From positions 1-64,000 of the forward strand of contig MKGP02000083.1 of NCBI GenBank assembly GCA_001913845.2: DNA of 64,000 nucleotides, given 5' to 3'. Both the position numbers and the translations under genes were made by a program. The notes beneath the pieces are model-generated. The model did no database searches. It was not told where the DNA came from and was given only the letters and a program-made list of their open reading frames with translations. This document shows, in pieces, positions 1-64,000 of this stretch. The stretch comes from Limnothrix sp. CACIAM 69d. GTDB lineage: Bacteria > Cyanobacteriota > Cyanobacteriia > CACIAM-69d. Position 1 is the stretch's first letter. Every line of letters begins with the position of its first letter.

Positions 1-59
1 TCTCCTTTTTCGTAAGCTTCTACAATTTTCTGGCGCAAGTCTAGAGAATAACAACCCAT
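1..59 (-). CDS. IS630-type transposase, N-terminal fragment (runs off window start)
   Basis: Read on the minus strand from the ATG at 59, the first 19 codons give MGCYSLDLRQKIVEAYEKG, which is the typical opening (first helix of the helix-turn-helix region) of IS630-family transposases in cyanobacteria. The rest of the gene lies outside the window. The 117 bases up to the next gene should hold the end of the insertion sequence, but no terminal repeat can be defined without the other end. The family call rests on a short but characteristic N-terminus. Confidence 0.6.
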   Translation of the reverse strand, partial: MGCYSLDLRQKIVEAYEKG

Positions 60-176
60 AAATTTTCCTGACGATAGCCCAACTGCACTTATAACTATAT
101 CGTACTGATCGTTCTAGGTAAAGGCTGATGATTGAAAAGCATTTCCCAGCCCCTGCTATGACTGTTTGCAGGTTGG

Positions 177-929
177 TTAGCCGATCGCCCGGAGCAGCGC
201 ATACATAGCCGGAGCAATCGCCAAGGCTGGCAAAAACGAACCGACCCGAATTTGAGTTACCGCCAACAGGTTTAACCCGATCGCCACAATGGCCAAGCCG
301 CCCACACCAGTGAGGGCCAACACCTGGGGATCGGTGGCTGGGTTGGGCACAAATTGGGTCAGCAAGCCCGCCGCCAGGGACAGGGCCCCTTGATAGATCC
401 CCAGGGGCAACACCGAAAAGGCCACCCCCAACCCGGAGCTACCGGCCAGGGCGATCGCCGCCAGGCCGTCCATGGTGGCCTTGAGAATCAAGATTCGATC
501 GTCGCCCGTGAGACCGTTGTTCAGGCAGCCCACCAGGGCCATGGGCCCCACGCAGAACAACAAACTAGCCGCCACAAAGCCTTCGGTGAATTGACCATCG
601 CCCTTCACTTTGCTCTTGAGCCAATCGCCCCACTGTTGCAAGCGGCGCTCGATCGCCAAGGCTTCTCCCACCAGGCCGCCCACCACCAGCGCCACTAGCC
701 CCAACACAATCCCATCGATCGCAATGCCCTGAAGCCGGCTCAGGCTTTGGGCCATTTGCAACCCCACCAAAATCACAATCAGCGCCACGCCTTGGGTGAC
801 GATTTGCAGCATGTTGGCAGACCAGTAGTTGCGCAACAGCAAGCCCAGACCGCTGCCAACCAGAATGGTGGCAATGTTAATGATCGTTCCGCTCAGGGGA
901 TTAAAGGGGGCCATGGGGCGACTCGGCAA
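177..929 (-). CDS. DUF554 family membrane protein
   Basis: A 250-residue polytopic membrane protein of the DUF554 (YdfK/YqgA-like) family. It opens with the family-typical GTIINIATILVGSGLGLLL segment, and further hydrophobic helices run through the length. The transport or other role of this family is not established, so none is assigned. Translation may start at 929 or at the in-frame ATG at 914 (MAPFNPLSG), which brings the start closer to the conserved segment. It reads toward the insertion-sequence fragment at the window edge. The repeat element at 996-1097 lies just upstream. Confidence 0.8.
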   Translation of the reverse strand: MPSRPMAPFNPLSGTIINIATILVGSGLGLLLRNYWSANMLQIVTQGVALIVILVGLQMAQSLSRLQGIAIDGIVLGLVALVVGGLVGEALAIERRLQQWGDWLKSKVKGDGQFTEGFVAASLLFCVGPMALVGCLNNGLTGDDRILILKATMDGLAAIALAGSSGLGVAFSVLPLGIYQGALSLAAGLLTQFVPNPATDPQVLALTGVGGLAIVAIGLNLLAVTQIRVGSFLPALAIAPAMYALLRAIG

Positions 930-995
930 AGGTTAATCGGGCAGGTTGAGAAGACGGAGGCGCGAACGCAGCGATCGAAGAAACCGATTGGGGGT

Positions 996-1097
996 TAGGG
1001 CCGGTCGTCGTTGAACCCGAAACCCTAGATCTGCCGTTAGCGGATCGCGAGGGACAAGGTGGAATCAGGGTTTCAGGCGATTTGACGACAGCCCCTA
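996..1097. repeat. MITE-like element, copy A (fold-back form)
   Basis: A 102-bp copy of the TAGGGCCTGTCGTC family, bounded by TA on both sides. The left half (to about 1060) matches the left half of copy D at 23299. The right end, read on the opposite strand, is again the family left end (AGGGGCTGTCGTCAAATCGC and on through GATTCCACC). The copy is therefore two left ends facing each other, a fold-back structure with the middle and normal right end lost. Confidence 0.75.
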
Positions 1098-1213
1098 GTC
1101 CCTGGATTAGTTTGGAAGCAATTTGGCCGTGCCAGCGGAAACACCGGCTTTTAAAATGGGCTAGGGAGCCAACTATCAGTGCTGCCAATCTTTGTCATAA
1201 ATTCTGATCATCC

Positions 1214-1942
1214 ATGACTCCACCCAGCTCTTTTAATGCCCCACCCCACCGCTCACAGCACCCCTTGGGCCGCCGTTTGTGGGCCCTGGCTCTGGCGTTG
1301 GTGGCCTCTATTAGCCTTTGGTTGAGCGCCAGCGCGCCCGCCGCCGCCACGGGGGTCTATGATATGCCGCCCTTTGACCCGAAAACTTGGGTGCTCGATC
1401 GCGCCGATTTGTTCAGTCGCCTCACCAAGGGCGGGCTGGAAAAGTCCCTGCGCGATGTGGCCCAGTCCACGGGGGCAGAAGTTCGGTTTGTGACATTCCG
1501 CCGCTTGGACTATGGCGAAACGATCGATAGCTTTGCCCAAGAACTCTTTGAAACCTGGTTTCCGGAAGCCGAAGACCGAGCCAACCAGGTGTTGATGGTG
1601 TTTGATGCGGTCACCAACGATGCGGCGATCGAGGTGGGCAGCAACGCCCAAGCAACCCTCACCGCCGACATTGCCACCAGCGTGGCCCAAGAAACCCTGC
1701 TAGTGCCAATTCGTGATGGCAACTACAACGAAGCGTTCATTGCAGCTAAAGATCGGCTGGCAACGGTTTTGGCCGGTGAACCGGATCCCGGCCCGCCGGT
1801 TGTCGTCAGCAAGATTTCCGTAGAAAGCACCTTCAAAAAGGCTGAAGAGACCGATCGCAATGGCTCCACCATCCTGGTGGTGGTGCTGTTGATTTTGGCC
1901 ACCGTGATCCCCATGGTCACCTACTTCGCCTACGTGCGCTGA
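1214..1942 (+). CDS. psb32: Psb32-like TPM-domain protein
   Basis: A 242-residue protein with an N-terminal signal or anchor segment (about residues 20-46, ending in a run of Ala), a TPM domain (about 55-190; motifs VLDRADLFS, VRFVTFRRLDYGE, NQVLMVFD) and one C-terminal membrane helix (about 217-240). This order matches cyanobacterial Psb32, a thylakoid TPM protein that helps protect and repair photosystem II. It stands alone, with the MITE copy A upstream and a long spacer before ado downstream. Domain call is firm; Psb32 rather than another TPM protein is inferred from length and topology. Confidence 0.8.
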   Translation: MTPPSSFNAPPHRSQHPLGRRLWALALALVASISLWLSASAPAAATGVYDMPPFDPKTWVLDRADLFSRLTKGGLEKSLRDVAQSTGAEVRFVTFRRLDYGETIDSFAQELFETWFPEAEDRANQVLMVFDAVTNDAAIEVGSNAQATLTADIATSVAQETLLVPIRDGNYNEAFIAAKDRLATVLAGEPDPGPPVVVSKISVESTFKKAEETDRNGSTILVVVLLILATVIPMVTYFAYVR

Positions 1943-2582
1943 GGCCGATATTTTTTGGCCTGGGCTGGCGGAGATGTCTTCAGACCTAGACCTGAGGTTG
2001 GCTGAGTGCTTCCGAGTTGCCAGAGTCTCTGGGGCAATGGCAAAAGCCATAACCTTGGCTATGGTCGTCTTTCCAGTCATCTCGCGTTGCGGGGGCTGGC
2101 CTGGGGCGGTCTAATGGGAGGGGCAAAAATTTCTGGCCCTTCCCTGAATCACAACCAATTTCGCCGAAATTCAGGCACAATTACGGGCACAATTAATAAA
2201 ATCATTAACACTCTTGATAGTAGTAATTCCTTCCGGTTAGTTCTGCTCATCTTTAGGCTCAGTTCTAGGACGCTTCCTGACCAATTCAAGGGGCACTGAC
2301 CCATAGCCCGCCATCAGCCCGAATCAACACAGACTGGCTCGATCGGCTCCTAGCCTGGGCCAGATGCTTGCCAAATTCAATCGCTGATTACCCCCCATTC
2401 TGGCTGCTCTCCCCCCCTGGGAACCTATGGCTAGGGTGATAGAATTTCAAATATTTGTTCGGGACAGCGCCGGAAAGCAGCCGCGCGTAGGTGTTGCAGC
2501 TCTCAGTGCAGCCCTCCAGTGATGAGCAACCCGATCTCAGTCAACGTTTTCCGACCGTTACCCACGAGGAGAAAAACTACCT
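1943..2582. other. Intergenic spacer upstream of ado
   Basis: 640 bases without a convincing gene; the 97-codon frame at 2006-2299 shows no recognisable protein features. An AT-rich patch (2180-2225) and a TAGAATTT box near 2440 could belong to the ado promoter, but no start site can be fixed. The ado ribosome-binding site GAGGAG lies at 2566-2571. Confidence 0.5.
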
Positions 2583-3284
2583 ATGCCGCAACTCGAGGCA
2601 CCCGCTGCGATCGACTACCAAAGTGAAACCTACAAAGATGCCTACAGCCGCATCAATGCGATCGTGATTGAGGGCGAAGACGAAGCCGCCAGCAACTACG
2701 TGCGTCTAGCCGAGCTGATGCCCACCCATGCCGAAGAATTGGCTGACCTGGCCAAGATGGAGGCCCGCCACAAGAAAGGCTTCACCGCCTGCGGCAAAAA
2801 CCTGAACGTGACTCCCGATATGGACTTCGCCAAGAAGTTCTTTTCGGATTTGCACGGCAACTTCCAAGTGGCGGCTGCCGGTGGCAACATCGTCACCTGC
2901 TTGCTGATCCAAGCGCTGATCATTGAAGCCTTTGCGATCTCGGCTTACAACGTCTACATCCCCCATGCCGATGATTTTGCTCGCAAAATCACGGAAAGCG
3001 TGGTCAAGGATGAATATCTGCACCTGAACTTTGGCGAGCAATGGCTTAAGGCGAACTTTGAAAGCGCTAAGGCTGAGCTAGAGCGTGCCAATCGCGAAAA
3101 CCTGGCGATCGTCTGGCGCATGTTGGACGAAGTGGCCGCTGACGCACTGGTGCTGGGTATGGAGAAGGAAGCCTTGATGGAAGACTTCACGATCGCCTAC
3201 CAAGAAGCGCTGCAAAACATCGGCTTCACCACCCGTGAAACCCTGCGAATGCTGACGGCCGGCTTGGCAGCCGCTGCCGCCTAA
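2583..3284 (+). CDS. ado: Aldehyde-deformylating oxygenase (alkane synthase)
   Basis: Converts fatty aldehydes (C16/C18) to odd-chain alkanes or alkenes plus formate using a non-haem di-iron centre, oxygen and reductant. The 233-residue protein aligns along its length with the Synechococcus elongatus enzyme as I know it. All six iron ligands are in place: Glu32, Glu60, His63 (KMEARH), Glu115 (ALIIEAFA), Glu144 and His147 (DEYLH). A strong GAGGAG site precedes the ATG. The next gene, aar, makes its substrate, and this pairing is the usual cyanobacterial alkane locus. The 380-bp gap to aar suggests separate promoters. Confidence 0.97.
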
Positions 3285-3664
3285 AGCGGAGGACAGGCTT
3301 GTGGGGTTCCAGTTCACACTGGGCCCCCAGCCCAATTCCCACCGTTCGATCGCCGTGGATTTGTGCCCATCGTGGGGCCATGATTTTCCCAGACTGTTGC
3401 TGTGCAGTCTCCGACCTCGATCGTGATGATTTGGCGATCGGGGTCATGTTCTTGAACGCAGTCACCCTAGCCCGGCCCGTCTTGACAGGGCTTGTAAAAG
3501 GGCAGAACCAGTAAAAGGCCAAATCAGTAGCCAAAGCGGCTGATTCTGGCCCAAACCGCTGCTTTGATGGCTCTGTGATGGGTTGGTGCAGTGGGTTGAA
3601 TTCCTGCGCTTCCCTGTTCGTTCCCTTCGTTTCCCTATCCCCCTTCAACCCGTTTAGCAAAGAG
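3285..3664. other. Spacer between ado and aar
   Basis: 380 bases without a supported gene. The aar reading frame stays open upstream to 3575, but the extra 30 codons do not resemble the enzyme. The spacer most likely holds the aar promoter; no clear -10/-35 pair or terminator hairpin was recognised. Confidence 0.5.
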
Positions 3665-4696
3665 ATGTTTGGTCTTATCGGTCACTCCCCCAGCTTAGAA
3701 AGAACGCACGAAATCGCGCGCGAGTTGGGTCTTCCCGAATGTGCCGATCGGGATTTGGAGTTTTGGTGCAGTGCGCCGCCCCAAGCGGTCGATACCGTGC
3801 GGGTGAAGAGCGCCACTGGACAAGAAATCGAAGGTCAGTATATTGACTCGGGATTTTTGCCGGAAATGCTCACCAACAATCGCGGGAAAACCGCTGTGCG
3901 CAAGGTGCTGAACGCGATGGCCCATGCCCAAAAGCTGGGACTGTCGGTGACGGCGCTGGGGGGCTTCTCCTCGATCGTGTTTGAAAATTTCAATTTGTCT
4001 CAAACCCGCTTGGTGCGGAATGTGGAGCTAGATTTTGCTCGCTTCACCACCGGCAACACCCACACGGCTTACATCATCTGCCGCCAAGTGGAAGAGATGG
4101 CCAAGCGGTTGAATCTGGAACTGTCCCGAGCGACCGTGGCCGTTTGCGGAGCCACGGGTGATATCGGCAGCGCCGTTTGTCAGTGGCTCAATGCCCGCAC
4201 AAACATCCAAGATTTGCTGTTGATTGCACGCCAGGAAGATCGCCTGCAAGCCCTGCGGGATGATTTGGGACGCGGCAAAATCCTGTCCTTGGAAGAATCT
4301 TTGCCCCTGGCGGACATTATTGTTTGGGTGGCCAGTATGCCCAAGGGTGTGGAAATTGATCCGGCGATGCTGAAAAAGCCTTGCTTGATCATCGATGGCG
4401 GCTATCCGAAAAACATGGGCACCAAAATCCAAGCGCCGGGTGTGCATGTGTTGAGCGGTGGTATTGTGGAGCACACCCTGGACATTGACTCGCGAATCAT
4501 GCGGGCGATCGGGATGGTGAATCCGAAGCGTCACATCTTTGCCTGCTTTGGAGAATCGATGCTGTTGGAATTTGAGAAGTGGTACACGAACTTTTCGTGG
4601 AACCGCAACCAAATCACGATCGAGAAGATGCTGCAAATCGGAGAAGCTTCGATTAAGCACGGCTTCAAACCCTTGTTGCTCGATCCTGTCGGCTAA
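3665..4696 (+). CDS. aar: Long-chain acyl-ACP reductase
   Basis: Reduces fatty acyl-ACP to fatty aldehyde with NADPH, feeding ADO. I chose the ATG at 3665 ([10 protein letters not shown]), the conserved start of the family, giving 343 residues. The acyl-thioester cysteine is Cys294 (in IFACFGES), the same number as in the S. elongatus enzyme. The nucleotide-binding stretch is [18 protein letters not shown], about residues 158-175. It is followed by accA, the common cyanobacterial order. Confidence 0.97.
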
Positions 4697-4793
4697 AGAC
4701 CCCATGCGTCAGCTTTGGGGCCCCGTTGCCCACCGGGGCCCCTACCGAAGTTGGCAACCACGACCGTTGCGCGATCGCGCCTGTGTTTGACCT

Positions 4794-5798
4794 ATGGCTA
4801 CTGCAAATCGAAAACCTCTGTATCTGGACTTTGAAAAGCCGCTCGTGGATCTGCAAGAGCGCATTGAGCGGATCCGTCGCCTCGCGGAGGAGAACGGGGT
4901 GGATGTGAGCGATCAAATCCAGCAGTTGGAGGAGCGATCACACCAGTTGCGCCAGGAGGTCTACGGCGGTTTGTCGGCGGTGCAGCGGTTGCAAGTGGCT
5001 CGCCATCCCCGCCGCCCCAGCACCTTGGACTACATCAACGCCATGACCGATGATTGGCTGGAGTTGCATGGCGATCGGCGCGGGGGAGATGACCCGGCGA
5101 TCGTGGGTGGTGTGGCCAGTTTGGACGGGATGCCCGTGGTGATTTTGGGCCACCAAAAAGGCCGCGACACCAAAGACAATGTGGCCCGAAATTTTGGCAT
5201 GGCAACCCCCGGCGGCTATCGCAAGGCCATGCGCCTGATGGAACATGCCGATCGATTCGGAATGCCAATTATTACCTTTATTGACACGCCCGGTGCTTGG
5301 GCGGGGGTCGATGCCGAGCGGCTGGGCCAAGGCGAGGCGATCGCCTATAACCTGCGGGAAATGTTCCGGCTCAATGTGCCCATCCTTTGCACCATCATTG
5401 GCGAAGGCGGCTCCGGCGGGGCCCTGGGAATTGGCGTTGGCGACTGGCTGATGATGTTTGAGCACTCGGTCTACACCGTGGCTTCGCCGGAAGCTTGCGC
5501 CTCAATTTTGTGGCGAGATGCGGGCAAAGCGGCCCAAGCGGCCGAAGCCTTGAAGATCACGGCGCGTGATCTGAAGGATTTGGGAATTTTGGATGAAATT
5601 TTGGTGGAACCCCTGGGCGGGGCCCACTCCAACCCGCTGGCAACGGCCGAAACCCTGAAGCAGGGGATCGTGCGGGCCTTGGAACAACTCCTGAGCCTGT
5701 CGCCCCAGGCCCGGCGCGATCGCCGCTATCAAAAATTCCGCAAAATTGGTCAGTTCACCGAAGGGCCGATCGAATCGCTGGCGACCTCCGCTTCGTAG
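4794..5798 (+). CDS. accA: Acetyl-CoA carboxylase carboxyltransferase subunit alpha
   Basis: With the AccD subunit (not in this window) it transfers the carboxyl group from biotin-BCCP to acetyl-CoA, giving malonyl-CoA for fatty acid synthesis. The 334-residue length is normal. It shows the carboxyltransferase signatures [20 protein letters not shown] and the oxyanion region [15 protein letters not shown]. It lies 97 bp after aar in the same direction, so fatty-acid supply and alkane output are coded side by side. A decayed end of the MITE-like repeat sits just past the stop. Confidence 0.97.
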
Positions 5799-5824
5799 CC
5801 GTTGCCTTGGGCAGATCCAGCATT

Positions 5825-5843
5825 GAAATGACGACGGGCCCTA
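5825..5843. repeat. Relic of the MITE-like element (right end only)
   Basis: The 19 bases GAAATGACGACGGGCCCTA match the right terminus of copy B (GAAATGACGACAGGCCCTA) with one change, and the bases before it (GATCC at 5815) also echo that copy. No convincing left end remains. Possibly a remnant of an element once inserted just after accA. Confidence 0.5.
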
Positions 5844-5929
5844 AATGCCTTGTCTGTATCGGATCATAGAAATCAGCACCCTGTATTTTTCCCGTGGGGA
5901 TCAGTCTCGCAGGGGCCTTGGAGGTATCT

Positions 5930-6325
5930 ATGAGCGATGCGACCAGCGGCGCGATCGACAGTGCGATCGCCCCATCCATGGAGTTTTTTGATGGGGTGGT
6001 TGAAGATCCCAGCAACGTGAGCCTGCGACGGGATCCGGCCACGGGTGCAAAGATCGTGATGATGGTTTTTGAGCAACTGAACTGCATTGAACGCTTTCGG
6101 GCCGTGACCAATCGGTTTTCCGGGAGCCTGCGCCTGCGGGATGAGGAAGGCGACATTTTGGTAGAACCTTCCAGCGTGCGGTTTATCTTCGGCGGGCCCG
6201 AGGGTGATGATTTTGAGCGGTTTGAATGTCAATTTCGGATTGAAATCCCGGAACAGTGGGATCGGTTTATGCGGTTCATGAATCGCTATGCCGATGCCAA
6301 TGGGATGGGCTATGCCCCGCGCTAG
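5930..6325 (+). CDS. psb28: Psb28-family photosystem II assembly protein (Psb28-2-like)
   Basis: A small soluble protein of the Psb28 family, which binds the cytoplasmic face of photosystem II intermediates near CP47 during assembly and repair. The ATG at 5930 follows a GGAGG-like site (about 5920), so it is preferred over the upstream in-frame ATG at 5894; this gives 131 residues. Family marks are IEFF-like EFFDGVVED, LRLRDEEGDI and the C-terminal DRFMRFMNRYADANGMGY. The SLRRDPATG stretch and the FGGPEGDDFERFEC segment suggest the Psb28-2 paralogue, but that choice is tentative. Confidence 0.8.
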   Translation: MSDATSGAIDSAIAPSMEFFDGVVEDPSNVSLRRDPATGAKIVMMVFEQLNCIERFRAVTNRFSGSLRLRDEEGDILVEPSSVRFIFGGPEGDDFERFECQFRIEIPEQWDRFMRFMNRYADANGMGYAPR

Positions 6326-6556
6326 GAGATCGCCATGGCCGGCGATCGGGTGGGTGAACCAACGGCTAGTTCATGGGGGCTGATCGGTAAATCGACAATG
6401 GATCGACAATAGGATGAGTCGATCTTTAGGCATGGATGATGCGTTTTCGGGATCTGAGTCATTCAAAGCTACTCAGCCAAAATCACCCAGATCCGTTGCG
6501 CCAATCCATTTATTACAGATCCCTCGTTCCTACCGTTTTTCTGGCGAAGAGTCCCC

Positions 6557-7474
6557 ATGAAAGTTGCAATCACTGGAGCAACCGGTTTCATTGGCCGTGC
6601 CTTGGTGCAGCGGTTGAATCAGCAAGGGGATTCCCTGGTGCTTTTCAGTCGCGATCGGGCAAGGGCAGAGCGCTGTTTTCCCCGATCGGCCTTTCCCAAC
6701 CTGTCGATTGTGGGCTATGAACCCACGGCCGCTGGCGATTGGCAACAGGCGATCGCGGGGTGCGATGGGGTGGTGAACCTGGCTGGCGCGCCGATCGCGG
6801 AAGGTCGCTGGACCACGGCCCGCAAGCAAGAAATTTTGGACAGTCGCCAACTGGGAACTCGGCGGATTGTGGAGGCGATCGCGGCGGCCAATCCCAAGCC
6901 CACCGTTTTGGTGAATTCCTCCGCGATCGGGTTTTATGGCCCCAGCGAAACCGCCACCTTCACCGAAGCCAGCAAGGCCGGCCAGGGCTTTTTGACCCAG
7001 GTTTGTCAAGCTTGGGAAGCGGAAGCCCAGGCCGTCACGGCCCAGCAAACCCGGTTGGTGATTTTGCGCACGGGCATTGTGCTGGGGGATGGGGGTGCTT
7101 TGGGCAAAATGCTGCCGGTGTTTCGGGCCTTTGCGGGTGGCCCCTTAGGCACGGGCCAGCAGTGGTTTTCCTGGATTCACTTGATGGATGTGGTGAATTT
7201 GATTGAGCGATCGCTCAAGGATCCCAGCTTTAGCGGGGTTTATAACGCCACAGCTCCCAAGCCGGTGCGGATGGGGGAACTGTGCCAGGTGCTTGGCAGT
7301 TTGCTGAATCGCCCCTCTTGGCTGCCGGTGCCTGCCTTTGCGCTGGATCTATTGCTGGGGGAAGCGGCTCAAGTGGTGCTGGAGGGTCAATGTGTACTGC
7401 CCGATCGGGCCCAACAGGCGGGTTTCCAGTTTGACTATGGGGACTTGTCGGCAGCCTTACGCGCGATCGTCTAG
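6557..7474 (+). CDS. TIGR01777-type NAD(P)-binding epimerase
   Basis: A 305-residue extended short-chain dehydrogenase of the TIGR01777 (SDR39U1/YfcH) group. The Rossmann motif GATGFIGRAL lies at residues 7-16, NLAGAPI follows near 75, and the C-terminal substrate-binding domain includes the typical PVPAFALDLLLGE segment. The canonical YxxxK pair is not evident, as is usual for this group. The substrate is unknown; family members have been tied loosely to cell division and plastid functions. It starts a run of same-direction genes. Confidence 0.85.
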   Translation: MKVAITGATGFIGRALVQRLNQQGDSLVLFSRDRARAERCFPRSAFPNLSIVGYEPTAAGDWQQAIAGCDGVVNLAGAPIAEGRWTTARKQEILDSRQLGTRRIVEAIAAANPKPTVLVNSSAIGFYGPSETATFTEASKAGQGFLTQVCQAWEAEAQAVTAQQTRLVILRTGIVLGDGGALGKMLPVFRAFAGGPLGTGQQWFSWIHLMDVVNLIERSLKDPSFSGVYNATAPKPVRMGELCQVLGSLLNRPSWLPVPAFALDLLLGEAAQVVLEGQCVLPDRAQQAGFQFDYGDLSAALRAIV

Positions 7475-7561
7475 GACATGCCAGGGCCGGGGGAACCAGA
7501 ATCGCAACTGCCCCCGCTGCCCGGTGGCGTTTGCTGTTGATTAACCCTACCCCCCTCTGCC

Positions 7562-8245
7562 ATGTCTCCTCGCACGCTGGACCTGAGCGATCGCCTCTAT
7601 GACTACTTGTTGGCCGTGTCCCTGCGGGAAGCGCCCATTTTGCAGGAACTGCGCCAGGTGACCGCTCGCCACCCCGCCGCCCAAATGCAAATTGCGCCGG
7701 AACAGGGCCAGTTCATGGCCCTGTTGGTGCAGCTAATTGGGGCTGAGCGGGCGATCGAGGTGGGCACCTTCACGGGCTACAGCACCCTTTCGGTCGCCTT
7801 GGCCATGCCCGATCGGGGGCGGATTGTGGCCTGCGATGTGAGCACCAACGATACCGCGATCGCCCAGGAATTTTGGCAGCGGGCCGGCGTTGCCCACAAA
7901 ATCGATCTGCGAATTGCGCCGGCCCTCGAAACGCTCGATCAATTGTTGGCGGACGGTCAGACCGATCGCTTTGATTTCGCCTTCATTGACGCAGACAAGA
8001 AAAATTACCCCAACTATCTCGATCGCTGTTTGGCCCTGGTGCGACCCGGCGGCCTGATCGCCATTGACAATGTGCTGTGGGCCGGGCGCGTGGCCGATCC
8101 CACCAACCAGGAAAACAACACGGAAGCGATTCGCGAATTCAACGCTCGGCTGCACCAGGACCCTCGGGTGGATTTAAGCCTCGTCCCGATCGGGGATGGG
8201 ATGACCCTCGCTCGCCGCCGTCCCTACCCAAATCTGGCAAGCTAG
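7562..8245 (+). CDS. Class I SAM-dependent O-methyltransferase (CCoAOMT-like)
   Basis: A 227-residue enzyme of the metal-dependent catechol/caffeoyl-CoA O-methyltransferase family. SAM-binding motif I is EVGTFTGYSTL (about residues 61-71), the acidic loop is ACDVST, and the metal-binding motif is FAFIDADKKNY (about 139-149). Cyanobacterial relatives methylate catechol-type phenolics. The natural substrate here is unknown. It lies 87 bp after the epimerase and 84 bp before the next methyltransferase. Confidence 0.88.
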   Translation: MSPRTLDLSDRLYDYLLAVSLREAPILQELRQVTARHPAAQMQIAPEQGQFMALLVQLIGAERAIEVGTFTGYSTLSVALAMPDRGRIVACDVSTNDTAIAQEFWQRAGVAHKIDLRIAPALETLDQLLADGQTDRFDFAFIDADKKNYPNYLDRCLALVRPGGLIAIDNVLWAGRVADPTNQENNTEAIREFNARLHQDPRVDLSLVPIGDGMTLARRRPYPNLAS

Positions 8246-8329
8246 ACATGGGCCGCCCCTTTTGGGGAAATCAATCGCCCAACTCGATGATCCTGTCCAT
8301 TGCTTCATGACCGCTTGGTTGCCTTTGCC

Positions 8330-9322
8330 ATGACCCTGCCCCTATCCCTCCCGATCGCCCTTGGCCTGTTCGTTGGTTTGCCCCTTTTGGGTCTGGCGTT
8401 GTATTTGTGGTCTCCCCGGAAGTACCAGTCCGCCAACTCCGTCGCCAACGCCTATGACGAGTGGACCATGGACGGCATTTTGGAATTTTATTGGGGTGAG
8501 CATATCCATTTGGGTCACTATGGCTCCCCTCCGCGCCGCAAGGACTTTTTGGTGGCGAAAGCGGATTTTGTCCATGAAATGGTGCGTTGGGGCCAGCTCG
8601 ATCGCCTGCCAGCCGGCACAACCCTGCTGGATGTGGGCTGCGGCATTGGCGGCAGCAGTCGCATTTTGGCCAAGGACTACGGTTTTCAAGTCACAGGCAT
8701 TACGATCAGTCCCCAGCAGGTGGCCCGGGCCCAATCCTTGACCCCGCCCGATGTGACAGCGCAATTCGCGGTAGATGATGCCATGGCCCTGTCGTTTCCC
8801 GATGCCAGCTTTGATGTGGTTTGGTCGATCGAAGCGGGGCCCCACATGCCCGACAAGGCCGTTTTTGCCAAGGAACTGCTGCGAGTGCTCAAGCCCGGCG
8901 GAATTCTGGTGGTGGCTGACTGGAACCAGCGGGACGATCGACAAGTGCCCCTCAATGGCTGGGAGCGCCCCGTGATGAAACAACTGCTGGAGCAATGGGC
9001 CCACCCGGCCTTCGCCAGCATTGAAGGCTTTGCCGAAGATCTGGCTGCCACGGGTCTCACGGACGGCGATGTGGTAACGGCTGATTGGACTCCTGAAACC
9101 TTGCCCTCTTGGCTCGACTCCATCTGGCAAGGGGTAGCCAGACCCGCCGGCCTGATCAAGTTTGGCGTTCCGGGCCTGGTGAAATCCTTGCGGGAAGTGC
9201 CCACCTTGCTGCTGATGCGCTTGGCCTTTGGGGCCGGGCTTTGTCGGTTTGGCATGTTCCGAGCGGTGCGGGCGGCGGCTCCGGTTTCGGTTGAACTGGC
9301 CAAGGCTGCCACCACGCGTTAG
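8330..9322 (+). CDS. 2-methyl-6-phytylbenzoquinone/solanesylbenzoquinone methyltransferase
   Basis: Methylates the benzoquinone head group in tocopherol and plastoquinone synthesis. The protein resembles Synechocystis Sll0418 over nearly its whole length as I remember that sequence: an N-terminal membrane anchor (about residues 5-25), NSVANAYDEWT, WGEHIHLGHYG, SAM motif LLDVGCGIGGSSR, AVDDAMALSFPD, WSIEAGPHMPDK and PGGILVVADWNQRDD. I chose the ATG at 8330 (MTLPLSLPI); the frame is open ten codons further upstream. Expected on the thylakoid or envelope membrane. Confidence 0.93.
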   Translation: MTLPLSLPIALGLFVGLPLLGLALYLWSPRKYQSANSVANAYDEWTMDGILEFYWGEHIHLGHYGSPPRRKDFLVAKADFVHEMVRWGQLDRLPAGTTLLDVGCGIGGSSRILAKDYGFQVTGITISPQQVARAQSLTPPDVTAQFAVDDAMALSFPDASFDVVWSIEAGPHMPDKAVFAKELLRVLKPGGILVVADWNQRDDRQVPLNGWERPVMKQLLEQWAHPAFASIEGFAEDLAATGLTDGDVVTADWTPETLPSWLDSIWQGVARPAGLIKFGVPGLVKSLREVPTLLLMRLAFGAGLCRFGMFRAVRAAAPVSVELAKAATTR

Positions 9323-9411
9323 GGCAAAAGGCTCGCTCAAGTCGATCGCCCCAATCGATCGCTCAAATCGATTGCCCAATCTCATGCCCAATCTGACGCT
9401 CCTTGCAAGTC

Positions 9412-10845
9412 ATGCTTTTTCCCAATCCTGTGCCGAGTCCCGCCGGGTGGCAATTGTTTCGCTGGCTGTTTGATCCGCTGACTTTTTTGGATCAATGCAC
9501 CGATCGATGGGGATCCACGTTTTCCCTGGGGCTGGTCACCGGGTTGCGCATGACCCTCGTGGCGGATCCAGAGGCGATCGCGGATGTGTTTGCCCTGGAT
9601 CCTAACCACATCGAAAGTGGTTCCATGAATTATCTGCTGGAGCCGTTGGTGGGTCTCAATTCCCTGTTGTTGTTGGATGGCAGTCCCCACCGTCGTCACC
9701 GCAAGTTGCTGTTGCCACCGTTCCATGGCGAACGGATGACAGCCTATGGGCGGCTGATTTGTGACTTGACCCGCCAACAGGCGACGGATTGGGGATCGCA
9801 AAAGGTGATTGCCGGGCGCAAGGTAACCCAAGTCATTACGCTGAAAACCATCCTGAAAGCGGTGTTTGGGCTAGTGGATGGCGATCGCTATGGCCAAATT
9901 CAAGTTTTGGCTACCAAAATTCTGGACTTGTTGGGATCGCCCCTCACCTCTAGCCTGTTGTTTTTGCCGTCCCTGCAACGGGATGGGGGGCCCTGGAGTC
10001 CTTGGGGCTATTTTCTGAAGTTGCGGCATCAGCTTGATGTCTTGCTCTATGGGGAAATTGCCGATCGCCGCGCTGAACAGAGCCATGCTCAACAGGATGC
10101 TGCTCAACCGGGCCAATCCCCCAATCGGGGGCCGAGCGATCGCACGGATATTTTGAGTTTGTTGTTGGCAGCCCGGGATGAGGCGGGCCAGCCCATGAGC
10201 GATGAGGAAATTCGCGACGAATTAATGACCCTGTTGCTGGCGGGCCATGAAACCACCGCCACCTCATTGGCTTGGGCCCTGTGGTGGGTGACGCAGTTTC
10301 CGGCCATGGGCGATCGAATTCGGGCGGAAATTGCCGAACTGGGGCCGGATCCGGAACCGATGGCGATCGCCAAACTGCCCTACCTGAACGCCTTTTGCCA
10401 GGAAACCTTACGCATTTATCCCGTGGCCCTGATTGGCAGTCCGCGCCGCCTGCTAAAGCCCACGACGATCGGGGGACATGACTATCCCGCTGGGGCCATT
10501 GTCTCGCCCAACATTTACAGCGCTCACCGCCGGCCGGATTTGTATCCCAACCCAACCCAGTTCCAACCCGAACGATTTTTGGAGCGATCGTTCAGCAATT
10601 CGGAATTTTTGACCTTTGGCGGCGGCAACCGAAGCTGCATTGGCATGGCCTTTGCCCAGTTTGAAATGAAGCTGGTGTTGGCAACGCTGCTGATGGATTG
10701 GTCGGTGGCCTATGCCGGGGTGGTTCCTCCCCGCCCGGCCCGCCGAGGGGTGACCGTGGGACCCAATGGGCCGCTGCGATTGCGGATGACCCGGCGCGAT
10801 CGGGTGGCTCCTGCCCCAGCGCCCACGCCCCAAACGGTGGCCTAG
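9412..10845 (+). CDS. Cytochrome P450 (CYP110-like)
   Basis: A full-length P450 of 477 residues. Haem ligand Cys409 sits in FGGGNRSCIG, the ExxR pair is Glu331/Arg334 (ETLRIYP), and the I-helix oxygen-binding motif is AGHETTAT. The opening MLFPNPVPSP and overall pattern suggest cyanobacterial CYP110, whose tested members hydroxylate fatty acids, alkanes or terpenes. No N-terminal anchor is evident and no ferredoxin partner is nearby. The TAG stop is the first three bases of MITE copy B. Its closeness to the alkane genes is suggestive only. Confidence 0.92.
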   Translation: MLFPNPVPSPAGWQLFRWLFDPLTFLDQCTDRWGSTFSLGLVTGLRMTLVADPEAIADVFALDPNHIESGSMNYLLEPLVGLNSLLLLDGSPHRRHRKLLLPPFHGERMTAYGRLICDLTRQQATDWGSQKVIAGRKVTQVITLKTILKAVFGLVDGDRYGQIQVLATKILDLLGSPLTSSLLFLPSLQRDGGPWSPWGYFLKLRHQLDVLLYGEIADRRAEQSHAQQDAAQPGQSPNRGPSDRTDILSLLLAARDEAGQPMSDEEIRDELMTLLLAGHETTATSLAWALWWVTQFPAMGDRIRAEIAELGPDPEPMAIAKLPYLNAFCQETLRIYPVALIGSPRRLLKPTTIGGHDYPAGAIVSPNIYSAHRRPDLYPNPTQFQPERFLERSFSNSEFLTFGGGNRSCIGMAFAQFEMKLVLATLLMDWSVAYAGVVPPRPARRGVTVGPNGPLRLRMTRRDRVAPAPAPTPQTVA

Positions 10846-10988
10846 GGTCTGTCGTCAAATCGCCTGAAACCCTGATTCCACCGTTGACAAATCGTGGGGG
10901 ACCAGGGGCTTGAGCATCTTGTTACGACGACTGGGACATGAACAATCAATCGTTTCCGCCTGATCCTAGGAAATGACGACAGGCCCTA
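10843..10988. repeat. MITE-like element, copy B
   Basis: A 146-bp element with TA at each edge and imperfect terminal repeats TAGGGTCTGTCGTCA / TGACGACAGGCCCTA. Its reverse complement matches copy E (41974-42119) at 140 of 146 positions with no gaps. Its first three bases are the stop codon of the P450. It contains no reading frame able to code for a transposase. Confidence 0.9.
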
Positions 10989-11025
10989 GGGCTGATCAAT
11001 CAGGCGGTGAATTATGGGGCCGCGA

Positions 11026-12399
11026 TCAAGTCGGCCCGAGCAAGCCGGCCCAAGCAAGCCTGGCTGTGCCATAGGCCGCCTCCGTCTGCCTGGCCGATCG
11101 CACGGGGCAACCCAAATGGCGCGATCGAATGGCCGTCCAAACATCGTTTTTTGCCCCACCGCCGGCCGTCTGCACCGATTGCAGCGGGCTGGCTCCCAAC
11201 TGCTGCAATAGCCGATAGCCTTCGGCCTCAATTCGGGCTAAACCTTCCAAAATGCCTTGCAAAAAGGCGGTGGGATCCGCCGGTCGGGGCGTGAAGCGCG
11301 GGGGCAGGTGGGGATCGCAAATGGGGAAGCGATCGCCCGGCTCCAGCAGGGGGTAATAGTCGAGGGGGCTGGGCTGCTGGGGATCAATTTGGGCACTGAG
11401 CCGTTGTAAATCTTGGTCAGAAAAGAAGCGCCGCAACACCCGGCCGCCCGCATTGGAAGCCCCGCCCACCAACCAGCGATCGGCTGAAGGGGGGCGAGAG
11501 GTCTTGCTACCACCCACAGGGGCCAAGCGGGCCATTAACGATCGCCCCAGAAAGTGGCTATAAACCCCATGGGCGCGATCAGCCACGGGCTGCTCGCTCA
11601 GTAATTTAATCGCTAGGGTCGATCCCAAGGAAGTGACTGCCTGGCCAGGTTCCTGGACTCCGCTGGCCAAAAATGCCGCAATGCTATCGGTCGTACCGGT
11701 GCAAATTTGGCAATCGATCGGGAAATCCCAGCGATCGGCCCACCGGGGCAAAATGGCTCCGATCGCCTGGCCTGGTTGGGCAATTTGGGGCAGTGATGGC
11801 GAAATATCCAAATCGCACAACCATTGGGGATAGGTTTGACGGATGGGGTCGCCCCCCAATTTCAGCGCGTTGTGATAGTCCGTAATCCCGAATTGGCCGT
11901 GCAGTTGGGCCCCGAGCCAATCTGCCTGATGCAGCAATTGGGGTGGCTCCATCGTGGGCCATTGACTGTCGAATCGCGTTGCTCGCCACCAGAGCAGCTT
12001 GGCCAGGCTGGAGGTAGCACTGTGGGTGACGTGATCCGCCGGGGCGATCGCGGCAATCTGGGGCAAAACGGATTGGCCCCGATCGTCATCGTAGGCGAGG
12101 GGATCGGTCAGGGGATGGCCCTGGCGATCGCACAGCAGCACCGTTCCCGAAGTGCCATTGATGGCGATCGCCCCCGTTTGTTGCCGCACCGATCGGGGCA
12201 AATCCGCCAGCAGAGCCGTCAATTGCGCCAACCAATCGGCTGCACTCCCCGATCCCGTCCCCGATGCGCTCACCTGTGCCTGAGCCACCACGGTTCCCCG
12301 TCGATCGACCACCATGGCCCGGGCCCCGGAGGTTCCAAAATCAATGCCCATGGCCAACCGGCCGGCCCATCGTTCATCGAGGTTCCAATCCATACCCAT
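11026..12399 (-). CDS. FGGY-family sugar kinase (D-ribulokinase/xylulokinase-like)
   Basis: A 457-residue ATP-dependent carbohydrate kinase. The phosphate-1 motif MGIDFGTSGARAM lies near residues 17-29, INGTSGTVLL follows, and the C-terminal adenosine region holds TAGGGAKNDVW. FGGY proteins of this cyanobacterial and plastid type have been shown to phosphorylate D-ribulose in other species, so ribulokinase is the best guess over xylulokinase. An AGGA sequence precedes the ATG at 12399; ATGs at 12393 and 12351 are also in frame. It is divergent from the aldehyde dehydrogenase across 71 bp. Confidence 0.87.
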   Translation of the reverse strand: MGMDWNLDERWAGRLAMGIDFGTSGARAMVVDRRGTVVAQAQVSASGTGSGSAADWLAQLTALLADLPRSVRQQTGAIAINGTSGTVLLCDRQGHPLTDPLAYDDDRGQSVLPQIAAIAPADHVTHSATSSLAKLLWWRATRFDSQWPTMEPPQLLHQADWLGAQLHGQFGITDYHNALKLGGDPIRQTYPQWLCDLDISPSLPQIAQPGQAIGAILPRWADRWDFPIDCQICTGTTDSIAAFLASGVQEPGQAVTSLGSTLAIKLLSEQPVADRAHGVYSHFLGRSLMARLAPVGGSKTSRPPSADRWLVGGASNAGGRVLRRFFSDQDLQRLSAQIDPQQPSPLDYYPLLEPGDRFPICDPHLPPRFTPRPADPTAFLQGILEGLARIEAEGYRLLQQLGASPLQSVQTAGGGAKNDVWTAIRSRHLGCPVRSARQTEAAYGTARLAWAGLLGPT

Positions 12400-12470
12400 G
12401 GTTCCTAGTGGGTTAACTGCCAGTGCGTTAAGTTGAAGCTTGATTGCTGCCTTTGCCCAATTTTGCTCCT

Positions 12471-13871
12471 ATGCCTCAGCCGATCGCGCCTTCTGCCACC
12501 TCGCCTCAGGAACTGGTGAAAACCCAGCACGACTTTTTTAAGTTGGGCTACACCCGCGATGTGGATTATCGGTTGCGACGGCTTCAGGATCTGCGTCGAG
12601 CCATTGAAGAACAGCAGGATCAGCTCCTGCGGGCCTTGCAGATGGACTTGGGTAAACCTCCCTTTGAAGCGGTGCTGGCGGAGTTGGAATTTTGCCTGCT
12701 GGAAATTGACCAGGCCCTCAAACATCTGCGGAGTTGGACTAAGCCTCGATCGGTCGGGTTGCCCGTCACCCTTTGGCCCGGTCGGGCCAAGGTGCAGCGG
12801 GAGCCACTGGGGGTGGTGTTGATTATGGGGGCCTGGAATTATCCGGTGCAGTTGACCTTGGGGCCGCTGGTGGGGGCGATCGCGGCGGGCAACTGCGCGG
12901 TGATTAAGCCCTCAGAGGTTGCTCCCCAGAGTTCTCGGGCGATCGCGGATTTAATTCGCCGGGCCTTTGACCCGATGTATGTGGCGGTGGCGGAAGGGGG
13001 AATTCAGGTTAGCCAAGCCCTGTTGGAGGAACCCTTCGATCATATTTTTTATACGGGTGGCCCCACGGTGGCCAAGGTGGTGATGGCCTACGCAGCCCAG
13101 CGACTCACGCCGGTCACCCTGGAACTGGGGGGCAAAAATCCTTGCATTCTTGATCGCTCGGCCGATTTCCCGATCGCGGCCCGGCGAATTGTTTGGGGCA
13201 AGTTTTTCAATGCAGGACAAAGCTGCTTGGCTCCTGACTATGTGTTAGTGCCGCGCGATCGGGAAGCGGAGTTTCTGGCGTTGGCCCAAGGGGCCATCAC
13301 CGACTTTTTTGGCCCTACCCCCAGCCTCAGCCCCGATTTTGCCCGCATCGCCAATGCTTATCACCTGGAGCGGTTATTGCGGTTGATTCCCGGCTCGGGC
13401 CAGGTGGTGATTGGTGGGGATGCGGATCCGGGGCAGCGCTACTTGGCCCCAACCCTGTTGGCGGCGGTGCAGTGGAGCGATCCCGTGATGCAAGAGGAGA
13501 TTTTTGGGCCCATTTTGCCGGTGTTGGCCTATGACCACTTGGACGGGGCGATCGCCCAAATCAATGCTCGGCCCCATCCCTTGGCCTGCTATGTGTTTGC
13601 TAACGATCGCACCATTAGCCAAGCGATCGGCCGGGAAACCACCTCGGGATCCCTTTGTGTGAATGATCTGTTGGTGCAAGCCACCGTGCCCGATTTGCCC
13701 TTCGGCGGCGTGGGAGCCAGCGGCATGGGTCGCTATCACGGCCGGGCAGGGTTTGAGTTATTTTCCTATCAGCGCAGTCATCTGTGGCGATCGGCCAAAC
13801 CGGAATTTCCGATGCGCTATCCGCCCTATGATGACAACAAATTAGCTTGGCTGTCGCGATTGCGGTCTTAA
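12471..13871 (+). CDS. Aldehyde dehydrogenase (ALDH3-like, fatty aldehyde type)
   Basis: Oxidises aldehydes to acids with NAD(P). Counting from the ATG at 12471, catalytic Cys252 lies in FNAGQSCLAP and general-base Glu218 in TLELGGKNP. The substrate-channel segment GAWNYPVQLTLGPL and the C-terminal GASGMGRYHG are typical of ALDH3-like cyanobacterial enzymes related to Synechocystis Slr0091, which act on fatty aldehydes and apocarotenals. An upstream in-frame start at 12444 is also possible. It could turn surplus fatty aldehyde from AAR into fatty acid. Confidence 0.92.
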   Translation: MPQPIAPSATSPQELVKTQHDFFKLGYTRDVDYRLRRLQDLRRAIEEQQDQLLRALQMDLGKPPFEAVLAELEFCLLEIDQALKHLRSWTKPRSVGLPVTLWPGRAKVQREPLGVVLIMGAWNYPVQLTLGPLVGAIAAGNCAVIKPSEVAPQSSRAIADLIRRAFDPMYVAVAEGGIQVSQALLEEPFDHIFYTGGPTVAKVVMAYAAQRLTPVTLELGGKNPCILDRSADFPIAARRIVWGKFFNAGQSCLAPDYVLVPRDREAEFLALAQGAITDFFGPTPSLSPDFARIANAYHLERLLRLIPGSGQVVIGGDADPGQRYLAPTLLAAVQWSDPVMQEEIFGPILPVLAYDHLDGAIAQINARPHPLACYVFANDRTISQAIGRETTSGSLCVNDLLVQATVPDLPFGGVGASGMGRYHGRAGFELFSYQRSHLWRSAKPEFPMRYPPYDDNKLAWLSRLRS

Positions 13872-14090
13872 CCGTCCCTTAAGCCCAAAGAAACATTAGG
13901 GGCGATCGTGATCGTGATCACCCCCTGTAGAATAGGATGCTGCAAGTTAGCCCAGCCCACTCCTAAATCACCCAATCGCAGATCCTCAGTGATTTGTCGC
14001 GATTTTGGCTGGCAACTTTGGGCCAACCCCTCGCTTCGTCAACCCGCAGCGAACTAGACCTTTCTTATCTGCCAACCGCACACTCGCCCC

Positions 14091-15671
14091 ATGCCGAAGG
14101 TACTTGTCTCCGACCCGATCGACAAAGCCGGCCTCGACATTCTGTCGCAAGTGGCCCAAGTCGATGTCCGCACCGGCCTGCCCGAAGATGAGCTGGTGCA
14201 AATCATCGGTGAATATGACGCGCTGATGATTCGATCGGGTACCCGTGTCACTGCTCGTGTGATCGAAGCTGGTCAAAGCTTGAAAATTGTTGGCCGCGCT
14301 GGGGTCGGAGTCGATAACGTGGATGTGCCCGCCGCCACCCGCCAAGGGGTTGTGGTTGTGAACTCGCCGGAAGGCAACACGATCGCCGCCGCCGAGCACG
14401 CCTTGGCCATGATGCTGTCCATGTCGCGCTACATTCCCGCCGCCAACGAGTCCACCAAGGCTGGCAACTGGGATCGCAAGAACTTCACGGGCGTGGAAGT
14501 TTACAAAAAGACGCTCGGGGTTTTGGGCTTGGGCAAAATTGGTTCCCATGTGGCCTCCTGCGCCAAGGCCATGGGCATGAAGCTGCTGGCCTATGACCCC
14601 TTCATTTCCAAGGAACGCGCCGAACAGTTGGGTTGTCGCTTGGTGGATTTGGACTTGCTGTTCCGTGAGTCGGATTTCATTACCCTGCACATGCCGAAAA
14701 CGCCGGAAACGGCCAACCTGATCAATGCTGAAGCACTGGCGAAGATGAAGCCCACGGTGCGGATCGTTAACTGCGCCCGGGGCGGCATCATCGATGAGCA
14801 AGCGCTCTACGAAGCCCTGAAGGAAAATCGGATTGGCGGCGCGGCCCTTGATGTGTTTTTGGATGAGCCGCTGGGAGATTCGCCCCTCAAGAGCTTGGGT
14901 AAAGAAGTGGTGTTGACTCCGCACTTGGGTGCTTCCACGGAAGAGGCTCAAGTGAATGTGGCGATCGACGTGGCGGAGCAAATTCGCGATGTGCTGTTGG
15001 GGCTGCCAGCGCGATCGGCCGTGAACATTCCGGGTCTTTATCCCGATGTGATGGAGCAACTGCGGCCCTACCTGAAGTTGGCGGAAACCCTGGGCACTTT
15101 GGTGAGCCAACTGGCTGGCGGTCGGGTGGAATCCCTGACGGTACGCCTGCAAGGGGAATTGGCGGAAAAAGACAGCAAACCCATCACGATTGCGGCCCTT
15201 AAGGGTTTGCTGTCCCAGGCTTTGCGGGAACGGGTGAACTATGTCAACGCCAGCATTGAAGCCAAGGAGCGGGGCATCCGGGTGATTGAAACCCGCGATT
15301 CCTCTGTTCGGGACTACACCGGCTCGCTGCACCTGTCGGCGGTGGGTTCGTTGGGTGAGCACTCGGCCACGGCCACCCTGCTGAGTGACGGCGAAATTCA
15401 CATCACCGGAATTGACGATTTCCCAATTAACGTCACCCCCACCCGCTACATGCTGCTGACCAAGCACCGGGATATGCCGGGGATCATTGGGAAAATTGGT
15501 TCGCTGCTGGGGAGCTTCAATGTGAATATCGCCAGTATGCAGGTGGGCCGCAAGATTGTGCGCGGCGATGCGGTGATGGTGCTGAGCATTGATGATCTGT
15601 TGCCCGATGGCCTGCTCGAAGAGATTGTGAAGGTTCCGGGCATCCGCGATGCCTTCACGGTGGTGCTTTAG
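14091..15671 (+). CDS. serA: D-3-phosphoglycerate dehydrogenase
   Basis: Catalyses the first step of serine synthesis, 3-phosphoglycerate to 3-phosphohydroxypyruvate, using NAD. The 526-residue long form has the N-terminal catalytic half, the nucleotide-binding motif [10 protein letters not shown] (about residues 145-154), the active-site regions [10 protein letters not shown] and TPHLGAST, the intervening ASB domain and a C-terminal ACT domain beginning near [10 protein letters not shown]. The ACT domain usually mediates serine feedback. It is monocistronic in appearance, with MITE copy C 62 bp downstream. Confidence 0.97.
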
Positions 15672-15733
15672 CGATCGCTCAGATTAGGGTTGAGAAACCC
15701 AACCCCTACGGCGGTGGAAATGATGACGGATTC

Positions 15734-15887
15734 TAGGGCCTGTCGTCAAATCGCCCAAAATCTTGATTCCACCGTTGGCAGATCGTGGGGGACAAGGGGC
15801 TTAAGCCCCTTGTTACGACGACTGGGACATGGCAAATCAACCGTTTAACCGCTTTTGCTGGATTCTAGGAAGTGACGACAAACCCTA
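15734..15887. repeat. MITE-like element, copy C
   Basis: A 154-bp copy with TA at both ends (TAGGGCCTGTCGTCA at left, TGACGACAAACCCTA at right). It is in the same orientation as copy B and clearly related along its length. It carries the perfect 20-bp palindrome CAAGGGGCTTAAGCCCCTTG at 15793-15812. It lies between serA and the next spacer. Confidence 0.88.
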
Positions 15888-16498
15888 AGCTTCTTTGCTG
15901 AAAAACATCCGGAGCTAATGACTGGAGGGCTGAAAACCACTCCATGTAGATGCACCCCGATTGAAACCTCGATTGCTGGCTGGCCCAGCTCGAGGTTTTT
16001 TCTTGCGTAAAAATCGGCTGATCAGTAGACCGATGGGCTAACCCATGAGTCGGCCTATGAGCAAAATTAATGGTCACTCCCTGACAAAAAAACTAGGCGA
16101 TCGGGCCTGACCCTGCTACCATACGGCCTAAGTTTTGTTACAAAGACAACAGTTTGCTGGTCGCATCTTTATTGATGCTGCTCACCGAGTCTGGCTGAGT
16201 CTAGCTGGATAAAACCTAAAAGGGGTCGGCAATTGGTCGGAGCAACGGCAAAACCGGATCACCGATTAATCGCGATTCGTAACGTTGGCAAGCTGTCCTA
16301 TACCCATTTGGCTTCGATCGCCCGATCGATCCCAATCATTTCACCGTGGTAGAAGCCTCAAGCCGGAACCACTACCGAAGGGAGTTTCACGCTCAAGGCT
16401 TTTACGCTTTCGTGCATTGGTCTAAGATTCCCTTCAGTTTGAAGCTCAACCAGTTCAACCACGTTAACGACCAGCAAACCTGAAACCGGGAGGCAAAC
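15888..16498. other. Spacer upstream of the ABC-F gene; possible small transcript
   Basis: 611 bases without a supported protein gene. The first 117 bases end in a strong Rho-independent terminator (15964-16004) that no protein gene reaches directly, since MITE copy C lies between it and serA. Either serA reads through to it or a small RNA ends there. The rest (16080-16490) leads to the ABC-F gene, whose GGGAGG ribosome site is at about 16488-16493. Confidence 0.4.
15964..16004 (+). terminator. Rho-independent terminator
   Basis: The stem AAACCTCGA (15964-15972) pairs perfectly with TCGAGGTTT (15990-15998), with a 17-base loop that can fold further (GCTGG/CCAGC), and the hairpin runs into a T tract. 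It would end plus-strand transcription from serA or from a small RNA starting between 15888 and 15960. Confidence 0.75.
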
Positions 16499-18229
16499 GT
16501 GCTGCGTTTGGAACGCATCCAAAAAATTTACCCAACGGGCCAAGTCCTGCGGGATGTGAGCTGGGAGGTCAAGCCCGGCGATCGGGTTGGGTTAGTTGGT
16601 GTGAATGGGGCAGGTAAATCCACCCAACTCAAAATCATCATGGGTGAGATTGAGCCAACGGCCGGGCAAATTATTCGCCCGGCTGATTTGCGCATTGGTT
16701 ATCTCAACCAAGAGTTTGATGTGGATCCTTGCCGCACGGTGCGCGAAGAACTGTTCTCGGCTTTCACGGAAGCTTGCGAGGTGCAGGATCAAATGCACCA
16801 AGTGCAAAACGAGATGGGCGTGGCGGATCCCGATCGCCTAGAAGCCTTGCTGCGCGATCTTGATCACCTCCAGCGCCGGTTTGAAGCCCTTGATGGCTAT
16901 GGTCTAGAAGCCCGGGTCGATCGACTGTTGCCGGAGTTGGGGTTTGAGCCGGACGATGGCGATCGGTTAGTCAGCTCCTTCAGTGGCGGCTGGCAAATGC
17001 GGATCTGCTTGGGCAAGGTGATGCTGCAAGAGCCGGATCTGTTGCTGCTGGACGAGCCGACCAACCACTTGGATCTCGAGTCGATCGAGTGGTTAGAAGG
17101 CTACTTGAAGCAACTGGGCAAACCGCTGGTGCTGATTTCCCATGACCGAGAGTTTCTCGATCGGCTCTGCACCACCGTTGTGGAAACCGAGCGCGGTGTG
17201 TCCACCACCTACTTGGGTAACTATTCCCAATACCTGGCCCAAAAAGAAGAAAATCGCAGCGCCCTCCAAGCGGCCTACGATCGCCAACAAAAGGAGCTAG
17301 ACAAACAGCAAGCCTTCGTCGATCGGTTCCGGGCCAGCGCCACCCGCAGCACCCAGGCCAAGAGCCGCGAAAAACAACTAGAAAAAGTGGAGCGCCTCGA
17401 AGCCCCCGTGGCCGACGTGCGCACCCTGCGGTTTCGGTTTCCGCCCGCCCCGCGCAGTGGCCGCGAGGTGGTCAAAATTGAAGACCTGACCCACGCTTGG
17501 GCCGATAAAATCCTGTTCCTGGGTGCGAACTTGACCGTGGAACGGGGCGATCGGATCGCCTTCTTAGGGCCCAACGGTTGCGGTAAATCCACCCTGTTGC
17601 GCATGATCATGGGTCGGGAAGCCCCCACCGAGGGATCCGCCCAAATTGGTCAACACAACGTGATCCCCGGGTATTTTGAGCAAAACCAAGCCGAAGCCCT
17701 GGATTTACACAAAACCGTCATTGACACCCTGCGGGACGAAGCCCCAGACTGGAAAGAGGAAGAGGTGCGCAGCCTCTTGGGCCGTTTCCTGTTCAGTGGC
17801 GAAGCGGTGCTCAAGAAAGTTGAATCCTTGAGTGGGGGCGAAAAGGCGCGTTTAGCCCTCGCCAAAATGCTCGTTCAGCCCGTTAATCTGCTGATTTTGG
17901 ACGAGCCAACCAACCACTTGGACATTCCTGCAAAAGAAACCCTTGAATCAGCCCTGACGCAATTCGATGGCACTGCCCTGATCGTGTCGCACGATCGATA
18001 CTTTATTTCGCAAGTTGCCAACAAAATTGTGGAAGTTCGTGAAGGCGAACTGCGCGTTTATCAGGGCAACTATCGCTACTATCTCGACAAAATTGCCGAG
18101 GAACAAGAGCAAGCAAAGTTGGCAGCCATTGCCCAAGAGAAGGCAGACAAAGCGGCCGCCAAGCGCGAGAAAGAGCGCGAAAAGCAACGGGCCAAGCAGG
18201 ACGCGAAAAAAGCAAACACCGGTTTGTAA
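16499..18229 (+). CDS. ABC-F family ATPase (ribosome-associated type)
   Basis: Two ATPase domains in one soluble 576-residue chain without membrane helices. The first has Walker A GVNGAGKST and signature SFSGGWQMR; the second has GPNGCGKST and LSGGEKARLALA; both show LLLDEPTNHLD or LILDEPTNHLD. A lysine-rich charged tail ends the protein. ABC-F proteins act on the ribosome in translation or antibiotic protection rather than in transport. The GTG start at 16499 is supported by GGGAGG eight bases upstream. The Uup/EttA subgroup cannot be settled by eye. Confidence 0.93.
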   Translation: MLRLERIQKIYPTGQVLRDVSWEVKPGDRVGLVGVNGAGKSTQLKIIMGEIEPTAGQIIRPADLRIGYLNQEFDVDPCRTVREELFSAFTEACEVQDQMHQVQNEMGVADPDRLEALLRDLDHLQRRFEALDGYGLEARVDRLLPELGFEPDDGDRLVSSFSGGWQMRICLGKVMLQEPDLLLLDEPTNHLDLESIEWLEGYLKQLGKPLVLISHDREFLDRLCTTVVETERGVSTTYLGNYSQYLAQKEENRSALQAAYDRQQKELDKQQAFVDRFRASATRSTQAKSREKQLEKVERLEAPVADVRTLRFRFPPAPRSGREVVKIEDLTHAWADKILFLGANLTVERGDRIAFLGPNGCGKSTLLRMIMGREAPTEGSAQIGQHNVIPGYFEQNQAEALDLHKTVIDTLRDEAPDWKEEEVRSLLGRFLFSGEAVLKKVESLSGGEKARLALAKMLVQPVNLLILDEPTNHLDIPAKETLESALTQFDGTALIVSHDRYFISQVANKIVEVREGELRVYQGNYRYYLDKIAEEQEQAKLAAIAQEKADKAAAKREKEREKQRAKQDAKKANTGL

Positions 18230-18318
18230 ATACCTTGTAACGTCTGGGATGCGCCACAAACCATCCCAGGCTTATAGGTTAAATCTCGGTGCTATTATGG
18301 CGGGAAAATTAAGCAAAT

Positions 18319-19935
18319 ATGAAGAGCAATCAGAGTATGGTGGAGTCAACTGTCTCCCCTGTCGTGCTGATCATTCTTGACGGCTGGGGCTACCGCGAAG
18401 ATCGCAACGGTAATGCAATTGCCGAAGCGAAAACCCCGATCGTTGATAGCCTTTGGGCAGCCTATCCCCACACACTGATCCGCACATCAGGCAAGGCGGT
18501 TGGACTGCCCGAGGGGCAAATGGGTAACTCCGAAGTGGGCCACCTGAATATTGGTGCGGGTCGGATTGTGCCCCAAGAGTTGGTTCGCATTTCCGATGCC
18601 GTTGAAGACGATTCAATTTTGAACAATCCTGCTCTGGTCACCACCTGTCAGCAGGTTAAAGCCAGTGGCGGCAAGCTCCATTTGATTGGTCTTTGTTCCG
18701 ATGGGGGCGTGCATTCTCATTTGGATCATGTGGCCGGGTTGCTGAAGCTGGCAACGCAACAAGGAATCACAGAAGTCTGTATTCACGCCATCACCGATGG
18801 TCGCGACACCCAGCCCAACAGTGGCATTGAGTTTCTGACTCGACTGCAAGGGCTGATTGATGACGCGGGGGTAGGTCAAATCACGACGGTTTCTGGGCGC
18901 TACTACGCGATGGATCGCGATCGCCGCTGGGATCGGGTGCAAAAGGCCTACCAGGTGATGGCCACGGAGGGCGAGGTGGATGGGCGATCGCCCGTGCAGA
19001 TCCTGCAGGACTCCTACGCGGAAAAGGTTTTTGATGAGTTCATTTTGCCGGTGCGGGTGGCTCCGGGGGCCGTGGCAGCCCAAGACGGCGTAATTTTCTT
19101 CAATTTCCGTCCCGATCGGGCGCGGCAGCTCACCCAAGCGTTCATGGATCCTCAGTTTGATGGGTTTGAGCGCGAACTGGTGCAGCCGATTCATTTCGTC
19201 ACCTTCACCCAATATGATCCCGAGCTACCCGTGGCCGTGGCCTTTGCGCCGCAGGATCTGAAAAACATTTTGGGTGAGGTGTTGGCGAATCATCGCCTCC
19301 GCCAGTTTCGAGCCGCCGAAACGGAAAAATATGCCCATGTCACCTACTTCTTCAATGGTGGCTTGGAAGATCCCTTTGAAGGGGAAGATCGGGTGCTAAT
19401 CCCGAGTCCGATGGTGCCAACTTACGATCGCGCACCGGCCATGTCTGCGGACGCAGTGACCGATGCGGTGGTTTCCGCCATTCAAAAGGAGGTCTACTCC
19501 TTGGTGGTGGTGAACTATGCCAATCCGGACATGGTGGGCCACACCGGACAGATGGAAGCGGCCATTCAGGCCATTGAAACGGTCGATCGCTGTTTGGGCC
19601 GGGTGTTAACGGCGGTCTCCAAGGTGGGCGGCACGGTGCTGATCACCGCTGACCACGGGAATGCGGAATACATGTTCGATGAGGCGGGTAATCCCTGGAC
19701 GGCCCACACCACCAACCGTGTCCCATTCATCGTGGTGGAAGGGGAGCGCCGAAAGGTGGTCGGCCATGGCTGCGATGTTCAGTTGCGGGATGATGGTTGC
19801 TTGGCGGATATTGCGCCGACGATTCTGCAATTGCTGAATTTGCCGCAGCCCTCTGAAATGACGGGCAAGTCGATCGTGGCTCCGGCGGCCTATGAAGCCA
19901 AGTTGAATCGCACGCCGGTGACGGTAGGCGTTTAG
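18319..19935 (+). CDS. gpmI: 2,3-bisphosphoglycerate-independent phosphoglycerate mutase
   Basis: Interconverts 3- and 2-phosphoglycerate in glycolysis through a phosphoserine intermediate and two manganese ions. The 538-residue length is normal. The metal site opens with VVLIILDGWGYRED, the phosphoacceptor serine lies in QMGNSEVGHLNIGAG, and the second metal cluster includes NYANPDMVGHTG and LITADHGNAEYM. It lies 89 bp after the ABC-F gene and is followed by secG at 80 bp. Confidence 0.97.
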   Translation: MKSNQSMVESTVSPVVLIILDGWGYREDRNGNAIAEAKTPIVDSLWAAYPHTLIRTSGKAVGLPEGQMGNSEVGHLNIGAGRIVPQELVRISDAVEDDSILNNPALVTTCQQVKASGGKLHLIGLCSDGGVHSHLDHVAGLLKLATQQGITEVCIHAITDGRDTQPNSGIEFLTRLQGLIDDAGVGQITTVSGRYYAMDRDRRWDRVQKAYQVMATEGEVDGRSPVQILQDSYAEKVFDEFILPVRVAPGAVAAQDGVIFFNFRPDRARQLTQAFMDPQFDGFERELVQPIHFVTFTQYDPELPVAVAFAPQDLKNILGEVLANHRLRQFRAAETEKYAHVTYFFNGGLEDPFEGEDRVLIPSPMVPTYDRAPAMSADAVTDAVVSAIQKEVYSLVVVNYANPDMVGHTGQMEAAIQAIETVDRCLGRVLTAVSKVGGTVLITADHGNAEYMFDEAGNPWTAHTTNRVPFIVVEGERRKVVGHGCDVQLRDDGCLADIAPTILQLLNLPQPSEMTGKSIVAPAAYEAKLNRTPVTVGV

Positions 19936-20015
19936 ACCAACGGGGGCCGCTGGGGGTCTCCATCGGGCCGTAAAATGTTGATTCCGCTATTGCTGGGTAC
20001 AATCCTGCGTTTCCT

Positions 20016-20246
20016 ATGTTGACCACGATTTTGGAAATAATCTGGGCCCTGTCTGCCCTCGGTCTGGTGGTGTTTGTGCTGTTGCACAGCCCCAAGGGCG
20101 ACGGTCTCGGCGGCATTGGCGGCCAGGCTCAACTGTTTTCGAGCACCAAAAGCGCGGAAGCCACGCTAAATCGCATTACCTGGACGCTGGCTTTGGTGTT
20201 CATGGGTTTGGCGGTGGTGCTGAGTGCCGGCTGGCTGAAGGGTTAG
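20016..20246 (+). CDS. secG: Preprotein translocase subunit SecG
   Basis: A 76-residue membrane protein with two hydrophobic helices (about residues 3-23 and 52-70) separated by the family stretch SPKGDGLGGIGGQAQLFSS. SecG assists SecYE-mediated export at the plasma and thylakoid membranes. It lies downstream of gpmI, a neighbour order also known from other bacteria. Confidence 0.93.
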   Translation: MLTTILEIIWALSALGLVVFVLLHSPKGDGLGGIGGQAQLFSSTKSAEATLNRITWTLALVFMGLAVVLSAGWLKG

Positions 20247-20259
20247 GGGCGATCGCCCA

Positions 20260-21105
20260 ATGGGTGGGGTGTCCCGCAACCGACAACGATGGCAGAGCGC
20301 GATGGCCTACGGGGCGATCGCGCTCTGTTGTGTTTTGGGCTGCCTGGTCTGGAGCGGTTTGGGGCTAGCCGATCGAGGGGGTGACCCGATCGCCCAAGCA
20401 ACGGAACCACCGCCGGCCCTGCTCTCCCAACTGCCGCCGCCCCAGGTACACCCGCTGCCAACCGGGTTGCAACAGTGGCGCGATCGCACCGCTGCCCAAT
20501 CAAGGGCTATCCCTCCAGGCGGTGGGGTTGGGGATGCCTTCAACCCAGATTATTTCGACCAAATTGAACCCTCGATCGTGGGTCATCTGATCTGGTCGCA
20601 GTTTCCGATCACCGTTGTCCTGGCCCCCACACCGCCCCGCGCGGAAGTTTGGCGCAAGGCCGTGACCCAGGCGATCGCTGATTGGCAACCCTATCTATCG
20701 CTGCAACTACTGGATGCGACGGATTCAACCCCGGCCGACATCACGATCACCCTGGGCAATCCCACCCTGCGCACGGCGGCCGGTTTGCCCCGAGCCGCCA
20801 ACGCCCGCACCACCTATGAGTTCTATTGGGATCTGCGGGGCGATCGCCCCCGACTGGCCCACCGATTTACCATGCTGTTGCGGGGCGATCGCGCGTTTGC
20901 TCAACTGCTGGGCACGGCTCGCCATGAGTTGGGCCATGCCCTGGGGATTTGGGGCCACAGTCCTCATCCCCAAGACGCGCTTTATGCTGCCGCCGTGGCC
21001 AATCCGCCCCCCATTTCCGATCGAGATCTGAACACCTTGGTCAAAGTTTATGAACAACCAACGCGCCTCGGTTGGTCTCTAAATTCCTATCAAATTCCCG
21101 ATTAA
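20260..21105 (+). CDS. Putative exported zinc metallopeptidase (matrixin/metzincin-like)
   Basis: A 281-residue protein with an N-terminal hydrophobic segment (about residues 17-39), a Pro-rich linker and a C-terminal domain carrying the extended zinc motif HExxHxxGxxxxH-like [13 protein letters not shown] (His222, Glu223, His226, His233). The preceding ADITITLG segment resembles matrixin-type domains. It is probably exported or membrane-anchored and is sometimes annotated only as a peptidase in cyanobacteria. Substrate unknown. It starts 13 bp after secG and ends 4 bp before the next gene, so the three are probably co-transcribed. Confidence 0.72.
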
Positions 21106-21109
21106 AACC

Positions 21110-23197
21110 ATGCCTAATCGTCTGGCCCAAAGTCAAAGTCTTTATCTTCAAAAACACGCCCATAACCCGATCGACTGGTGGCCTTGGTGTGAGGAAGCCC
21201 TGGCCCAGGCGAAACAGGAAAATAAACCGATTTTTTTGTCCATTGGCTATTCCAGTTGCCATTGGTGCACGGTGATGGAGGGTGAAGCCTTTTCAGATCC
21301 GGCGATCGCGGATTACTTGAATGCCAATTTCTTGCCCATTAAGGTCGATCGGGAAGAGCGCCCCGACATCGACAGCATCTATATGCAAGCGCTGCAAATG
21401 ATGATTGCTCAGGGGGGCTGGCCACTGAATATTTGGCTAGATCCCTACGATTTAGTGCCGTTTTATGGGGGAACCTATTTTCCAGTGGAGCCGCGCTACG
21501 GTCGGCCAGGGTTTTTGCAATTGTTGCAAGCGCTGCGCGATCACTACGACCAACAGCCGGAGCAAGTGGCCCAAATTAAGGGACAAATTCTGGCGGCCCT
21601 GCAACCAACGATGGATTTGGCTGCGGGGGCTAATTTGTTCGATCGCACCCTGGTGGAGCAAGGTTGGCAGGAAAATGCAGCGGTTTTGGCCGAAGGGCGA
21701 TCGAGCAATCGGTTTCCAATGATTCCCTATGCGGATTTTGTGTTGCGGGGCTATCGGGTCACCAGTCCCGAGCCTTGGAACGACTCAATTCCAGAAGCCC
21801 TGCGCCCCAGTTTGCAATGGGGGGTGGCCTTGGCTCTGGGCGGCATCAACGACCATGTGGGCGGCGGCTTTCATCGCTACACCGTTGATCCCACCTGGAC
21901 AGTGCCCCATTTTGAAAAAATGCTCTACGACAATGGGCAAATCGTGGCGTTTTTGGCGAACCTGTGGAGCGCGGGGGCCCAAGATCCTTCCCTCCGATCG
22001 GGAATTTTTGGGGCGATCGACTGGCTTCGCCGCGAAATGACCAATCCCGACGGCGGCTTCTATGCGGCCCAAGATGCCGACAGTTTCACCGATCCCGCAG
22101 CGGCGGAACCGGAAGAAGGGGCATTTTACGTTTGGGGCTGGGATGAACTGGAATCCCTGCTGGAACCGGAAACCCTCTCGGCATTGGTGGAACAGTTCAC
22201 GGTTTCCGTGCCGGGCAACTTTGAGGGTGTGAATGTGTTGCAGCGGCGATCGGGCGGAACCTTGCCTGATGGGGTGACAGCGGCGCTCGATCGCCTGTTC
22301 GCGGTACGTTACGGCCAGCCCCGCGCCCAGTTGGCTCAATTTCCACCCGCCCGCAACGCCACCGAGGCCAAAACCGTCGCTTGGCCCGGTCGCATTCCCG
22401 CTGTCACCGATACCAAGGCGATCGCCGCCTGGAATGGCCTGATGATTGCTGGGTTGGCCCGGGCGGCCGCCGTGTTTCAGGACTTACCCGCCTACCAGTT
22501 AGCGGCCCGAGCGGCCCGCTTTTTGCAGACTCATCACAACTCGGGCGATCGCTTCTATCGGCTGAACTACGACGGACAACCGGCGATCGGGGCCCAAGCA
22601 GAAGACTATGCCGAAGTGATTCGCGGTTTGCTGGAACTGCACCAGGCCGCAACGGCCCTGATCGCCACGGGGCAACTCTCCCCCTCAGAGGCGGATCAGT
22701 GGTTGGCCTGGGCGATCCAATTGCAAACGGAATTTGATCAGTACCTGTGGGATGCCGACCATGGTGGATATTTCAATGCCGACGATCGCCCGGATTTAAT
22801 CATTCGCGAGCGGAGCATCATCGACAACGCCACCCCCGCTGCCAACGGTACAGCTCTGGGCAACTTGGTGCGCCTGGCCCTGCTCACGGAAAATTTGACC
22901 TATCTCGATCTCGCTGAACAGGGCTTCCGCAGTTTCCATCGTTTCTTAAACGAGCACCCCCGCGCTTGTCCCAGCTTGCTAGCAGCCTTGGATCAGTTCC
23001 AGCGGCCCGTGCTGGTGCGGGCCAAGGCGGAAACCCTGGCCCCCTTGGCCCAGCAATATCTGCCCACTACGGTTTTGCGGCTGGATGAGCAATTACCGCA
23101 AGGGGCGATCGCCCTGGTGTGCAAAGGGCTAACCTGCCTGCCTGCCGCCACAGATCAAGCTCAACTCTGGTCTCTGTTAAAACAATGCCAGGGGTAG
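21110..23197 (+). CDS. YyaL/DUF255 thioredoxin-domain protein
   Basis: A 695-residue protein of the YyaL (SPATA20-like) family: an N-terminal thioredoxin-like domain with the motif SSCHWC (Cys50 and Cys53) and a long alpha/alpha toroid similar to glycosidases and epimerases (for example [12 protein letters not shown] and [14 protein letters not shown]). The family is widespread, but its biochemical role is not established. It begins 4 bp after the metallopeptidase-like gene. Confidence 0.9.
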
Positions 23198-23223
23198 GCT
23201 CATGGCGGCTGATCCCAGCTCGC

Positions 23224-23298
23224 CGGGCCGACGGCCGGTTGCCAAATCGCCCGAAACTCGGATTCCACTGCTAGCGAGTCGTGAGGGGCAAGGGGCTG
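23224..23298. repeat. Truncated MITE-like copy (host of copy D)
   Basis: About 75 bp that follow the left half of the family in diverged form (CCAAATCGCCCGAAACTCGG, then a GATTCCACTG-like stretch and GTGAGGGGCAAGGGGCTGA). It stops in the middle of the core, where copy D begins. The right half is missing beyond copy D. Confidence 0.55.
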
Positions 23299-23448
23299 AG
23301 GGCCTGTCGTCAAATCGCCTGAAACCCTAGATCTGCCGTTAGCGGATCGTGGGGGACAAGGGGCTTAAGCTCCTTGCCTAGGTCAGTTAGGGTCTGGAAT
23401 GGAAGATCAACGGTTTTTGTTTGATCCCAGTCCGTGACGACAGCCCCT
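23299..23448. repeat. MITE-like element, copy D
   Basis: About 150 bp beginning AGGGCCTGTCGTCAAATCGC and ending GTGACGACAGCCCCT. The core palindrome is present with one change (CAAGGGGCTTAAGCTCCTTG, 23357-23376). Its left half matches copy A best. It abuts the truncated copy on its left and lies between the convergent ends of the YyaL gene and the next minus-strand gene. Confidence 0.82.
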
Positions 23449-23476
23449 GGGGGCCATGCTTGCGATCGAACCAGCC

Positions 23477-23974
23477 CTAGTGATTTAGGTATTTCATCGC
23501 CAAGCCCATCAAATCGGACATATCAATATCCCCATCTCCGTCGCTGTCCAAATAGCCACTGAGGAGCGAGTTGCCTTGCTCGTTGGACTTTAAAAAGTTC
23601 AGCATCAGGGGTACAGCCATCGGCAAAATCGGCTCGATCGACCCGGCGGGCAGCCCCGTGCGGGCCTCAATTTCCCCCAGCATTTGTTCCACTTGGGGTT
23701 GATCTAAAAACGCCTCGATCGCCGCCGCATTGGGTTCCGTGCCGCCCAATTGATCAACCAACGCCTGGGTTTGCTCAAAACCATTGGCCGCCTGGTTAGC
23801 CTGCAAGCCCCCTTTCAAATATTTCGCCACAATTCCCATCACCGCTTGGGTGTTGGCCAAGTCCAAACCCCCTTGGCTGCTGATCGCTTGGAAGGTTTGC
23901 AACATGGCTCCCAAGTCCCCGGAACCACCGGCCAGGGCAGGGTTTCTCAGCAGCGAAGACAACATATCCAACAT
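23477..23974 (-). CDS. DUF937-like small helical protein with a calcium-loop motif
   Basis: A 165-residue protein of unknown function, mostly helical and Gln/Ala/Leu-rich, loosely like DUF937 proteins. Near the C-terminus is an EF-hand/dockerin-type calcium loop DSDGDGDIDMSD. I chose the ATG at 23974 (MLDMLSSLL), preceded by a GAGG site, over the longer frame beginning at 24001. No signal peptide is seen. Function is not assigned; calcium binding is only inferred from the motif. Confidence 0.65.
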   Translation of the reverse strand: MLDMLSSLLRNPALAGGSGDLGAMLQTFQAISSQGGLDLANTQAVMGIVAKYLKGGLQANQAANGFEQTQALVDQLGGTEPNAAAIEAFLDQPQVEQMLGEIEARTGLPAGSIEPILPMAVPLMLNFLKSNEQGNSLLSGYLDSDGDGDIDMSDLMGLAMKYLNH

Positions 23975-24082
23975 GGTCGAATCCTCAAGTTTTCCAATCA
24001 AGGTCGCAAGCAGGCTTTAATTCCCAGGTCTTAGTTCCCAGGCTTTGATTTCCATCAACAGCCGTTGATTAACCCCATTGCG

Positions 24083-24122
24083 ACAAAAACAAACAAGGGC
24101 AAGGTCTACGGAATCCTTGCCC
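24083..24122 (-). terminator. Rho-independent terminator after ycf37
   Basis: On the minus strand GGGCAAGG (24122-24115) pairs with CCTTGCCC (24104-24097) around a 10-base loop, and a T-rich tail follows (24096-24083). It lies 13 bp past the ycf37 stop and would end that transcript. Confidence 0.78.
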
Positions 24123-24134
24123 CTGCTGTTGATT

Positions 24135-24653
24135 TTATGCGCGCTTTTGCAATGACTCTAGACGGCGCTTAGCCACATCATTTTTGGGATCGGCCGCCAG
24201 GGCTGCTTCATAGGCTTCCAAGGCTTGCTTCACCAGTTGTTTTTTCTCGTAGGCAAATCCCAAGTTATTCCAGGCGGTCACGTAGCCGCCGTTGAGTTTG
24301 ACGGCTTCTTTGTATTGCCGAATGGCCAAATCAAACTGCTCTTGGGCCACGTAGGCAAATCCCAAAGCGTTGTAAACAATGGCCAAGTTATCGGTGGACT
24401 CTTCTTCACCTTTCTTGAGCGATCGCTGGAATTGCTCGATCGCCTGGCCATACATTTTTTTATCCATGTAAATACTGCCCAGTTCATAAAACGCCTGAGC
24501 ACCTGCTTCCCCGCTGCTGGCGGCTTTTTGCAAGCGGCTGAGGGTATTTTCTAGGCGACGAGTTTTGAACACCTGACGCAGCACAAAAAAGGCCACGATC
24601 GACAGCAGCCCCACCAAAATTGAAATATAGACAATACCAACTGAGCCTTCCAT
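24135..24653 (-). CDS. ycf37: Ycf37-like TPR protein (photosystem I assembly)
   Basis: A 172-residue protein with one N-terminal membrane helix (about residues 5-25) and three tetratricopeptide repeats (about 50-165; for example AFYELGSIYMDKKMYGQAIE and AWNNLGFAYEKKQLVKQALE). Length and layout match cyanobacterial Ycf37, which helps assemble or stabilise photosystem I. It lies downstream of rplT in the same direction. Assignment to Ycf37 rather than another TPR protein rests on topology and context. Confidence 0.78.
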   Translation of the reverse strand: MEGSVGIVYISILVGLLSIVAFFVLRQVFKTRRLENTLSRLQKAASSGEAGAQAFYELGSIYMDKKMYGQAIEQFQRSLKKGEEESTDNLAIVYNALGFAYVAQEQFDLAIRQYKEAVKLNGGYVTAWNNLGFAYEKKQLVKQALEAYEAALAADPKNDVAKRRLESLQKRA

Positions 24654-24904
24654 AGGGATTAAAGCAAGGGAATTGAAAGGGGGACTCGTTAATTAAAAAA
24701 ATTGAAATTGCTAGGGATTGTCGTTGACCAGCGGCTACATCAATAGCAAAGGGCGCGATCGCCCGCGCCCTCACTATCCAGAAGGATCGATGTTGCTATC
24801 ACGCCTGAGCACCACTGGCCATCGCCATCATTTTGCTGAACGAAGTGCTGAATTAAGCTGCGTCCATCGGCTGGATTGATTCGCAAAATCAAGCGATCGC
24901 ACCC

Positions 24905-25264
24905 TTAGCCCGCAGCGTTTGCCTTGGCAGCTTCGGCCACCTTACCAAACACTTCAGGATCCAGAACAGCCAACTGGGCCAGCATTTTCCGGTTCAACAG
25001 AATATCAGCCTTCTTCAGGTTGCCCACCAATTGGCTATAGCTCGTGCCATTGATCCGAGCAGCAGCGTTGATCCGTGCAATCCACAGGCGACGGAAATCG
25101 CGCTTGCGGCGGCGGCGATCGCGATAGGCGCTCCGCAGAGCCTTCATCACCTGCTGGTTAGCAGTGCGGAACAGACGCGAGTGGGAACCACGGAAGCCCT
25201 TGGCGAGCTTCAGAATCTTTTTGCGGCGTTTGCGAGCAACATTGCCGCGCTTAACACGTGCCAT
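24905..25264 (-). CDS. rplT: 50S ribosomal protein L20
   Basis: A 119-residue, very basic protein that opens with [19 protein letters not shown] and includes [17 protein letters not shown], the L20 signature. It is essential for early assembly of the large ribosomal subunit. It follows rpmI by 126 bp in the normal rpmI-rplT order; infC is not adjacent here. Confidence 0.98.
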
Positions 25265-25390
25265 AGGGGTTGACTTTGCTTGAAACTAAAGCAATACAGA
25301 AAAAACAGAGGAAAGCGGGGAAGCGCCGATCGAGATAGCGGCAACTAGCATTGACATGTTCCCCGGGCAAAAGCTGCGAGGATTTCGTCC

Positions 25391-25588
25391 TTAGAGATAA
25401 GGCAACATGAGTTGCACGTTGTCCGCATCGCGCTCGTGCACCAGAGCTGCACCGGCCAAACGACGCTTACGAACAGCGCTCTTCTTTTCTAGAAGGTGGC
25501 TACGCAGGGCGCTCCGGCGGGCAAATTTACCGCTACCGGTCTTGCGAAAGCGCTTGGCGGCAGCTTTGCGAGTTTTGAGTTTAGGCAT
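25391..25588 (-). CDS. rpmI: 50S ribosomal protein L35
   Basis: A 65-residue basic protein beginning [20 protein letters not shown], the L35 signature. The reading frame is open 14 codons further upstream to 25630, but the conserved start is the ATG at 25588. It forms a pair with rplT downstream. Confidence 0.97.
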
Positions 25589-25745
25589 GGACTTACCTCG
25601 GGGTTGGGCGCGTGGTTGGCGCGATTTCAAATCCTATCACTGCTAGCCCCATTGCGTAAATGATCAACCTATGCGGTCAAGGGGGCGCTGGGGGCAATGA
25701 AGCCTCCGAGGTCGATCGCGCTAATTGGTTGAAGGGTAACAGGGT

Positions 25746-25982
25746 CTAGGGTTCGTCGCTGGCCATGTCGTCGTCGTCATCCAGCTCGTAGCCCGTTTCT
25801 TCGCCCACGAGCATATCGGCGATTTCTTCGTCGCGCTCGTTGTACTCAAAGTCCCGTTCATCGCGATCGCGCAGCCGACCTGATGATTCCAGCCAGTCCA
25901 AAATCGAAGCGTTGGTTTGGGCCGGGATCACGCCCGCACGAGCACGGCGCGGTTCTTCACGCAAAGCAGGAGTGTTCATCAA
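25746..25982 (-). CDS. DUF3134 family protein
   Basis: A 78-residue acidic protein restricted, as far as I know, to cyanobacteria. The family pattern is visible: N-terminal NTPALREEPR, central ASILDWLESSGRL, and an Asp/Glu-rich tail with five consecutive Asp. The start may be 25982 or the second ATG at 25979. Function is unknown. Confidence 0.8.
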   Translation of the reverse strand: MMNTPALREEPRRARAGVIPAQTNASILDWLESSGRLRDRDERDFEYNERDEEIADMLVGEETGYELDDDDDMASDEP

Positions 25983-26130
25983 TAGTTTAGGGATAGGTTG
26001 CTAGCGATATGGTTGAGAGGGGATTGGGCCGGTTGGGCTGAAAGCGGATCCTAGTGTTTCCACAAGAGGCCTCCCCTGTCAAGTGTGCCACGATTGCTCC
26101 GCCGCGTCCTACTGGATTGTTGAATTCATC

Positions 26131-26718
26131 ATGCTGGGAAAATCAGATTTGCTTGCGGCCCTGGTGGGTCAAAACTTGGGCTTAAAAACCACGACCTCTG
26201 ACAAGGCGGCTATTTTGGCGCTGATCACGCGGCTGGAGGAACGTAACCCAACCCCATACCCGATCGAGCAGCCGGCCAAGCTCGCGGGCGATTGGCAATT
26301 GCTTTACACCACCAGTCGAGAATTATTGGGTATTAATCGCCCCCCGATCGCCAATTTGGGCGCGATTTATCAATGCATTCGCCCCGATCGACAAACGATC
26401 TATAACTTGGCGGAACTCAACAACAACTTCCCTTGGCTGGAGGGCTATGTGGCGGTGGCGGCCCGGTTTGAGGCCCTGTCGGCAGTGCGGGTGGCGGTGC
26501 GGTTTCAGCGCATTGTGGTGGGTTCCCAGCGCCTAGCGAACTATCGCCAAATTACCGATTGGGTCGATCGGGCTGAACAGGGCGATCAGTTTCGAGCGCT
26601 GAATTTCACCCTCAACCCTGTCCAGCAACAGGGTTGGTTAGATGTGACCTATCTGGATGATGATTTGCGAATTGGCCGGGGCAATGAAGGGAGTGTGTTT
26701 GTGTTGCGGCGAGTCTAG
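26131..26718 (+). CDS. PAP/fibrillin family protein
   Basis: A 195-residue plastid-lipid-associated (fibrillin) domain protein. Visible family marks are LAGDWQLLYTTSREL (about residues 49-63), ANLGAIYQCI and the C-terminal WLDVTYLDDDLRIGRGNEGSVFVL. Such proteins bind lipids at thylakoids or plastoglobule-like bodies and are tied to photoprotection. The ATG at 26131 (MLGKSDLL) gives the family-like start; the frame extends upstream to 26083 without similarity. It converges with the ABC permease gene. Confidence 0.87.
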   Translation: MLGKSDLLAALVGQNLGLKTTTSDKAAILALITRLEERNPTPYPIEQPAKLAGDWQLLYTTSRELLGINRPPIANLGAIYQCIRPDRQTIYNLAELNNNFPWLEGYVAVAARFEALSAVRVAVRFQRIVVGSQRLANYRQITDWVDRAEQGDQFRALNFTLNPVQQQGWLDVTYLDDDLRIGRGNEGSVFVLRRV

Positions 26719-26746
26719 GTTTTTTGCCCCAAGAGTTAAGCAACAG

Positions 26747-27832
26747 CTATTCACTCAAGCGGCTCGATCGCTCCGTGCTGCGCGGATCCAATGCATCCCG
26801 TAGCCCATCGCCCAACAGGTTAAAGGACAGCACCGTCAGCACCACCGCGATCGCCGGGGGCCAAACCAACCAAGGCTGCAATGTCAAAATCGAAGCATTG
26901 GTTCCCAACGACAGCAGATTGCCCCAGGAAGGATCCGGCTGCTGAATCCCCAGGCCCACCAAGCTCAACACCGATTCCGCCACAATAAAACTCGGCACGG
27001 CCAAAGTTGCGGAAATGATTGTGTAGGTGGCCGTTTGGGGCAATACATGCAACACCACAATCCTGAGGGTGCCTGCTCCCATGGCTCGGGCCGCCTGCAC
27101 AAAGGGCCGCTCCTTGATAGACAACACCTGGCCGCGAATCACCCGTGCCAGCCCCGACCAACTGATGAAGGATGTGATGGCCACAATCAGGAAGAACCGC
27201 TGGGCACTGCTCAGGCCGGGAGGCAAGACGGCGGCCAAAGCCACCAGCAGGTAAATGCCCGGAATGGTCATCAGCACTTCTGTGAGCCGCATGATTGTGC
27301 TGTCAATCCAGCCGCCAAAGTAGCCGGAAATGCCGCCAACCAACAACCCGATCGGGAAAGAAATCGCAATGCCCACCAGCCCAATGCTGAGGCTGATGCG
27401 GCTGCCATAGACCAAGCGACTGAACTGATCACGCCCTTGCTCATCGGTTCCTAACACATTCCAGCGCCCGGGCCCATCGGTGCCAAATAGATGCCGCCGA
27501 GCGGGGATCAATCCCCAAAGCCGGTATTCAGGGCCTGTCGTTAGCAGTCGCAGTCGAGAAGGCTGCGATCGATCCACCCGCAAAGGGCGATCGCCCGTCT
27601 GCAAATCCGTCGCCCCCAACGTTGTGGGATAAACATGGGGCCCTAAAAACTGCCCAGCCTGATCCTGCCAATAAATCACTGTGGGTGGCAGCAGGGCCCC
27701 CTGCGCTTGGACGCTGTAGGGGTCATAGGGAGCCACAAACTCCGCAAACAGGGCAACGGTGTAAAGCAATCCGAGCACGATCGCGCCCCAGCGTGCCAGC
27801 GGACTTCCCTTCAGCTTTTGCCACCATTTCAT
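26747..27832 (-). CDS. ABC transporter permease, DppC/OppC type
   Basis: A 361-residue inner-membrane permease of a peptide- or nickel-type ABC importer. An N-terminal helix (about residues 14-32) is followed by a periplasmic stretch of about 100 residues, then LGTDEQGRDQFSRLVYGSRISL and five more helices. The EAA loop that contacts the ATPase is ARAMGAGTLRIVVLHVLPQ. The partner permease, binding protein and ATPases are not in the window, as is common in cyanobacteria. Substrate is not predictable here. Confidence 0.9.
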   Translation of the reverse strand: MKWWQKLKGSPLARWGAIVLGLLYTVALFAEFVAPYDPYSVQAQGALLPPTVIYWQDQAGQFLGPHVYPTTLGATDLQTGDRPLRVDRSQPSRLRLLTTGPEYRLWGLIPARRHLFGTDGPGRWNVLGTDEQGRDQFSRLVYGSRISLSIGLVGIAISFPIGLLVGGISGYFGGWIDSTIMRLTEVLMTIPGIYLLVALAAVLPPGLSSAQRFFLIVAITSFISWSGLARVIRGQVLSIKERPFVQAARAMGAGTLRIVVLHVLPQTATYTIISATLAVPSFIVAESVLSLVGLGIQQPDPSWGNLLSLGTNASILTLQPWLVWPPAIAVVLTVLSFNLLGDGLRDALDPRSTERSSRLSE

Positions 27833-27968
27833 CGTTACGGAGGCCCCTTAGAATGTTAAGAAATGAATCTGTGCTAACCAATCTTAACTGACCAGCCCCA
27901 GCGGGTTTTCCCGGCCGTCCGGCGCTGCCCAGCCTCACCGCCTCGATCGCCCCATTTTTCCTTCCCCT

Positions 27969-28766
27969 ATGACCGCTTCCTCTGACCTCGACCAGCCCCA
28001 CATCACCCCGCCGGCCATGCCGTCGCCCGAGCCGATCGACCCGATCGACCCCAATGATGAGCTGCCCGATGAAGTGGAAATGTCCCTTTTTGAGCACCTA
28101 GAGGAGTTGCGATCGCGCCTCTTTGCGGCCTTGGGGGTGGTGGCGTTGGCGATGGGCGTTTGCTTCGTCTTTGTCCGGCCGATCGTGCGGCTGTTGGAAG
28201 CGCCGGCCAATGGGGTGAAGTTCCTGCAACTGACACCCGGTGAATTTTTCTTTGTCTCGATCGAGGTCACTGGCTACTCGGGTTTGCTGCTGGCAACTCC
28301 CTATATCCTTTACCAAATTATTCAGTTCGTTCTGCCCGGCCTCACCCGGCGCGAGCGGCGGTTAGTGCTGCCCGCCGTTGTGGGATCCAGCGTCCTGTTC
28401 ATCATGGGGCTAGTGTTTGGTTACCAAGCCCTTGTGCCAGCGGCCCTCAACTTCTTCGTGAGCTATGGCGGCGATGTGGTCGAACAGGCCTGGTCGATCG
28501 AGAAATACTTTAAATTTGTGCTGCTTTTGCTCTTCAGCACGGCCCTCACCTTCCAAATACCCGTTTTGCAAGTAATGCTGGGTTTATTGGGAGTGGTTTC
28601 CTCTGGGCAAATGCTGGCGGGGTGGCGCTACGTGTTGTTGGGCGCGGTGATCCTGGGCGCGGTGCTGACTCCCTCCACCGATCCCCTGACCCAGGGCCTC
28701 TTGAGTGGTGCAGTCCTTGGCTTGTACTTCAGTGGTGTTGGGGTGTTGCGCTTGCTGGGTCGTTAA
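27969..28766 (+). CDS. tatC: Sec-independent translocase subunit TatC
   Basis: A 265-residue protein with an acidic N-terminal extension, the conserved EVEMSLFEHLEELRSRLF, six membrane helices and the FxxFxxPGLxxxER motif (IQFVLPGLTRRERR). TatC binds the twin-arginine signal and with TatA/B exports folded proteins across the plasma and thylakoid membranes. TatA/B genes are not nearby. It is divergent from the ABC permease gene across 136 bp. Confidence 0.95.
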   Translation: MTASSDLDQPHITPPAMPSPEPIDPIDPNDELPDEVEMSLFEHLEELRSRLFAALGVVALAMGVCFVFVRPIVRLLEAPANGVKFLQLTPGEFFFVSIEVTGYSGLLLATPYILYQIIQFVLPGLTRRERRLVLPAVVGSSVLFIMGLVFGYQALVPAALNFFVSYGGDVVEQAWSIEKYFKFVLLLLFSTALTFQIPVLQVMLGLLGVVSSGQMLAGWRYVLLGAVILGAVLTPSTDPLTQGLLSGAVLGLYFSGVGVLRLLGR

Positions 28767-28848
28767 TTGGGTCGTGAATTGGGGTCTTGATTCTACCGAG
28801 GCATTTCCCCCCGTGCCCCATGTTGAGGGCGGCCCATCCTGCAAGGAG

Positions 28849-28885
28849 CCTAAAAAAAGCGACCTAAAAAAGCGACCTAAAAAAG
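28849..28885. repeat. Short tandem repeat at the 3' end of the COP23 gene
   Basis: Three near-identical 13-14 base units (CCTAAAAAAAGCGA, CCTAAAAAAGCGA, CCTAAAAAAGCTGA). They overlap the TAG stop of the minus-strand COP23 gene, so its mRNA would continue into U-rich repeats. They may aid termination. Confidence 0.55.
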
Positions 28886-29416
28886 CTGATTCACCAAACT
28901 TTCCAAGTTCACGTAGGGTTGACCGCCCGACTCTTGTACTGGGTTGCCGCTGCTGAGAACGCGCGTGTTGAATAGTCGCTCCAATACTTCACGGGGATCG
29001 TTCGATCGGCGGTTGGTTTGGCTGAGGGTAAAAAGCACATTGTTGCGATTGCAGCCCGATCGCATGTTGCCCACACTACAAACCACCGTGTGGCTATTCA
29101 CCCGGCCCACGGTTAAGTAGATATTACTGAGGCGATTACCGTTCTCTCGCAGCACGCCGTTTAACCGGCTGGTGACTTCGCCGCAACGGCGCTGGGGGGT
29201 GTAGCCCGCATCGCTAAATTCTTCACTGGTCCAGGCAATGACCGGAGCTGTGCGCCCGTTGCGCTGAACGGCCACCGTGGCGTAATAGCCATTGACCTGT
29301 TGGCATTGAAAGGAGGCTAAGGATTTAATAGCGCCGGCTCTGGCGGTTTCGGCGGTCATCCAAGGCAGGTTGAGGGCCACCAAACTAGCGATCGCCCATT
29401 TCATAGCTGACTTCAT
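28877..29416 (-). CDS. COP23-domain exported protein
   Basis: A 179-residue protein with a signal peptide (about residues 1-27, cleavage near ETARAG-A) and a COP23 domain, named after a circadian oscillating protein of about 23 kDa from a unicellular cyanobacterium. Visible pieces are FQCQQVNGYYATVAVQ, PVIAWTSEEFSDAGYTPQRRC and the paired cysteines. The molecular role is unknown. It converges with tatC. Confidence 0.78.
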   Translation of the reverse strand: MKSAMKWAIASLVALNLPWMTAETARAGAIKSLASFQCQQVNGYYATVAVQRNGRTAPVIAWTSEEFSDAGYTPQRRCGEVTSRLNGVLRENGNRLSNIYLTVGRVNSHTVVCSVGNMRSGCNRNNVLFTLSQTNRRSNDPREVLERLFNTRVLSSGNPVQESGGQPYVNLESLVNQLF

Positions 29417-29750
29417 CGAAAACTCCTGGGTCTAAAACCCCATACTTTGAGGATGACTGGGCGTTAAGTTTGACTGTATACCGGGGAATATTCGGCAATT
29501 CAAGTCTGCGGAGCGAACAGCAAACCGTAGCTCTTTGGGATCAGGTCAGAACATTGGACGGCTTACGAAGCGCCATGACTGAGGGGTATTGGCTGAGAGC
29601 AACGGGGTTCGGCACTGCATGAGCAGCACCGCATGAACGGCATGTCGTTGATAGTTCTTCCGACGTGTTAAAACCCCAAAAAGCTCCCAGGGATCTTAAA
29701 ACTGGGGCCTCAAAATCCAAAGGACAGCGGCTTATGGTCACAGATCCCTG

Positions 29751-29883
29751 AGAGGATGTCTGAAAAGCCAAAATTGCTACTCTGTCCGCTCCAGTGCTCG
29801 ACGTAGACAAGGGGCTTGAGCATCTTGCCCCCACAACTATGGGTGTTTGGCACAGGCCAAAAGATACTTTTCAAACATCCTCT
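29751..29883. repeat. Second MITE-like element (family 2)
   Basis: A 133-bp element with 17-bp terminal inverted repeats: AGAGGATGTCTGAAAAG (29751-29767) and CTTTTCAAACATCCTCT (29867-29883), matching at 16 of 17 positions. Its ends differ from the TAGGGCC family, but its middle holds GACAAGGGGCTTGAGCATCT, nearly the same as the core of copies B and E. It occupies the 573-bp gap between the COP23 and anti-sigma genes; nothing else was recognised in that gap. Confidence 0.75.
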
Positions 29884-29989
29884 AACGCGATCGACTCTTG
29901 AGCAAAGCGAGGAAGCAACTTAATCAAAAGAATCGGCAAAACACCACAGGGGCGCAATGCCGATCTGAAGGCTGTTCCGTTTGAGCCGT

Positions 29990-30637
29990 CTATTCGATGA
30001 TCAGGGCACGATCGACCACCGATCGCGGTGTTTGACCGGGGGGCGAAGCGGCCGGCTCCGTGGGGGCCAGCGTTGGTGATTGGCTGGACAAAGCCAGGGA
30101 CTGCTCAGGGGTCGATCGATAGCTCGCCATTTGCCAGCTTGGTTCCTGCCAGCCCGTGCTGATGGAAGCCAAGGCCGCCGTCACCACCGCCGCGATCGCG
30201 GAGCCACCAACCCATTGCAGGCGCTGTTTCCGGCGATCGAGCTTGGCCAACACGCCTTGCACCGTTTGCTCGATCGGGGCCGCAGCGGGCACCGGGATCT
30301 GAGTGATCGATCGACTCAAACCACCCATCGTTCTAAAAACCTGTTGCACCGCTGAATCCGTAGCCAACCAGGTTTCAACCTGTTGTCGCTCTTCAGGGGT
30401 GACTTCATCATCGAGATAAGCACTGAGCAACTCAAACTGCTCAAGGCCAATGGGGGAACCCGAACCCCAAGATTCCGTAATCGCAGGATCAGAGTTTGGA
30501 TCGAGGTAATCCTGCTCTAGGCGATCGCCGTCTAGGTCTTGGTTGAGGCTGCGATCAGAATCCGATGCCGCAACCCGAGACCAGAACGCTTCGGACCAAT
30601 CAGGGTCTTGTCCATGGGGACGCATTTCAGAAGTCAT
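29990..30637 (-). CDS. Putative membrane anti-sigma factor
   Basis: A 215-residue protein with an acidic N-terminal half containing the anti-sigma-like segment FELLSAYLDDEVTPEERQQV (about residues 65-84), one membrane helix (about 142-162) and a Ser/Pro-rich outer tail. The zinc-ligand cysteines of ZAS-type anti-sigma domains are absent. The ATG at 30637 is chosen over the frame start at 30688. It lies downstream of the ECF sigma gene on the same strand, so it is the likely partner that holds the sigma factor at the membrane. Confidence 0.75.
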   Translation of the reverse strand: MTSEMRPHGQDPDWSEAFWSRVAASDSDRSLNQDLDGDRLEQDYLDPNSDPAITESWGSGSPIGLEQFELLSAYLDDEVTPEERQQVETWLATDSAVQQVFRTMGGLSRSITQIPVPAAAPIEQTVQGVLAKLDRRKQRLQWVGGSAIAAVVTAALASISTGWQEPSWQMASYRSTPEQSLALSSQSPTLAPTEPAASPPGQTPRSVVDRALIIE

Positions 30638-31021
30638 AGCAGCACCACAGCCCTTAACAAACCAATCACAACAGCACTCGCGACACACCGTTCAATCAAA
30701 CACGACCCGGGAACCTGCTAATTGGTTCCAGCTTTAGTCTAAATCTTTAGGAACCGAGATTTCTACCCTGAAACTCTTTCAATGATCAGCATTTGATCGC
30801 TGATTTCCTGATGACTTCGCTCGGTTTTTTCTTGGGTATTTGGCAAGTTCTGATTTGAACATCCAAGCAACCGGAACTTTACCGATTCAAACCGATTTTT
30901 GAGTATACGGAGTAGCGAATATAACCGCAAACTTCTCCGCAATTCAAACCCCCAATTTAAATCCCAATTCAAGCCCCCATTCAAACCACTGGCTTAGTCC
31001 ATTGGGATCAATGGCTCAGCA
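30638..31021. other. Gap between ECF sigma and anti-sigma genes
   Basis: 384 bases without a supported gene. AT-rich; contains a short Pro-coding-like repetition AATTCAAACCCCCAATTTAA / AATTCAAGCCCCCATTCAAA (about 30940-30985). It may hold a separate promoter for the anti-sigma gene; no clear promoter or hairpin could be fixed. Confidence 0.4.
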
Positions 31022-31678
31022 CTAGTGATTGAGGTAATTTTGCAGTTGCGTTTGCAAGCGGGCCCGGGCCCGAGCAATTCGCGATTTCACTGTGCCCAAT
31101 GAAACCCCGGTCATTTCCGCAATTTGCTCGTAGGGCAAATCTTCAATTTCCCGCAGAATGATCGTGGTGCGGAAGGCTTCAGGCAAATCGGCGATCGCCT
31201 CTCGCAGCTTCTCATAGAACTCTTGCGAGGACAGGTTCTCTTCGGGGCTGGGGTCAGGGGAGGCAATTTCCCAATCCAGTTCGCCATCGTCCAGTTGCCG
31301 CGTGGCATCTAAGGAGACGGGGGCCCGATCGCGCTTCCGTTTGCGCAATTCGTCATAGAACAAATTGGTGGCAATGCGGCTTAACCAGCCCCGGAACTTT
31401 TCTGGCTCCTTGAGGCGGTGGAGGTGGCGATAGACCCGCAACCACACCTCCTGCGCGAGGTCTGCCCGATCGGACCAGTCCGGCGCAAGGTGATACAGCA
31501 CGCGATCCACATGGGGCTGGTAGCGCCGCAGCAGTTCTGAAAAAGCAGCCCGATCGGGCTGCAAGCCTGCTTGGCAACGCAGCACCAAATCAGCGCTTGA
31601 TAATTTCTGAGGCGGCACAGGCGTTTGGGGCAAGGCGGCCTCGATCTTGGACCAGGGCACGGGCGGGGAGTAGCTCAT
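31022..31678 (-). CDS. sigG: ECF (group 3) RNA polymerase sigma factor, SigG-like
   Basis: A 218-residue sigma-70 family protein with region 2 (about residues 60-130; DRADLAQEVWLRVYRHLHRL and FRGWLSRIATNLFYDELRKR) and region 4 (about 160-213; LPEAFRTTIILREIEDLPYE, then the helix-turn-helix GVSLGTVKSRIARAR). The ATG at 31678 (MSYSPPVPW) is preferred over the longer frame from 31780. Gene order with a membrane anti-sigma factor downstream resembles the sigG locus of other cyanobacteria, which responds to envelope stress. Confidence 0.85.
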   Translation of the reverse strand: MSYSPPVPWSKIEAALPQTPVPPQKLSSADLVLRCQAGLQPDRAAFSELLRRYQPHVDRVLYHLAPDWSDRADLAQEVWLRVYRHLHRLKEPEKFRGWLSRIATNLFYDELRKRKRDRAPVSLDATRQLDDGELDWEIASPDPSPEENLSSQEFYEKLREAIADLPEAFRTTIILREIEDLPYEQIAEMTGVSLGTVKSRIARARARLQTQLQNYLNH

Positions 31679-31871
31679 ACGCGCATCTGGGTTGATGGAT
31701 ATCCCATGCTTTCCAGACGCGGGGGTGGTCTTCAGAGTTCCTGGCTTAAGGATTTTGCGATCGCGCGGGTCTAAAATCACCCGTTCTGGCGCAAGCTTTG
31801 GCGGCTAGTGACAACCCGTCGCTGGACTGAGAACCAGCAGCGACGGGCAAAACGAATTGAATAACCGGGGC

Positions 31872-32426
31872 CTAGCGTTTGGTACTACCGGGCACATCGG
31901 CCTCGAAGGCCGGGGCCGAAGATTGCAACAGGGCGCTAACTTGCGAGAGCACATCGCCGCTGGGCTTGCCAAGGGGTTGCCGCTCCGGGAAGAATTCCGG
32001 CTTGGATTGGCTGTGAACAATGGCTTCGTTCACCTGGCTGGCAATCAGGTCTTGGAGCTGTTCCTTGGCCCGTTGGCGTTGGTAGTTGGCTCCCTCCTCG
32101 GTGGTGGCATAGAGGGGCGGCAAGCGATTGAGGGCATAGGCAGCAATATCGCCCACATCCAAAGCCCGATCGCTGGTGGTTTCAATTTCCGCGACTCGGG
32201 TAATGGCCTCCGTGAGCACCAACTCTTCCATGACGTTGATAAATTGCTTGCGCGGCAGCACAACCACTTCACCAGTCAGCAATGCACCCATCAATCGATC
32301 GAGAGCCATATACTCTTCGATCGATAACTCGGAAGCTGTATCGCAAATCCGCCCCACTTCCGCTTCCATGGCCGGAGTCAAATAGCCATCGCGTAACGCT
32401 TGTTCAACAATTTTTTCGATGCTCAT
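31872..32426 (-). CDS. ComFB-like protein
   Basis: A 184-residue soluble protein. Residues about 60-112 fit the late-competence ComFB domain: INVMEELVLTEAI, then AYALNRLPPLYATTEEG. Recent work reports that cyanobacterial ComFB proteins bind cyclic dinucleotides; whether this one does is inference. The zinc-binding cysteines of the Bacillus protein are missing. The N-terminal 50 residues (YLTPAMEAEVGRICDTASEL) form a segment often seen in cyanobacterial homologues. It lies upstream of the sigma gene on the same strand, 193 bp away. Confidence 0.78.
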   Translation of the reverse strand: MSIEKIVEQALRDGYLTPAMEAEVGRICDTASELSIEEYMALDRLMGALLTGEVVVLPRKQFINVMEELVLTEAITRVAEIETTSDRALDVGDIAAYALNRLPPLYATTEEGANYQRQRAKEQLQDLIASQVNEAIVHSQSKPEFFPERQPLGKPSGDVLSQVSALLQSSAPAFEADVPGSTKR

Positions 32427-33021
32427 AACTCTGCGTGATACCAGGATTCGAGGTCAGTCGGGGTCAGATTGACGGGACTTATAGACAGGGTAAAGTATGC
32501 GCGGAAAGCCAGCGACCTAATCCCTCCCTCAAGACGTAATGATGATTTGGAGGTGCGGTGTGATTTTTTGCCGTAGCCACTCACACCGGTCTAGAAACGG
32601 TTTGATCTAGAAATCCAATCTAGAAGCAAACGTTTTCCATCACCATTTTTTTAATCACCATTTTTGGGTGGCCATTCTTTCACAATTTTCCGCTGCTCAT
32701 TTGACGTTTGCCAACTTAACCCTACGGCCGATGGCTACCTCGCTCCTATTTAACCTTGCTGGTTTCCCCCTCAATCTCAGAGAACAGCAGGCAGGCGATC
32801 GCCCGCTAAGTAATTGTAACTAGCTCCCCAAGGCATCAAACCCAGTCATGGCAGTGGTTTTGGAGCAAGTTCCCCGATCGCCAAGGGCCACCACCGGAAC
32901 CGAACCAAACTGAGTTCGGTTGCTGGCTGCTTAACAGTAAGTTACATTTGGTTAAGACTCGGGATCGCCCGAGCTGCATAACAGGCACATAACAGGCATT
33001 GATTGAGGGGCAACTCATCAG
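32427..33021. other. Divergent spacer between comFB-like gene and ftsH
   Basis: 595 bases between two divergently read genes. It should hold promoters for both. It is AT-rich around 32600-32700. No convincing small gene, tRNA or hairpin terminator was recognised. Confidence 0.5.
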
Positions 33022-34914
33022 ATGAAATTCTCTTGGAGAGTCGCGCTGCTGTGGACGTTGCCCGTCCTGATCGTAGGGTTTTTCCTATGGCAGGGCGCAG
33101 TTTCGGGCCCCACAGCAGACATGGGTAAAAACGCGGCGAATACCCGGATGACCTACGGCCGCTTTTTAGAATATTTGGATGCAGGCCGGATTGTTGAAGT
33201 TGACCTGTATGAGGGCGGCCGCACGGCGATTGTCGAGGCTGTCGATCCCGAGCTGGATGGTCGTCTTCAGCGTTTGCGGGTTGATTTGCCCGTGGCCGCG
33301 CCAGACTTGATTGCCAAGCTGCGCGAAGCTGGGGTGAACCTGGATTCGCACCCGATGCGCAACGATGGGGCCCTGTGGGGTCTCCTGGGGAACTTGGTGT
33401 TCCCGATTTTGTTGCTGTCGGGGTTGTTTTTCCTGTTCCGGCGATCGAACAACGTTCCCGGTGGCCCTGGCCAAGCCATGCAATTTGGCAAGTCGCGGGC
33501 CCGGTTCCAAATGGAAGCCAAAACCGGCGTGATGTTTGACGATGTGGCCGGCGTGGACGAGGCCAAGGAAGAACTGCAAGAAGTTGTGACCTTCCTGAAG
33601 AAGCCGGAACGCTTTACGGCGGTTGGCGCACGAATTCCGAAGGGCGTGCTGTTGGTGGGCCCTCCGGGAACCGGTAAAACCCTGCTGGCCAAGGCGATCG
33701 CCGGGGAAGCCGGTGTGCCGTTCTTCAGCATCTCCGGTTCGGAGTTTGTGGAAATGTTTGTGGGCGTGGGCGCTTCCCGCGTGCGCGACCTGTTCAAAAA
33801 AGCCAAGGAAAACGCTCCCTGCATCATCTTCATTGATGAAATTGATGCGGTGGGTCGCCAACGGGGCGCGGGCATCGGCGGTGGTAACGATGAGCGTGAA
33901 CAGACCCTGAACCAAATGCTGACCGAAATGGACGGCTTTGAGGGCAACACGGGGATCATCGTGATCGCAGCGACCAACCGCCCGGATGTGTTGGATTCGG
34001 CCCTGCTGCGACCGGGCCGGTTCGATCGTCAGGTGACGGTGGATGCGCCGGATGTGAAGGGCCGGGTGGAAATCCTGAACGTTCATGCCCGCAACAAAAA
34101 GCTGGCGGATGAAATTTCCCTAGAGGTGATCGCCCGTCGGACTCCTGGCTTTACGGGGGCTGACCTGTCGAACCTGCTGAATGAAGCAGCGATCTTGACG
34201 GCTCGCCGCCGCAAGGACGCAATCACGATGCAGGAAATTGACGATGCGGTCGATCGGGTGATTGCTGGGATGGAAGGCACGCCCTTGGTCGATAGCAAGA
34301 GCAAGCGCCTGATTGCTTACCACGAGATTGGCCACGCGATCGTGGGGACGCTGATGAAGCATCACGATCCGGTACAGAAGGTGACCCTGATCCCGCGCGG
34401 TCAAGCTCGCGGCCTGACCTGGTTCACCCCCAGCGAAGATCAAATGCTGATTTCGCGATCGCAAATCATGGCTCGGATTTCCGGTGCTTTGGGCGGTCGC
34501 GCGGCGGAAGATGTGATCTTCGGTGATGCGGAAGTGACCACCGGGGCCGGCGGCGACCTGCAACAGGTGGCCAACATGGCTCGGCAAATGGTGACCCGCT
34601 TTGGGATGTCGGACATTGGCCCGATTTCCCTGGAAACCCAGTCCTCGGAAGTCTTTTTGGGTCGCGATTGGCTGACCCGATCGGACTATTCCGAAGAGAT
34701 TGCCGCTCGGGTGGATGCCCAAGTGCGCTCGATCGTGGATCACTGCTACCTGGAAGCCAAGCGGATCGTCCGCGAAAACCGGACGGCGATCGATCGCCTG
34801 GTGGATCTGCTGGTGGAAAAGGAAACGATCGATGGTGATGAGTTCCGCCAAATTCTGGCCGAATACACCACGATTCCGGACAAGGAGCAGGCTTCAACCC
34901 AGTTGGTATTTTAG
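33022..34914 (+). CDS. ftsH: FtsH2-type thylakoid AAA+ zinc protease
   Basis: Membrane-bound ATP-dependent protease. Two N-terminal helices (about residues 7-25 and 119-138) flank a lumenal domain. Walker A is GPPGTGKT (213-220), the substrate-threading [10 protein letters not shown] region follows, the SRH is [19 protein letters not shown], and the zinc motif is HEIGH (434-438). The opening [11 protein letters not shown] and the LDSHPMRN stretch resemble Synechocystis Slr0228 (FtsH2), which with FtsH3 removes damaged D1 from photosystem II. 630 residues is the normal length. A strong terminator follows. Confidence 0.95.
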
Positions 34915-34959
34915 GCTGAGCCAACCTTGAGGACGTAAGTCACAATCTCAATGAAATGA

Positions 34960-35002
34960 CCGGGAGCGATTGACCCATGGGGCGATCGCTCCCGGCTTTT
35001 TT
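34960..35002 (+). terminator. Rho-independent terminator after ftsH
   Basis: CCGGGAGCGAT (34960-34970) pairs with ATCGCTCCCGG (34985-34995), with a short loop, and runs into CTTTTTT. It lies 45 bp past the ftsH stop. Confidence 0.88.
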
Positions 35003-35500
35003 GCAGAATCACCTGCCCGATCGCCCTGATCGCAACCAGGGCGCGATCACTCTTGCCAATCAATCGATGGGATCTCTCGATCAGTCAGGAAGTCAGGATC
35101 AGCAGTGCGGGATCAAAATTCAGCATTGGCAATTGGCCGATCCTGTGCCACAACAATTCTTAATGGATTTTTGATGAGGATTTTGTCAGTCGATCCGGGT
35201 TCGGAATTCCAAGGAGCGGATCGCCGATCATCAGGATTCGTGCTTTAATGAGCGCCTAAGGTTGCCCATCTCGTATCTAATCAAACGGGTCATGGTTTCA
35301 GCCCCTCAGCGCGGTTTCCTCGCATCGTTATCATCCATGCTGCAACGCCGTTAACGCCCATTCATTCACGCGATGCCCAGGGTCTACCTCCGGGGAGTCA
35401 GGGAATGATGAAAAAAGTTAAATCGGGAACGCGGCACAGATAGAAGCGATGCTTGGACAGATGGTGTGTGTGGTGTGACGAGTGAGTTACTGGTTTTGTC
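35003..35500. other. Spacer upstream of mraY
   Basis: 498 bases without a supported gene. Short open frames here show no family features. It presumably contains the mraY promoter; no specific site could be assigned. Confidence 0.45.
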
Positions 35501-36616
35501 GTGGATGCTAAATTTCCAGTTCAAAAATCCTTTGCGCTAACCGGCACGCAGCTATTTTTGCTGCTGACGGGTTGCCTGAGCGCTGCTGCAGTGACAATCG
35601 ACGGCCTGTCTGGGCGATCGCCCTATGGCCTGGAATCGCTCACCTTGCCGCTGGTGACAGCCGCCGCTGTGACCGCTGCGATCGGGTCTTGGGTAGTGCC
35701 CCTGTTGCGCCATCTCAAAACCGGCCAGGTGATTCGAGAAGATGGCCCCCAATCCCACTTTGTGAAAGCGGGAACCCCCACCATGGGCGGTATCTTCTTT
35801 GTGCCCACGGCCGTGATTCTGACCCTACTTCTAGGAATAGGTTGCGGTTGGTCTGGTTCCCAGTGGGCCGACGCACTGGCGGTGGGAGCCTTGACCTTGG
35901 CCTATGGTTTCATCGGTTGGATTGATGATTGGCAGGTCTTGCGCCGCAAATCGAATAAAGGCATTACACCGCGCCAAAAGCTAGCGCTACAAGTGCTGTT
36001 TGGTGGATTGTTTTGCCTCTGGTTGGGGCTAACAAAATCCTGGGATCTGACAACGGTGGCCTTGCCTTTGGGGTTTGCGCTGCCCTTGGGAATTTTGTTT
36101 TTCCCGATCGGCTGGTTCACCCTGGTGGCGGAAAGCAACGCTACGAACCTCACCGACGGCCTGGATGGGCTGGCGGGCGGCACCGGGGCGATCGCCCTCT
36201 TGAGCTTGGGAGCGATTGTTTACCCCACTTCTCCGGCGCTGGGTCTCTTCTGTGCCTGCCTGTCTGGAGCCTGCCTGGGTTTTTTGGCCTATAACCGCAA
36301 TCCAGCCCGCGTGTTCATGGGCGATACGGGATCTTTGGCCCTCGGCGGTGCGTTGGCTGCCGTGGCCCTGTTGACCCACTCGCTTTGGAGCTTGGCCATT
36401 GTTGGTGGGGTGTTCTTGGCTGAAACCCTCTCGGTGGTATTGCAGGTGAGCTATTACAAAGCCACCAAAGGCCCGGACGGCAAGGGCAAGCGGCTCTTCA
36501 AGATGGCCCCGCTGCATCACCATTTTGAGCTTTCTGGCTGGTCAGAATTGCAGGTGGTTTCCACATTTTATCTGGTGGCTGCTGCCCTTGGTGCTCTGGG
36601 ACTCTGGTGGCGTTGA
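35501..36616 (+). CDS. mraY: Phospho-N-acetylmuramoyl-pentapeptide transferase
   Basis: Makes lipid I by moving phospho-MurNAc-pentapeptide from UDP to undecaprenyl phosphate at the inner face of the plasma membrane. Ten membrane helices are visible in 371 residues. The conserved acidic residues lie in GWIDDWQVLRR, NATNLTDGLDGLAGG and RVFMGDTGSLALGG, and the His cluster is MAPLHHHFELSGW. The start is GTG at 35501. It stands apart from other mur genes, as is usual in cyanobacteria. A terminator follows at 36724. Confidence 0.97.
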   Translation: MDAKFPVQKSFALTGTQLFLLLTGCLSAAAVTIDGLSGRSPYGLESLTLPLVTAAAVTAAIGSWVVPLLRHLKTGQVIREDGPQSHFVKAGTPTMGGIFFVPTAVILTLLLGIGCGWSGSQWADALAVGALTLAYGFIGWIDDWQVLRRKSNKGITPRQKLALQVLFGGLFCLWLGLTKSWDLTTVALPLGFALPLGILFFPIGWFTLVAESNATNLTDGLDGLAGGTGAIALLSLGAIVYPTSPALGLFCACLSGACLGFLAYNRNPARVFMGDTGSLALGGALAAVALLTHSLWSLAIVGGVFLAETLSVVLQVSYYKATKGPDGKGKRLFKMAPLHHHFELSGWSELQVVSTFYLVAAALGALGLWWR

Positions 36617-36723
36617 ACATTTCCCCGTTGCTCCTGATCTGGTTGCTAGCGCAATTCCTGGCTATCCAAGCCTCAAACCCTCAGAAACGCCTGAAACGAT
36701 ACCTGAAATAACGCCTGAAATTG

Positions 36724-36746
36724 CGGGGCCCCTGGCCCCGTTTTTT
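36724..36746 (+). terminator. Rho-independent terminator after mraY
   Basis: CGGGGCC (36724-36730) and GGCCCCG (36734-36740) form a 7-bp stem with a 3-base loop followed by six T. It lies about 108 bp past the mraY stop. Confidence 0.82.
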
Positions 36747-36931
36747 GTGGGGCAATCATCCCGTGGAATGGCAAACTCAACAGTATCCTGAAGGGGGCAA
36801 GCTGCCGGGGCTGTGGCGATCGCCTGACCGATCGAGCCGGTAGCCTTGACGAACCAGCGAATTGAGTCAGAGCATCAAGCCAATTGGTTAAGCAGCATGA
36901 TTTTTGGATGTTCCTTGGCGTTCTAGCAAGC

Positions 36932-37957
36932 ATGGACGATTCTGATCTGGATTCGAGGGAACCGGTGAGCGCAACAGGGCGATCGACCGTTGCCATGGAG
37001 CCGGAGTCTTGGCCCATGGTGTCTGTGATTGTGCCGATCTACAACGGTGAGGCGGACTTGCCTCCCTTGGTTGATTGCCTGTTGGCTCAGGACTATCCCC
37101 CCAGCCAAGTGGAATTTATTCTGGTGGACAATCGCAGCGGCGATCGCTCCTGGGATTGGCTGCAGCGGGCCCAGCACATGGCTAGTGATCGGGGATGGCA
37201 ACTACACCCCCTCCAAGAATTAACGATTCAGTCATCCTATGCGGCGCGGAACCGGGGAATTCGGGTAGCGCGGGGGGAAATTCTGGTGTTTACGGACGCT
37301 GACTGTCGCCCTCAACCGCAATGGCTACGATCGCTGATTGGAGATTTTGCCGATTCCGCGATCGGGATGGTGGCTGGCGAAATTACGTCCCTGCCGGGCC
37401 ATACCCTGCTAGAGCGCTATGCCGATCGCCAAGAAACCCTCTCGCAAAAACACACGATTGACCATCCCTTCTTGCCCTATGGCCAAACGGCGAACCTGGC
37501 GGTGCGGCGAGCAGTTTTCCAGGCGATCGGGCTGTTTCGTCCTTATCTGACCACCGGAGGCGATGCGGATTTGTGTTGGCGGATGCAACAGGCCACGGAT
37601 TGGGCAATCGCCTTTGCGCCGGGGGCCATTGTGGAGCACCGCCATCGGGCCACCTGGCAAGAATTTGCCAGTCAATGGCGGCGTTATGGTCGCTCCAATC
37701 GCTACCTACACCAGTTGCATGGCGTGCCCCTGATGCGTCGTCGATCGGCTCGCCAGGAATTGCGCCGCTGGGCGCGCTGGGGCCTGCGAGAGTTGCCCCT
37801 GGCTTTTGGGCGCTGGCTGTTTAAAAAAGGCTCCCTGCTCGATGCCCTATCAACGCCCATTGAACTGTTGGGCAGTCGTGAACGTTGGCGCGGGCAAGTG
37901 CGGGCCCAATTACCCGATCGCGCGGACTGGATTGAGCCATTTGAGGCGTTGAAATGA
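36932..37957 (+). CDS. Family 2 glycosyltransferase
   Basis: A 341-residue GT-A fold transferase. The nucleotide-sugar-binding start is VSVIVPIYNGEADLPPLVDCL (about residues 30-50 in this frame), the metal-binding DxD-like motif is FTDADCRP, and a later acceptor/catalytic region holds TGGDADLCWRM. A basic C-terminal part follows without clear membrane helices. The start at 36932 is one of several possible ATGs between 36884 and 36995. Acceptor and sugar are unknown. It stands alone, 315 bp after mraY. Confidence 0.87.
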   Translation: MDDSDLDSREPVSATGRSTVAMEPESWPMVSVIVPIYNGEADLPPLVDCLLAQDYPPSQVEFILVDNRSGDRSWDWLQRAQHMASDRGWQLHPLQELTIQSSYAARNRGIRVARGEILVFTDADCRPQPQWLRSLIGDFADSAIGMVAGEITSLPGHTLLERYADRQETLSQKHTIDHPFLPYGQTANLAVRRAVFQAIGLFRPYLTTGGDADLCWRMQQATDWAIAFAPGAIVEHRHRATWQEFASQWRRYGRSNRYLHQLHGVPLMRRRSARQELRRWARWGLRELPLAFGRWLFKKGSLLDALSTPIELLGSRERWRGQVRAQLPDRADWIEPFEALK

Positions 37958-38071
37958 GCTGTTGTTTAACCTTTTGGGTTGACTTCTGAGACAACCAATC
38001 TCATTAGCTCCGAGGATTTCTGGGGAGTCCCTTGGATAATTGCTAAGCACCGAAAAGCACCGCATTGCCAT

Positions 38072-38143
38072 GGGGCAAGGGGCTTAAGCCCCTTGTCTTC
38101 ACCGAATCGCCACGGGGCAAGGGGCTTAAGCCCCTTGTCTTCA
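38072..38143. repeat. Tandem pair of perfect 20-bp palindromes
   Basis: Two identical 30-bp units (38072-38101 and 38114-38143) with a 42-bp period. Each contains CAAGGGGCTTAAGCCCCTTG (38076-38095 and 38118-38137), the same palindrome as in the core of MITE copy C. No terminal repeats of either MITE family are nearby. They lie in the 266-bp gap between the convergent glycosyltransferase and argS genes; nothing else was recognised there. Confidence 0.85.
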
Positions 38144-38223
38144 TTGGTTCATGAGATTCAGGTTAATGCAGTTCAAAAGACAGCCATGATCGCCTTTTAA
38201 ATATCTTCTTAGACCCGATCGAG

Positions 38224-39978
38224 TTAGATTCGATCGAGCACTGCAATCCCCAACAAATTCAATCCCAGTTTCAGGGTGCGTGCCGTGGCATCACAGAGCA
38301 CTAAGCGGGAAGTGCGATCGGGTTCTGCGGCATTCAAAACCGGGCAACGATCATAGAATTTGTTGAATTTTTTGCTCAATTCAAAAAGATATTCACAGAG
38401 GCGATTGGGCATCAACTCCACCGCGATCGCCTCTAGAACTTCATCCAGCCGCAAAATATGTTTCAGCAATGCCCATTCACTCTCATCACTGAGGATGAGT
38501 TCGGCGCTGTCCAGGTTCTGGAAATCAATTTCACCCTTGCGACTAATGCTTTGAATCCGGGCGTAGGCATAGAGCATATAGGGTGCTGTATTGCCCTGAA
38601 GCGCCAACATTTTGTCGTAGCTAAAGGCATAGCTACTGGTGCGGTTTTGGGACAAGTCCGCGTATTTCACCGCGCTGAGGCCGACAATTTGCGCCACCTG
38701 CTCAATGAATTCGGGGGATTCACTGCGCTCTTCCGACTGCAACCGTTGTTCTAGGTCGGCCCGTGATCGCTCGATCGCCTCGGTCAACAAATCCTTCAGC
38801 TTCGGTGTATCGCCCGATCGAGTCTTCAGCTTTTTACCATCCTCACCCAGCACCAAACCAAAGGGCACATGCACCAGCTCCACTCCCGCCGGAACCCAGC
38901 CCGCCCGCTCGGCCACCTGAAACACCTGGGCAAAGTGGTTTGCTTGCCCCGAATCGGTGACGTAGATGATTCGATCGGCCCGGTCTTGGGTGGTGCGATA
39001 ACGAATGGCGGCCAAATCCGTGGTGGCGTAGTTGTAGCCCCCATCCGACTTTTGAACAATTAGGGGTAGCGGGTTCCCGTCCTTATTCACAAAACCGTCC
39101 AGGAACACGCAGCGGGCCCCCGCATCCTCCACCAGCAGGCCTGCCGCTTCCAAGGCGCTCACCACCTCCGACAGCAGGGGGTTATAGAACGATTCTCCCC
39201 GTTCCGTGAGCTGGATATCGAGCAGGTCGTAGATTTTTTGAAATTCTCGCCGGGATTGATCGCAGAGCAATTGCCAGGCACGGTGGCTGTCAGGATCGCC
39301 GCCCTGCAAGCGCACAACCTCTTGGCGCGATCGCTCTTTGAAATTTTCGTCCTCATCAAACCGCTTTTTCGCTTTTTGATAGAACGCCACCAGGTCTCCC
39401 AGGTCGATCGCATTGGCATTGGTGAGGGCTTCCGGAGCCACTTCCCGCAGATGGGTAATCAACATCCCAAACTGCGTACCCCAATCGCCCACATGGTTCA
39501 GCCGCAACACGTTGTGGCCCAAAAACTCCAAAACCCGGGCCAGCACATCGCCAATGATCGTGGAGCGCAAATGGCCCACATGCATTTCCTTAGCAATGTT
39601 GGGGCTGGAAAAGTCCACCAAAATGCGCTGCGGTTGCGCTACGGGGTCAATACCCAGTCGATCGCTCCCTTGGCTCGATCGCAATTGCCCCAACAGGTAA
39701 TCGGCCTTGAGAGTCAGGTTAATGAAGCCTGGCCCCGCAATGGTAGGGGGGTCGCAAAAATTCTCGACCTCTAAGTCCGCCACAATCGCGCTGGCTACCT
39801 CGCGCGGCGGCTTGCCCCACTGTTTTGCTAAGGGCAGGGCCACGTTGGCTTGGTAATCCCCAAACTTGGGATTGCTGGCCGGAACCAGCATCGGATCCGT
39901 GCCAACCAACTCCGGGCCAAAGGCTTTGACCAGGGCGGTTTCCAGGGCTGAACGAAGGCGGGCGATCGCGTCTTTCAC
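38224..39978 (-). CDS. argS: Arginyl-tRNA synthetase
   Basis: Class I synthetase that charges tRNA-Arg. The frame is open to 40089, but the N-terminal Arg-tRNA-synthetase domain begins with [16 protein letters not shown], so the GTG at 39978 is the likely start, giving 584 residues. The HIGH motif appears as HVGHLRST, preceded by the family stretch [16 protein letters not shown]; the KMSKS loop is degenerate ([10 protein letters not shown]), as is common in ArgS. The C-terminal DALR anticodon domain ends the protein. Confidence 0.95.
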
Positions 39979-40196
39979 CGGCAAAAAGGGGAACGGTTTC
40001 CAGAAAAAAATCTCGCCCACAAGATAAGGCGCGGGGCGTTCGGCCGCGGCCAAACGTGGAGTTCCCCGCGCGCGAAGAGCAAAGGGCAATAGAAGATTTT
40101 ACTGGAATTGGGGAGGGCCAGGCCGCCTTCCCATCGGATTCTGTTGGCTAGGGGCAGTGGAGATGGCGTTGGTTCCTGTTGCTTAGGCGATGGGAT

Positions 40197-40727
40197 CTAG
40201 CGATTCCGACAGCGCACCCGCTCCAGGTCGCCTTCAACGTTGCGAGGAATTCGCCGTAAATCGACACCGGAGCGATAGAGGGTTGCAGAGTCCCAAAGCT
40301 TTGCCCCTTCAAGGTTGGCCCCTTCAAAGTTGGTGTTTTCGTCCACGATCGCCCCGCCCAAGTCCACATTGCGCAGATCCGCGCCACGCAGATCGGTTCC
40401 GCTGAGGTTGGCATCCACAAAATTGGCAAACCGCAGCTTGGTGTTGCGCAGGTTAGCGCTGGTCAAGTTGGCGCAGGTGAAGTAGCTGCCCTCGAAGTTG
40501 CTGTCGGCAAGATTGGCCAGTTGCAGTTGGGCCTGACGCAGCCGCGCATTAACCCGACTGATGCCGCTGAGGTTGGCTTCCTGAAGATCGCAACCTTGGC
40601 AACTGCGGGCGCTGCCGCTGATGAACTGCTGGGGATCGGTGGTGTTTTGGGCCCAGGCCACGCTGGCCAAGCTGCCTGCCAGTAGGAAGGTGATCGCGGC
40701 AGTCCAGGTTTTGTGGGACGTTTTCAT
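40197..40727 (-). CDS. Exported pentapeptide-repeat protein
   Basis: A 176-residue protein with a signal peptide (about residues 1-26, ending SVAWAQ) and a run of A(D/N)LXX repeats (about 45-140; ANLSG, ANLAD, ANLTS, ANLRN, ANFVD, ANLSG, ADLRN, ANLEG), a right-handed beta-helix fold. Cysteines Cys-Q-G-Cys lie before the repeats. Periplasmic or lumenal location is likely; function unknown. I chose the ATG at 40727 because the signal peptide begins there, although the frame extends to 40763. Confidence 0.85.
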   Translation of the reverse strand: MKTSHKTWTAAITFLLAGSLASVAWAQNTTDPQQFISGSARSCQGCDLQEANLSGISRVNARLRQAQLQLANLADSNFEGSYFTCANLTSANLRNTKLRFANFVDANLSGTDLRGADLRNVDLGGAIVDENTNFEGANLEGAKLWDSATLYRSGVDLRRIPRNVEGDLERVRCRNR

Positions 40728-41169
40728 GGGTTGACCTCTCGGCAAATCGGCAAGGATGGACAAGGTGCGCGCCTTAGGCAGACATCGGCGAAACGGCTGT
40801 AATGGCAGGGAACGATCGCGCTAGGATGCTTATCGGTGTCCCCCAGAGTTCCAACCCATGCGAGTTTTACGCTTGTTCCAGTTGTTGTTGGCCCTGGCTG
40901 GCTCGATCGTGACCGGTCGTCAATGGGGTTTGGGTCAAGGTCAGCCCAGGGAGCACCGCAGGGAACCACAGGGGCGATCGGCGGCGACCGCGATGGGCAA
41001 CCGGGTGAGTCGTTCTGGGTCAATACAACTCGATCTCCAGTTTGCCCGGATCGCTTGCGGGACAGTATTCAAACCGATATCTCAATTCGTAACCGTCCGT
41101 TGGCTCCAAGTCCAGGGGGGGCTTGAGTCAGGAAGGGCTGAACGCTTTCAGTGGCGGTGCTTGCAGGGA

Positions 41170-41976
41170 ATGGGGCGAAGTTTGGCGATCGGGCTGATGG
41201 GATTGGTGATTTGTGCCAGTTGGGCAATTGTGCCAATGCCGAGTTTGGCCGATGAGTTGCCCCTCGAAGCCCGCGTTCAGGCCGCGCGATCGCTCTTTGA
41301 CCAAGCTTTTGAGGCCACCAATGGTGGGCAATTTGCCCAGGCCGAGCGTTATTGGACACAAATTTTAGAACTTTTTCCCGACAATGCGGAAATTTGGAGC
41401 AACCGGGGCAATGCCCGCGCCAGCCAAAATCGGCTACAGGAGGCGATCGCGGACTATAACGAAGCGATTAGCCGTGCTCCCAATGCGCCAGATCCCTACC
41501 TGAATCGGGGGGCGGCTCGGGAGAATGCGGGCGATCTGACGGGGGCGATCGCGGACTATGACCATGTGTTGGAATTGGATCCCAATGATGCGGCCGCCTA
41601 CAACAACCGGGGCAATGCGGAGGCGGGCCTTGGCCAATGGGCGATCGCGGTTGAAGACTATGCCCAGGCGGAGCGCTTGGCCCCCGATTTTGCGATCGCC
41701 CGGGTGAACCATGCCCTCGCCCTGTTCCAGGTGGGCGATCGGGCGGAGGCCTTGCGCCTGTTGCGGAATTTGGTGCGGAAATATCCCACCTTTGCCGATG
41801 CGCGGGCGGCCCTGACGGCGGCCCTGTGGGATGCGGGCGATCGGGGCGAGGCCGAGAGCCAGTGGGTCTCGGTGGTGGGTCTCGATCGGCGCTACAAGGA
41901 TTTGGAGTGGGTGGCAAAGGTGCGCCGTTGGCCGCCCGCCATGGTGGCCGCCCTAGAAAAATTCCTCAAGCTTTAG
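41170..41976 (+). CDS. Exported TPR-repeat protein
   Basis: A 268-residue protein with a signal peptide (MGRSLAIGLMGLVICASWAI onward, cleavage near SLADE) and at least four tetratricopeptide repeats (AEIWSNRGNARASQNRLQEA, PDPYLNRGAARENAGDLTGA, AAAYNNRGNAEAGLGQWAIA and a fourth). The frame is open to 40858, but that extra part is low in recognisable structure, and the signal peptide points to 41170. The TAG stop (41974-41976) is the first three bases of MITE copy E. Likely a scaffold in the lumen or periplasm; partner unknown. Confidence 0.82.
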   Translation: MGRSLAIGLMGLVICASWAIVPMPSLADELPLEARVQAARSLFDQAFEATNGGQFAQAERYWTQILELFPDNAEIWSNRGNARASQNRLQEAIADYNEAISRAPNAPDPYLNRGAARENAGDLTGAIADYDHVLELDPNDAAAYNNRGNAEAGLGQWAIAVEDYAQAERLAPDFAIARVNHALALFQVGDRAEALRLLRNLVRKYPTFADARAALTAALWDAGDRGEAESQWVSVVGLDRRYKDLEWVAKVRRWPPAMVAALEKFLKL

Positions 41977-42119
41977 GGCCTGTCGTCATTTTCTAGGATC
42001 AGGCGGAAACGATTGATTTTTCATGTCCCAGTCGTCGTAACAAGATGCTCAAGCCCCTTGTCCCCCACGATTTGCCAACGGTGGAATCAAGGTTTCAGGC
42101 GATTTGACGACAGGCCCTA
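41974..42119. repeat. MITE-like element, copy E
   Basis: A 146-bp copy with TA at both edges and ends TAGGGCCTGTCGTCA / TGACGACAGGCCCTA, which are perfect inverted repeats over 15 bp. It is inverted relative to copy B and matches it at 140 of 146 positions. It supplies the TAG stop of the TPR gene to its left. Confidence 0.92.
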
Positions 42120-42213
42120 AACTCTAGGGCAATCCAGCAGGCGAGAACCGGCATTGTCCATCCCTGCTGGATTGAGTTGCAATTGAGCGAGTTAAAGTTG
42201 AGCGAACTGGCAT

Positions 42214-43110
42214 TTAGCGAGCTGCTGAGCGATCGCGCTTGAGGCGATCGAGCAACACTTGGGCATCCTTCAACAGTTGAGTGCCCCAGAGGTTGTCCTT
42301 CAGGTACTGCAAATCCGCATAGCGCTCATCGGTGTCCAAAGCTTCCTGGGCCAGGGCTAACCCCTTCAGGCAGTTGGGATCTCGGGCTTGGCTTTGGCAA
42401 CCGGCAGCGGTATAGGTAGCCGCAGCGATCGCCAGCTTGGGTTCTGCGGCGGTTGGATCCACGGCCAAAGCCGCTTCCCACTCCTTGAGGGCATTTTCCC
42501 GATCGCCCAACTCATACAGCGCCAAGCCGATATTGTTCACCGCTGGCCACATCCGCGCTTCCAGGGCCACCGCTTGCCGAAATTGCTCGATCGCCTGCTG
42601 AAACCGGCCCATGGTTAGGTAGACATTCCCCAAATCAAACCGGCCCGTGGGCGAGTCCTGAAGCTTAAGGCCCGCCTGCAACGTGGTTAGCGCCTCATCC
42701 CAGCGCTTCTGTTGCCCGTAGGCCGACCCTAACGCCAACAACACCGATGGATCTTCCGGAGCCAAGGCTCGGGCCGATTCCAGCACCTGAATGCCCCGAT
42801 CGACCTGTTGAGATTGGAGATATAAACCGCCCATCAATCGCAAAACCTGCGGATTTTTGGGAGCGAGATAGGCCGCCACTCGAATGCGGGCCAGGGCCTC
42901 ATCGTATTGCTCAAACTGCACCAAGCGTGCCGCATCTTGGGCTAGATCCAAAGCCTGCTCAGACCACTGGGGATCAATCGGCGGTGCATAGGGCAGCAAC
43001 ACTTCTGCCCGGGCCGGCATGGATAGCCCCATGCAACCCCAAAGCACAGCCAGAACCTGGAGCGCTCGGATGCTCTGTTTTTTCAAGCTCAGTTTGCCCA
43101 GTTTGCTCAC
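42214..43110 (-). CDS. Exported TPR-repeat protein
   Basis: About 298 residues from a GTG at 43110 (VSKLGKLSLKKQ); the ATG at 43161 is an alternative. A signal peptide (about residues 10-35, ending PARAE) precedes six or more tetratricopeptide-like repeats (AARLVQFEQYDEALARIRVA, LLALGSAYGQQKRWDEALTT, FDLGNVYLTMGRFQQAIEQF, VNNIGLALYELGDRENALKE). Likely lumenal or periplasmic. It faces the other TPR gene across copy E, but the two are not close enough in sequence to be called duplicates by eye. Confidence 0.82.
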   Translation of the reverse strand: MSKLGKLSLKKQSIRALQVLAVLWGCMGLSMPARAEVLLPYAPPIDPQWSEQALDLAQDAARLVQFEQYDEALARIRVAAYLAPKNPQVLRLMGGLYLQSQQVDRGIQVLESARALAPEDPSVLLALGSAYGQQKRWDEALTTLQAGLKLQDSPTGRFDLGNVYLTMGRFQQAIEQFRQAVALEARMWPAVNNIGLALYELGDRENALKEWEAALAVDPTAAEPKLAIAAATYTAAGCQSQARDPNCLKGLALAQEALDTDERYADLQYLKDNLWGTQLLKDAQVLLDRLKRDRSAAR

Positions 43111-43329
43111 AGTCCTGTTTATCCAATGCTGCTGACAACGATCGCAAGGCCATCTTAGCAACCTGAATTAATCCGGCGGGCGATTAATCCGGCGCGGCGG
43201 GTGGACAGGGGCCCAAAACTGGGTTGGGTTCAAGACTCGATCGCCCAATATCCCTGAAATTCCGCGCGATCGCCGGCATTGCCAGGGGGGATTGGCCCGA
43301 CTTTGAAATTCCAGACGCTCCTTCAGGTG

Positions 43330-43692
43330 CTACTTCAACAGTTGCCGCACCGTGTCAATCAGCTCTTCCGGCTGGAAGGGCTTGGCGATGTAAGCATCGG
43401 CCCCTTGTTTCATGCCCCAGTAGCGATCAAACTCTTCGCTCTTGCTGGTGCAAAGCACCACGGGCACATCCTTTCGGTTGTTATCCGACTTCATCCAACG
43501 ACAAAATTCATAGCCATTCATCCGGGGCATCACAATGTCTGTGATCACCAAATCCGGAGCACTGGCCTCAAATTGCACCTGTGCCTCTACCCCATCGCCC
43601 GCCAAAACCGTCGTCATGCCGTGTTTTTGGAGGAGTGCGGCAATCATCTCGCGCATCGTTGCGCTGTCATCGACAATTAGCACCTTACTCAC
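43330..43692 (-). CDS. Single-domain response regulator (CheY/PilH-like)
   Basis: A stand-alone receiver domain of 120 residues. The acidic pocket is Asp8/Asp9 (LIVDDS), the phosphoacceptor is Asp52 (VITDIVMPRMNG), and the conserved Lys lies in YIAKPF. The CTSKSEEFDRYWGMKQGADAY stretch is typical of cyanobacterial PilH-type regulators of pilus motility. The GTG at 43692 is preceded by AAGGAGG, a strong ribosome site, so the longer frame to 43830 is rejected. No kinase gene is adjacent. Confidence 0.9.
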   Translation of the reverse strand: MSKVLIVDDSATMREMIAALLQKHGMTTVLAGDGVEAQVQFEASAPDLVITDIVMPRMNGYEFCRWMKSDNNRKDVPVVLCTSKSEEFDRYWGMKQGADAYIAKPFQPEELIDTVRQLLK

Positions 43693-43751
43693 GACATCCT
43701 CCTTCGCAGTTGGCGGCGGTTGCTGACCGCCATCCCTCGCAATCGGGCGAG

Positions 43752-44231
43752 TTAACCACCCATGATATGTACCACAACTTCGCGCGTGCGACCGTGCTGT
43801 CGATGTTCCCAGAGATAGATTCCCTGCCAAATCCCCAGTCCCAGTTGACCATGCACGATCGGAATTTGTTCAGAAGTGTGGGTCAAGGCGGTGCGAATGT
43901 GGGCCGGCATGTCGTCGGGCCCTTCGGCACTGTGTTGGTAGGGAGCCGATTCGGGGACGAGGCCGGCGAGGAAGGTTTCCAGGTCTTGTAACACGTCAGA
44001 ATCGGCGTTTTCCTGGATCACCAGGCTGGCGGAGGTATGCTGCACAAACAGCGTACAGAGGCCGGTGGTCACTCCCGATCGCGCCACCAGTTCCGCGATC
44101 GCGCTGGTGATGTTGTGCAACCGTTTGCCTTGGGTTGAAAGGCGCAGCACCTGTTGCACATGGGTCGTTTGCGATCGCTGGTCGATCGCCCCAACCGAAA
44201 TGACAGTGGCGGAGGCGCTAGAACGACTCAT
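43752..44231 (-). CDS. YjbQ/UPF0047 family protein
   Basis: A 159-residue protein of the YjbQ family (UPF0047; annotated elsewhere as secondary thiamine-phosphate synthase enzyme). Visible marks are GLCTLFVQHTSASLVIQENAD, the His cluster, and LGTWQ-like LGIWQGIYLWEHR near the C-terminus. The cellular role is unclear. It lies 59 bp upstream of the response-regulator gene on the same strand. Confidence 0.9.
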   Translation of the reverse strand: MSRSSASATVISVGAIDQRSQTTHVQQVLRLSTQGKRLHNITSAIAELVARSGVTTGLCTLFVQHTSASLVIQENADSDVLQDLETFLAGLVPESAPYQHSAEGPDDMPAHIRTALTHTSEQIPIVHGQLGLGIWQGIYLWEHRQHGRTREVVVHIMGG

Positions 44232-44380
44232 GGAAACTGGAATAGGGACTGAAAAAGTTCTGCATGGAGCGATCGAAATATTTCAAAAAGCAATTATTCA
44301 CAAACAACCACGAACAATCACAAACAATTATTCATGGATCCGGATCGGTCGCTCTATTCCGATGCAATACCGCCATCAAA

Positions 44381-44590
44381 AATAGGGTTGGCATCCTCCC
44401 CACCGCAAGCGAACGGGGATTCCCAAACCTCGCGATTTGGGTTTCTGCTTCATCGTGCCAGCCCTCTGAGATGGGTTCTCTTCGGGTCTTGCGGTTGCTC
44501 CACAGACTGAAACCGCTAGCCCAGCGGCCACCTGTAATTTAGCATGCCCTGAAAGGGCGGGGTTTTAGACCCAAATTTTTCTATAAACCG
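44381..44590. mobile_element. Probable IS200/IS605-type remnant (right end with omegaRNA-like hairpins)
   Basis: A hairpin-rich stretch in the 604-bp gap between the YjbQ and TpsB genes. It includes CCTCCCCACCGC...GCGAACGGGGATTCCC (44394-44423), CCCAAACCTCGCGATTTGGG (44422-44441) and the end segment TTTAGCATGCCCTGAAAGGG followed by CGGGGTTTTAGACCC (44538-44572). In my memory such sequence lies next to TnpB genes at the right end of cyanobacterial IS605-type elements. No tnpA or tnpB frame is present. Confidence 0.45.
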
Positions 44591-44835
44591 ATTTTTGGCG
44601 AGATTTATGGACAGGATTTCCGCCCTTGACAGCTTCGGTTCACCAATTTTGGATGAAGGCTGAGTACTGGTTGAGCGGTGGTTGGGCGGTGGTTTTGGGT
44701 GGTTATTTTGGACGATCGCTCCCAATCGTTCCAACCGGCAACGGGGCCATGGGAGCCATGAATTTTTGGAATTCGTGCCCGATTGCGCCGATCGGCGTTG
44801 GGTCAAGGGAATTTGCCAGCGGCGGAACTCCGCTA

Positions 44836-46755
44836 TCAAAAAGCTCGCCACTGCACGGAAAAGTAGAGGCCATTTTCCTGCCAGGTGTCTTGGTCTGGGT
44901 TGTCCACCTCCACCAGGGGAATGGCGTAGTCTAGGCGCGCTGTGAATCGATCGCCCTGTTGCCATCGGAGGCCCAACCCGAGACCGACGAGGGTTTGGGG
45001 ATCGGGATCGGGTCGATCGCCCCGGTTCCAGCCGGTTCCCACATCCAGAAAGGGCACAATTTGCATCACCCCTTTAATTTTGGGCGCGCGGAACAGGGGC
45101 AGGCGCAATTCAGCCGACCCAAACAGCCCGCCATCGGTCAGCAGCAAGTCTTGGCGATAGCCCCGAACGCTTTCCAATCCCCCTAGACCAAACTGCTCCA
45201 CGGGCAAGAGCGGGCGATCGGCCCATTGGGCCTCACCCCGCACCAACAGCAGCGTATCGGGTGCAAATTGGCGCACCCACTGGGCTTGGCCGCGCCAGGC
45301 CAAGAATTGACTATCGGGCGACTCGCGATTGGTGGTGGAGTCAAGGGCATCCAGTCCCAAACTCAGTTGCGATCGCAAGGCCAAAACGTAGCTTTCGCTG
45401 CGGCTGGTCCACTCGTGAAACCACCGCAGGGCAGTGACGCTGGTTTGTCCTTGGTCATCGGCTCCCGGGGAAAGGGGAAAGTCAATGCCGAGCAGGCTGG
45501 TTTGGCTGTCCAGGTGCGAGAGGGTCAAGCCCGTGACCACTTCATAGTTGGGCTGCTGTACCAGGGGGCGGCGATAGGTCAGTTCGTATTGGTAGGAGTC
45601 GGCTTGGATGTCGAGGGGGCCGAAGGGATCTTCAACAATGCTGCTGCCGGTCCATTGGAAGCGGGCCCCGATCGTGCTGTTGCGGTTGTCGATCGGGATG
45701 GTGTAACTGGCTTCGATCGAGTCGCTGCCGTCGGTGTTGGTGTAGCTGAGGCTGATGCCATCGCCTAGCCCCAGCAGGTTGGCTTGGGTGATCGTGGCGC
45801 GTCGCCGGACTGTGCCCACGCTGGGCGATCGCCCGTTATCCACCGATAGATCGCCATGGAGGCTGTCGGCTTCCGTGAGGGTGACCCGCAGCAGGTTCGT
45901 GCCCGGTTCGGTTCCCGCCGAAAGCTCTGCGGAAACGGTTTCAATGAGCGGATCGGCCTGCAACAGTTGCAGAGCAGTCAGCAGGCGATCGACCTGGAGC
46001 GGCGGTTGGGTGGCCCGTTCAATGCGCCGTTGCACATAGCTGGGGTGCAGTCGCCGTAACCCCTGCACCTCGATCGCCTCTAGCCGACCTTCCAGCACCC
46101 GAATTTCCACAATGCCCTGGGCCGGATCAATTTCCTGGGGCGGCAAAAAGGCTCCAGAGGTCTTGTAACCTTTGCTGACATATTGCTGCGTCACTGCCGA
46201 TCGCGCTTCCAGCAACTCCGCAAAGGTGAGGGGGCGATTGGTGTAGGGCTGAAGCAGGGTCGCCAATTCACTATCTGTGAAAATCGTACTGCCCGTGACC
46301 CGAAAGGCCTTCACGACAATTTGACCAGGAATCGGCGGCAGGTCAGAAGGCGAGACGGGCTGCTCGATCGGGGGCGGCTGTAAGGTGGGCGGGGGTTGAT
46401 CTGGCTCCGGAATGGTGATCGGATCCGGCAGGCGATCGGGACGGGGCAACGGGGGAGTTTGGGCGATCGCCGCCACGGCCCCACCGCCCAAACAGCCCAA
46501 GCTCGCCAGTGATCCCAGCAACCACCACCAATGGAGATCCGCGCAATGCCTGAAAGCAGGCTTCAAGTCACGGTTCTTCTGGTTCAATGCAGGCTTTGAT
46601 ATAGGGAATCTAAAGACTGGAGATCTGAAGGCTAGAGATTTCAAGACTAGAGATCTGAAGGCCGGAGATCTGAAGGACAAAGATCTCAAAGCTGGAGGCT
46701 TAAGCGCTGGAAATTGCAAAGATAGAAGTTGCAAAGCTAGATATCGCAAGGCCAT
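44836..46755 (-). CDS. TpsB-type outer-membrane transporter (ShlB/FhaC/HecB)
   Basis: Outer-membrane partner of two-partner secretion, or a related Omp85 pore. In order: a signal-like segment (about residues 75-98, WWWLLGSLASLGCLGG), a Pro-rich linker, POTRA domains (about 145-290; VVKAFRVTGSTIFTDSELAT and VRVLEGRLEAIEVQGL-like), then a 16-strand barrel with the L6-loop motif GGLESVRGYRQ. No TpsA substrate gene is in the window. The first 50 codons are a 15-bp minisatellite, and no other ATG precedes the signal segment, so either this odd extension is made or a GTG/TTG start is used. Confidence 0.85.
   Translation of the reverse strand: MALRYLALQLLSLQFPALKPPALRSLSFRSPAFRSLVLKSLAFRSPVFRFPISKPALNQKNRDLKPAFRHCADLHWWWLLGSLASLGCLGGGAVAAIAQTPPLPRPDRLPDPITIPEPDQPPPTLQPPPIEQPVSPSDLPPIPGQIVVKAFRVTGSTIFTDSELATLLQPYTNRPLTFAELLEARSAVTQQYVSKGYKTSGAFLPPQEIDPAQGIVEIRVLEGRLEAIEVQGLRRLHPSYVQRRIERATQPPLQVDRLLTALQLLQADPLIETVSAELSAGTEPGTNLLRVTLTEADSLHGDLSVDNGRSPSVGTVRRRATITQANLLGLGDGISLSYTNTDGSDSIEASYTIPIDNRNSTIGARFQWTGSSIVEDPFGPLDIQADSYQYELTYRRPLVQQPNYEVVTGLTLSHLDSQTSLLGIDFPLSPGADDQGQTSVTALRWFHEWTSRSESYVLALRSQLSLGLDALDSTTNRESPDSQFLAWRGQAQWVRQFAPDTLLLVRGEAQWADRPLLPVEQFGLGGLESVRGYRQDLLLTDGGLFGSAELRLPLFRAPKIKGVMQIVPFLDVGTGWNRGDRPDPDPQTLVGLGLGLRWQQGDRFTARLDYAIPLVEVDNPDQDTWQENGLYFSVQWRAF
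46604..46753. repeat. 15-bp minisatellite, about 10 units
   Basis: Ten degenerate 15-base units such as GGAGATCTGAAGGCT, AGAGATTTCAAGACT and AGAGATCTGAAGGCC, exactly filling the first 50 codons of the minus-strand TpsB frame. On the plus strand one frame reads as GDLKA RDFKT RDLKA GDLKD KDLKA, which looks like pentapeptide repeats, but that frame has no gene context. Confidence 0.85.
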
Positions 46756-46922
46756 AGGTTAAGAGACTGATCGACCAAACGATCGCACCAACCGTAACAG
46801 ATCAGTCAATCGGGGTCGAGTCATCTGCAACCCTTGGCCACAACCCGTTTGTGTTCAAAAGTGGGTAACGGAGTTGCTCCAAAACCGCCCAGCGTAATCA
46901 TGCTTTGGCAGAAGGTATCGAT

Positions 46923-47384
46923 CTAGCGTTTACATTGCTCAAAACGGGCGATCGCCAGGGCTGTCAGGTCGGCTAATCCCGGGCCTTGGTGGGTGCTGGC
47001 CGCATTGGGTAGGCTGCCGGGCGGCGGCAGGGGCGCGGGAGCCTCCTGGGCCGCCCACTCCTGGGCTAGGCTCATGGGAGCGGCCATGGTGGCCAGACGA
47101 GATTGGGTGCGCAATCCCAACTGACCGTCGCTATAGTCGCTCCAGAGGCGATCGACCTCCAGCAGCAAATCACAGTCCGTTTGCATCAGGCTGTCCACCT
47201 GAGCGTTAGGAGCCAAAATTTGCCAAGTCAAGACGTTGGCCGTTTGCCAGTGGCCGCTGGCCAACTGCTCCGCAAGGCGGCTGAGGGTCTCGTTGCGAGG
47301 CCGCATGACCACCAAGGCCGCCGCCCCGGCCCAAAGCAGAATCGCAATGACCGATAAACGCTTGAAATTCACGGCCGATGTCAT
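46923..47384 (-). CDS. Membrane-anchored GUN4-like protein
   Basis: A 153-residue protein with one N-terminal membrane helix (about residues 9-27) followed by a shortened GUN4-like domain: LASGHWQTANVLTWQIL, then CDLLLEVDRLWSDYSDGQLG, which parallels the GUN4 pattern of a drug-and-porphyrin-binding fold. Standard GUN4 activates Mg-chelatase by binding porphyrins; this divergent anchored form may not. The ATG at 47384 (MTSAVNFKRLS) fits a short cytoplasmic tail before the helix better than the ATG at 47510. Confidence 0.65.
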   Translation of the reverse strand: MTSAVNFKRLSVIAILLWAGAAALVVMRPRNETLSRLAEQLASGHWQTANVLTWQILAPNAQVDSLMQTDCDLLLEVDRLWSDYSDGQLGLRTQSRLATMAAPMSLAQEWAAQEAPAPLPPPGSLPNAASTHQGPGLADLTALAIARFEQCKR

Positions 47385-47676
47385 GACTGGTCCCGGTTGC
47401 CCCTCCATTGCGCCAGGACAATTGGCTGCCTCAGCGGTTGCTAGTGTAGGGGCCGCTGGACTTGGGTAAGTTGACACAAGTGAATGATGCTGGGGGCTGT
47501 TTAACAACATAAGAAGCTCGTCTGCGAGAGAGCCTTGAGCGATCGCTGCTGCTGAGGCTAAGCAACCAATCCCTTCCGTTTATTCATTCTGAGGAAAAAC
47601 CAGACTATCCGAATAATCCGACATTCATTTTTGAACCATTTGAATACAGACTTTTCACATTGGAGAAAATTGCTTG

Positions 47677-48765
47677 ATGTCCTTATCATTACCGATTCCT
47701 GACTGGTTTGAGGGCGATCGCGTTGGCGAAGTTTGGCGTGTGCCCTATGCCCAACTGGCCACCAAGGCTCAACAATGGGCGAAGACACATCAAGTTACAC
47801 CGGCCCAGGAGGATTCGCAACGGATTGCCCTATTAATGATTGATGTGCAAAATACGTTCTGCATCCCTGATTTTGAGTTGTTCGTGGGCGGGCGATCGGG
47901 GCAAGGTGCAGTCGAAGATAATATTCGCCTATGTCAATTTATTTACCGAAATTTGAGCTTACTCACGGAACTAATCCCCACGTTGGACACCCATGGGGTT
48001 GCTCAGATTTTTCATCCGATCTTTTGGGTAGATGCCGCAGGAAACCATCCCGCCCCCTTGACCAACATTGACTGGGAAGCAGTTAAAACCGGCCGTTGGC
48101 GACCCAATCCCCAATTGCAAGCCAGTTTCCAGCTTCTGTCTGATTCCCTTGGCCAAGGTGCATCGCCCGATCGCTCTTCAGAAGCCGGGAAGATGCATGG
48201 CAACTTGGCCACCTATGCCGCCCACTACACCAAAACCCTGGAAGATCTAGGTAAATATCCTCTGACCATTTGGCCCTACCATTCCATGCTGGGTGGTATT
48301 GGCCATGCGCTAGTTTCGGCCGTTGAAGCTGCCTGTTTTACCCATGCCATTGCTCGACAAGTCCCAACCCGATTTGAGCTGAAGGGTAGCCATCCCTTAA
48401 CGGAAAATTATTCCATTCTCAGTCCTGAAATTTTGAGTGATGAACATCAACAACCGATCGCCCAAAAGAATCAGTCCCTGATTCAGCATCTTTTTGAATT
48501 TGACGCGGTGATTATTGCTGGGCAAGCAAAAAGTCATTGTGTGGCTTGGACAGTGGCTGATTTCCTGCGGGAGATTCAAACGCAAAAGCCAGAGTTTGTC
48601 GATCGAGTCTACTTGCTGGAAGATTGCATGTCGCCCGTGGTGGTTCCTGGGGTGATTGACTTCACGGAATTGGCCGATCAAACCTTCCAGGACTTTGCCT
48701 CAGCGGGAATGCATTTGGTGCATTCCACCGACTCGATCGAGCAGTGGCCAATATTTAATCGCTGA
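47677..48765 (+). CDS. Isochorismatase-fold cysteine hydrolase
   Basis: A 362-residue protein of the isochorismatase/nicotinamidase superfamily. The catalytic Asp is in ALLMIDVQNTFC, a Lys lies in the middle region (GSHPLTENYS follows), and the nucleophile Cys is in AGQAKSHCVAWTVADFL. It is much longer than a typical 180-220-residue nicotinamidase, with an N-terminal lead and inserted segments. Substrate unknown. The ATG at 47677 is preceded by GGAG; a TTG one codon earlier is also in frame. Confidence 0.85.
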   Translation: MSLSLPIPDWFEGDRVGEVWRVPYAQLATKAQQWAKTHQVTPAQEDSQRIALLMIDVQNTFCIPDFELFVGGRSGQGAVEDNIRLCQFIYRNLSLLTELIPTLDTHGVAQIFHPIFWVDAAGNHPAPLTNIDWEAVKTGRWRPNPQLQASFQLLSDSLGQGASPDRSSEAGKMHGNLATYAAHYTKTLEDLGKYPLTIWPYHSMLGGIGHALVSAVEAACFTHAIARQVPTRFELKGSHPLTENYSILSPEILSDEHQQPIAQKNQSLIQHLFEFDAVIIAGQAKSHCVAWTVADFLREIQTQKPEFVDRVYLLEDCMSPVVVPGVIDFTELADQTFQDFASAGMHLVHSTDSIEQWPIFNR

Positions 48766-48877
48766 TCCCTAAAGGTGAAAAATTCAATCCGAGAACCCGT
48801 GCTGAAGTCATTTCGGCAAAATGGTAAACTAGAAATAGTTCTTCCAAAAAAAGCTCATTCAACTCACGCTTCTGCCC

Positions 48878-49396
48878 ATGACTGTTCCCACCTCTGCCCT
48901 GCCGGAATCCTTGGCTAAATTAGTTCAGCGATTTTCCCGAGTTACCAATCCCAAGCAAGGTTACGAGCAACTCATCTGGTTTTCGAAGCGGCTTCCTGAG
49001 CTAGATGAAGCGGATCGTAGCCCTGAAAATAAGGTTCATGGCTGCACTTCGCAGGTGTATGTGGCTTCGGCACTTACCGATGGCAAAGTTTGGTATCGAG
49101 GGGATTCTGATTCACAACTGGTGAAAGGCTTGGTGGCATTTTTAGTAGAAGGATTGAATGGTCTAGCACCGGATGTGATCATTGCTTTGAAGCCGGATTT
49201 CATTCAACAAACAAAGCTCAATGCTAGTCTGACTCCTTCGCGGGCTAATGGATTTTTCAATATTTTCAAAAAGATGCAAGATCAGGCGCGATCGCTTCAG
49301 TCAGAGTCCCATGCGGATTTAAATGCTTTGGGTTCATTGTCCTCTCCGCCGAACCTTGAACCTAATCATGAAGCGCCTGAAAAGGTGACTGATTAA
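48878..49396 (+). CDS. sufE: SufE-like sulfur acceptor protein
   Basis: Accepts sulfur from the cysteine desulfurase SufS and passes it to Fe-S cluster assembly. The 172-residue protein shows the SufE pattern GYEQLIWFSKRLPEL, the active cysteine in ENKVHGCTSQVYV (about Cys60), and the C-terminal LTPSRANGFFNIFKKMQDQA. The last 35 residues are a variable tail. It is followed at 88 bp by the XisF-like gene in the same direction. Confidence 0.93.
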   Translation: MTVPTSALPESLAKLVQRFSRVTNPKQGYEQLIWFSKRLPELDEADRSPENKVHGCTSQVYVASALTDGKVWYRGDSDSQLVKGLVAFLVEGLNGLAPDVIIALKPDFIQQTKLNASLTPSRANGFFNIFKKMQDQARSLQSESHADLNALGSLSSPPNLEPNHEAPEKVTD

Positions 49397-49484
49397 ACTG
49401 TTGATGAATGCTCAATGATTCAAACGTGGTGACGCAAACACGGTAACGCAAACGCAATGAACCAGGCGCGATAAACCAGACGCG

Positions 49485-50813
49485 ATGACTCAAACGGTTG
49501 CCTATATTTATCATGACCCCATTTTGGAATCGGTTACAGAGCCGATCAATTGGGAAGTCGATGTACAAAACCTATATGTGGACTTGGGCGATCGGCAAGC
49601 GTTGGGGCAGCTCATGCAGTTGGTGAAGCAGGGAGCAATTCACACGCTTCTCATTCGACAAATTCGCGACTTGGGCGACTCGATCGAGTCTATTCTCCAT
49701 GTTTTGAATCAGTTAGAACATGCCAAGGTGGCACTGCGGGTGATGCAGGGTGACCTCCCAAAGGGAACCGATTCTAACTGGATTCAACAGTTGCAATGGC
49801 TTCAGGAACTGAACCAAGACCAGCACCGACAGGCCATTCAAAAAGGCCACGCTCGTAATCGGTTAGCGGCCTTGCCACCGCCGGGGCGTGCGCCCTTTGG
49901 CTATCGACGGGGCAAAGATCGGTATGTAATTGATCGCGCGGCGGCCAGTATCGTAAAAGATTTTTTTGAAAACTTTTTGCTCTACGGTTCCTTGCGAGGA
50001 GCGGTGCGGTTTATTAGCCAAAAACATCAAAAGAAAATTTCAATTTCGACGGGTCGTAATTGGCTAACCAATCCTGCTTATCGAGGTGATCTAGCCTATA
50101 AAAACGGTGATGTGATTTTGAATACACACCCCCCGCTGGTGTCTCGCGAAGAAGCGGCCCAGGTCGATCGACTCTTGCGACGTAATCAGACCTTGGCTCC
50201 CAAAACGGCCAGCGCTGCGCGTTCCTTAGCGGGGTTGGTGAGCTGTGCCCAATGCCAAGCAAAATTAGCCGTAACTTCCACTCGATCGCGGGGATCCAAA
50301 ACCCCCAATTATCTTTACCTGCGCCCTAATCCTTGCGGAAAAGGTCAATCAGCTCCCGATCGATGCCCTTTAGCGGACTATAACCAGGTTTTGAAGAAAA
50401 CAATTCAGCGCATTTGCCGAGAATTACCACAACGAGTGAGTCAGGCGCAGTTACCCAATATTGAGCAATTAAAGTCCCAAATTCAACAACAACTTCAAGC
50501 TCAGGAAGTGCGCCTAGCCCAGCTTATTCAGCTTAAGGAAAATGGAATTTTGGATGAAAATACATTGCAAATTCGTTCTTATCAAATTCGGGTCGAAATG
50601 GGAACTTTGCAAGATCGGCTCTCGCAATTGCCCCCTGCCAGCTTATCGATGATTTCCCGATCGGTTTCAATTCCAGAATTTTGGCAAGATCTATCCGAAG
50701 CCGAACGGCGTTTTTACTTTCGCGAATTCCTGAAGGGCATCTGGCTAACTTATTCAGTAAAGGGAAAGGGACAACCAGCTTGGCGTTTGCAATCTTTAGA
50801 CTTTGTTTTTTAA
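49485..50813 (+). CDS. XisF-like large serine recombinase, catalytic serine not evident
   Basis: A 442-residue protein with the layout of large serine recombinases: N-terminal resolvase-like domain (about 1-95), recombinase domain (about 125-225; APFGYRRGKDRYVIDRAAAS), zinc ribbon (CAQCQAKL ... CGKG) and a C-terminal coiled coil (about 320-385). It resembles XisF, which excises the fdxN element in heterocystous cyanobacteria. The usual YxRVS serine motif is replaced by AYIYHDP near the start, while IRDLGDS keeps part of the DRLGR helix. It may be a domesticated DNA-binding protein. Confidence 0.8.
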   Translation: MTQTVAYIYHDPILESVTEPINWEVDVQNLYVDLGDRQALGQLMQLVKQGAIHTLLIRQIRDLGDSIESILHVLNQLEHAKVALRVMQGDLPKGTDSNWIQQLQWLQELNQDQHRQAIQKGHARNRLAALPPPGRAPFGYRRGKDRYVIDRAAASIVKDFFENFLLYGSLRGAVRFISQKHQKKISISTGRNWLTNPAYRGDLAYKNGDVILNTHPPLVSREEAAQVDRLLRRNQTLAPKTASAARSLAGLVSCAQCQAKLAVTSTRSRGSKTPNYLYLRPNPCGKGQSAPDRCPLADYNQVLKKTIQRICRELPQRVSQAQLPNIEQLKSQIQQQLQAQEVRLAQLIQLKENGILDENTLQIRSYQIRVEMGTLQDRLSQLPPASLSMISRSVSIPEFWQDLSEAERRFYFREFLKGIWLTYSVKGKGQPAWRLQSLDFVF

Positions 50814-51237
50814 AATGGTTTAAAAATATTCAAAATCCAAATTGACAATTAAGACAATCTCTAAGAATCAAATATCGATAGTTTTCTGATTTTATTGATG
50901 AATGAAAGACCAAATTTTTGGGCTTTTGTTTCTACGGTTGACTTTGAATGAACTCTATCGATCTGAAATAGATTTTGAATAATCTTAGGGTTTTCGGTGG
51001 CTACTAATTGGGTGTTTACACTGTGATTTAAACTGACTTCAAAATCAAATCTTAAATAAATTTTGCATATTTTTACTTTCTCGTAAAATAAATTGCCCAT
51101 CTCCACAACTTATAAATCGCTGTCTATAATGTCGTCTATGGGACGGTTTGATTACAGGTTAAAAGCTAATCGTTTAGGCTTTTGATCAGACGTGAACTTC
51201 AATATTCAATGACATTACTAGTGTTTTAGGTGGGGCT
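50814..51237. other. AT-rich spacer before the prohibitin gene
   Basis: 424 bases, clearly richer in A+T than the left part of the window. The minus-strand frame at 50861-51106 (81 codons) has no family features and is not called. No hairpin terminator or known RNA was recognised. Confidence 0.5.
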
Positions 51238-52119
51238 ATGCTTACGTTTTTTCTAATGCTATTGATTGGTGGGGGTGCAGCCTTTGCAGCCTTGAAAAGT
51301 GATGATTTACCCGTACCATTGCCTATTCGATGGGCCGTCCGAGGCGGCGGTGGCTTTGTGGCAGTTTTTGTGGCGCTCTATGTCATTAGTCGTTTCGTTG
51401 CGAATGTGCCGACGGGAAGTGTTGGTGTGCGCGATTCCTTGGGCAATGTGGAAGAGAGTCCCTTGTTGCCTGGGTTACATTTCAACACACCTTTTTCGCG
51501 AGTAGTAATGTTTTCGACACGCTTAAAAAATATTCAAGAAAGTATTGAAGCAACATCCCAAGAAGGTTTGATTTTTGATTTGAATGTTAGCTTGCAATAT
51601 CGCATTGATCCGCGAAAAGTATCTCAGGTTTATCGAACTATTGGCACAAGTGAATCAGAAATTGTCGTGTCTCGATTCCGGGCAATTGTTCGCTCCATTA
51701 CTGCATTACATCCAGCCGAGTCGATTTATTCGACCAAGCGGACAATGATTGCTGAAGAGATGCGCCGACAATTGGCACAACAACTGGAGCCTTTGGGGTT
51801 TGTGGTGGAAGCGGCTTTGTTACGGGAAGTAAAATTGCCGGAAACTGTCCAAGCAGCAATTCAACAAAAATTGAAAATCGAACAAGAAAGTAAGCAAATG
51901 GAATTTGTGCTGTCAAAAACTCGTCAAGAGGCTCAACGCAAACAAATTGAGGCCCAGGCGATCGCCAATTACAATCGAACGGTCGCTCAGGGCTTGACCA
52001 ACCAGGTCATTCAATTGAAGCAAATTGAAGCGATGCAAAGTCTAGCGGAATCCAAAAACACAAAGGTAATCATTACCAATGGCAATTCACCGATTTTGGT
52101 TTCTCCAGGTGGTAATTAG
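51238..52119 (+). CDS. Prohibitin-family SPFH protein
   Basis: A 293-residue band-7 protein. Two N-terminal hydrophobic segments (about residues 2-18 and 36-55) anchor it, the SPFH domain spans about 58-230 (VPTGSVGVRDSLGNVEESPL, LQYRIDPRKVSQVYRTIG, LREVKLPETVQAAIQQKLK), and a coiled coil follows (about 215-270). Prohibitins form membrane rings that organise proteases such as FtsH. Codon use is more A/T-rich than in the first 40 kb, as in its neighbours. Confidence 0.92.
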   Translation: MLTFFLMLLIGGGAAFAALKSDDLPVPLPIRWAVRGGGGFVAVFVALYVISRFVANVPTGSVGVRDSLGNVEESPLLPGLHFNTPFSRVVMFSTRLKNIQESIEATSQEGLIFDLNVSLQYRIDPRKVSQVYRTIGTSESEIVVSRFRAIVRSITALHPAESIYSTKRTMIAEEMRRQLAQQLEPLGFVVEAALLREVKLPETVQAAIQQKLKIEQESKQMEFVLSKTRQEAQRKQIEAQAIANYNRTVAQGLTNQVIQLKQIEAMQSLAESKNTKVIITNGNSPILVSPGGN

Positions 52120-52290
52120 TGCAAGACCAAGAGATTTGTAATTGATTGCTGCTGAACTGGATCGGTTTGATCGAGCAATCTCTTGAATTGAGTCATGGAT
52201 TGCGCTCAATCAATTTGCTGAAAGGCTTTGACCCAAAATTACCTATAATCTTGAGACTCTATTGATTAAACATCTGAATTAGCGACACAA

Positions 52291-53460
52291 ATGTTGGAAT
52301 CCACCATGGCAGCGGATGAGCGCCACTTTGATCGCCCATTAGATTCAGCTTCAGAAGGTGTGAATTTTACACCTAAGTTGATTGTGATTGTGGGACCAAC
52401 AGCTTCGGGCAAGTCTGCCTTAGCGATCGAGCTAGGGCGCTTTTTAAATTCTGTTATTTTGGGAGCAGATTCTCGCCAAATTTATCGCAATTTTGATATT
52501 GGAACTGCCAAGCCATCGTTGAGCGATCGCGCGGTGATTGCCCACAAGCTAATTGACATTTGCGATCCGGTTGAGGTCTTCACGGTTGCTGAGTTTCAGA
52601 CCCAAGCAAATTATCTGATTAATCATTATCATCAATGTCAAATAATTCCTCTCTTGGTTGGAGGAACTGGACTTTATATTAAGTCTGTGGTTCGAGGGCT
52701 GCGCATTCCTCAAGTGCCGCCCCAGCTAACCTTGCGATCACAACTGGAGCAACTGACCCGCTTCGATCGCCGCCAACTTTTGTTGACCGTTGATCCTGTT
52801 TCTGCCCAGCAAATTCATGAGCGTGATGATGTGCGAACCATCCGAGCACTGGAAGTTTTTTACGCCACAGGTCAGCCGATTTCTAGCTTGCAAGGGGAAG
52901 CTCCCCCCGCTTATCCCATTTTGCAAATTGGTCTGGACTGCTTTGGTGCTAAGAGTTTGAATGGACTGATTATTGATTCGCGATCAACTACCGATTCAAA
53001 CGATTCAAAGAGGGCGATCGAGCAACTCGATCGTTCTCAAATTTATTCTCAAAATTCTTCTCACAAGCTGGCTAGGAAGCACGGAAAAGAAAAATCGGCT
53101 CCAGATGAAAATGATCGGTTATGGCAGCGAATTCAACAACGCACTCGCTCGATGTTTGATCAAGGGTTTGTTGAAGAGGTTCATCAGTTAGTGAAACTTT
53201 ATGGTCAAGATTTGCCCCTATTTCAAACCTTGGGCTATCGCGAAGTGTTGCAAGCAATGAATAATGAAATAACTTGGTCAGAAGCAGAACAGTTAACTGC
53301 TGTTCACACTCGTCAATTTGCAAAACGGCAGCGAACTTGGTTTCGGGCAGACCCTAACATTCATTGGTTGGATGCTGATCACCCAAGGCTCTTGGAGATG
53401 GCTCTAGGGTTGGTGCAAAACTTCTTGAGTGACAGTAAAAAAATCGATCAAACTTCTTGA
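52291..53460 (+). CDS. miaA: tRNA dimethylallyltransferase with an unusual insertion
   Basis: Adds a dimethylallyl group to A37 of tRNAs reading UNN codons. The P-loop is VGPTASGKSALA (about residues 35-46), followed by ADSRQIYRNFDIGTAKP and GGTGLYIKSVVRG. At 389 residues it is about 80 longer than usual. Roughly 55 residues (about 219-275), rich in Ser, Asn and Lys, are inserted between the GLDC strand and the helix LWQRIQQRTRSMFDQGFVEEV, where most MiaA proteins have about 10. An N-terminal extension of about 28 residues adds the rest. Confidence 0.93.
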   Translation: MLESTMAADERHFDRPLDSASEGVNFTPKLIVIVGPTASGKSALAIELGRFLNSVILGADSRQIYRNFDIGTAKPSLSDRAVIAHKLIDICDPVEVFTVAEFQTQANYLINHYHQCQIIPLLVGGTGLYIKSVVRGLRIPQVPPQLTLRSQLEQLTRFDRRQLLLTVDPVSAQQIHERDDVRTIRALEVFYATGQPISSLQGEAPPAYPILQIGLDCFGAKSLNGLIIDSRSTTDSNDSKRAIEQLDRSQIYSQNSSHKLARKHGKEKSAPDENDRLWQRIQQRTRSMFDQGFVEEVHQLVKLYGQDLPLFQTLGYREVLQAMNNEITWSEAEQLTAVHTRQFAKRQRTWFRADPNIHWLDADHPRLLEMALGLVQNFLSDSKKIDQTS

Positions 53461-53590
53461 TTGAGTTGATGCAAAAAAGTAAATCAAAAAAATGACAAAT
53501 GCTAATCAAATTAACCAAAAGTCAACTAGAGATTAATCAAAATTTAATTAGAAATCATAATCAATAACTAGTCAAATTTCTGAATTTTCC

Positions 53591-55321
53591 TTAAGAAGAC
53601 GACAACCTTGGTTCTTGAGAAATAGTGTAGGTGGTTTGGATAATTCCTTCCATGTTGTTACTTCGATCCAGACTATTACAATCAAGAGAATCCGGTGCAA
53701 GATGATTAGCTTCTGGATTTTGGAATTCCGGAAGCTCGTTCCAATTTTGAGGTAAAGAAATATGGAAAGTGCTGCCCTTTCCTAGTTCACTGGTAACCCA
53801 AATTTGTCCGCCATGCTGCTCCACAATCCGACGACAAAGGGTTAGGCTAACACCCAGTCCGCCGCGCGATCGGGAGTCGGAGGAGTCCACTTGATAGAAG
53901 GGTTCAAAGATTTGCTCTAGGTCTGTGGGGGGAATGCCGCAGCCGTGGTCAGTGATATGAAAAATCACATCCTGCGGCGAAACGGTGACCGCAAATCCTA
54001 AGACCGAGCCAGGCGATGAAAACTTGATGGCATTATCTAAAATGCGATCGAACAAATCTAAAATGGCATCGGGATCCGCCCAAACGGTTAGATCGTCGGG
54101 AATTGAATAAGTAATGGATAAATTTTGAGCTTGTAATCGATTCACCACGCGATCGTAAGCTCGATTGGCTAAATCTTGAACCCAACAGCGCTGTTTGGCC
54201 AGGCTTTCGGTAGAGGCTAAATCGGCCAATCGCAACACCACATCAATCGCTTGCCCCAGCCGTTCTGCACTGCGCAGGGCCACCGCAATTAATTGTTGTC
54301 CTTGCATGGATTGCAAATCACAACGCCCCGTGGCCAAAAGCTTAATTGCACCCTGCAAAGAACTGAAGGGGGTGCGTAACTCATGACTCACGATCGAGAC
54401 AAATTCATCCTTCATCCGTTCGATCGCCTTGTATTGGGTAATGTTGCGACACATCAGCCGCACACCATCACCCAACTTGCAGGCATCCACCCGAAACCAA
54501 CTGTTCAATCGCCGATCGAACACCTCGCGCGATTGGTTAGCCTCCTCCGTCACCACCGGCAGCAACCAAGTGAATAACTCTTGGCTGGCCCTTGCCGCCT
54601 GCTCCACTTCCGACTCGCCCATCACCACTGGCTCCGCACTAAACGGCACGGCCGCCCGTGCTCCTGGATCCGTGCCATGGGCCAGCAAACTACGCTGGGC
54701 CAGCACCGCCGCCGAGCAGCCCGTTGCCCGCTCCGCCGCCGGATTCACCAACCGCCACTGGAAATTCACCACCCGATCCCGGTCATCCCGCATCACCTGC
54801 AACACCGCGATCGCGTCCGGCGATAGGTTCAACACATCCATCAAAAACGATTGGGAATCCGCCAGCCGCAACTCCGCCTGTTTCCGTTCGATCGCATAGC
54901 GCATCGATCGCACCAGCAGCGTGGGCGAAATTTCCCCCTTAATTAAATAGTCTTGGGCCCCCAACCGCAGGGCATCAACCCCCGCCTGCTCATCACCCGT
55001 TGCCGTCAACACCACCACGGGAATTGTGGGTTGGGCGGCCTGAAGTTGGCGCAACGTCCCCAGCCCCACTGAATCCGGCAACGACAAATCCAGCAACGTC
55101 ACATCAAAACGCTGCTGTCGAATGCAAACCAGCGCCTCTGCCAGGGTGCCCACCGCCACCAGATCAACCCCCGACAGCAAAAACTCCGCCTTCCGCAGCA
55201 TGAGTTGCACAAGGCGAACGTCGATCGGGCTGTCTTCAACCAGCAACACCCGTGGCGAAAACAGCGAGGTCGATTGGTTGAGCAAGGGATTGCCCTGAGA
55301 TGCAGAATCAGAAAACGTCAT
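53591..55321 (-). CDS. REC-linked sensor histidine kinase
   Basis: A 576-residue soluble protein with an N-terminal receiver domain (about 20-140; LLVEDSPIDVRLVQLML, phospho-Asp in VTLLDLSLPDSVG), a PAS-like sensor part (about 160-310; NLSPDAIAVLQVMRD), HisKA (about 315-380; phospho-His in SIVSHELRTPFSS) and HATPase (about 420-540; N-box RILDNAIKFSSPG, G-boxes DHGCGIP and RGGLGVSL). The ATG at 55321 (MTFSDSA) is preferred over 55363. No membrane helices. The output regulator is not obvious. Confidence 0.92.
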   Translation of the reverse strand: MTFSDSASQGNPLLNQSTSLFSPRVLLVEDSPIDVRLVQLMLRKAEFLLSGVDLVAVGTLAEALVCIRQQRFDVTLLDLSLPDSVGLGTLRQLQAAQPTIPVVVLTATGDEQAGVDALRLGAQDYLIKGEISPTLLVRSMRYAIERKQAELRLADSQSFLMDVLNLSPDAIAVLQVMRDDRDRVVNFQWRLVNPAAERATGCSAAVLAQRSLLAHGTDPGARAAVPFSAEPVVMGESEVEQAARASQELFTWLLPVVTEEANQSREVFDRRLNSWFRVDACKLGDGVRLMCRNITQYKAIERMKDEFVSIVSHELRTPFSSLQGAIKLLATGRCDLQSMQGQQLIAVALRSAERLGQAIDVVLRLADLASTESLAKQRCWVQDLANRAYDRVVNRLQAQNLSITYSIPDDLTVWADPDAILDLFDRILDNAIKFSSPGSVLGFAVTVSPQDVIFHITDHGCGIPPTDLEQIFEPFYQVDSSDSRSRGGLGVSLTLCRRIVEQHGGQIWVTSELGKGSTFHISLPQNWNELPEFQNPEANHLAPDSLDCNSLDRSNNMEGIIQTTYTISQEPRLSSS

Positions 55322-56751
55322 ACGCCCGACTGTTTGGGCCTGGTACAGCACTTGCAGAGCCACATAAGTTGCACAGAAGCAGCAGACAACATCGCTACCC
55401 GAAAAACTTTTGAATTTTAACTGCGATCGACAGGCTCCCTAGTTCATCTTATGCGTTCCCCTGAATTGTCCCCATCGTTTATTGCCTGACCCGCAATCCG
55501 ATTCGTGATGAGAGCCACCCGATTCGCAATCGCTGAACCCTGGTTTCACCTTTCTTTCAGATTCAATTTTATTTGCAGAGCGAGATGAGATGCACCTGAT
55601 CAGAGACGAATTTGAGCGTCTCCTGTCACCCAGCCACAAAGAATTGATTCGGTATTAACAGAGAATTTAACGAAAATCTGATGAATGAAGCAGTTAAATC
55701 AAGCACTTTGGTCTGGAGAATAGAGGTAACTCCAAATAACAAATTGCTCCATGGCAATGTTTGAATTGCAACGGGATCGCGACATGACCATCAAGCCTTC
55801 AACTACACCCGCAATTACGACAGTGCAACCGCCATCGTTTATACCATCATTACGCGAAACCCCGTGTTAGTCATCAGGGAAATACTTCGCGCGGGGCCCT
55901 TGTCGCGACCTGCTGTGGGTAGATCACCCTCAACTTCCCCAGGCAACGGGCGACTTGTAGAAATTGTCCAGTCTTCCCCTCCATTACAGCATTTGAACCC
56001 TCCGGCCGCTCAGGATCCGCCCAATTGCCCTGAAGTGCGCCATCATCCGCTCAGATCGCTAATTCAGTGACCATCAGCCCATGCCAAAATGGTTCTATTT
56101 TAGAAAATTCTTTAAATAAATCACTTATAGTAAATTTCATCAGGGATCTAATCGGATGTTTTGCGAATCCCGATCCGTCAGGATCTTGTCTGTATGTTGC
56201 TCGTGCTTGGGTTGCAAAATTTGCTCAACAGCCTTGGAAACCATCTCGAAAACTATTTGTCATGGAAATTGATCATTATTAAAAGAACTTAACTTGAATT
56301 TTTATTCAAAGCATCCTTTTAAATTTGCAATATTAGATCACGATTTTTGATTTGTATCAGCTCCTGGCTCATTCTTGTCAGCAAACTTGCCAAGGATCAA
56401 AACTTGATGCAGTGCTATCAATTTATTATTGATTGATTTTGAGTGCGTCTGCTTTTGTGAGCTTTTTCAAAAAAGATTGAAAATCATATTTTTTTGAGAA
56501 AATTTTAACAATAAATATCAAAACAAAGTTTGAGAAATCGCAAAAATATTCAAAATAATTTCATATTCTAAACCGAACATTGATCAAAATTGCTTGATAA
56601 AGGTGAAGAGAACTTCAGGCATTCAGCTAAGCTCAAAAATGCCTCATATACCTATGAAATTCCGCGCAATTCTCGACTTTTTCACCTTTTCTGCCTAGTC
56701 TGGCATTGAACAGCGGTGGATCCACGATACCTATTAGAGCGAGTTTGGATA
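55322..56751. other. Long AT-rich intergenic region
   Basis: About 1.4 kb between the divergent kinase and EAL genes with no supported gene. GC falls sharply from about 56080. Besides the weak small frame at 55752-55922, nothing family-like was recognised on either strand, and no transposase remnant or rRNA/tRNA segment was seen. It may hold long leader regions. Confidence 0.5.
55752..55922 (+). CDS. Possible small protein of 56 residues
   Basis: An open frame from ATG to TAG, MAMFELQRDRDMTIKPSTTP at its start and ending ...RGALVATCCG, inside an otherwise empty region. No good ribosome site precedes the first ATG; a weak CGGGA precedes the internal ATG at 55785. No homology is recognised and no modifying enzyme lies nearby. 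Low confidence. Confidence 0.2.
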
Positions 56752-57990
56752 ATGTTTCTCATTTCTGACTCAGAGTTATCGCCCAGGGCGATCGACTTAC
56801 CCGAACCAAACCCATTCGATTCCCCTTCCCCCGCTCTTGCAACAGCCTCTTCGCCCGCTCACACGCCCGCTAACCTACCCGCTAATTTGTCTGCAAATCT
56901 GCCCCCAAATTTGCCCCAAAGTTTACCGGTAAGCAATCACCTCAATGCCAAAGATCATCTGAAAAATACTGCCAACACGAACAGCAATACCAACATCAAC
57001 ACCAACATCAACACCAGCGTTTCTCTGGGGTACGAATTGCGTGCTTCTTTGGCCTCAATTCACGGGGCCCTGCGACTGCTCACCAGGGATCAAGACTTGG
57101 TGACCGATCCCAACGCGCGGCGGCTGTTGCGAATTGCCATGTCTAACACGCATCGGTTGCTGAGTTTGGCCGTTGCGATCGAGGGCGAAACCCAACAACC
57201 CAACGTCCTTACAACCGCCGCGATCGAACGATTGAGGCTGGCCAGTGAATTGCAGGGGGCGGCTGAGCGGGGAGAATTTATGCTGGTTTACCAACCCGTG
57301 ATTTGCTTGGGCAGCGGACGCACCGTGGGTTTGGAAGCGTTGGTGCGCTGGGAACATCCCTCCCGAGGATTGATGCAGCCCAATAGTTTCATCGCGATCG
57401 CTGAAAGTAGCGGCTTCATTGCTGAATTGGGCCTGTGGGTCATTCGGGAAGCCTGCACCCAGCTTCGTCACTGGCAACTAACGGGGATGATTGACCCAAA
57501 TTTGTGGGTTAGCGTGAACCTCTCCCCCTGCCAATTATTGGAACCGAACCTGCTGGGGCAGTGCGAAGCCATCTTGCGCGAAACGGAATTACCCCCCCAC
57601 TGTTTGCACCTGGAGCTAACGGAATCCGTTGCTTTGGACTTGGGCATGGATGTGCTGGCAATTTTGCAAGGATTCCGGCAACTGGGCATTGCGATCTATG
57701 TGGATGACTTCGGCACGGGCTATTCCTCCTTGGCCCGACTCCATGAGTTCCCGATCGATGCGCTAAAGATCGATCGCTCATTCATCCTGCGGGAGCAGTG
57801 GGAAATCGTGCGGATGATCGCGCTCTTAGCCGATCACCTGGGGATTCAAATTGTGGCCGAGGGGATTGAGTCGGCACATCACCTGCACACACTCCAAGGC
57901 TTGGGGTGTCAAATGGCTCAAGGATTTTTAATCTCGCGCCCTTTGGATCCGGCGGCGGTGGTCAGCTTCATCCAAGATCTAGACTCCTAG
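56752..57990 (+). CDS. EAL-domain protein with a HisKA-like segment lacking the histidine
   Basis: A 412-residue protein. The N-terminus is low-complexity (PANLPANLSANLPPNLPQ and an Asn/Thr run), followed by a segment (about 90-145) that follows the HisKA pattern, GYELRASLASIHGALRLL, but with Tyr94 in place of the phospho-His. The EAL domain (about 165-410) keeps catalytic marks: EALVRW, SVNLSP, ELTESV, DDFGTGYSSL, LKIDRSF and AEGIE. It therefore probably hydrolyses cyclic di-GMP. No GGDEF domain. The ATG at 56752 is preferred over a GTG at 56716. Confidence 0.88.
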   Translation: MFLISDSELSPRAIDLPEPNPFDSPSPALATASSPAHTPANLPANLSANLPPNLPQSLPVSNHLNAKDHLKNTANTNSNTNINTNINTSVSLGYELRASLASIHGALRLLTRDQDLVTDPNARRLLRIAMSNTHRLLSLAVAIEGETQQPNVLTTAAIERLRLASELQGAAERGEFMLVYQPVICLGSGRTVGLEALVRWEHPSRGLMQPNSFIAIAESSGFIAELGLWVIREACTQLRHWQLTGMIDPNLWVSVNLSPCQLLEPNLLGQCEAILRETELPPHCLHLELTESVALDLGMDVLAILQGFRQLGIAIYVDDFGTGYSSLARLHEFPIDALKIDRSFILREQWEIVRMIALLADHLGIQIVAEGIESAHHLHTLQGLGCQMAQGFLISRPLDPAAVVSFIQDLDS

Positions 57991-59015
57991 GGAATCGCGA
58001 TGCGACGAATCACGTCACTCAGTAGTCAATTTAACGATCAACGCATGTAGCCAGATTTGTCCAAAAACCAAATAACCAGCAGCGGCTAATTGTCTATGGG
58101 AGCGTTCTTTAGCCGTTGCTGGCCAGTTCACCAGTTACGAATTTACGGATTAAATTTACGAATTATGAGCCTATCATTCGCGATTGTCGGTTTGGAAGTA
58201 TAAACACAGCCCCAGCAGCTATTACAAACCTAATTGTTAGAACTGTGCACTAGATCACATCCACGATCGTTACTTAGCTCCTAATATAGCTACCGTTTAC
58301 GGAATTGGTGTTCAGCCCTGTTGCAATCACGAAGGCAAAACCATTGCCTAACCCAGCGGTCTTTGAACTTGCGAGTTGAGTGCTGTTTCCCTTTCAAATT
58401 TTCACTACTGGGCTATTCCCCAGCCCCTTCAGCGTCTTGCATCAAGTCTGAACACCAACCTAGTCACTGCTCAGCCTAGAGATTAATCCAGAATTCAAAC
58501 CGAAAACGCTATCGAACAAGCGTCAAGCTTGGTTTGAATTCAGTATTAACACTTAATGATCGAGAGTTGAAATGATCGCTCTTGGCATAGCCTTGGCTGA
58601 GTAACAAGCTCCGTAGCTGATGGGTGTTAATTGTCACATGCTGGCAACCAATTAGTTGAACGATCGATCATTCTTTCCGAGTTTTTCACAATTTTTTCTT
58701 AAAATTCTGTGCGTAACTTGGGAGTGTTTCTGCAAAATTGCCAATGCTTCTAATCAACTCTAAATGAGGAAGAAGAATTGATCGATGGATGCCTGAAAAT
58801 GCCTGAAAACCAGGTAACCATTTACCAAATCTTAAAGAACTGGAATGTAAATCGACTACTGAGTTAGTTTCAAGATTAATCATAAGAGTAAATTCATTGG
58901 CTGTGAATAAGCTCTGAAAAACTCTGAGAAATTCCGGGATTGCTCTGGCGATCGATAGACCAAGAGGGATGCACCTTACCGAGGTCACTTAAGATCTTCG
59001 GCTGCCTTCCCCCGG
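57991..59015. other. Intergenic region before the PATAN-REC gene
   Basis: About 1 kb without a supported gene. A minus-strand frame at 58686-58988 (100 codons) lacks family features and a clear ribosome site. The region is AT-rich and probably carries promoter or leader sequence for the downstream regulator. Confidence 0.5.
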
Positions 59016-60353
59016 ATGCAAGTCACTCCTATGAACACAGGCGCAGTTGCGAGGCACGCTATGTCAAACCAAGTTGTCGGTCTGCTATCCCTCGCGCGGG
59101 CCATCGCCCAGGTGAACCACAATCAGGTGTCTGGAACGTTGATGGTTCGGCAGGGCCAAATCCATTGGCGGCTGGATTTTCATCAGGGCAAGTTGGTTTG
59201 CACCACGGGCAGTGATCATCGGGTGCGGCGCTGGCGGCGCGCTCTGCTGGGGCAACAGATTGAGCCGGTGGAATTAACGGCGGGGCAGCCTCCGACTTCT
59301 TACGATCCTTGGGAATATGCGCTGTTGAGTCGGGCGGTGATGGCAGGCCAGCTAGATAGCGGCAAGGCGGAGCATGTGCTGGCGGCGCTGACCCTGGAGG
59401 CGCTGACGCAAATTGCGATCGATGCAACAACTCGGTTGACTTGGGAGGCACGATCGAACCGATTGCTAGACTGTGCGGCGGTTGGCTCGGGACTGCATTT
59501 GCCGGGCGATCGCCTGCAACAGTTACTGAAGGATGCGCGGGACTTGAGCCAATTGTTGCCGAGTGACCGGCCGGCCCAAGCTTGGATCGATCGGGGGCTG
59601 TCGTTGGATGCCGGCATTGAGCTGGATGATAGCCGTCAGCACACTGCCCTGAGCCTGCAACCGCTGTTTAATGGCCGGCGCACCTTTTGGGATTTGGCCC
59701 TGAAGTTAAACCAGTCCCCTGCCATGACGGCTCGGATGCTGGGTTACTTTTTCCGGCAGCAGTTGCTGACCTTTCAGGTGTTGCCGGATTTGGAGTTTCC
59801 CCCCATGCTCTCATCCACGGGTTCCGCCACCCCGGCCACCAAAGCCGAACCGCCTTTGGTGGTTTGCATTGATGACAGCATGGTGGTGCTGCAACGGCTA
59901 GAACGAATTGTGACCCAGGCGGGCTATCGGTTCTGTGGAATGCGGGATTCGGTGCAGGCGCTGACGCAGTTGATTGAGCTAAAGCCGGATTTGATCCTGC
60001 TGGATGTGGTGATGCCGGTGGTGAATGGCTATGAAATTTGTGCGCAAATTCGCCGAGTGAAGGCCCTGGAGCATACCCCGATCGTGATTTTGACCGGGCA
60101 TGATGGCACGATCGATCGGGTGCGGGCCAAGTTGGCGCGGGCTTCCGAGTTTCTCTCGAAGGTTTCGGATAGCGGGCGAATTCTGGCGACGTTGGAGCGG
60201 CACTTGCCGAGCCACAATTCCACCCGCCCACATCCACCACATCCACCACACCCAGATCCGTCCCTGCCCAGTCGCAAGGCCAATGGGCAAGATCAGGGGG
60301 CTGGCTTCAGCGTGAATTCATCCCCCAGCGCGTTCAAGTCTGCTTTGGCCTGA
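59016..60353 (+). CDS. PatA-like response regulator (PATAN/DUF4388 plus REC)
   Basis: A 445-residue regulator with an N-terminal PATAN-type region (about 20-250; QVSGTLMVRQGQIHWRLDFH and TFWDLALKLNQSP) and a C-terminal receiver domain (about 285-400; VVCIDDSMVVLQRLERIV, phospho-Asp in LILLDVVMPVVNG, Lys in FLSK). PatA-like proteins include regulators of heterocyst pattern and phototaxis. The in-frame ATG at 59061, after a GAGG site, may be the true start. The TGA stop overlaps a possible relic of MITE family 2. Confidence 0.88.
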   Translation: MQVTPMNTGAVARHAMSNQVVGLLSLARAIAQVNHNQVSGTLMVRQGQIHWRLDFHQGKLVCTTGSDHRVRRWRRALLGQQIEPVELTAGQPPTSYDPWEYALLSRAVMAGQLDSGKAEHVLAALTLEALTQIAIDATTRLTWEARSNRLLDCAAVGSGLHLPGDRLQQLLKDARDLSQLLPSDRPAQAWIDRGLSLDAGIELDDSRQHTALSLQPLFNGRRTFWDLALKLNQSPAMTARMLGYFFRQQLLTFQVLPDLEFPPMLSSTGSATPATKAEPPLVVCIDDSMVVLQRLERIVTQAGYRFCGMRDSVQALTQLIELKPDLILLDVVMPVVNGYEICAQIRRVKALEHTPIVILTGHDGTIDRVRAKLARASEFLSKVSDSGRILATLERHLPSHNSTRPHPPHPPHPDPSLPSRKANGQDQGAGFSVNSSPSAFKSALA

Positions 60354-60391
60354 GAGGATCTTGAAGAGGATGGCGAAAAAGCCAAACTTGG
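60351..60391. repeat. Possible left-end relic of MITE family 2
   Basis: CCTGAGAGGAT at 60349-60359 is identical to the sequence at the left edge of the element at 29751, and GAAAAAGCCAAACTTG nearby resembles its next bases (GAAAAGCCAAAATTG). A short insertion separates the two parts and no right end is found. Tentative. Confidence 0.35.
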
Positions 60392-60589
60392 ATCAGCCCC
60401 ATAGCCCAATCTTCATTCCCGATTCATCCCAGTATGAATCCGGCGGGTGAACGGTTTCTGTTGCGCCCGAATTTGCCAAGATGCGCCCAAAGTGGTTCCC
60501 CGATTTGGTTGCTGGGGGTATGATTCCGGCATCGGTGGCCTTCAGGATGAGTGCTCAGTGAGCGATCGACTCGCCATTCATGAGATCTC

Positions 60590-60937
60590 ATGGGCCATCA
60601 GCCGTCATTCAACACGTCATTCAACGCCCGTCCCTTGTCTCATCATCTGCCCCATCATTTGATTTTGTATAGCAAGCCCGGTTGCCATCTCTGTGAGGGA
60701 TTGCAGGAAAAGTTGGAAATGGTGAACCTGTCGAGCGATTTGCGCCTCACGATCGAGCTGCGGGACATCACCACCAACGATCGCTGGTTTGCCGCGTTTC
60801 AATCCGAAATTCCGGTGTTGCGTTGGCTGGCGGATGGGGAATCTGAATTGCCGATTCCGCGGCCGTCGCCCCGCTGTTCGGTGGTTCAGCTCGAACAACA
60901 CCTCCGGAAAGCCTTTGCCACAATTGAGCCATCCTAG
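60590..60937 (+). CDS. Glutaredoxin-like (DUF836) protein
   Basis: A 115-residue thioredoxin-fold protein. After a variable 20-residue lead, the domain begins with LILYSKPGCHLCEGLQEKLE, where Cys-His-Leu-Cys is the redox motif, and continues with IPVLRWLADGE. The family is common next to other house-keeping genes and its target is unknown. It lies 15 bp before murE in the same direction, so the two are probably co-transcribed. Confidence 0.82.
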   Translation: MGHQPSFNTSFNARPLSHHLPHHLILYSKPGCHLCEGLQEKLEMVNLSSDLRLTIELRDITTNDRWFAAFQSEIPVLRWLADGESELPIPRPSPRCSVVQLEQHLRKAFATIEPS

Positions 60938-60952
60938 GAGAGGCAACCGCCC

Positions 60953-62488
60953 ATGGAACCCATGACTTTGCGCGAACTGCTGGCCAGCGTCTCCACAGAA
61001 CTCGTGATTCCCGACCATCCGGCACTCGATCGCCCAGTGAAAGGGCTGACGACCAATTCCCAGGCTTGCCAATCGGGCGACCTGTTCATTGGTCTGCCGG
61101 GAACTCGGGTTGATGGCGGTGAGTTTTGGCCCAACGCGATCGAGTCGGGGGCGATCGCGGCGGTGGTGTCGTTGGCCATTGCCGCTGCCCAGCCAACCCA
61201 GCCGGCCGGGCCTTGCCTGATTGGGGCGATGGATGTGGTGGGGGCTTGCTCAGATTTGGCGGCGGCGTTCCATGGCCACCCAACCCAGCAGTTGCAATTG
61301 GTGGGGGTAACGGGCACTAACGGCAAAACCACCACCACGCAATTGATTGAATTTTTGTTGAAAACAGCCGATCGCCCTACGGCGCTGCTGGGCACGTTGG
61401 TGGTGCGTTGGCCGGGCTTTGAGCAAACGGCCGTCCATACCACGCCCTTTGCGGTGGAGTTGCAGGAGCAGTTGGCCAATGCTCGATCGGCCGGGGCGGA
61501 CTATGCCGTGATGGAAGTTAGCTCCCATGCCCTGGCCCAACGACGGGTGCAAGGTTGTGAATTTCAGGTGGCGGTTTTCACCAACCTGACGCAGGATCAC
61601 CTGGACTTCCACAACACAATGGAAGATTATTTTGCGGCGAAGGCCCTACTGTTCCAGCCCAATTACTTACGGGGCCGGGCGATCGTCAACGTTGATGATC
61701 CCTATGGGGCGGCCCTTGCAGCTCAGCTCGATACCGATCGTTGCTGGTGCTATAGCATTGACGATTCCGCAGCCGATTTTTATTTGAGTGGTTTGAGCTA
61801 TGGCCTCGATGGGGTCAGCGGCACGCTGCACACACCGGCCGGCGCGATCGCGTTTCGATCGCCCCTGGTGGGTCAATTCAACCTGCAAAACTGGCTGGCC
61901 GCTGCTGCTGCCGGGTTGCACTTGGGTTTGGATCTCTCGGCAATGGTGCAGGCCCTGGCCCAGTTCCCCGGTGTGCCAGGTCGAATGCAGCTAGTCCAAG
62001 TGACCGATACGCCCTTGCCCCAGGACATTAGCGCGATCGTGGACTATGCCCACACGCCCGACAGCTTGGACAATGCCCTGCGGGCGGCCCGTCCGTTTGT
62101 GCAAGGGCGCTTGATTTGTGTGTTTGGTTGTGGGGGCGATCGCGATCGCACCAAACGGCCCATCATGGGTGGCATTGCGGCCCAGGAGTCCGACTGGGCG
62201 ATCGTCACTTCCGACAACCCCCGCACCGAAAATCCCCAGCGAATTTTGAACGATGTGGTAGCCGGAATCCCCGCCGCTGCGAACTACACTGTGGAGGGCG
62301 ATCGCGCCAAGGCGATCCAACGGGCCATTCTGGAAGCCCAACCCGGCGATTGCGTCCTAATTGCGGGTAAAGGCCACGAAGACTACCAAATCCTAGGCAC
62401 CGAAAAAGTGCATTTTGACGATCGGGAACAGGCCGAAGCGGCCCTGCGCCTGCGATTGCAAGCAACCATGGCAACTAATGCAAATTAA
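60953..62488 (+). CDS. murE: UDP-MurNAc-tripeptide synthetase
   Basis: Adds the third amino acid to UDP-MurNAc-L-Ala-D-Glu in peptidoglycan synthesis. The 511-residue protein shows the N-terminal UDP-binding domain, the P-loop VTGTNGKTTTTQ (about residues 116-127), central motifs and the C-terminal DNPR motif (TSDNPRTENP), which marks selectivity for meso-diaminopimelate. Start may be 60953 or 60962. Confidence 0.96.
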   Translation: MEPMTLRELLASVSTELVIPDHPALDRPVKGLTTNSQACQSGDLFIGLPGTRVDGGEFWPNAIESGAIAAVVSLAIAAAQPTQPAGPCLIGAMDVVGACSDLAAAFHGHPTQQLQLVGVTGTNGKTTTTQLIEFLLKTADRPTALLGTLVVRWPGFEQTAVHTTPFAVELQEQLANARSAGADYAVMEVSSHALAQRRVQGCEFQVAVFTNLTQDHLDFHNTMEDYFAAKALLFQPNYLRGRAIVNVDDPYGAALAAQLDTDRCWCYSIDDSAADFYLSGLSYGLDGVSGTLHTPAGAIAFRSPLVGQFNLQNWLAAAAAGLHLGLDLSAMVQALAQFPGVPGRMQLVQVTDTPLPQDISAIVDYAHTPDSLDNALRAARPFVQGRLICVFGCGGDRDRTKRPIMGGIAAQESDWAIVTSDNPRTENPQRILNDVVAGIPAAANYTVEGDRAKAIQRAILEAQPGDCVLIAGKGHEDYQILGTEKVHFDDREQAEAALRLRLQATMATNAN

Positions 62489-62695
62489 TGCAAACTGAAG
62501 CAGGTTGAAGCATCTGGATCGGACTCCATGGGGTTCAGCGATCGAAAAATCAGGGGCGCATCCCAAGCTCCGACCCCGCTCGGCTGCAATCCGTTAGTTG
62601 AATCTGTTAAAAACTGTTAAATCTCATCCCTGAGCGCCCCCGTTTGGATTTGCCCGTGATTCTGTGGAAGATTGATACCGTTTCTGCGAAGTTGC

Positions 62696-64000
62696 GTGAG
62701 ATTCCTGTTAGTTGAAGATGACCCAGCCATTTCCCACACGCTCGGCGCAGCCCTGGCGGAGCAGTTCTATGTAGTGGATGTGGCTGAGGATGGGCAAGAG
62801 GGGCTGGACTATACCCGATCGTTTACCTATGACCTGATCATTCTGGATGTGACCCTGCCCCGACTGGATGGCCTGAGTCTGTGTCGCCATCTGCGGCGAG
62901 AGAAGTATACGGGCCCCATCTTGCTGTTGACCGCCAAGGGCGAAACCGAAGACAAGGTAAAGGGCCTGGATGCCGGAGCCGATGATTATGTGGTCAAGCC
63001 TTGCACCGTCCAAGAACTGATGGCGCGGGTGCGGGCCCTGTTGCGCCGCCAGCGATCGACTGATGCACCCGTGTTGGAATGGGGCCCCCTGCGTTTGGAT
63101 CCAAGCGCCGGTCAAGTGACCTATAGCAATCGCCCCATCAACCTCAGCCCCAAGGAATACAGCCTCCTGGAATTGTTTTTGCGCCATCCCCGGCGGCTGT
63201 TTTCCCGCAACGCCATCCTCGAACACCTGTGGTCTGTGGGCGATTTTCCCGGTGAAGAAACCGTCAAAGCCCACATCAAAGGTGTGCGGCGCAAGTTGGC
63301 CCTGGTGGGAGCGCGGGATCTGATTGAAACGGTTTATGGCATGGGCTACCGGCTGCGGCCCGGGAGTGCTCAGGTGCCGGAACCCCAGGATGGGGACGTG
63401 TCCTTGCGGTTGCGCTCGGCGCTCGATCGGGCCTGGGAACGCTTTGAAGGGATGATTTATGAGCGGCTGGAATCCCTGGAGCGAGTAACAGCGGGCATTG
63501 GGGCCGATCGCCTCTGCGAAGCCGATCGCCTGCGGGCCCTGGAAGATGCCCATAAACTGATCGGCTCCTTGGGGCCGTTTGGCTTGGTGCGCGGTTCCCA
63601 ACTGGCCCGCGCCATTGAAGAACAGCTACAACAACTGCAACCCTACGCCCAGGATCCCCACAGCCCTCTTGACCCCAACGGCTTCGGTTTCGCCGCCAAT
63701 TCGACCGCCACGAGTTCAACGGCCACCAATCGCCACAGCATCCTGCAACTGGCCCACCAAACCCTGATTTCCCTGGTGGGTGACCTGCGCCGCGAAATCC
63801 AAAGCCGCCAGCAAATCGAACACAATCGCTTACGGCTGGTTTATTTGGGCAACAACAGCCGCTGGTCTCAGGCCCTGGCCGCCGCCATTGCCCAAGAGGG
63901 GGCCCTGATTGACCTGGCGCTGCCCAGTTCTCCCACCACTTGGCTCACGCAACCTGCCACCGCCTTGCCCAGTGTGGTAATTATGGATTGGAGCGATCCG
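62696..64000 (+). CDS. Multidomain response regulator REC-wHTH-HPt-REC (runs off window end)
   Basis: The frame is open from a GTG at 62696 to the window end (435 codons). In order: receiver domain (1-115; LLVEDDPAI, phospho-Asp51 in IILDVTLPRLDG, Lys in VVKPC), OmpR-type winged helix (about 125-220; LSPKEYSLLELFLRHP, VKAHIKGVRRKL), an HPt-like helical bundle (about 230-370; phospho-His286 in DAHKLIGSLGPFG) and the start of a second, degenerate receiver (about 385 on; VYLGNNSRWSQAL, SVVIMDWSDP). It is likely a DNA-binding hub of a phosphorelay. No kinase is adjacent. Confidence 0.88.
   Translation, partial: MRFLLVEDDPAISHTLGAALAEQFYVVDVAEDGQEGLDYTRSFTYDLIILDVTLPRLDGLSLCRHLRREKYTGPILLLTAKGETEDKVKGLDAGADDYVVKPCTVQELMARVRALLRRQRSTDAPVLEWGPLRLDPSAGQVTYSNRPINLSPKEYSLLELFLRHPRRLFSRNAILEHLWSVGDFPGEETVKAHIKGVRRKLALVGARDLIETVYGMGYRLRPGSAQVPEPQDGDVSLRLRSALDRAWERFEGMIYERLESLERVTAGIGADRLCEADRLRALEDAHKLIGSLGPFGLVRGSQLARAIEEQLQQLQPYAQDPHSPLDPNGFGFAANSTATSSTATNRHSILQLAHQTLISLVGDLRREIQSRQQIEHNRLRLVYLGNNSRWSQALAAAIAQEGALIDLALPSSPTTWLTQPATALPSVVIMDWSDP

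Follow-up and report, generated by a model that had tools for sequence, protein, structure and literature searches.

A gene for a TPR-repeat protein in Limnothrix sp. CACIAM 69d ends in a stop codon made of the first bases of a repetitive element, and this locus raises the question of whether such elements are directed to stop codons or come to lie there for other reasons. The gene is on the forward strand of contig MKGP02000083.1, of which we analyzed positions 1 to 64,000 (hereafter, the window). Its open reading frame extends from the first ATG at 40858 to 41976 and gives TPR Pfam matches, while our home-made gene finder begins the gene at 41170. The closest named relative of the protein in GTDB contigs comes from an Oscillatoriales MAG and shares 80% identity, in keeping with a cyanobacterial host. 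As a sequence-only reading of the window had recognized, the TAG stop (41974-41976, forward strand) is identical to bases 1-3 of the element, E (41974-42119, forward strand).

Element E is a MITE-like repeat of 146 bp with perfect 15-bp inverted-repeat ends (TAGGGCCTGTCGTCA) and a TA duplication, and the home-made gene finder calls no gene within it. It is thus short and non-coding with terminal inverted repeats, and an Rfam search of the window returned no match. Copy B (146 bp; 10843-10988, reverse strand) matches E at 95% on the opposite strand, in line with the opposite orientations originally described, and its opening bases form the stop, TAG 10843-10845, of a cytochrome P450 gene (9412-10845, forward strand; PF00067, E 1.1e-65). 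Copy C (154 bp; 15734-15887, reverse strand), which lies 62 nt past a gene 3′ end, and the internally shortened copy A (102 bp; 996-1097) are both off stop codons. The ends of copy D (152 bp; 23298-23449, reverse strand) have decayed to GAGG..CCTG, and this copy is inserted next to a GGGGCT half-palindrome. The initial count of two stop-codon insertions (E and B) among four intact-ended copies is therefore correct; its probability is 0.025 against all non-coding TA sites and 0.16 against target-matched sites, so that the window taken alone provides weak evidence. Ends reading GAGGG for TAGGG recur, often inside GGGGCT palindromes (window 23298; G000 C6 14239, C24 109388, C35 32038, C36 4832, C69 44770, and C85), and copies bearing them may by now be immobile.

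The repeats belong to a large family. A BLAST search of this genome (4.57 Mb in 100 contigs) with E gave at least 57 matches, with 40 of 364 first-look candidates scored, and the 15-bp end occurs 208 times across the whole genome at up to two mismatches, compared to 10 times for a reversed-pattern control. Copy counts and gene calls were made on a 2.01-Mb sample of the genome, which holds 78 interspersed two-ended copies, chiefly in size classes of ~146 and 191-194 bp. Copies are plentiful in two congeners, G001 and G002; elsewhere in the taxonomic family they are sparse, and outside it there are essentially none. The sequence-only reading had reckoned with random insertion at TA sites between genes. 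TA is indeed used and duplicated, but the target is Y-TA-R, not plain TA: given as left base, TA, and right base, the sites are TTAA (30), CTAG (15), CTAA (8), and TTAG (6), and most copies outside these four targets have mutated ends. A palindromic flank preference, RGGCYTARGCCY, is common to stop and non-stop insertions.

Approximately 28 of the 78 copies have a GGGGCTTAAGCCCC palindrome as their insertion site (for example, G000 C46 63200-63390). The same motif forms the center of some element copies (window 15734-15887) and stands alone in tandem at window 38058-38141. Back-to-back pairs of copies have one TA in common at G000 C27 (64298-64489 and 64488-64633) and C72 (59895-60041 and 60040-60185).

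Empty sites reveal what the insertions did to the genes. In congener G002, whose TPR protein is 98% identical and whose P450 is 95% identical, the E and B sites are both empty. The TPR gene ends as CTCAAGCTT TAA CCTCTAG in G002 and as CTCAAGCTT [TAGGG...CCCTA] AACTCTAG here, and the P450 gene ends as GTGGCC TAG GGCTGATC in G002 and as GTGGCC [TAGGG...CCCTA] GGGCTGATC here. TA is duplicated at both sites and each protein ends at the same residue as in G002. The stop at E, which consists of the duplicated TA and the first G of the element, changed from an ancestral TAA to TAG upon insertion with the protein unaltered, whereas copy B struck a native TAG and remade it as TAG. The TPR orthologs of G001 and G004 have the same final residue, followed by TAG. 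The element therefore truncated nothing, one stop having been exchanged for another. The earlier statement that E supplies the stop holds insofar as the TAG is the element's own; what it replaced, at the same place, was an existing stop. In G001 C42 (locus L218), the TAG stop of the P450 ortholog opens an element-like end, TAGGGGATGTCGTCATTTCG, although the other end is not recognized; the corresponding site in G002, a closer relative, is empty, which suggests that G001 received an insertion of its own at this end of the P450 gene.

The window's two stop-codon insertions are no fluke, since an exact stop is supplied by 19 of the 78 two-ended copies in the 2.0 Mb of this genome, by 8 of 34 copies in one congener, and by 2 of 11 in a second. 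Sites and genes were called on the same 2.01 Mb, the latter with a home-made Markov gene finder; the affected genes are real, as Pfam domains scored above cut-off in all nine of the proteins with element-supplied stops that were scanned. Taking the element out restores TAA or TAG in every case (19/19). Two further genes end inside an element, 71 and 33 nt in (G000 C25 60186-60331 and C3 30348-30493, respectively), and there the element may add C-terminal residues.

Chance expectations depend strongly on the target, as non-coding YTAR sites are concentrated on stop codons: 20.6% of CTAG, 11.6% of CTAA/TTAG, and 6.9% of TTAA sites already lie on one. We set aside the palindrome copies and stratified the null by target 4-mer and half-site score; a position-weight null was dropped because the GGGGCTTAAGCCCC palindromes dominated it and rendered its expectations meaningless. 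Exact-stop insertions number 16 of 50, compared to 6.2 expected from 4-mer strata and 9.4 from strata of 4-mer and half-site score (P 0.014). With the null taken from this genome throughout, G001 yields 8 of 22 (3.6 expected, P 0.015), G002 2 of 8 (1.4 expected), and the three genomes pooled 26 of 80 (14.3 expected, P about 0.0008). The direction is kept when only copies with intact TA ends (13/37 versus 7.2 expected) or only the 144-148-bp class (11/36 versus 6.7) are counted. The excess of stop hits over intergenic sites in general, first suspected from the window, is real but modest, at less than twofold.

Could this excess mean that something guides the transposition machinery to stop codons or the 3′ ends of transcripts, whether by terminating ribosomes, terminating polymerase, or the supercoiling between convergent genes? 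The pooled excess over target-matched intergenic sites speaks for this, as does an insertion density that drops with distance from 3′ ends. Relative to available targets, however, insertions are as enriched 1-30 nt past the stop (2.58) as at the stop itself (2.57), and the ratio falls to 1.74 at 31-60 nt, 1.02 at 61-100 nt, and lower beyond. Of the 30 insertions lying no more than 60 nt from a gene 3′ end, 16 hit the exact stop, compared to 16.3 expected among equally suitable sites. The count of element ends at stop codons that had been proposed as a check, run here on 2.0 Mb, thus finds an excess against intergenic sites and none against matched neighbors. In addition, elements at stops lie both ways (10:9) with no orientation bias, and selection alone predicts the drop with distance. 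Directed insertion at stop codons or transcript ends, one of two explanations offered from the window, is accordingly unsupported, and we consider it unlikely, although the data are compatible with a general bias of insertion itself toward 3′ ends. Somewhat less probable again is a combined scheme in which terminating ribosomes or polymerase steer insertion to 3′ ends and a stop-preserving safe landing evolved in the form of the Y-TA-R target and G-first ends.

A different possibility is that the element persists at gene ends by being useful, for instance as a 3′ mRNA hairpin that stabilizes or ends the transcript. As RNA, E folds end to end into a hairpin (-53.9 kcal/mol, z -3.95), and copies are overrepresented close to 3′ ends and in convergent regions. 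Yet the inverted-repeat ends of any MITE will fold, no terminator-like site was found in the direction of the TPR gene, the nearest relative has nothing inserted at the E and B sites, and copies show no orientation preference; this account is therefore improbable, more so than either form of directed insertion. That the element truncated a longer gene by giving it a new, earlier stop is suggested by the stop codon consisting of element bases, but is almost certainly wrong, as TAA or TAG remains at that codon in 19 of 19 cases once the element is taken out, orthologs finish at the same residue, and the G002 empty sites refute it outright for E and B.

Taken together, these results make it very likely that target sequence and purifying selection account for the stop hits, with no recognition of stop codons. 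E belongs to a DNA transposon family that is non-coding and present in high copy number, a MITE whose target is the TA of a palindromic Y-TA-R and whose insertion duplicates that TA. A YTAR whose TA opens a codon is always a stop, either TAA or TAG, because R is A or G. Since G is the first element base after the duplicated TA, the stop is always rebuilt, as TAG at the same codon and in either orientation, leaving the protein untouched. Because a YTAR in this frame is always a stop and TAG is rebuilt in place, stop codons are both a suitable and a neutral target. Insertions elsewhere were presumably removed by selection, producing the excess at stops; neither stop codons nor terminators nor translation would need to be recognized. 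The other original explanation, selection for harmless sites, fits the data: all 19 stop insertions restore a native stop, the E and B empty sites share the same protein ends, and called genes contain no copies where target composition predicts 24. Off-stop insertions favor convergent regions (9 versus 3.4 expected), and together with the matched-site, orientation, and in-gene counts this is what target-driven insertion and later selection should leave behind. Counting against the account, short divergent regions are not depleted (5 versus 1.8 expected) and long intergenic regions are, so promoter avoidance alone does not shape the distribution, although genes missed by the gene finder in long gaps may skew that null. 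The home-made gene calls and the failure to find an autonomous partner in this genome (see below) also weigh against it.

TA duplication and the empty E and B sites in G002 show that the family is mobile, and insertion at TA with a preference for CTAG-like sites is as expected of a MITE moved by IS630/Tc1 elements. Because TA duplication, Y-TA-R targets, and inverted-repeat ends all match such elements, the mobilizer is most likely an IS630/Tc1-type transposase acting in trans. The sampled sequence of this genome contains no full-length partner between paired ends; the genome's DDE_3 transposases lack the element's ends, and the search turned up no autonomous element sharing them. G003 C158 (locus L228, 898-1973) carries a decayed 1076-bp IS630-family element around a DDE_3 transposase. 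Its ends, TAAGGGCTGTCATCG and TAAGGCGTGCCATCA, resemble those of the MITE family, with such pairs arising by chance at a rate of ~1 per 2 Mb. The resemblance is suggestive but short of proof, and the L228 element is possibly kin of the autonomous partner.

Our findings have practical consequences. Where repeats that target TA seem to prefer stops, the comparison should be with target-matched sites and not with all intergenic TA sites, and in annotation, stops lying in such repeats should be read as native gene ends rather than truncations. They also provide a rule that can be checked elsewhere: a G-first element that inserts at YTAR always remakes any stop it strikes.

Among known systems, ISY100 of Synechocystis, an IS630/Tc1-family element, likewise inserts at TA and duplicates it (PMC2170065), and the title of Tenzen and Ohtsubo 1991, cited therein, reports an IS630 preference for the TA in CTAG, which is among the main targets here. 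The present element differs in carrying no transposase, in also using TTAA and CTAA/TTAG, and in its longer palindromic preference. Cyanobacterial MITEs such as Nezha are similarly short, non-coding inverted-repeat elements, a likeness of description; the review that lists them does not mention stop codons (PMC10969869). Within the open-licence literature, we found nothing on stop-codon targeting by MITEs or insertion sequences beyond a study of Streptococcus pneumoniae, in which the stop codons of 36 genes are encoded by BOX repeats, with no strong sign that the genes were truncated (Croucher et al. 2011, PMC3049150). BOX, RUP, and SPRITE repeats are enriched between convergent genes, which was interpreted as tolerance (PMC3049150), and for RUP, mobilization by IS630-Spn1 and insertion at TA have been proposed. 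The family described here resembles these short mobile repeats in its convergent-gene enrichment and, like BOX, supplies stops. It differs from them in sequence and host, and here each element end opens with TAG and stops are remade at the native codon every time. Repeats that supply stops without truncation have thus already been published. The present work adds another family with the same behavior, now quantified against matched targets, and a simple rule that explains the rebuilding of the stop.
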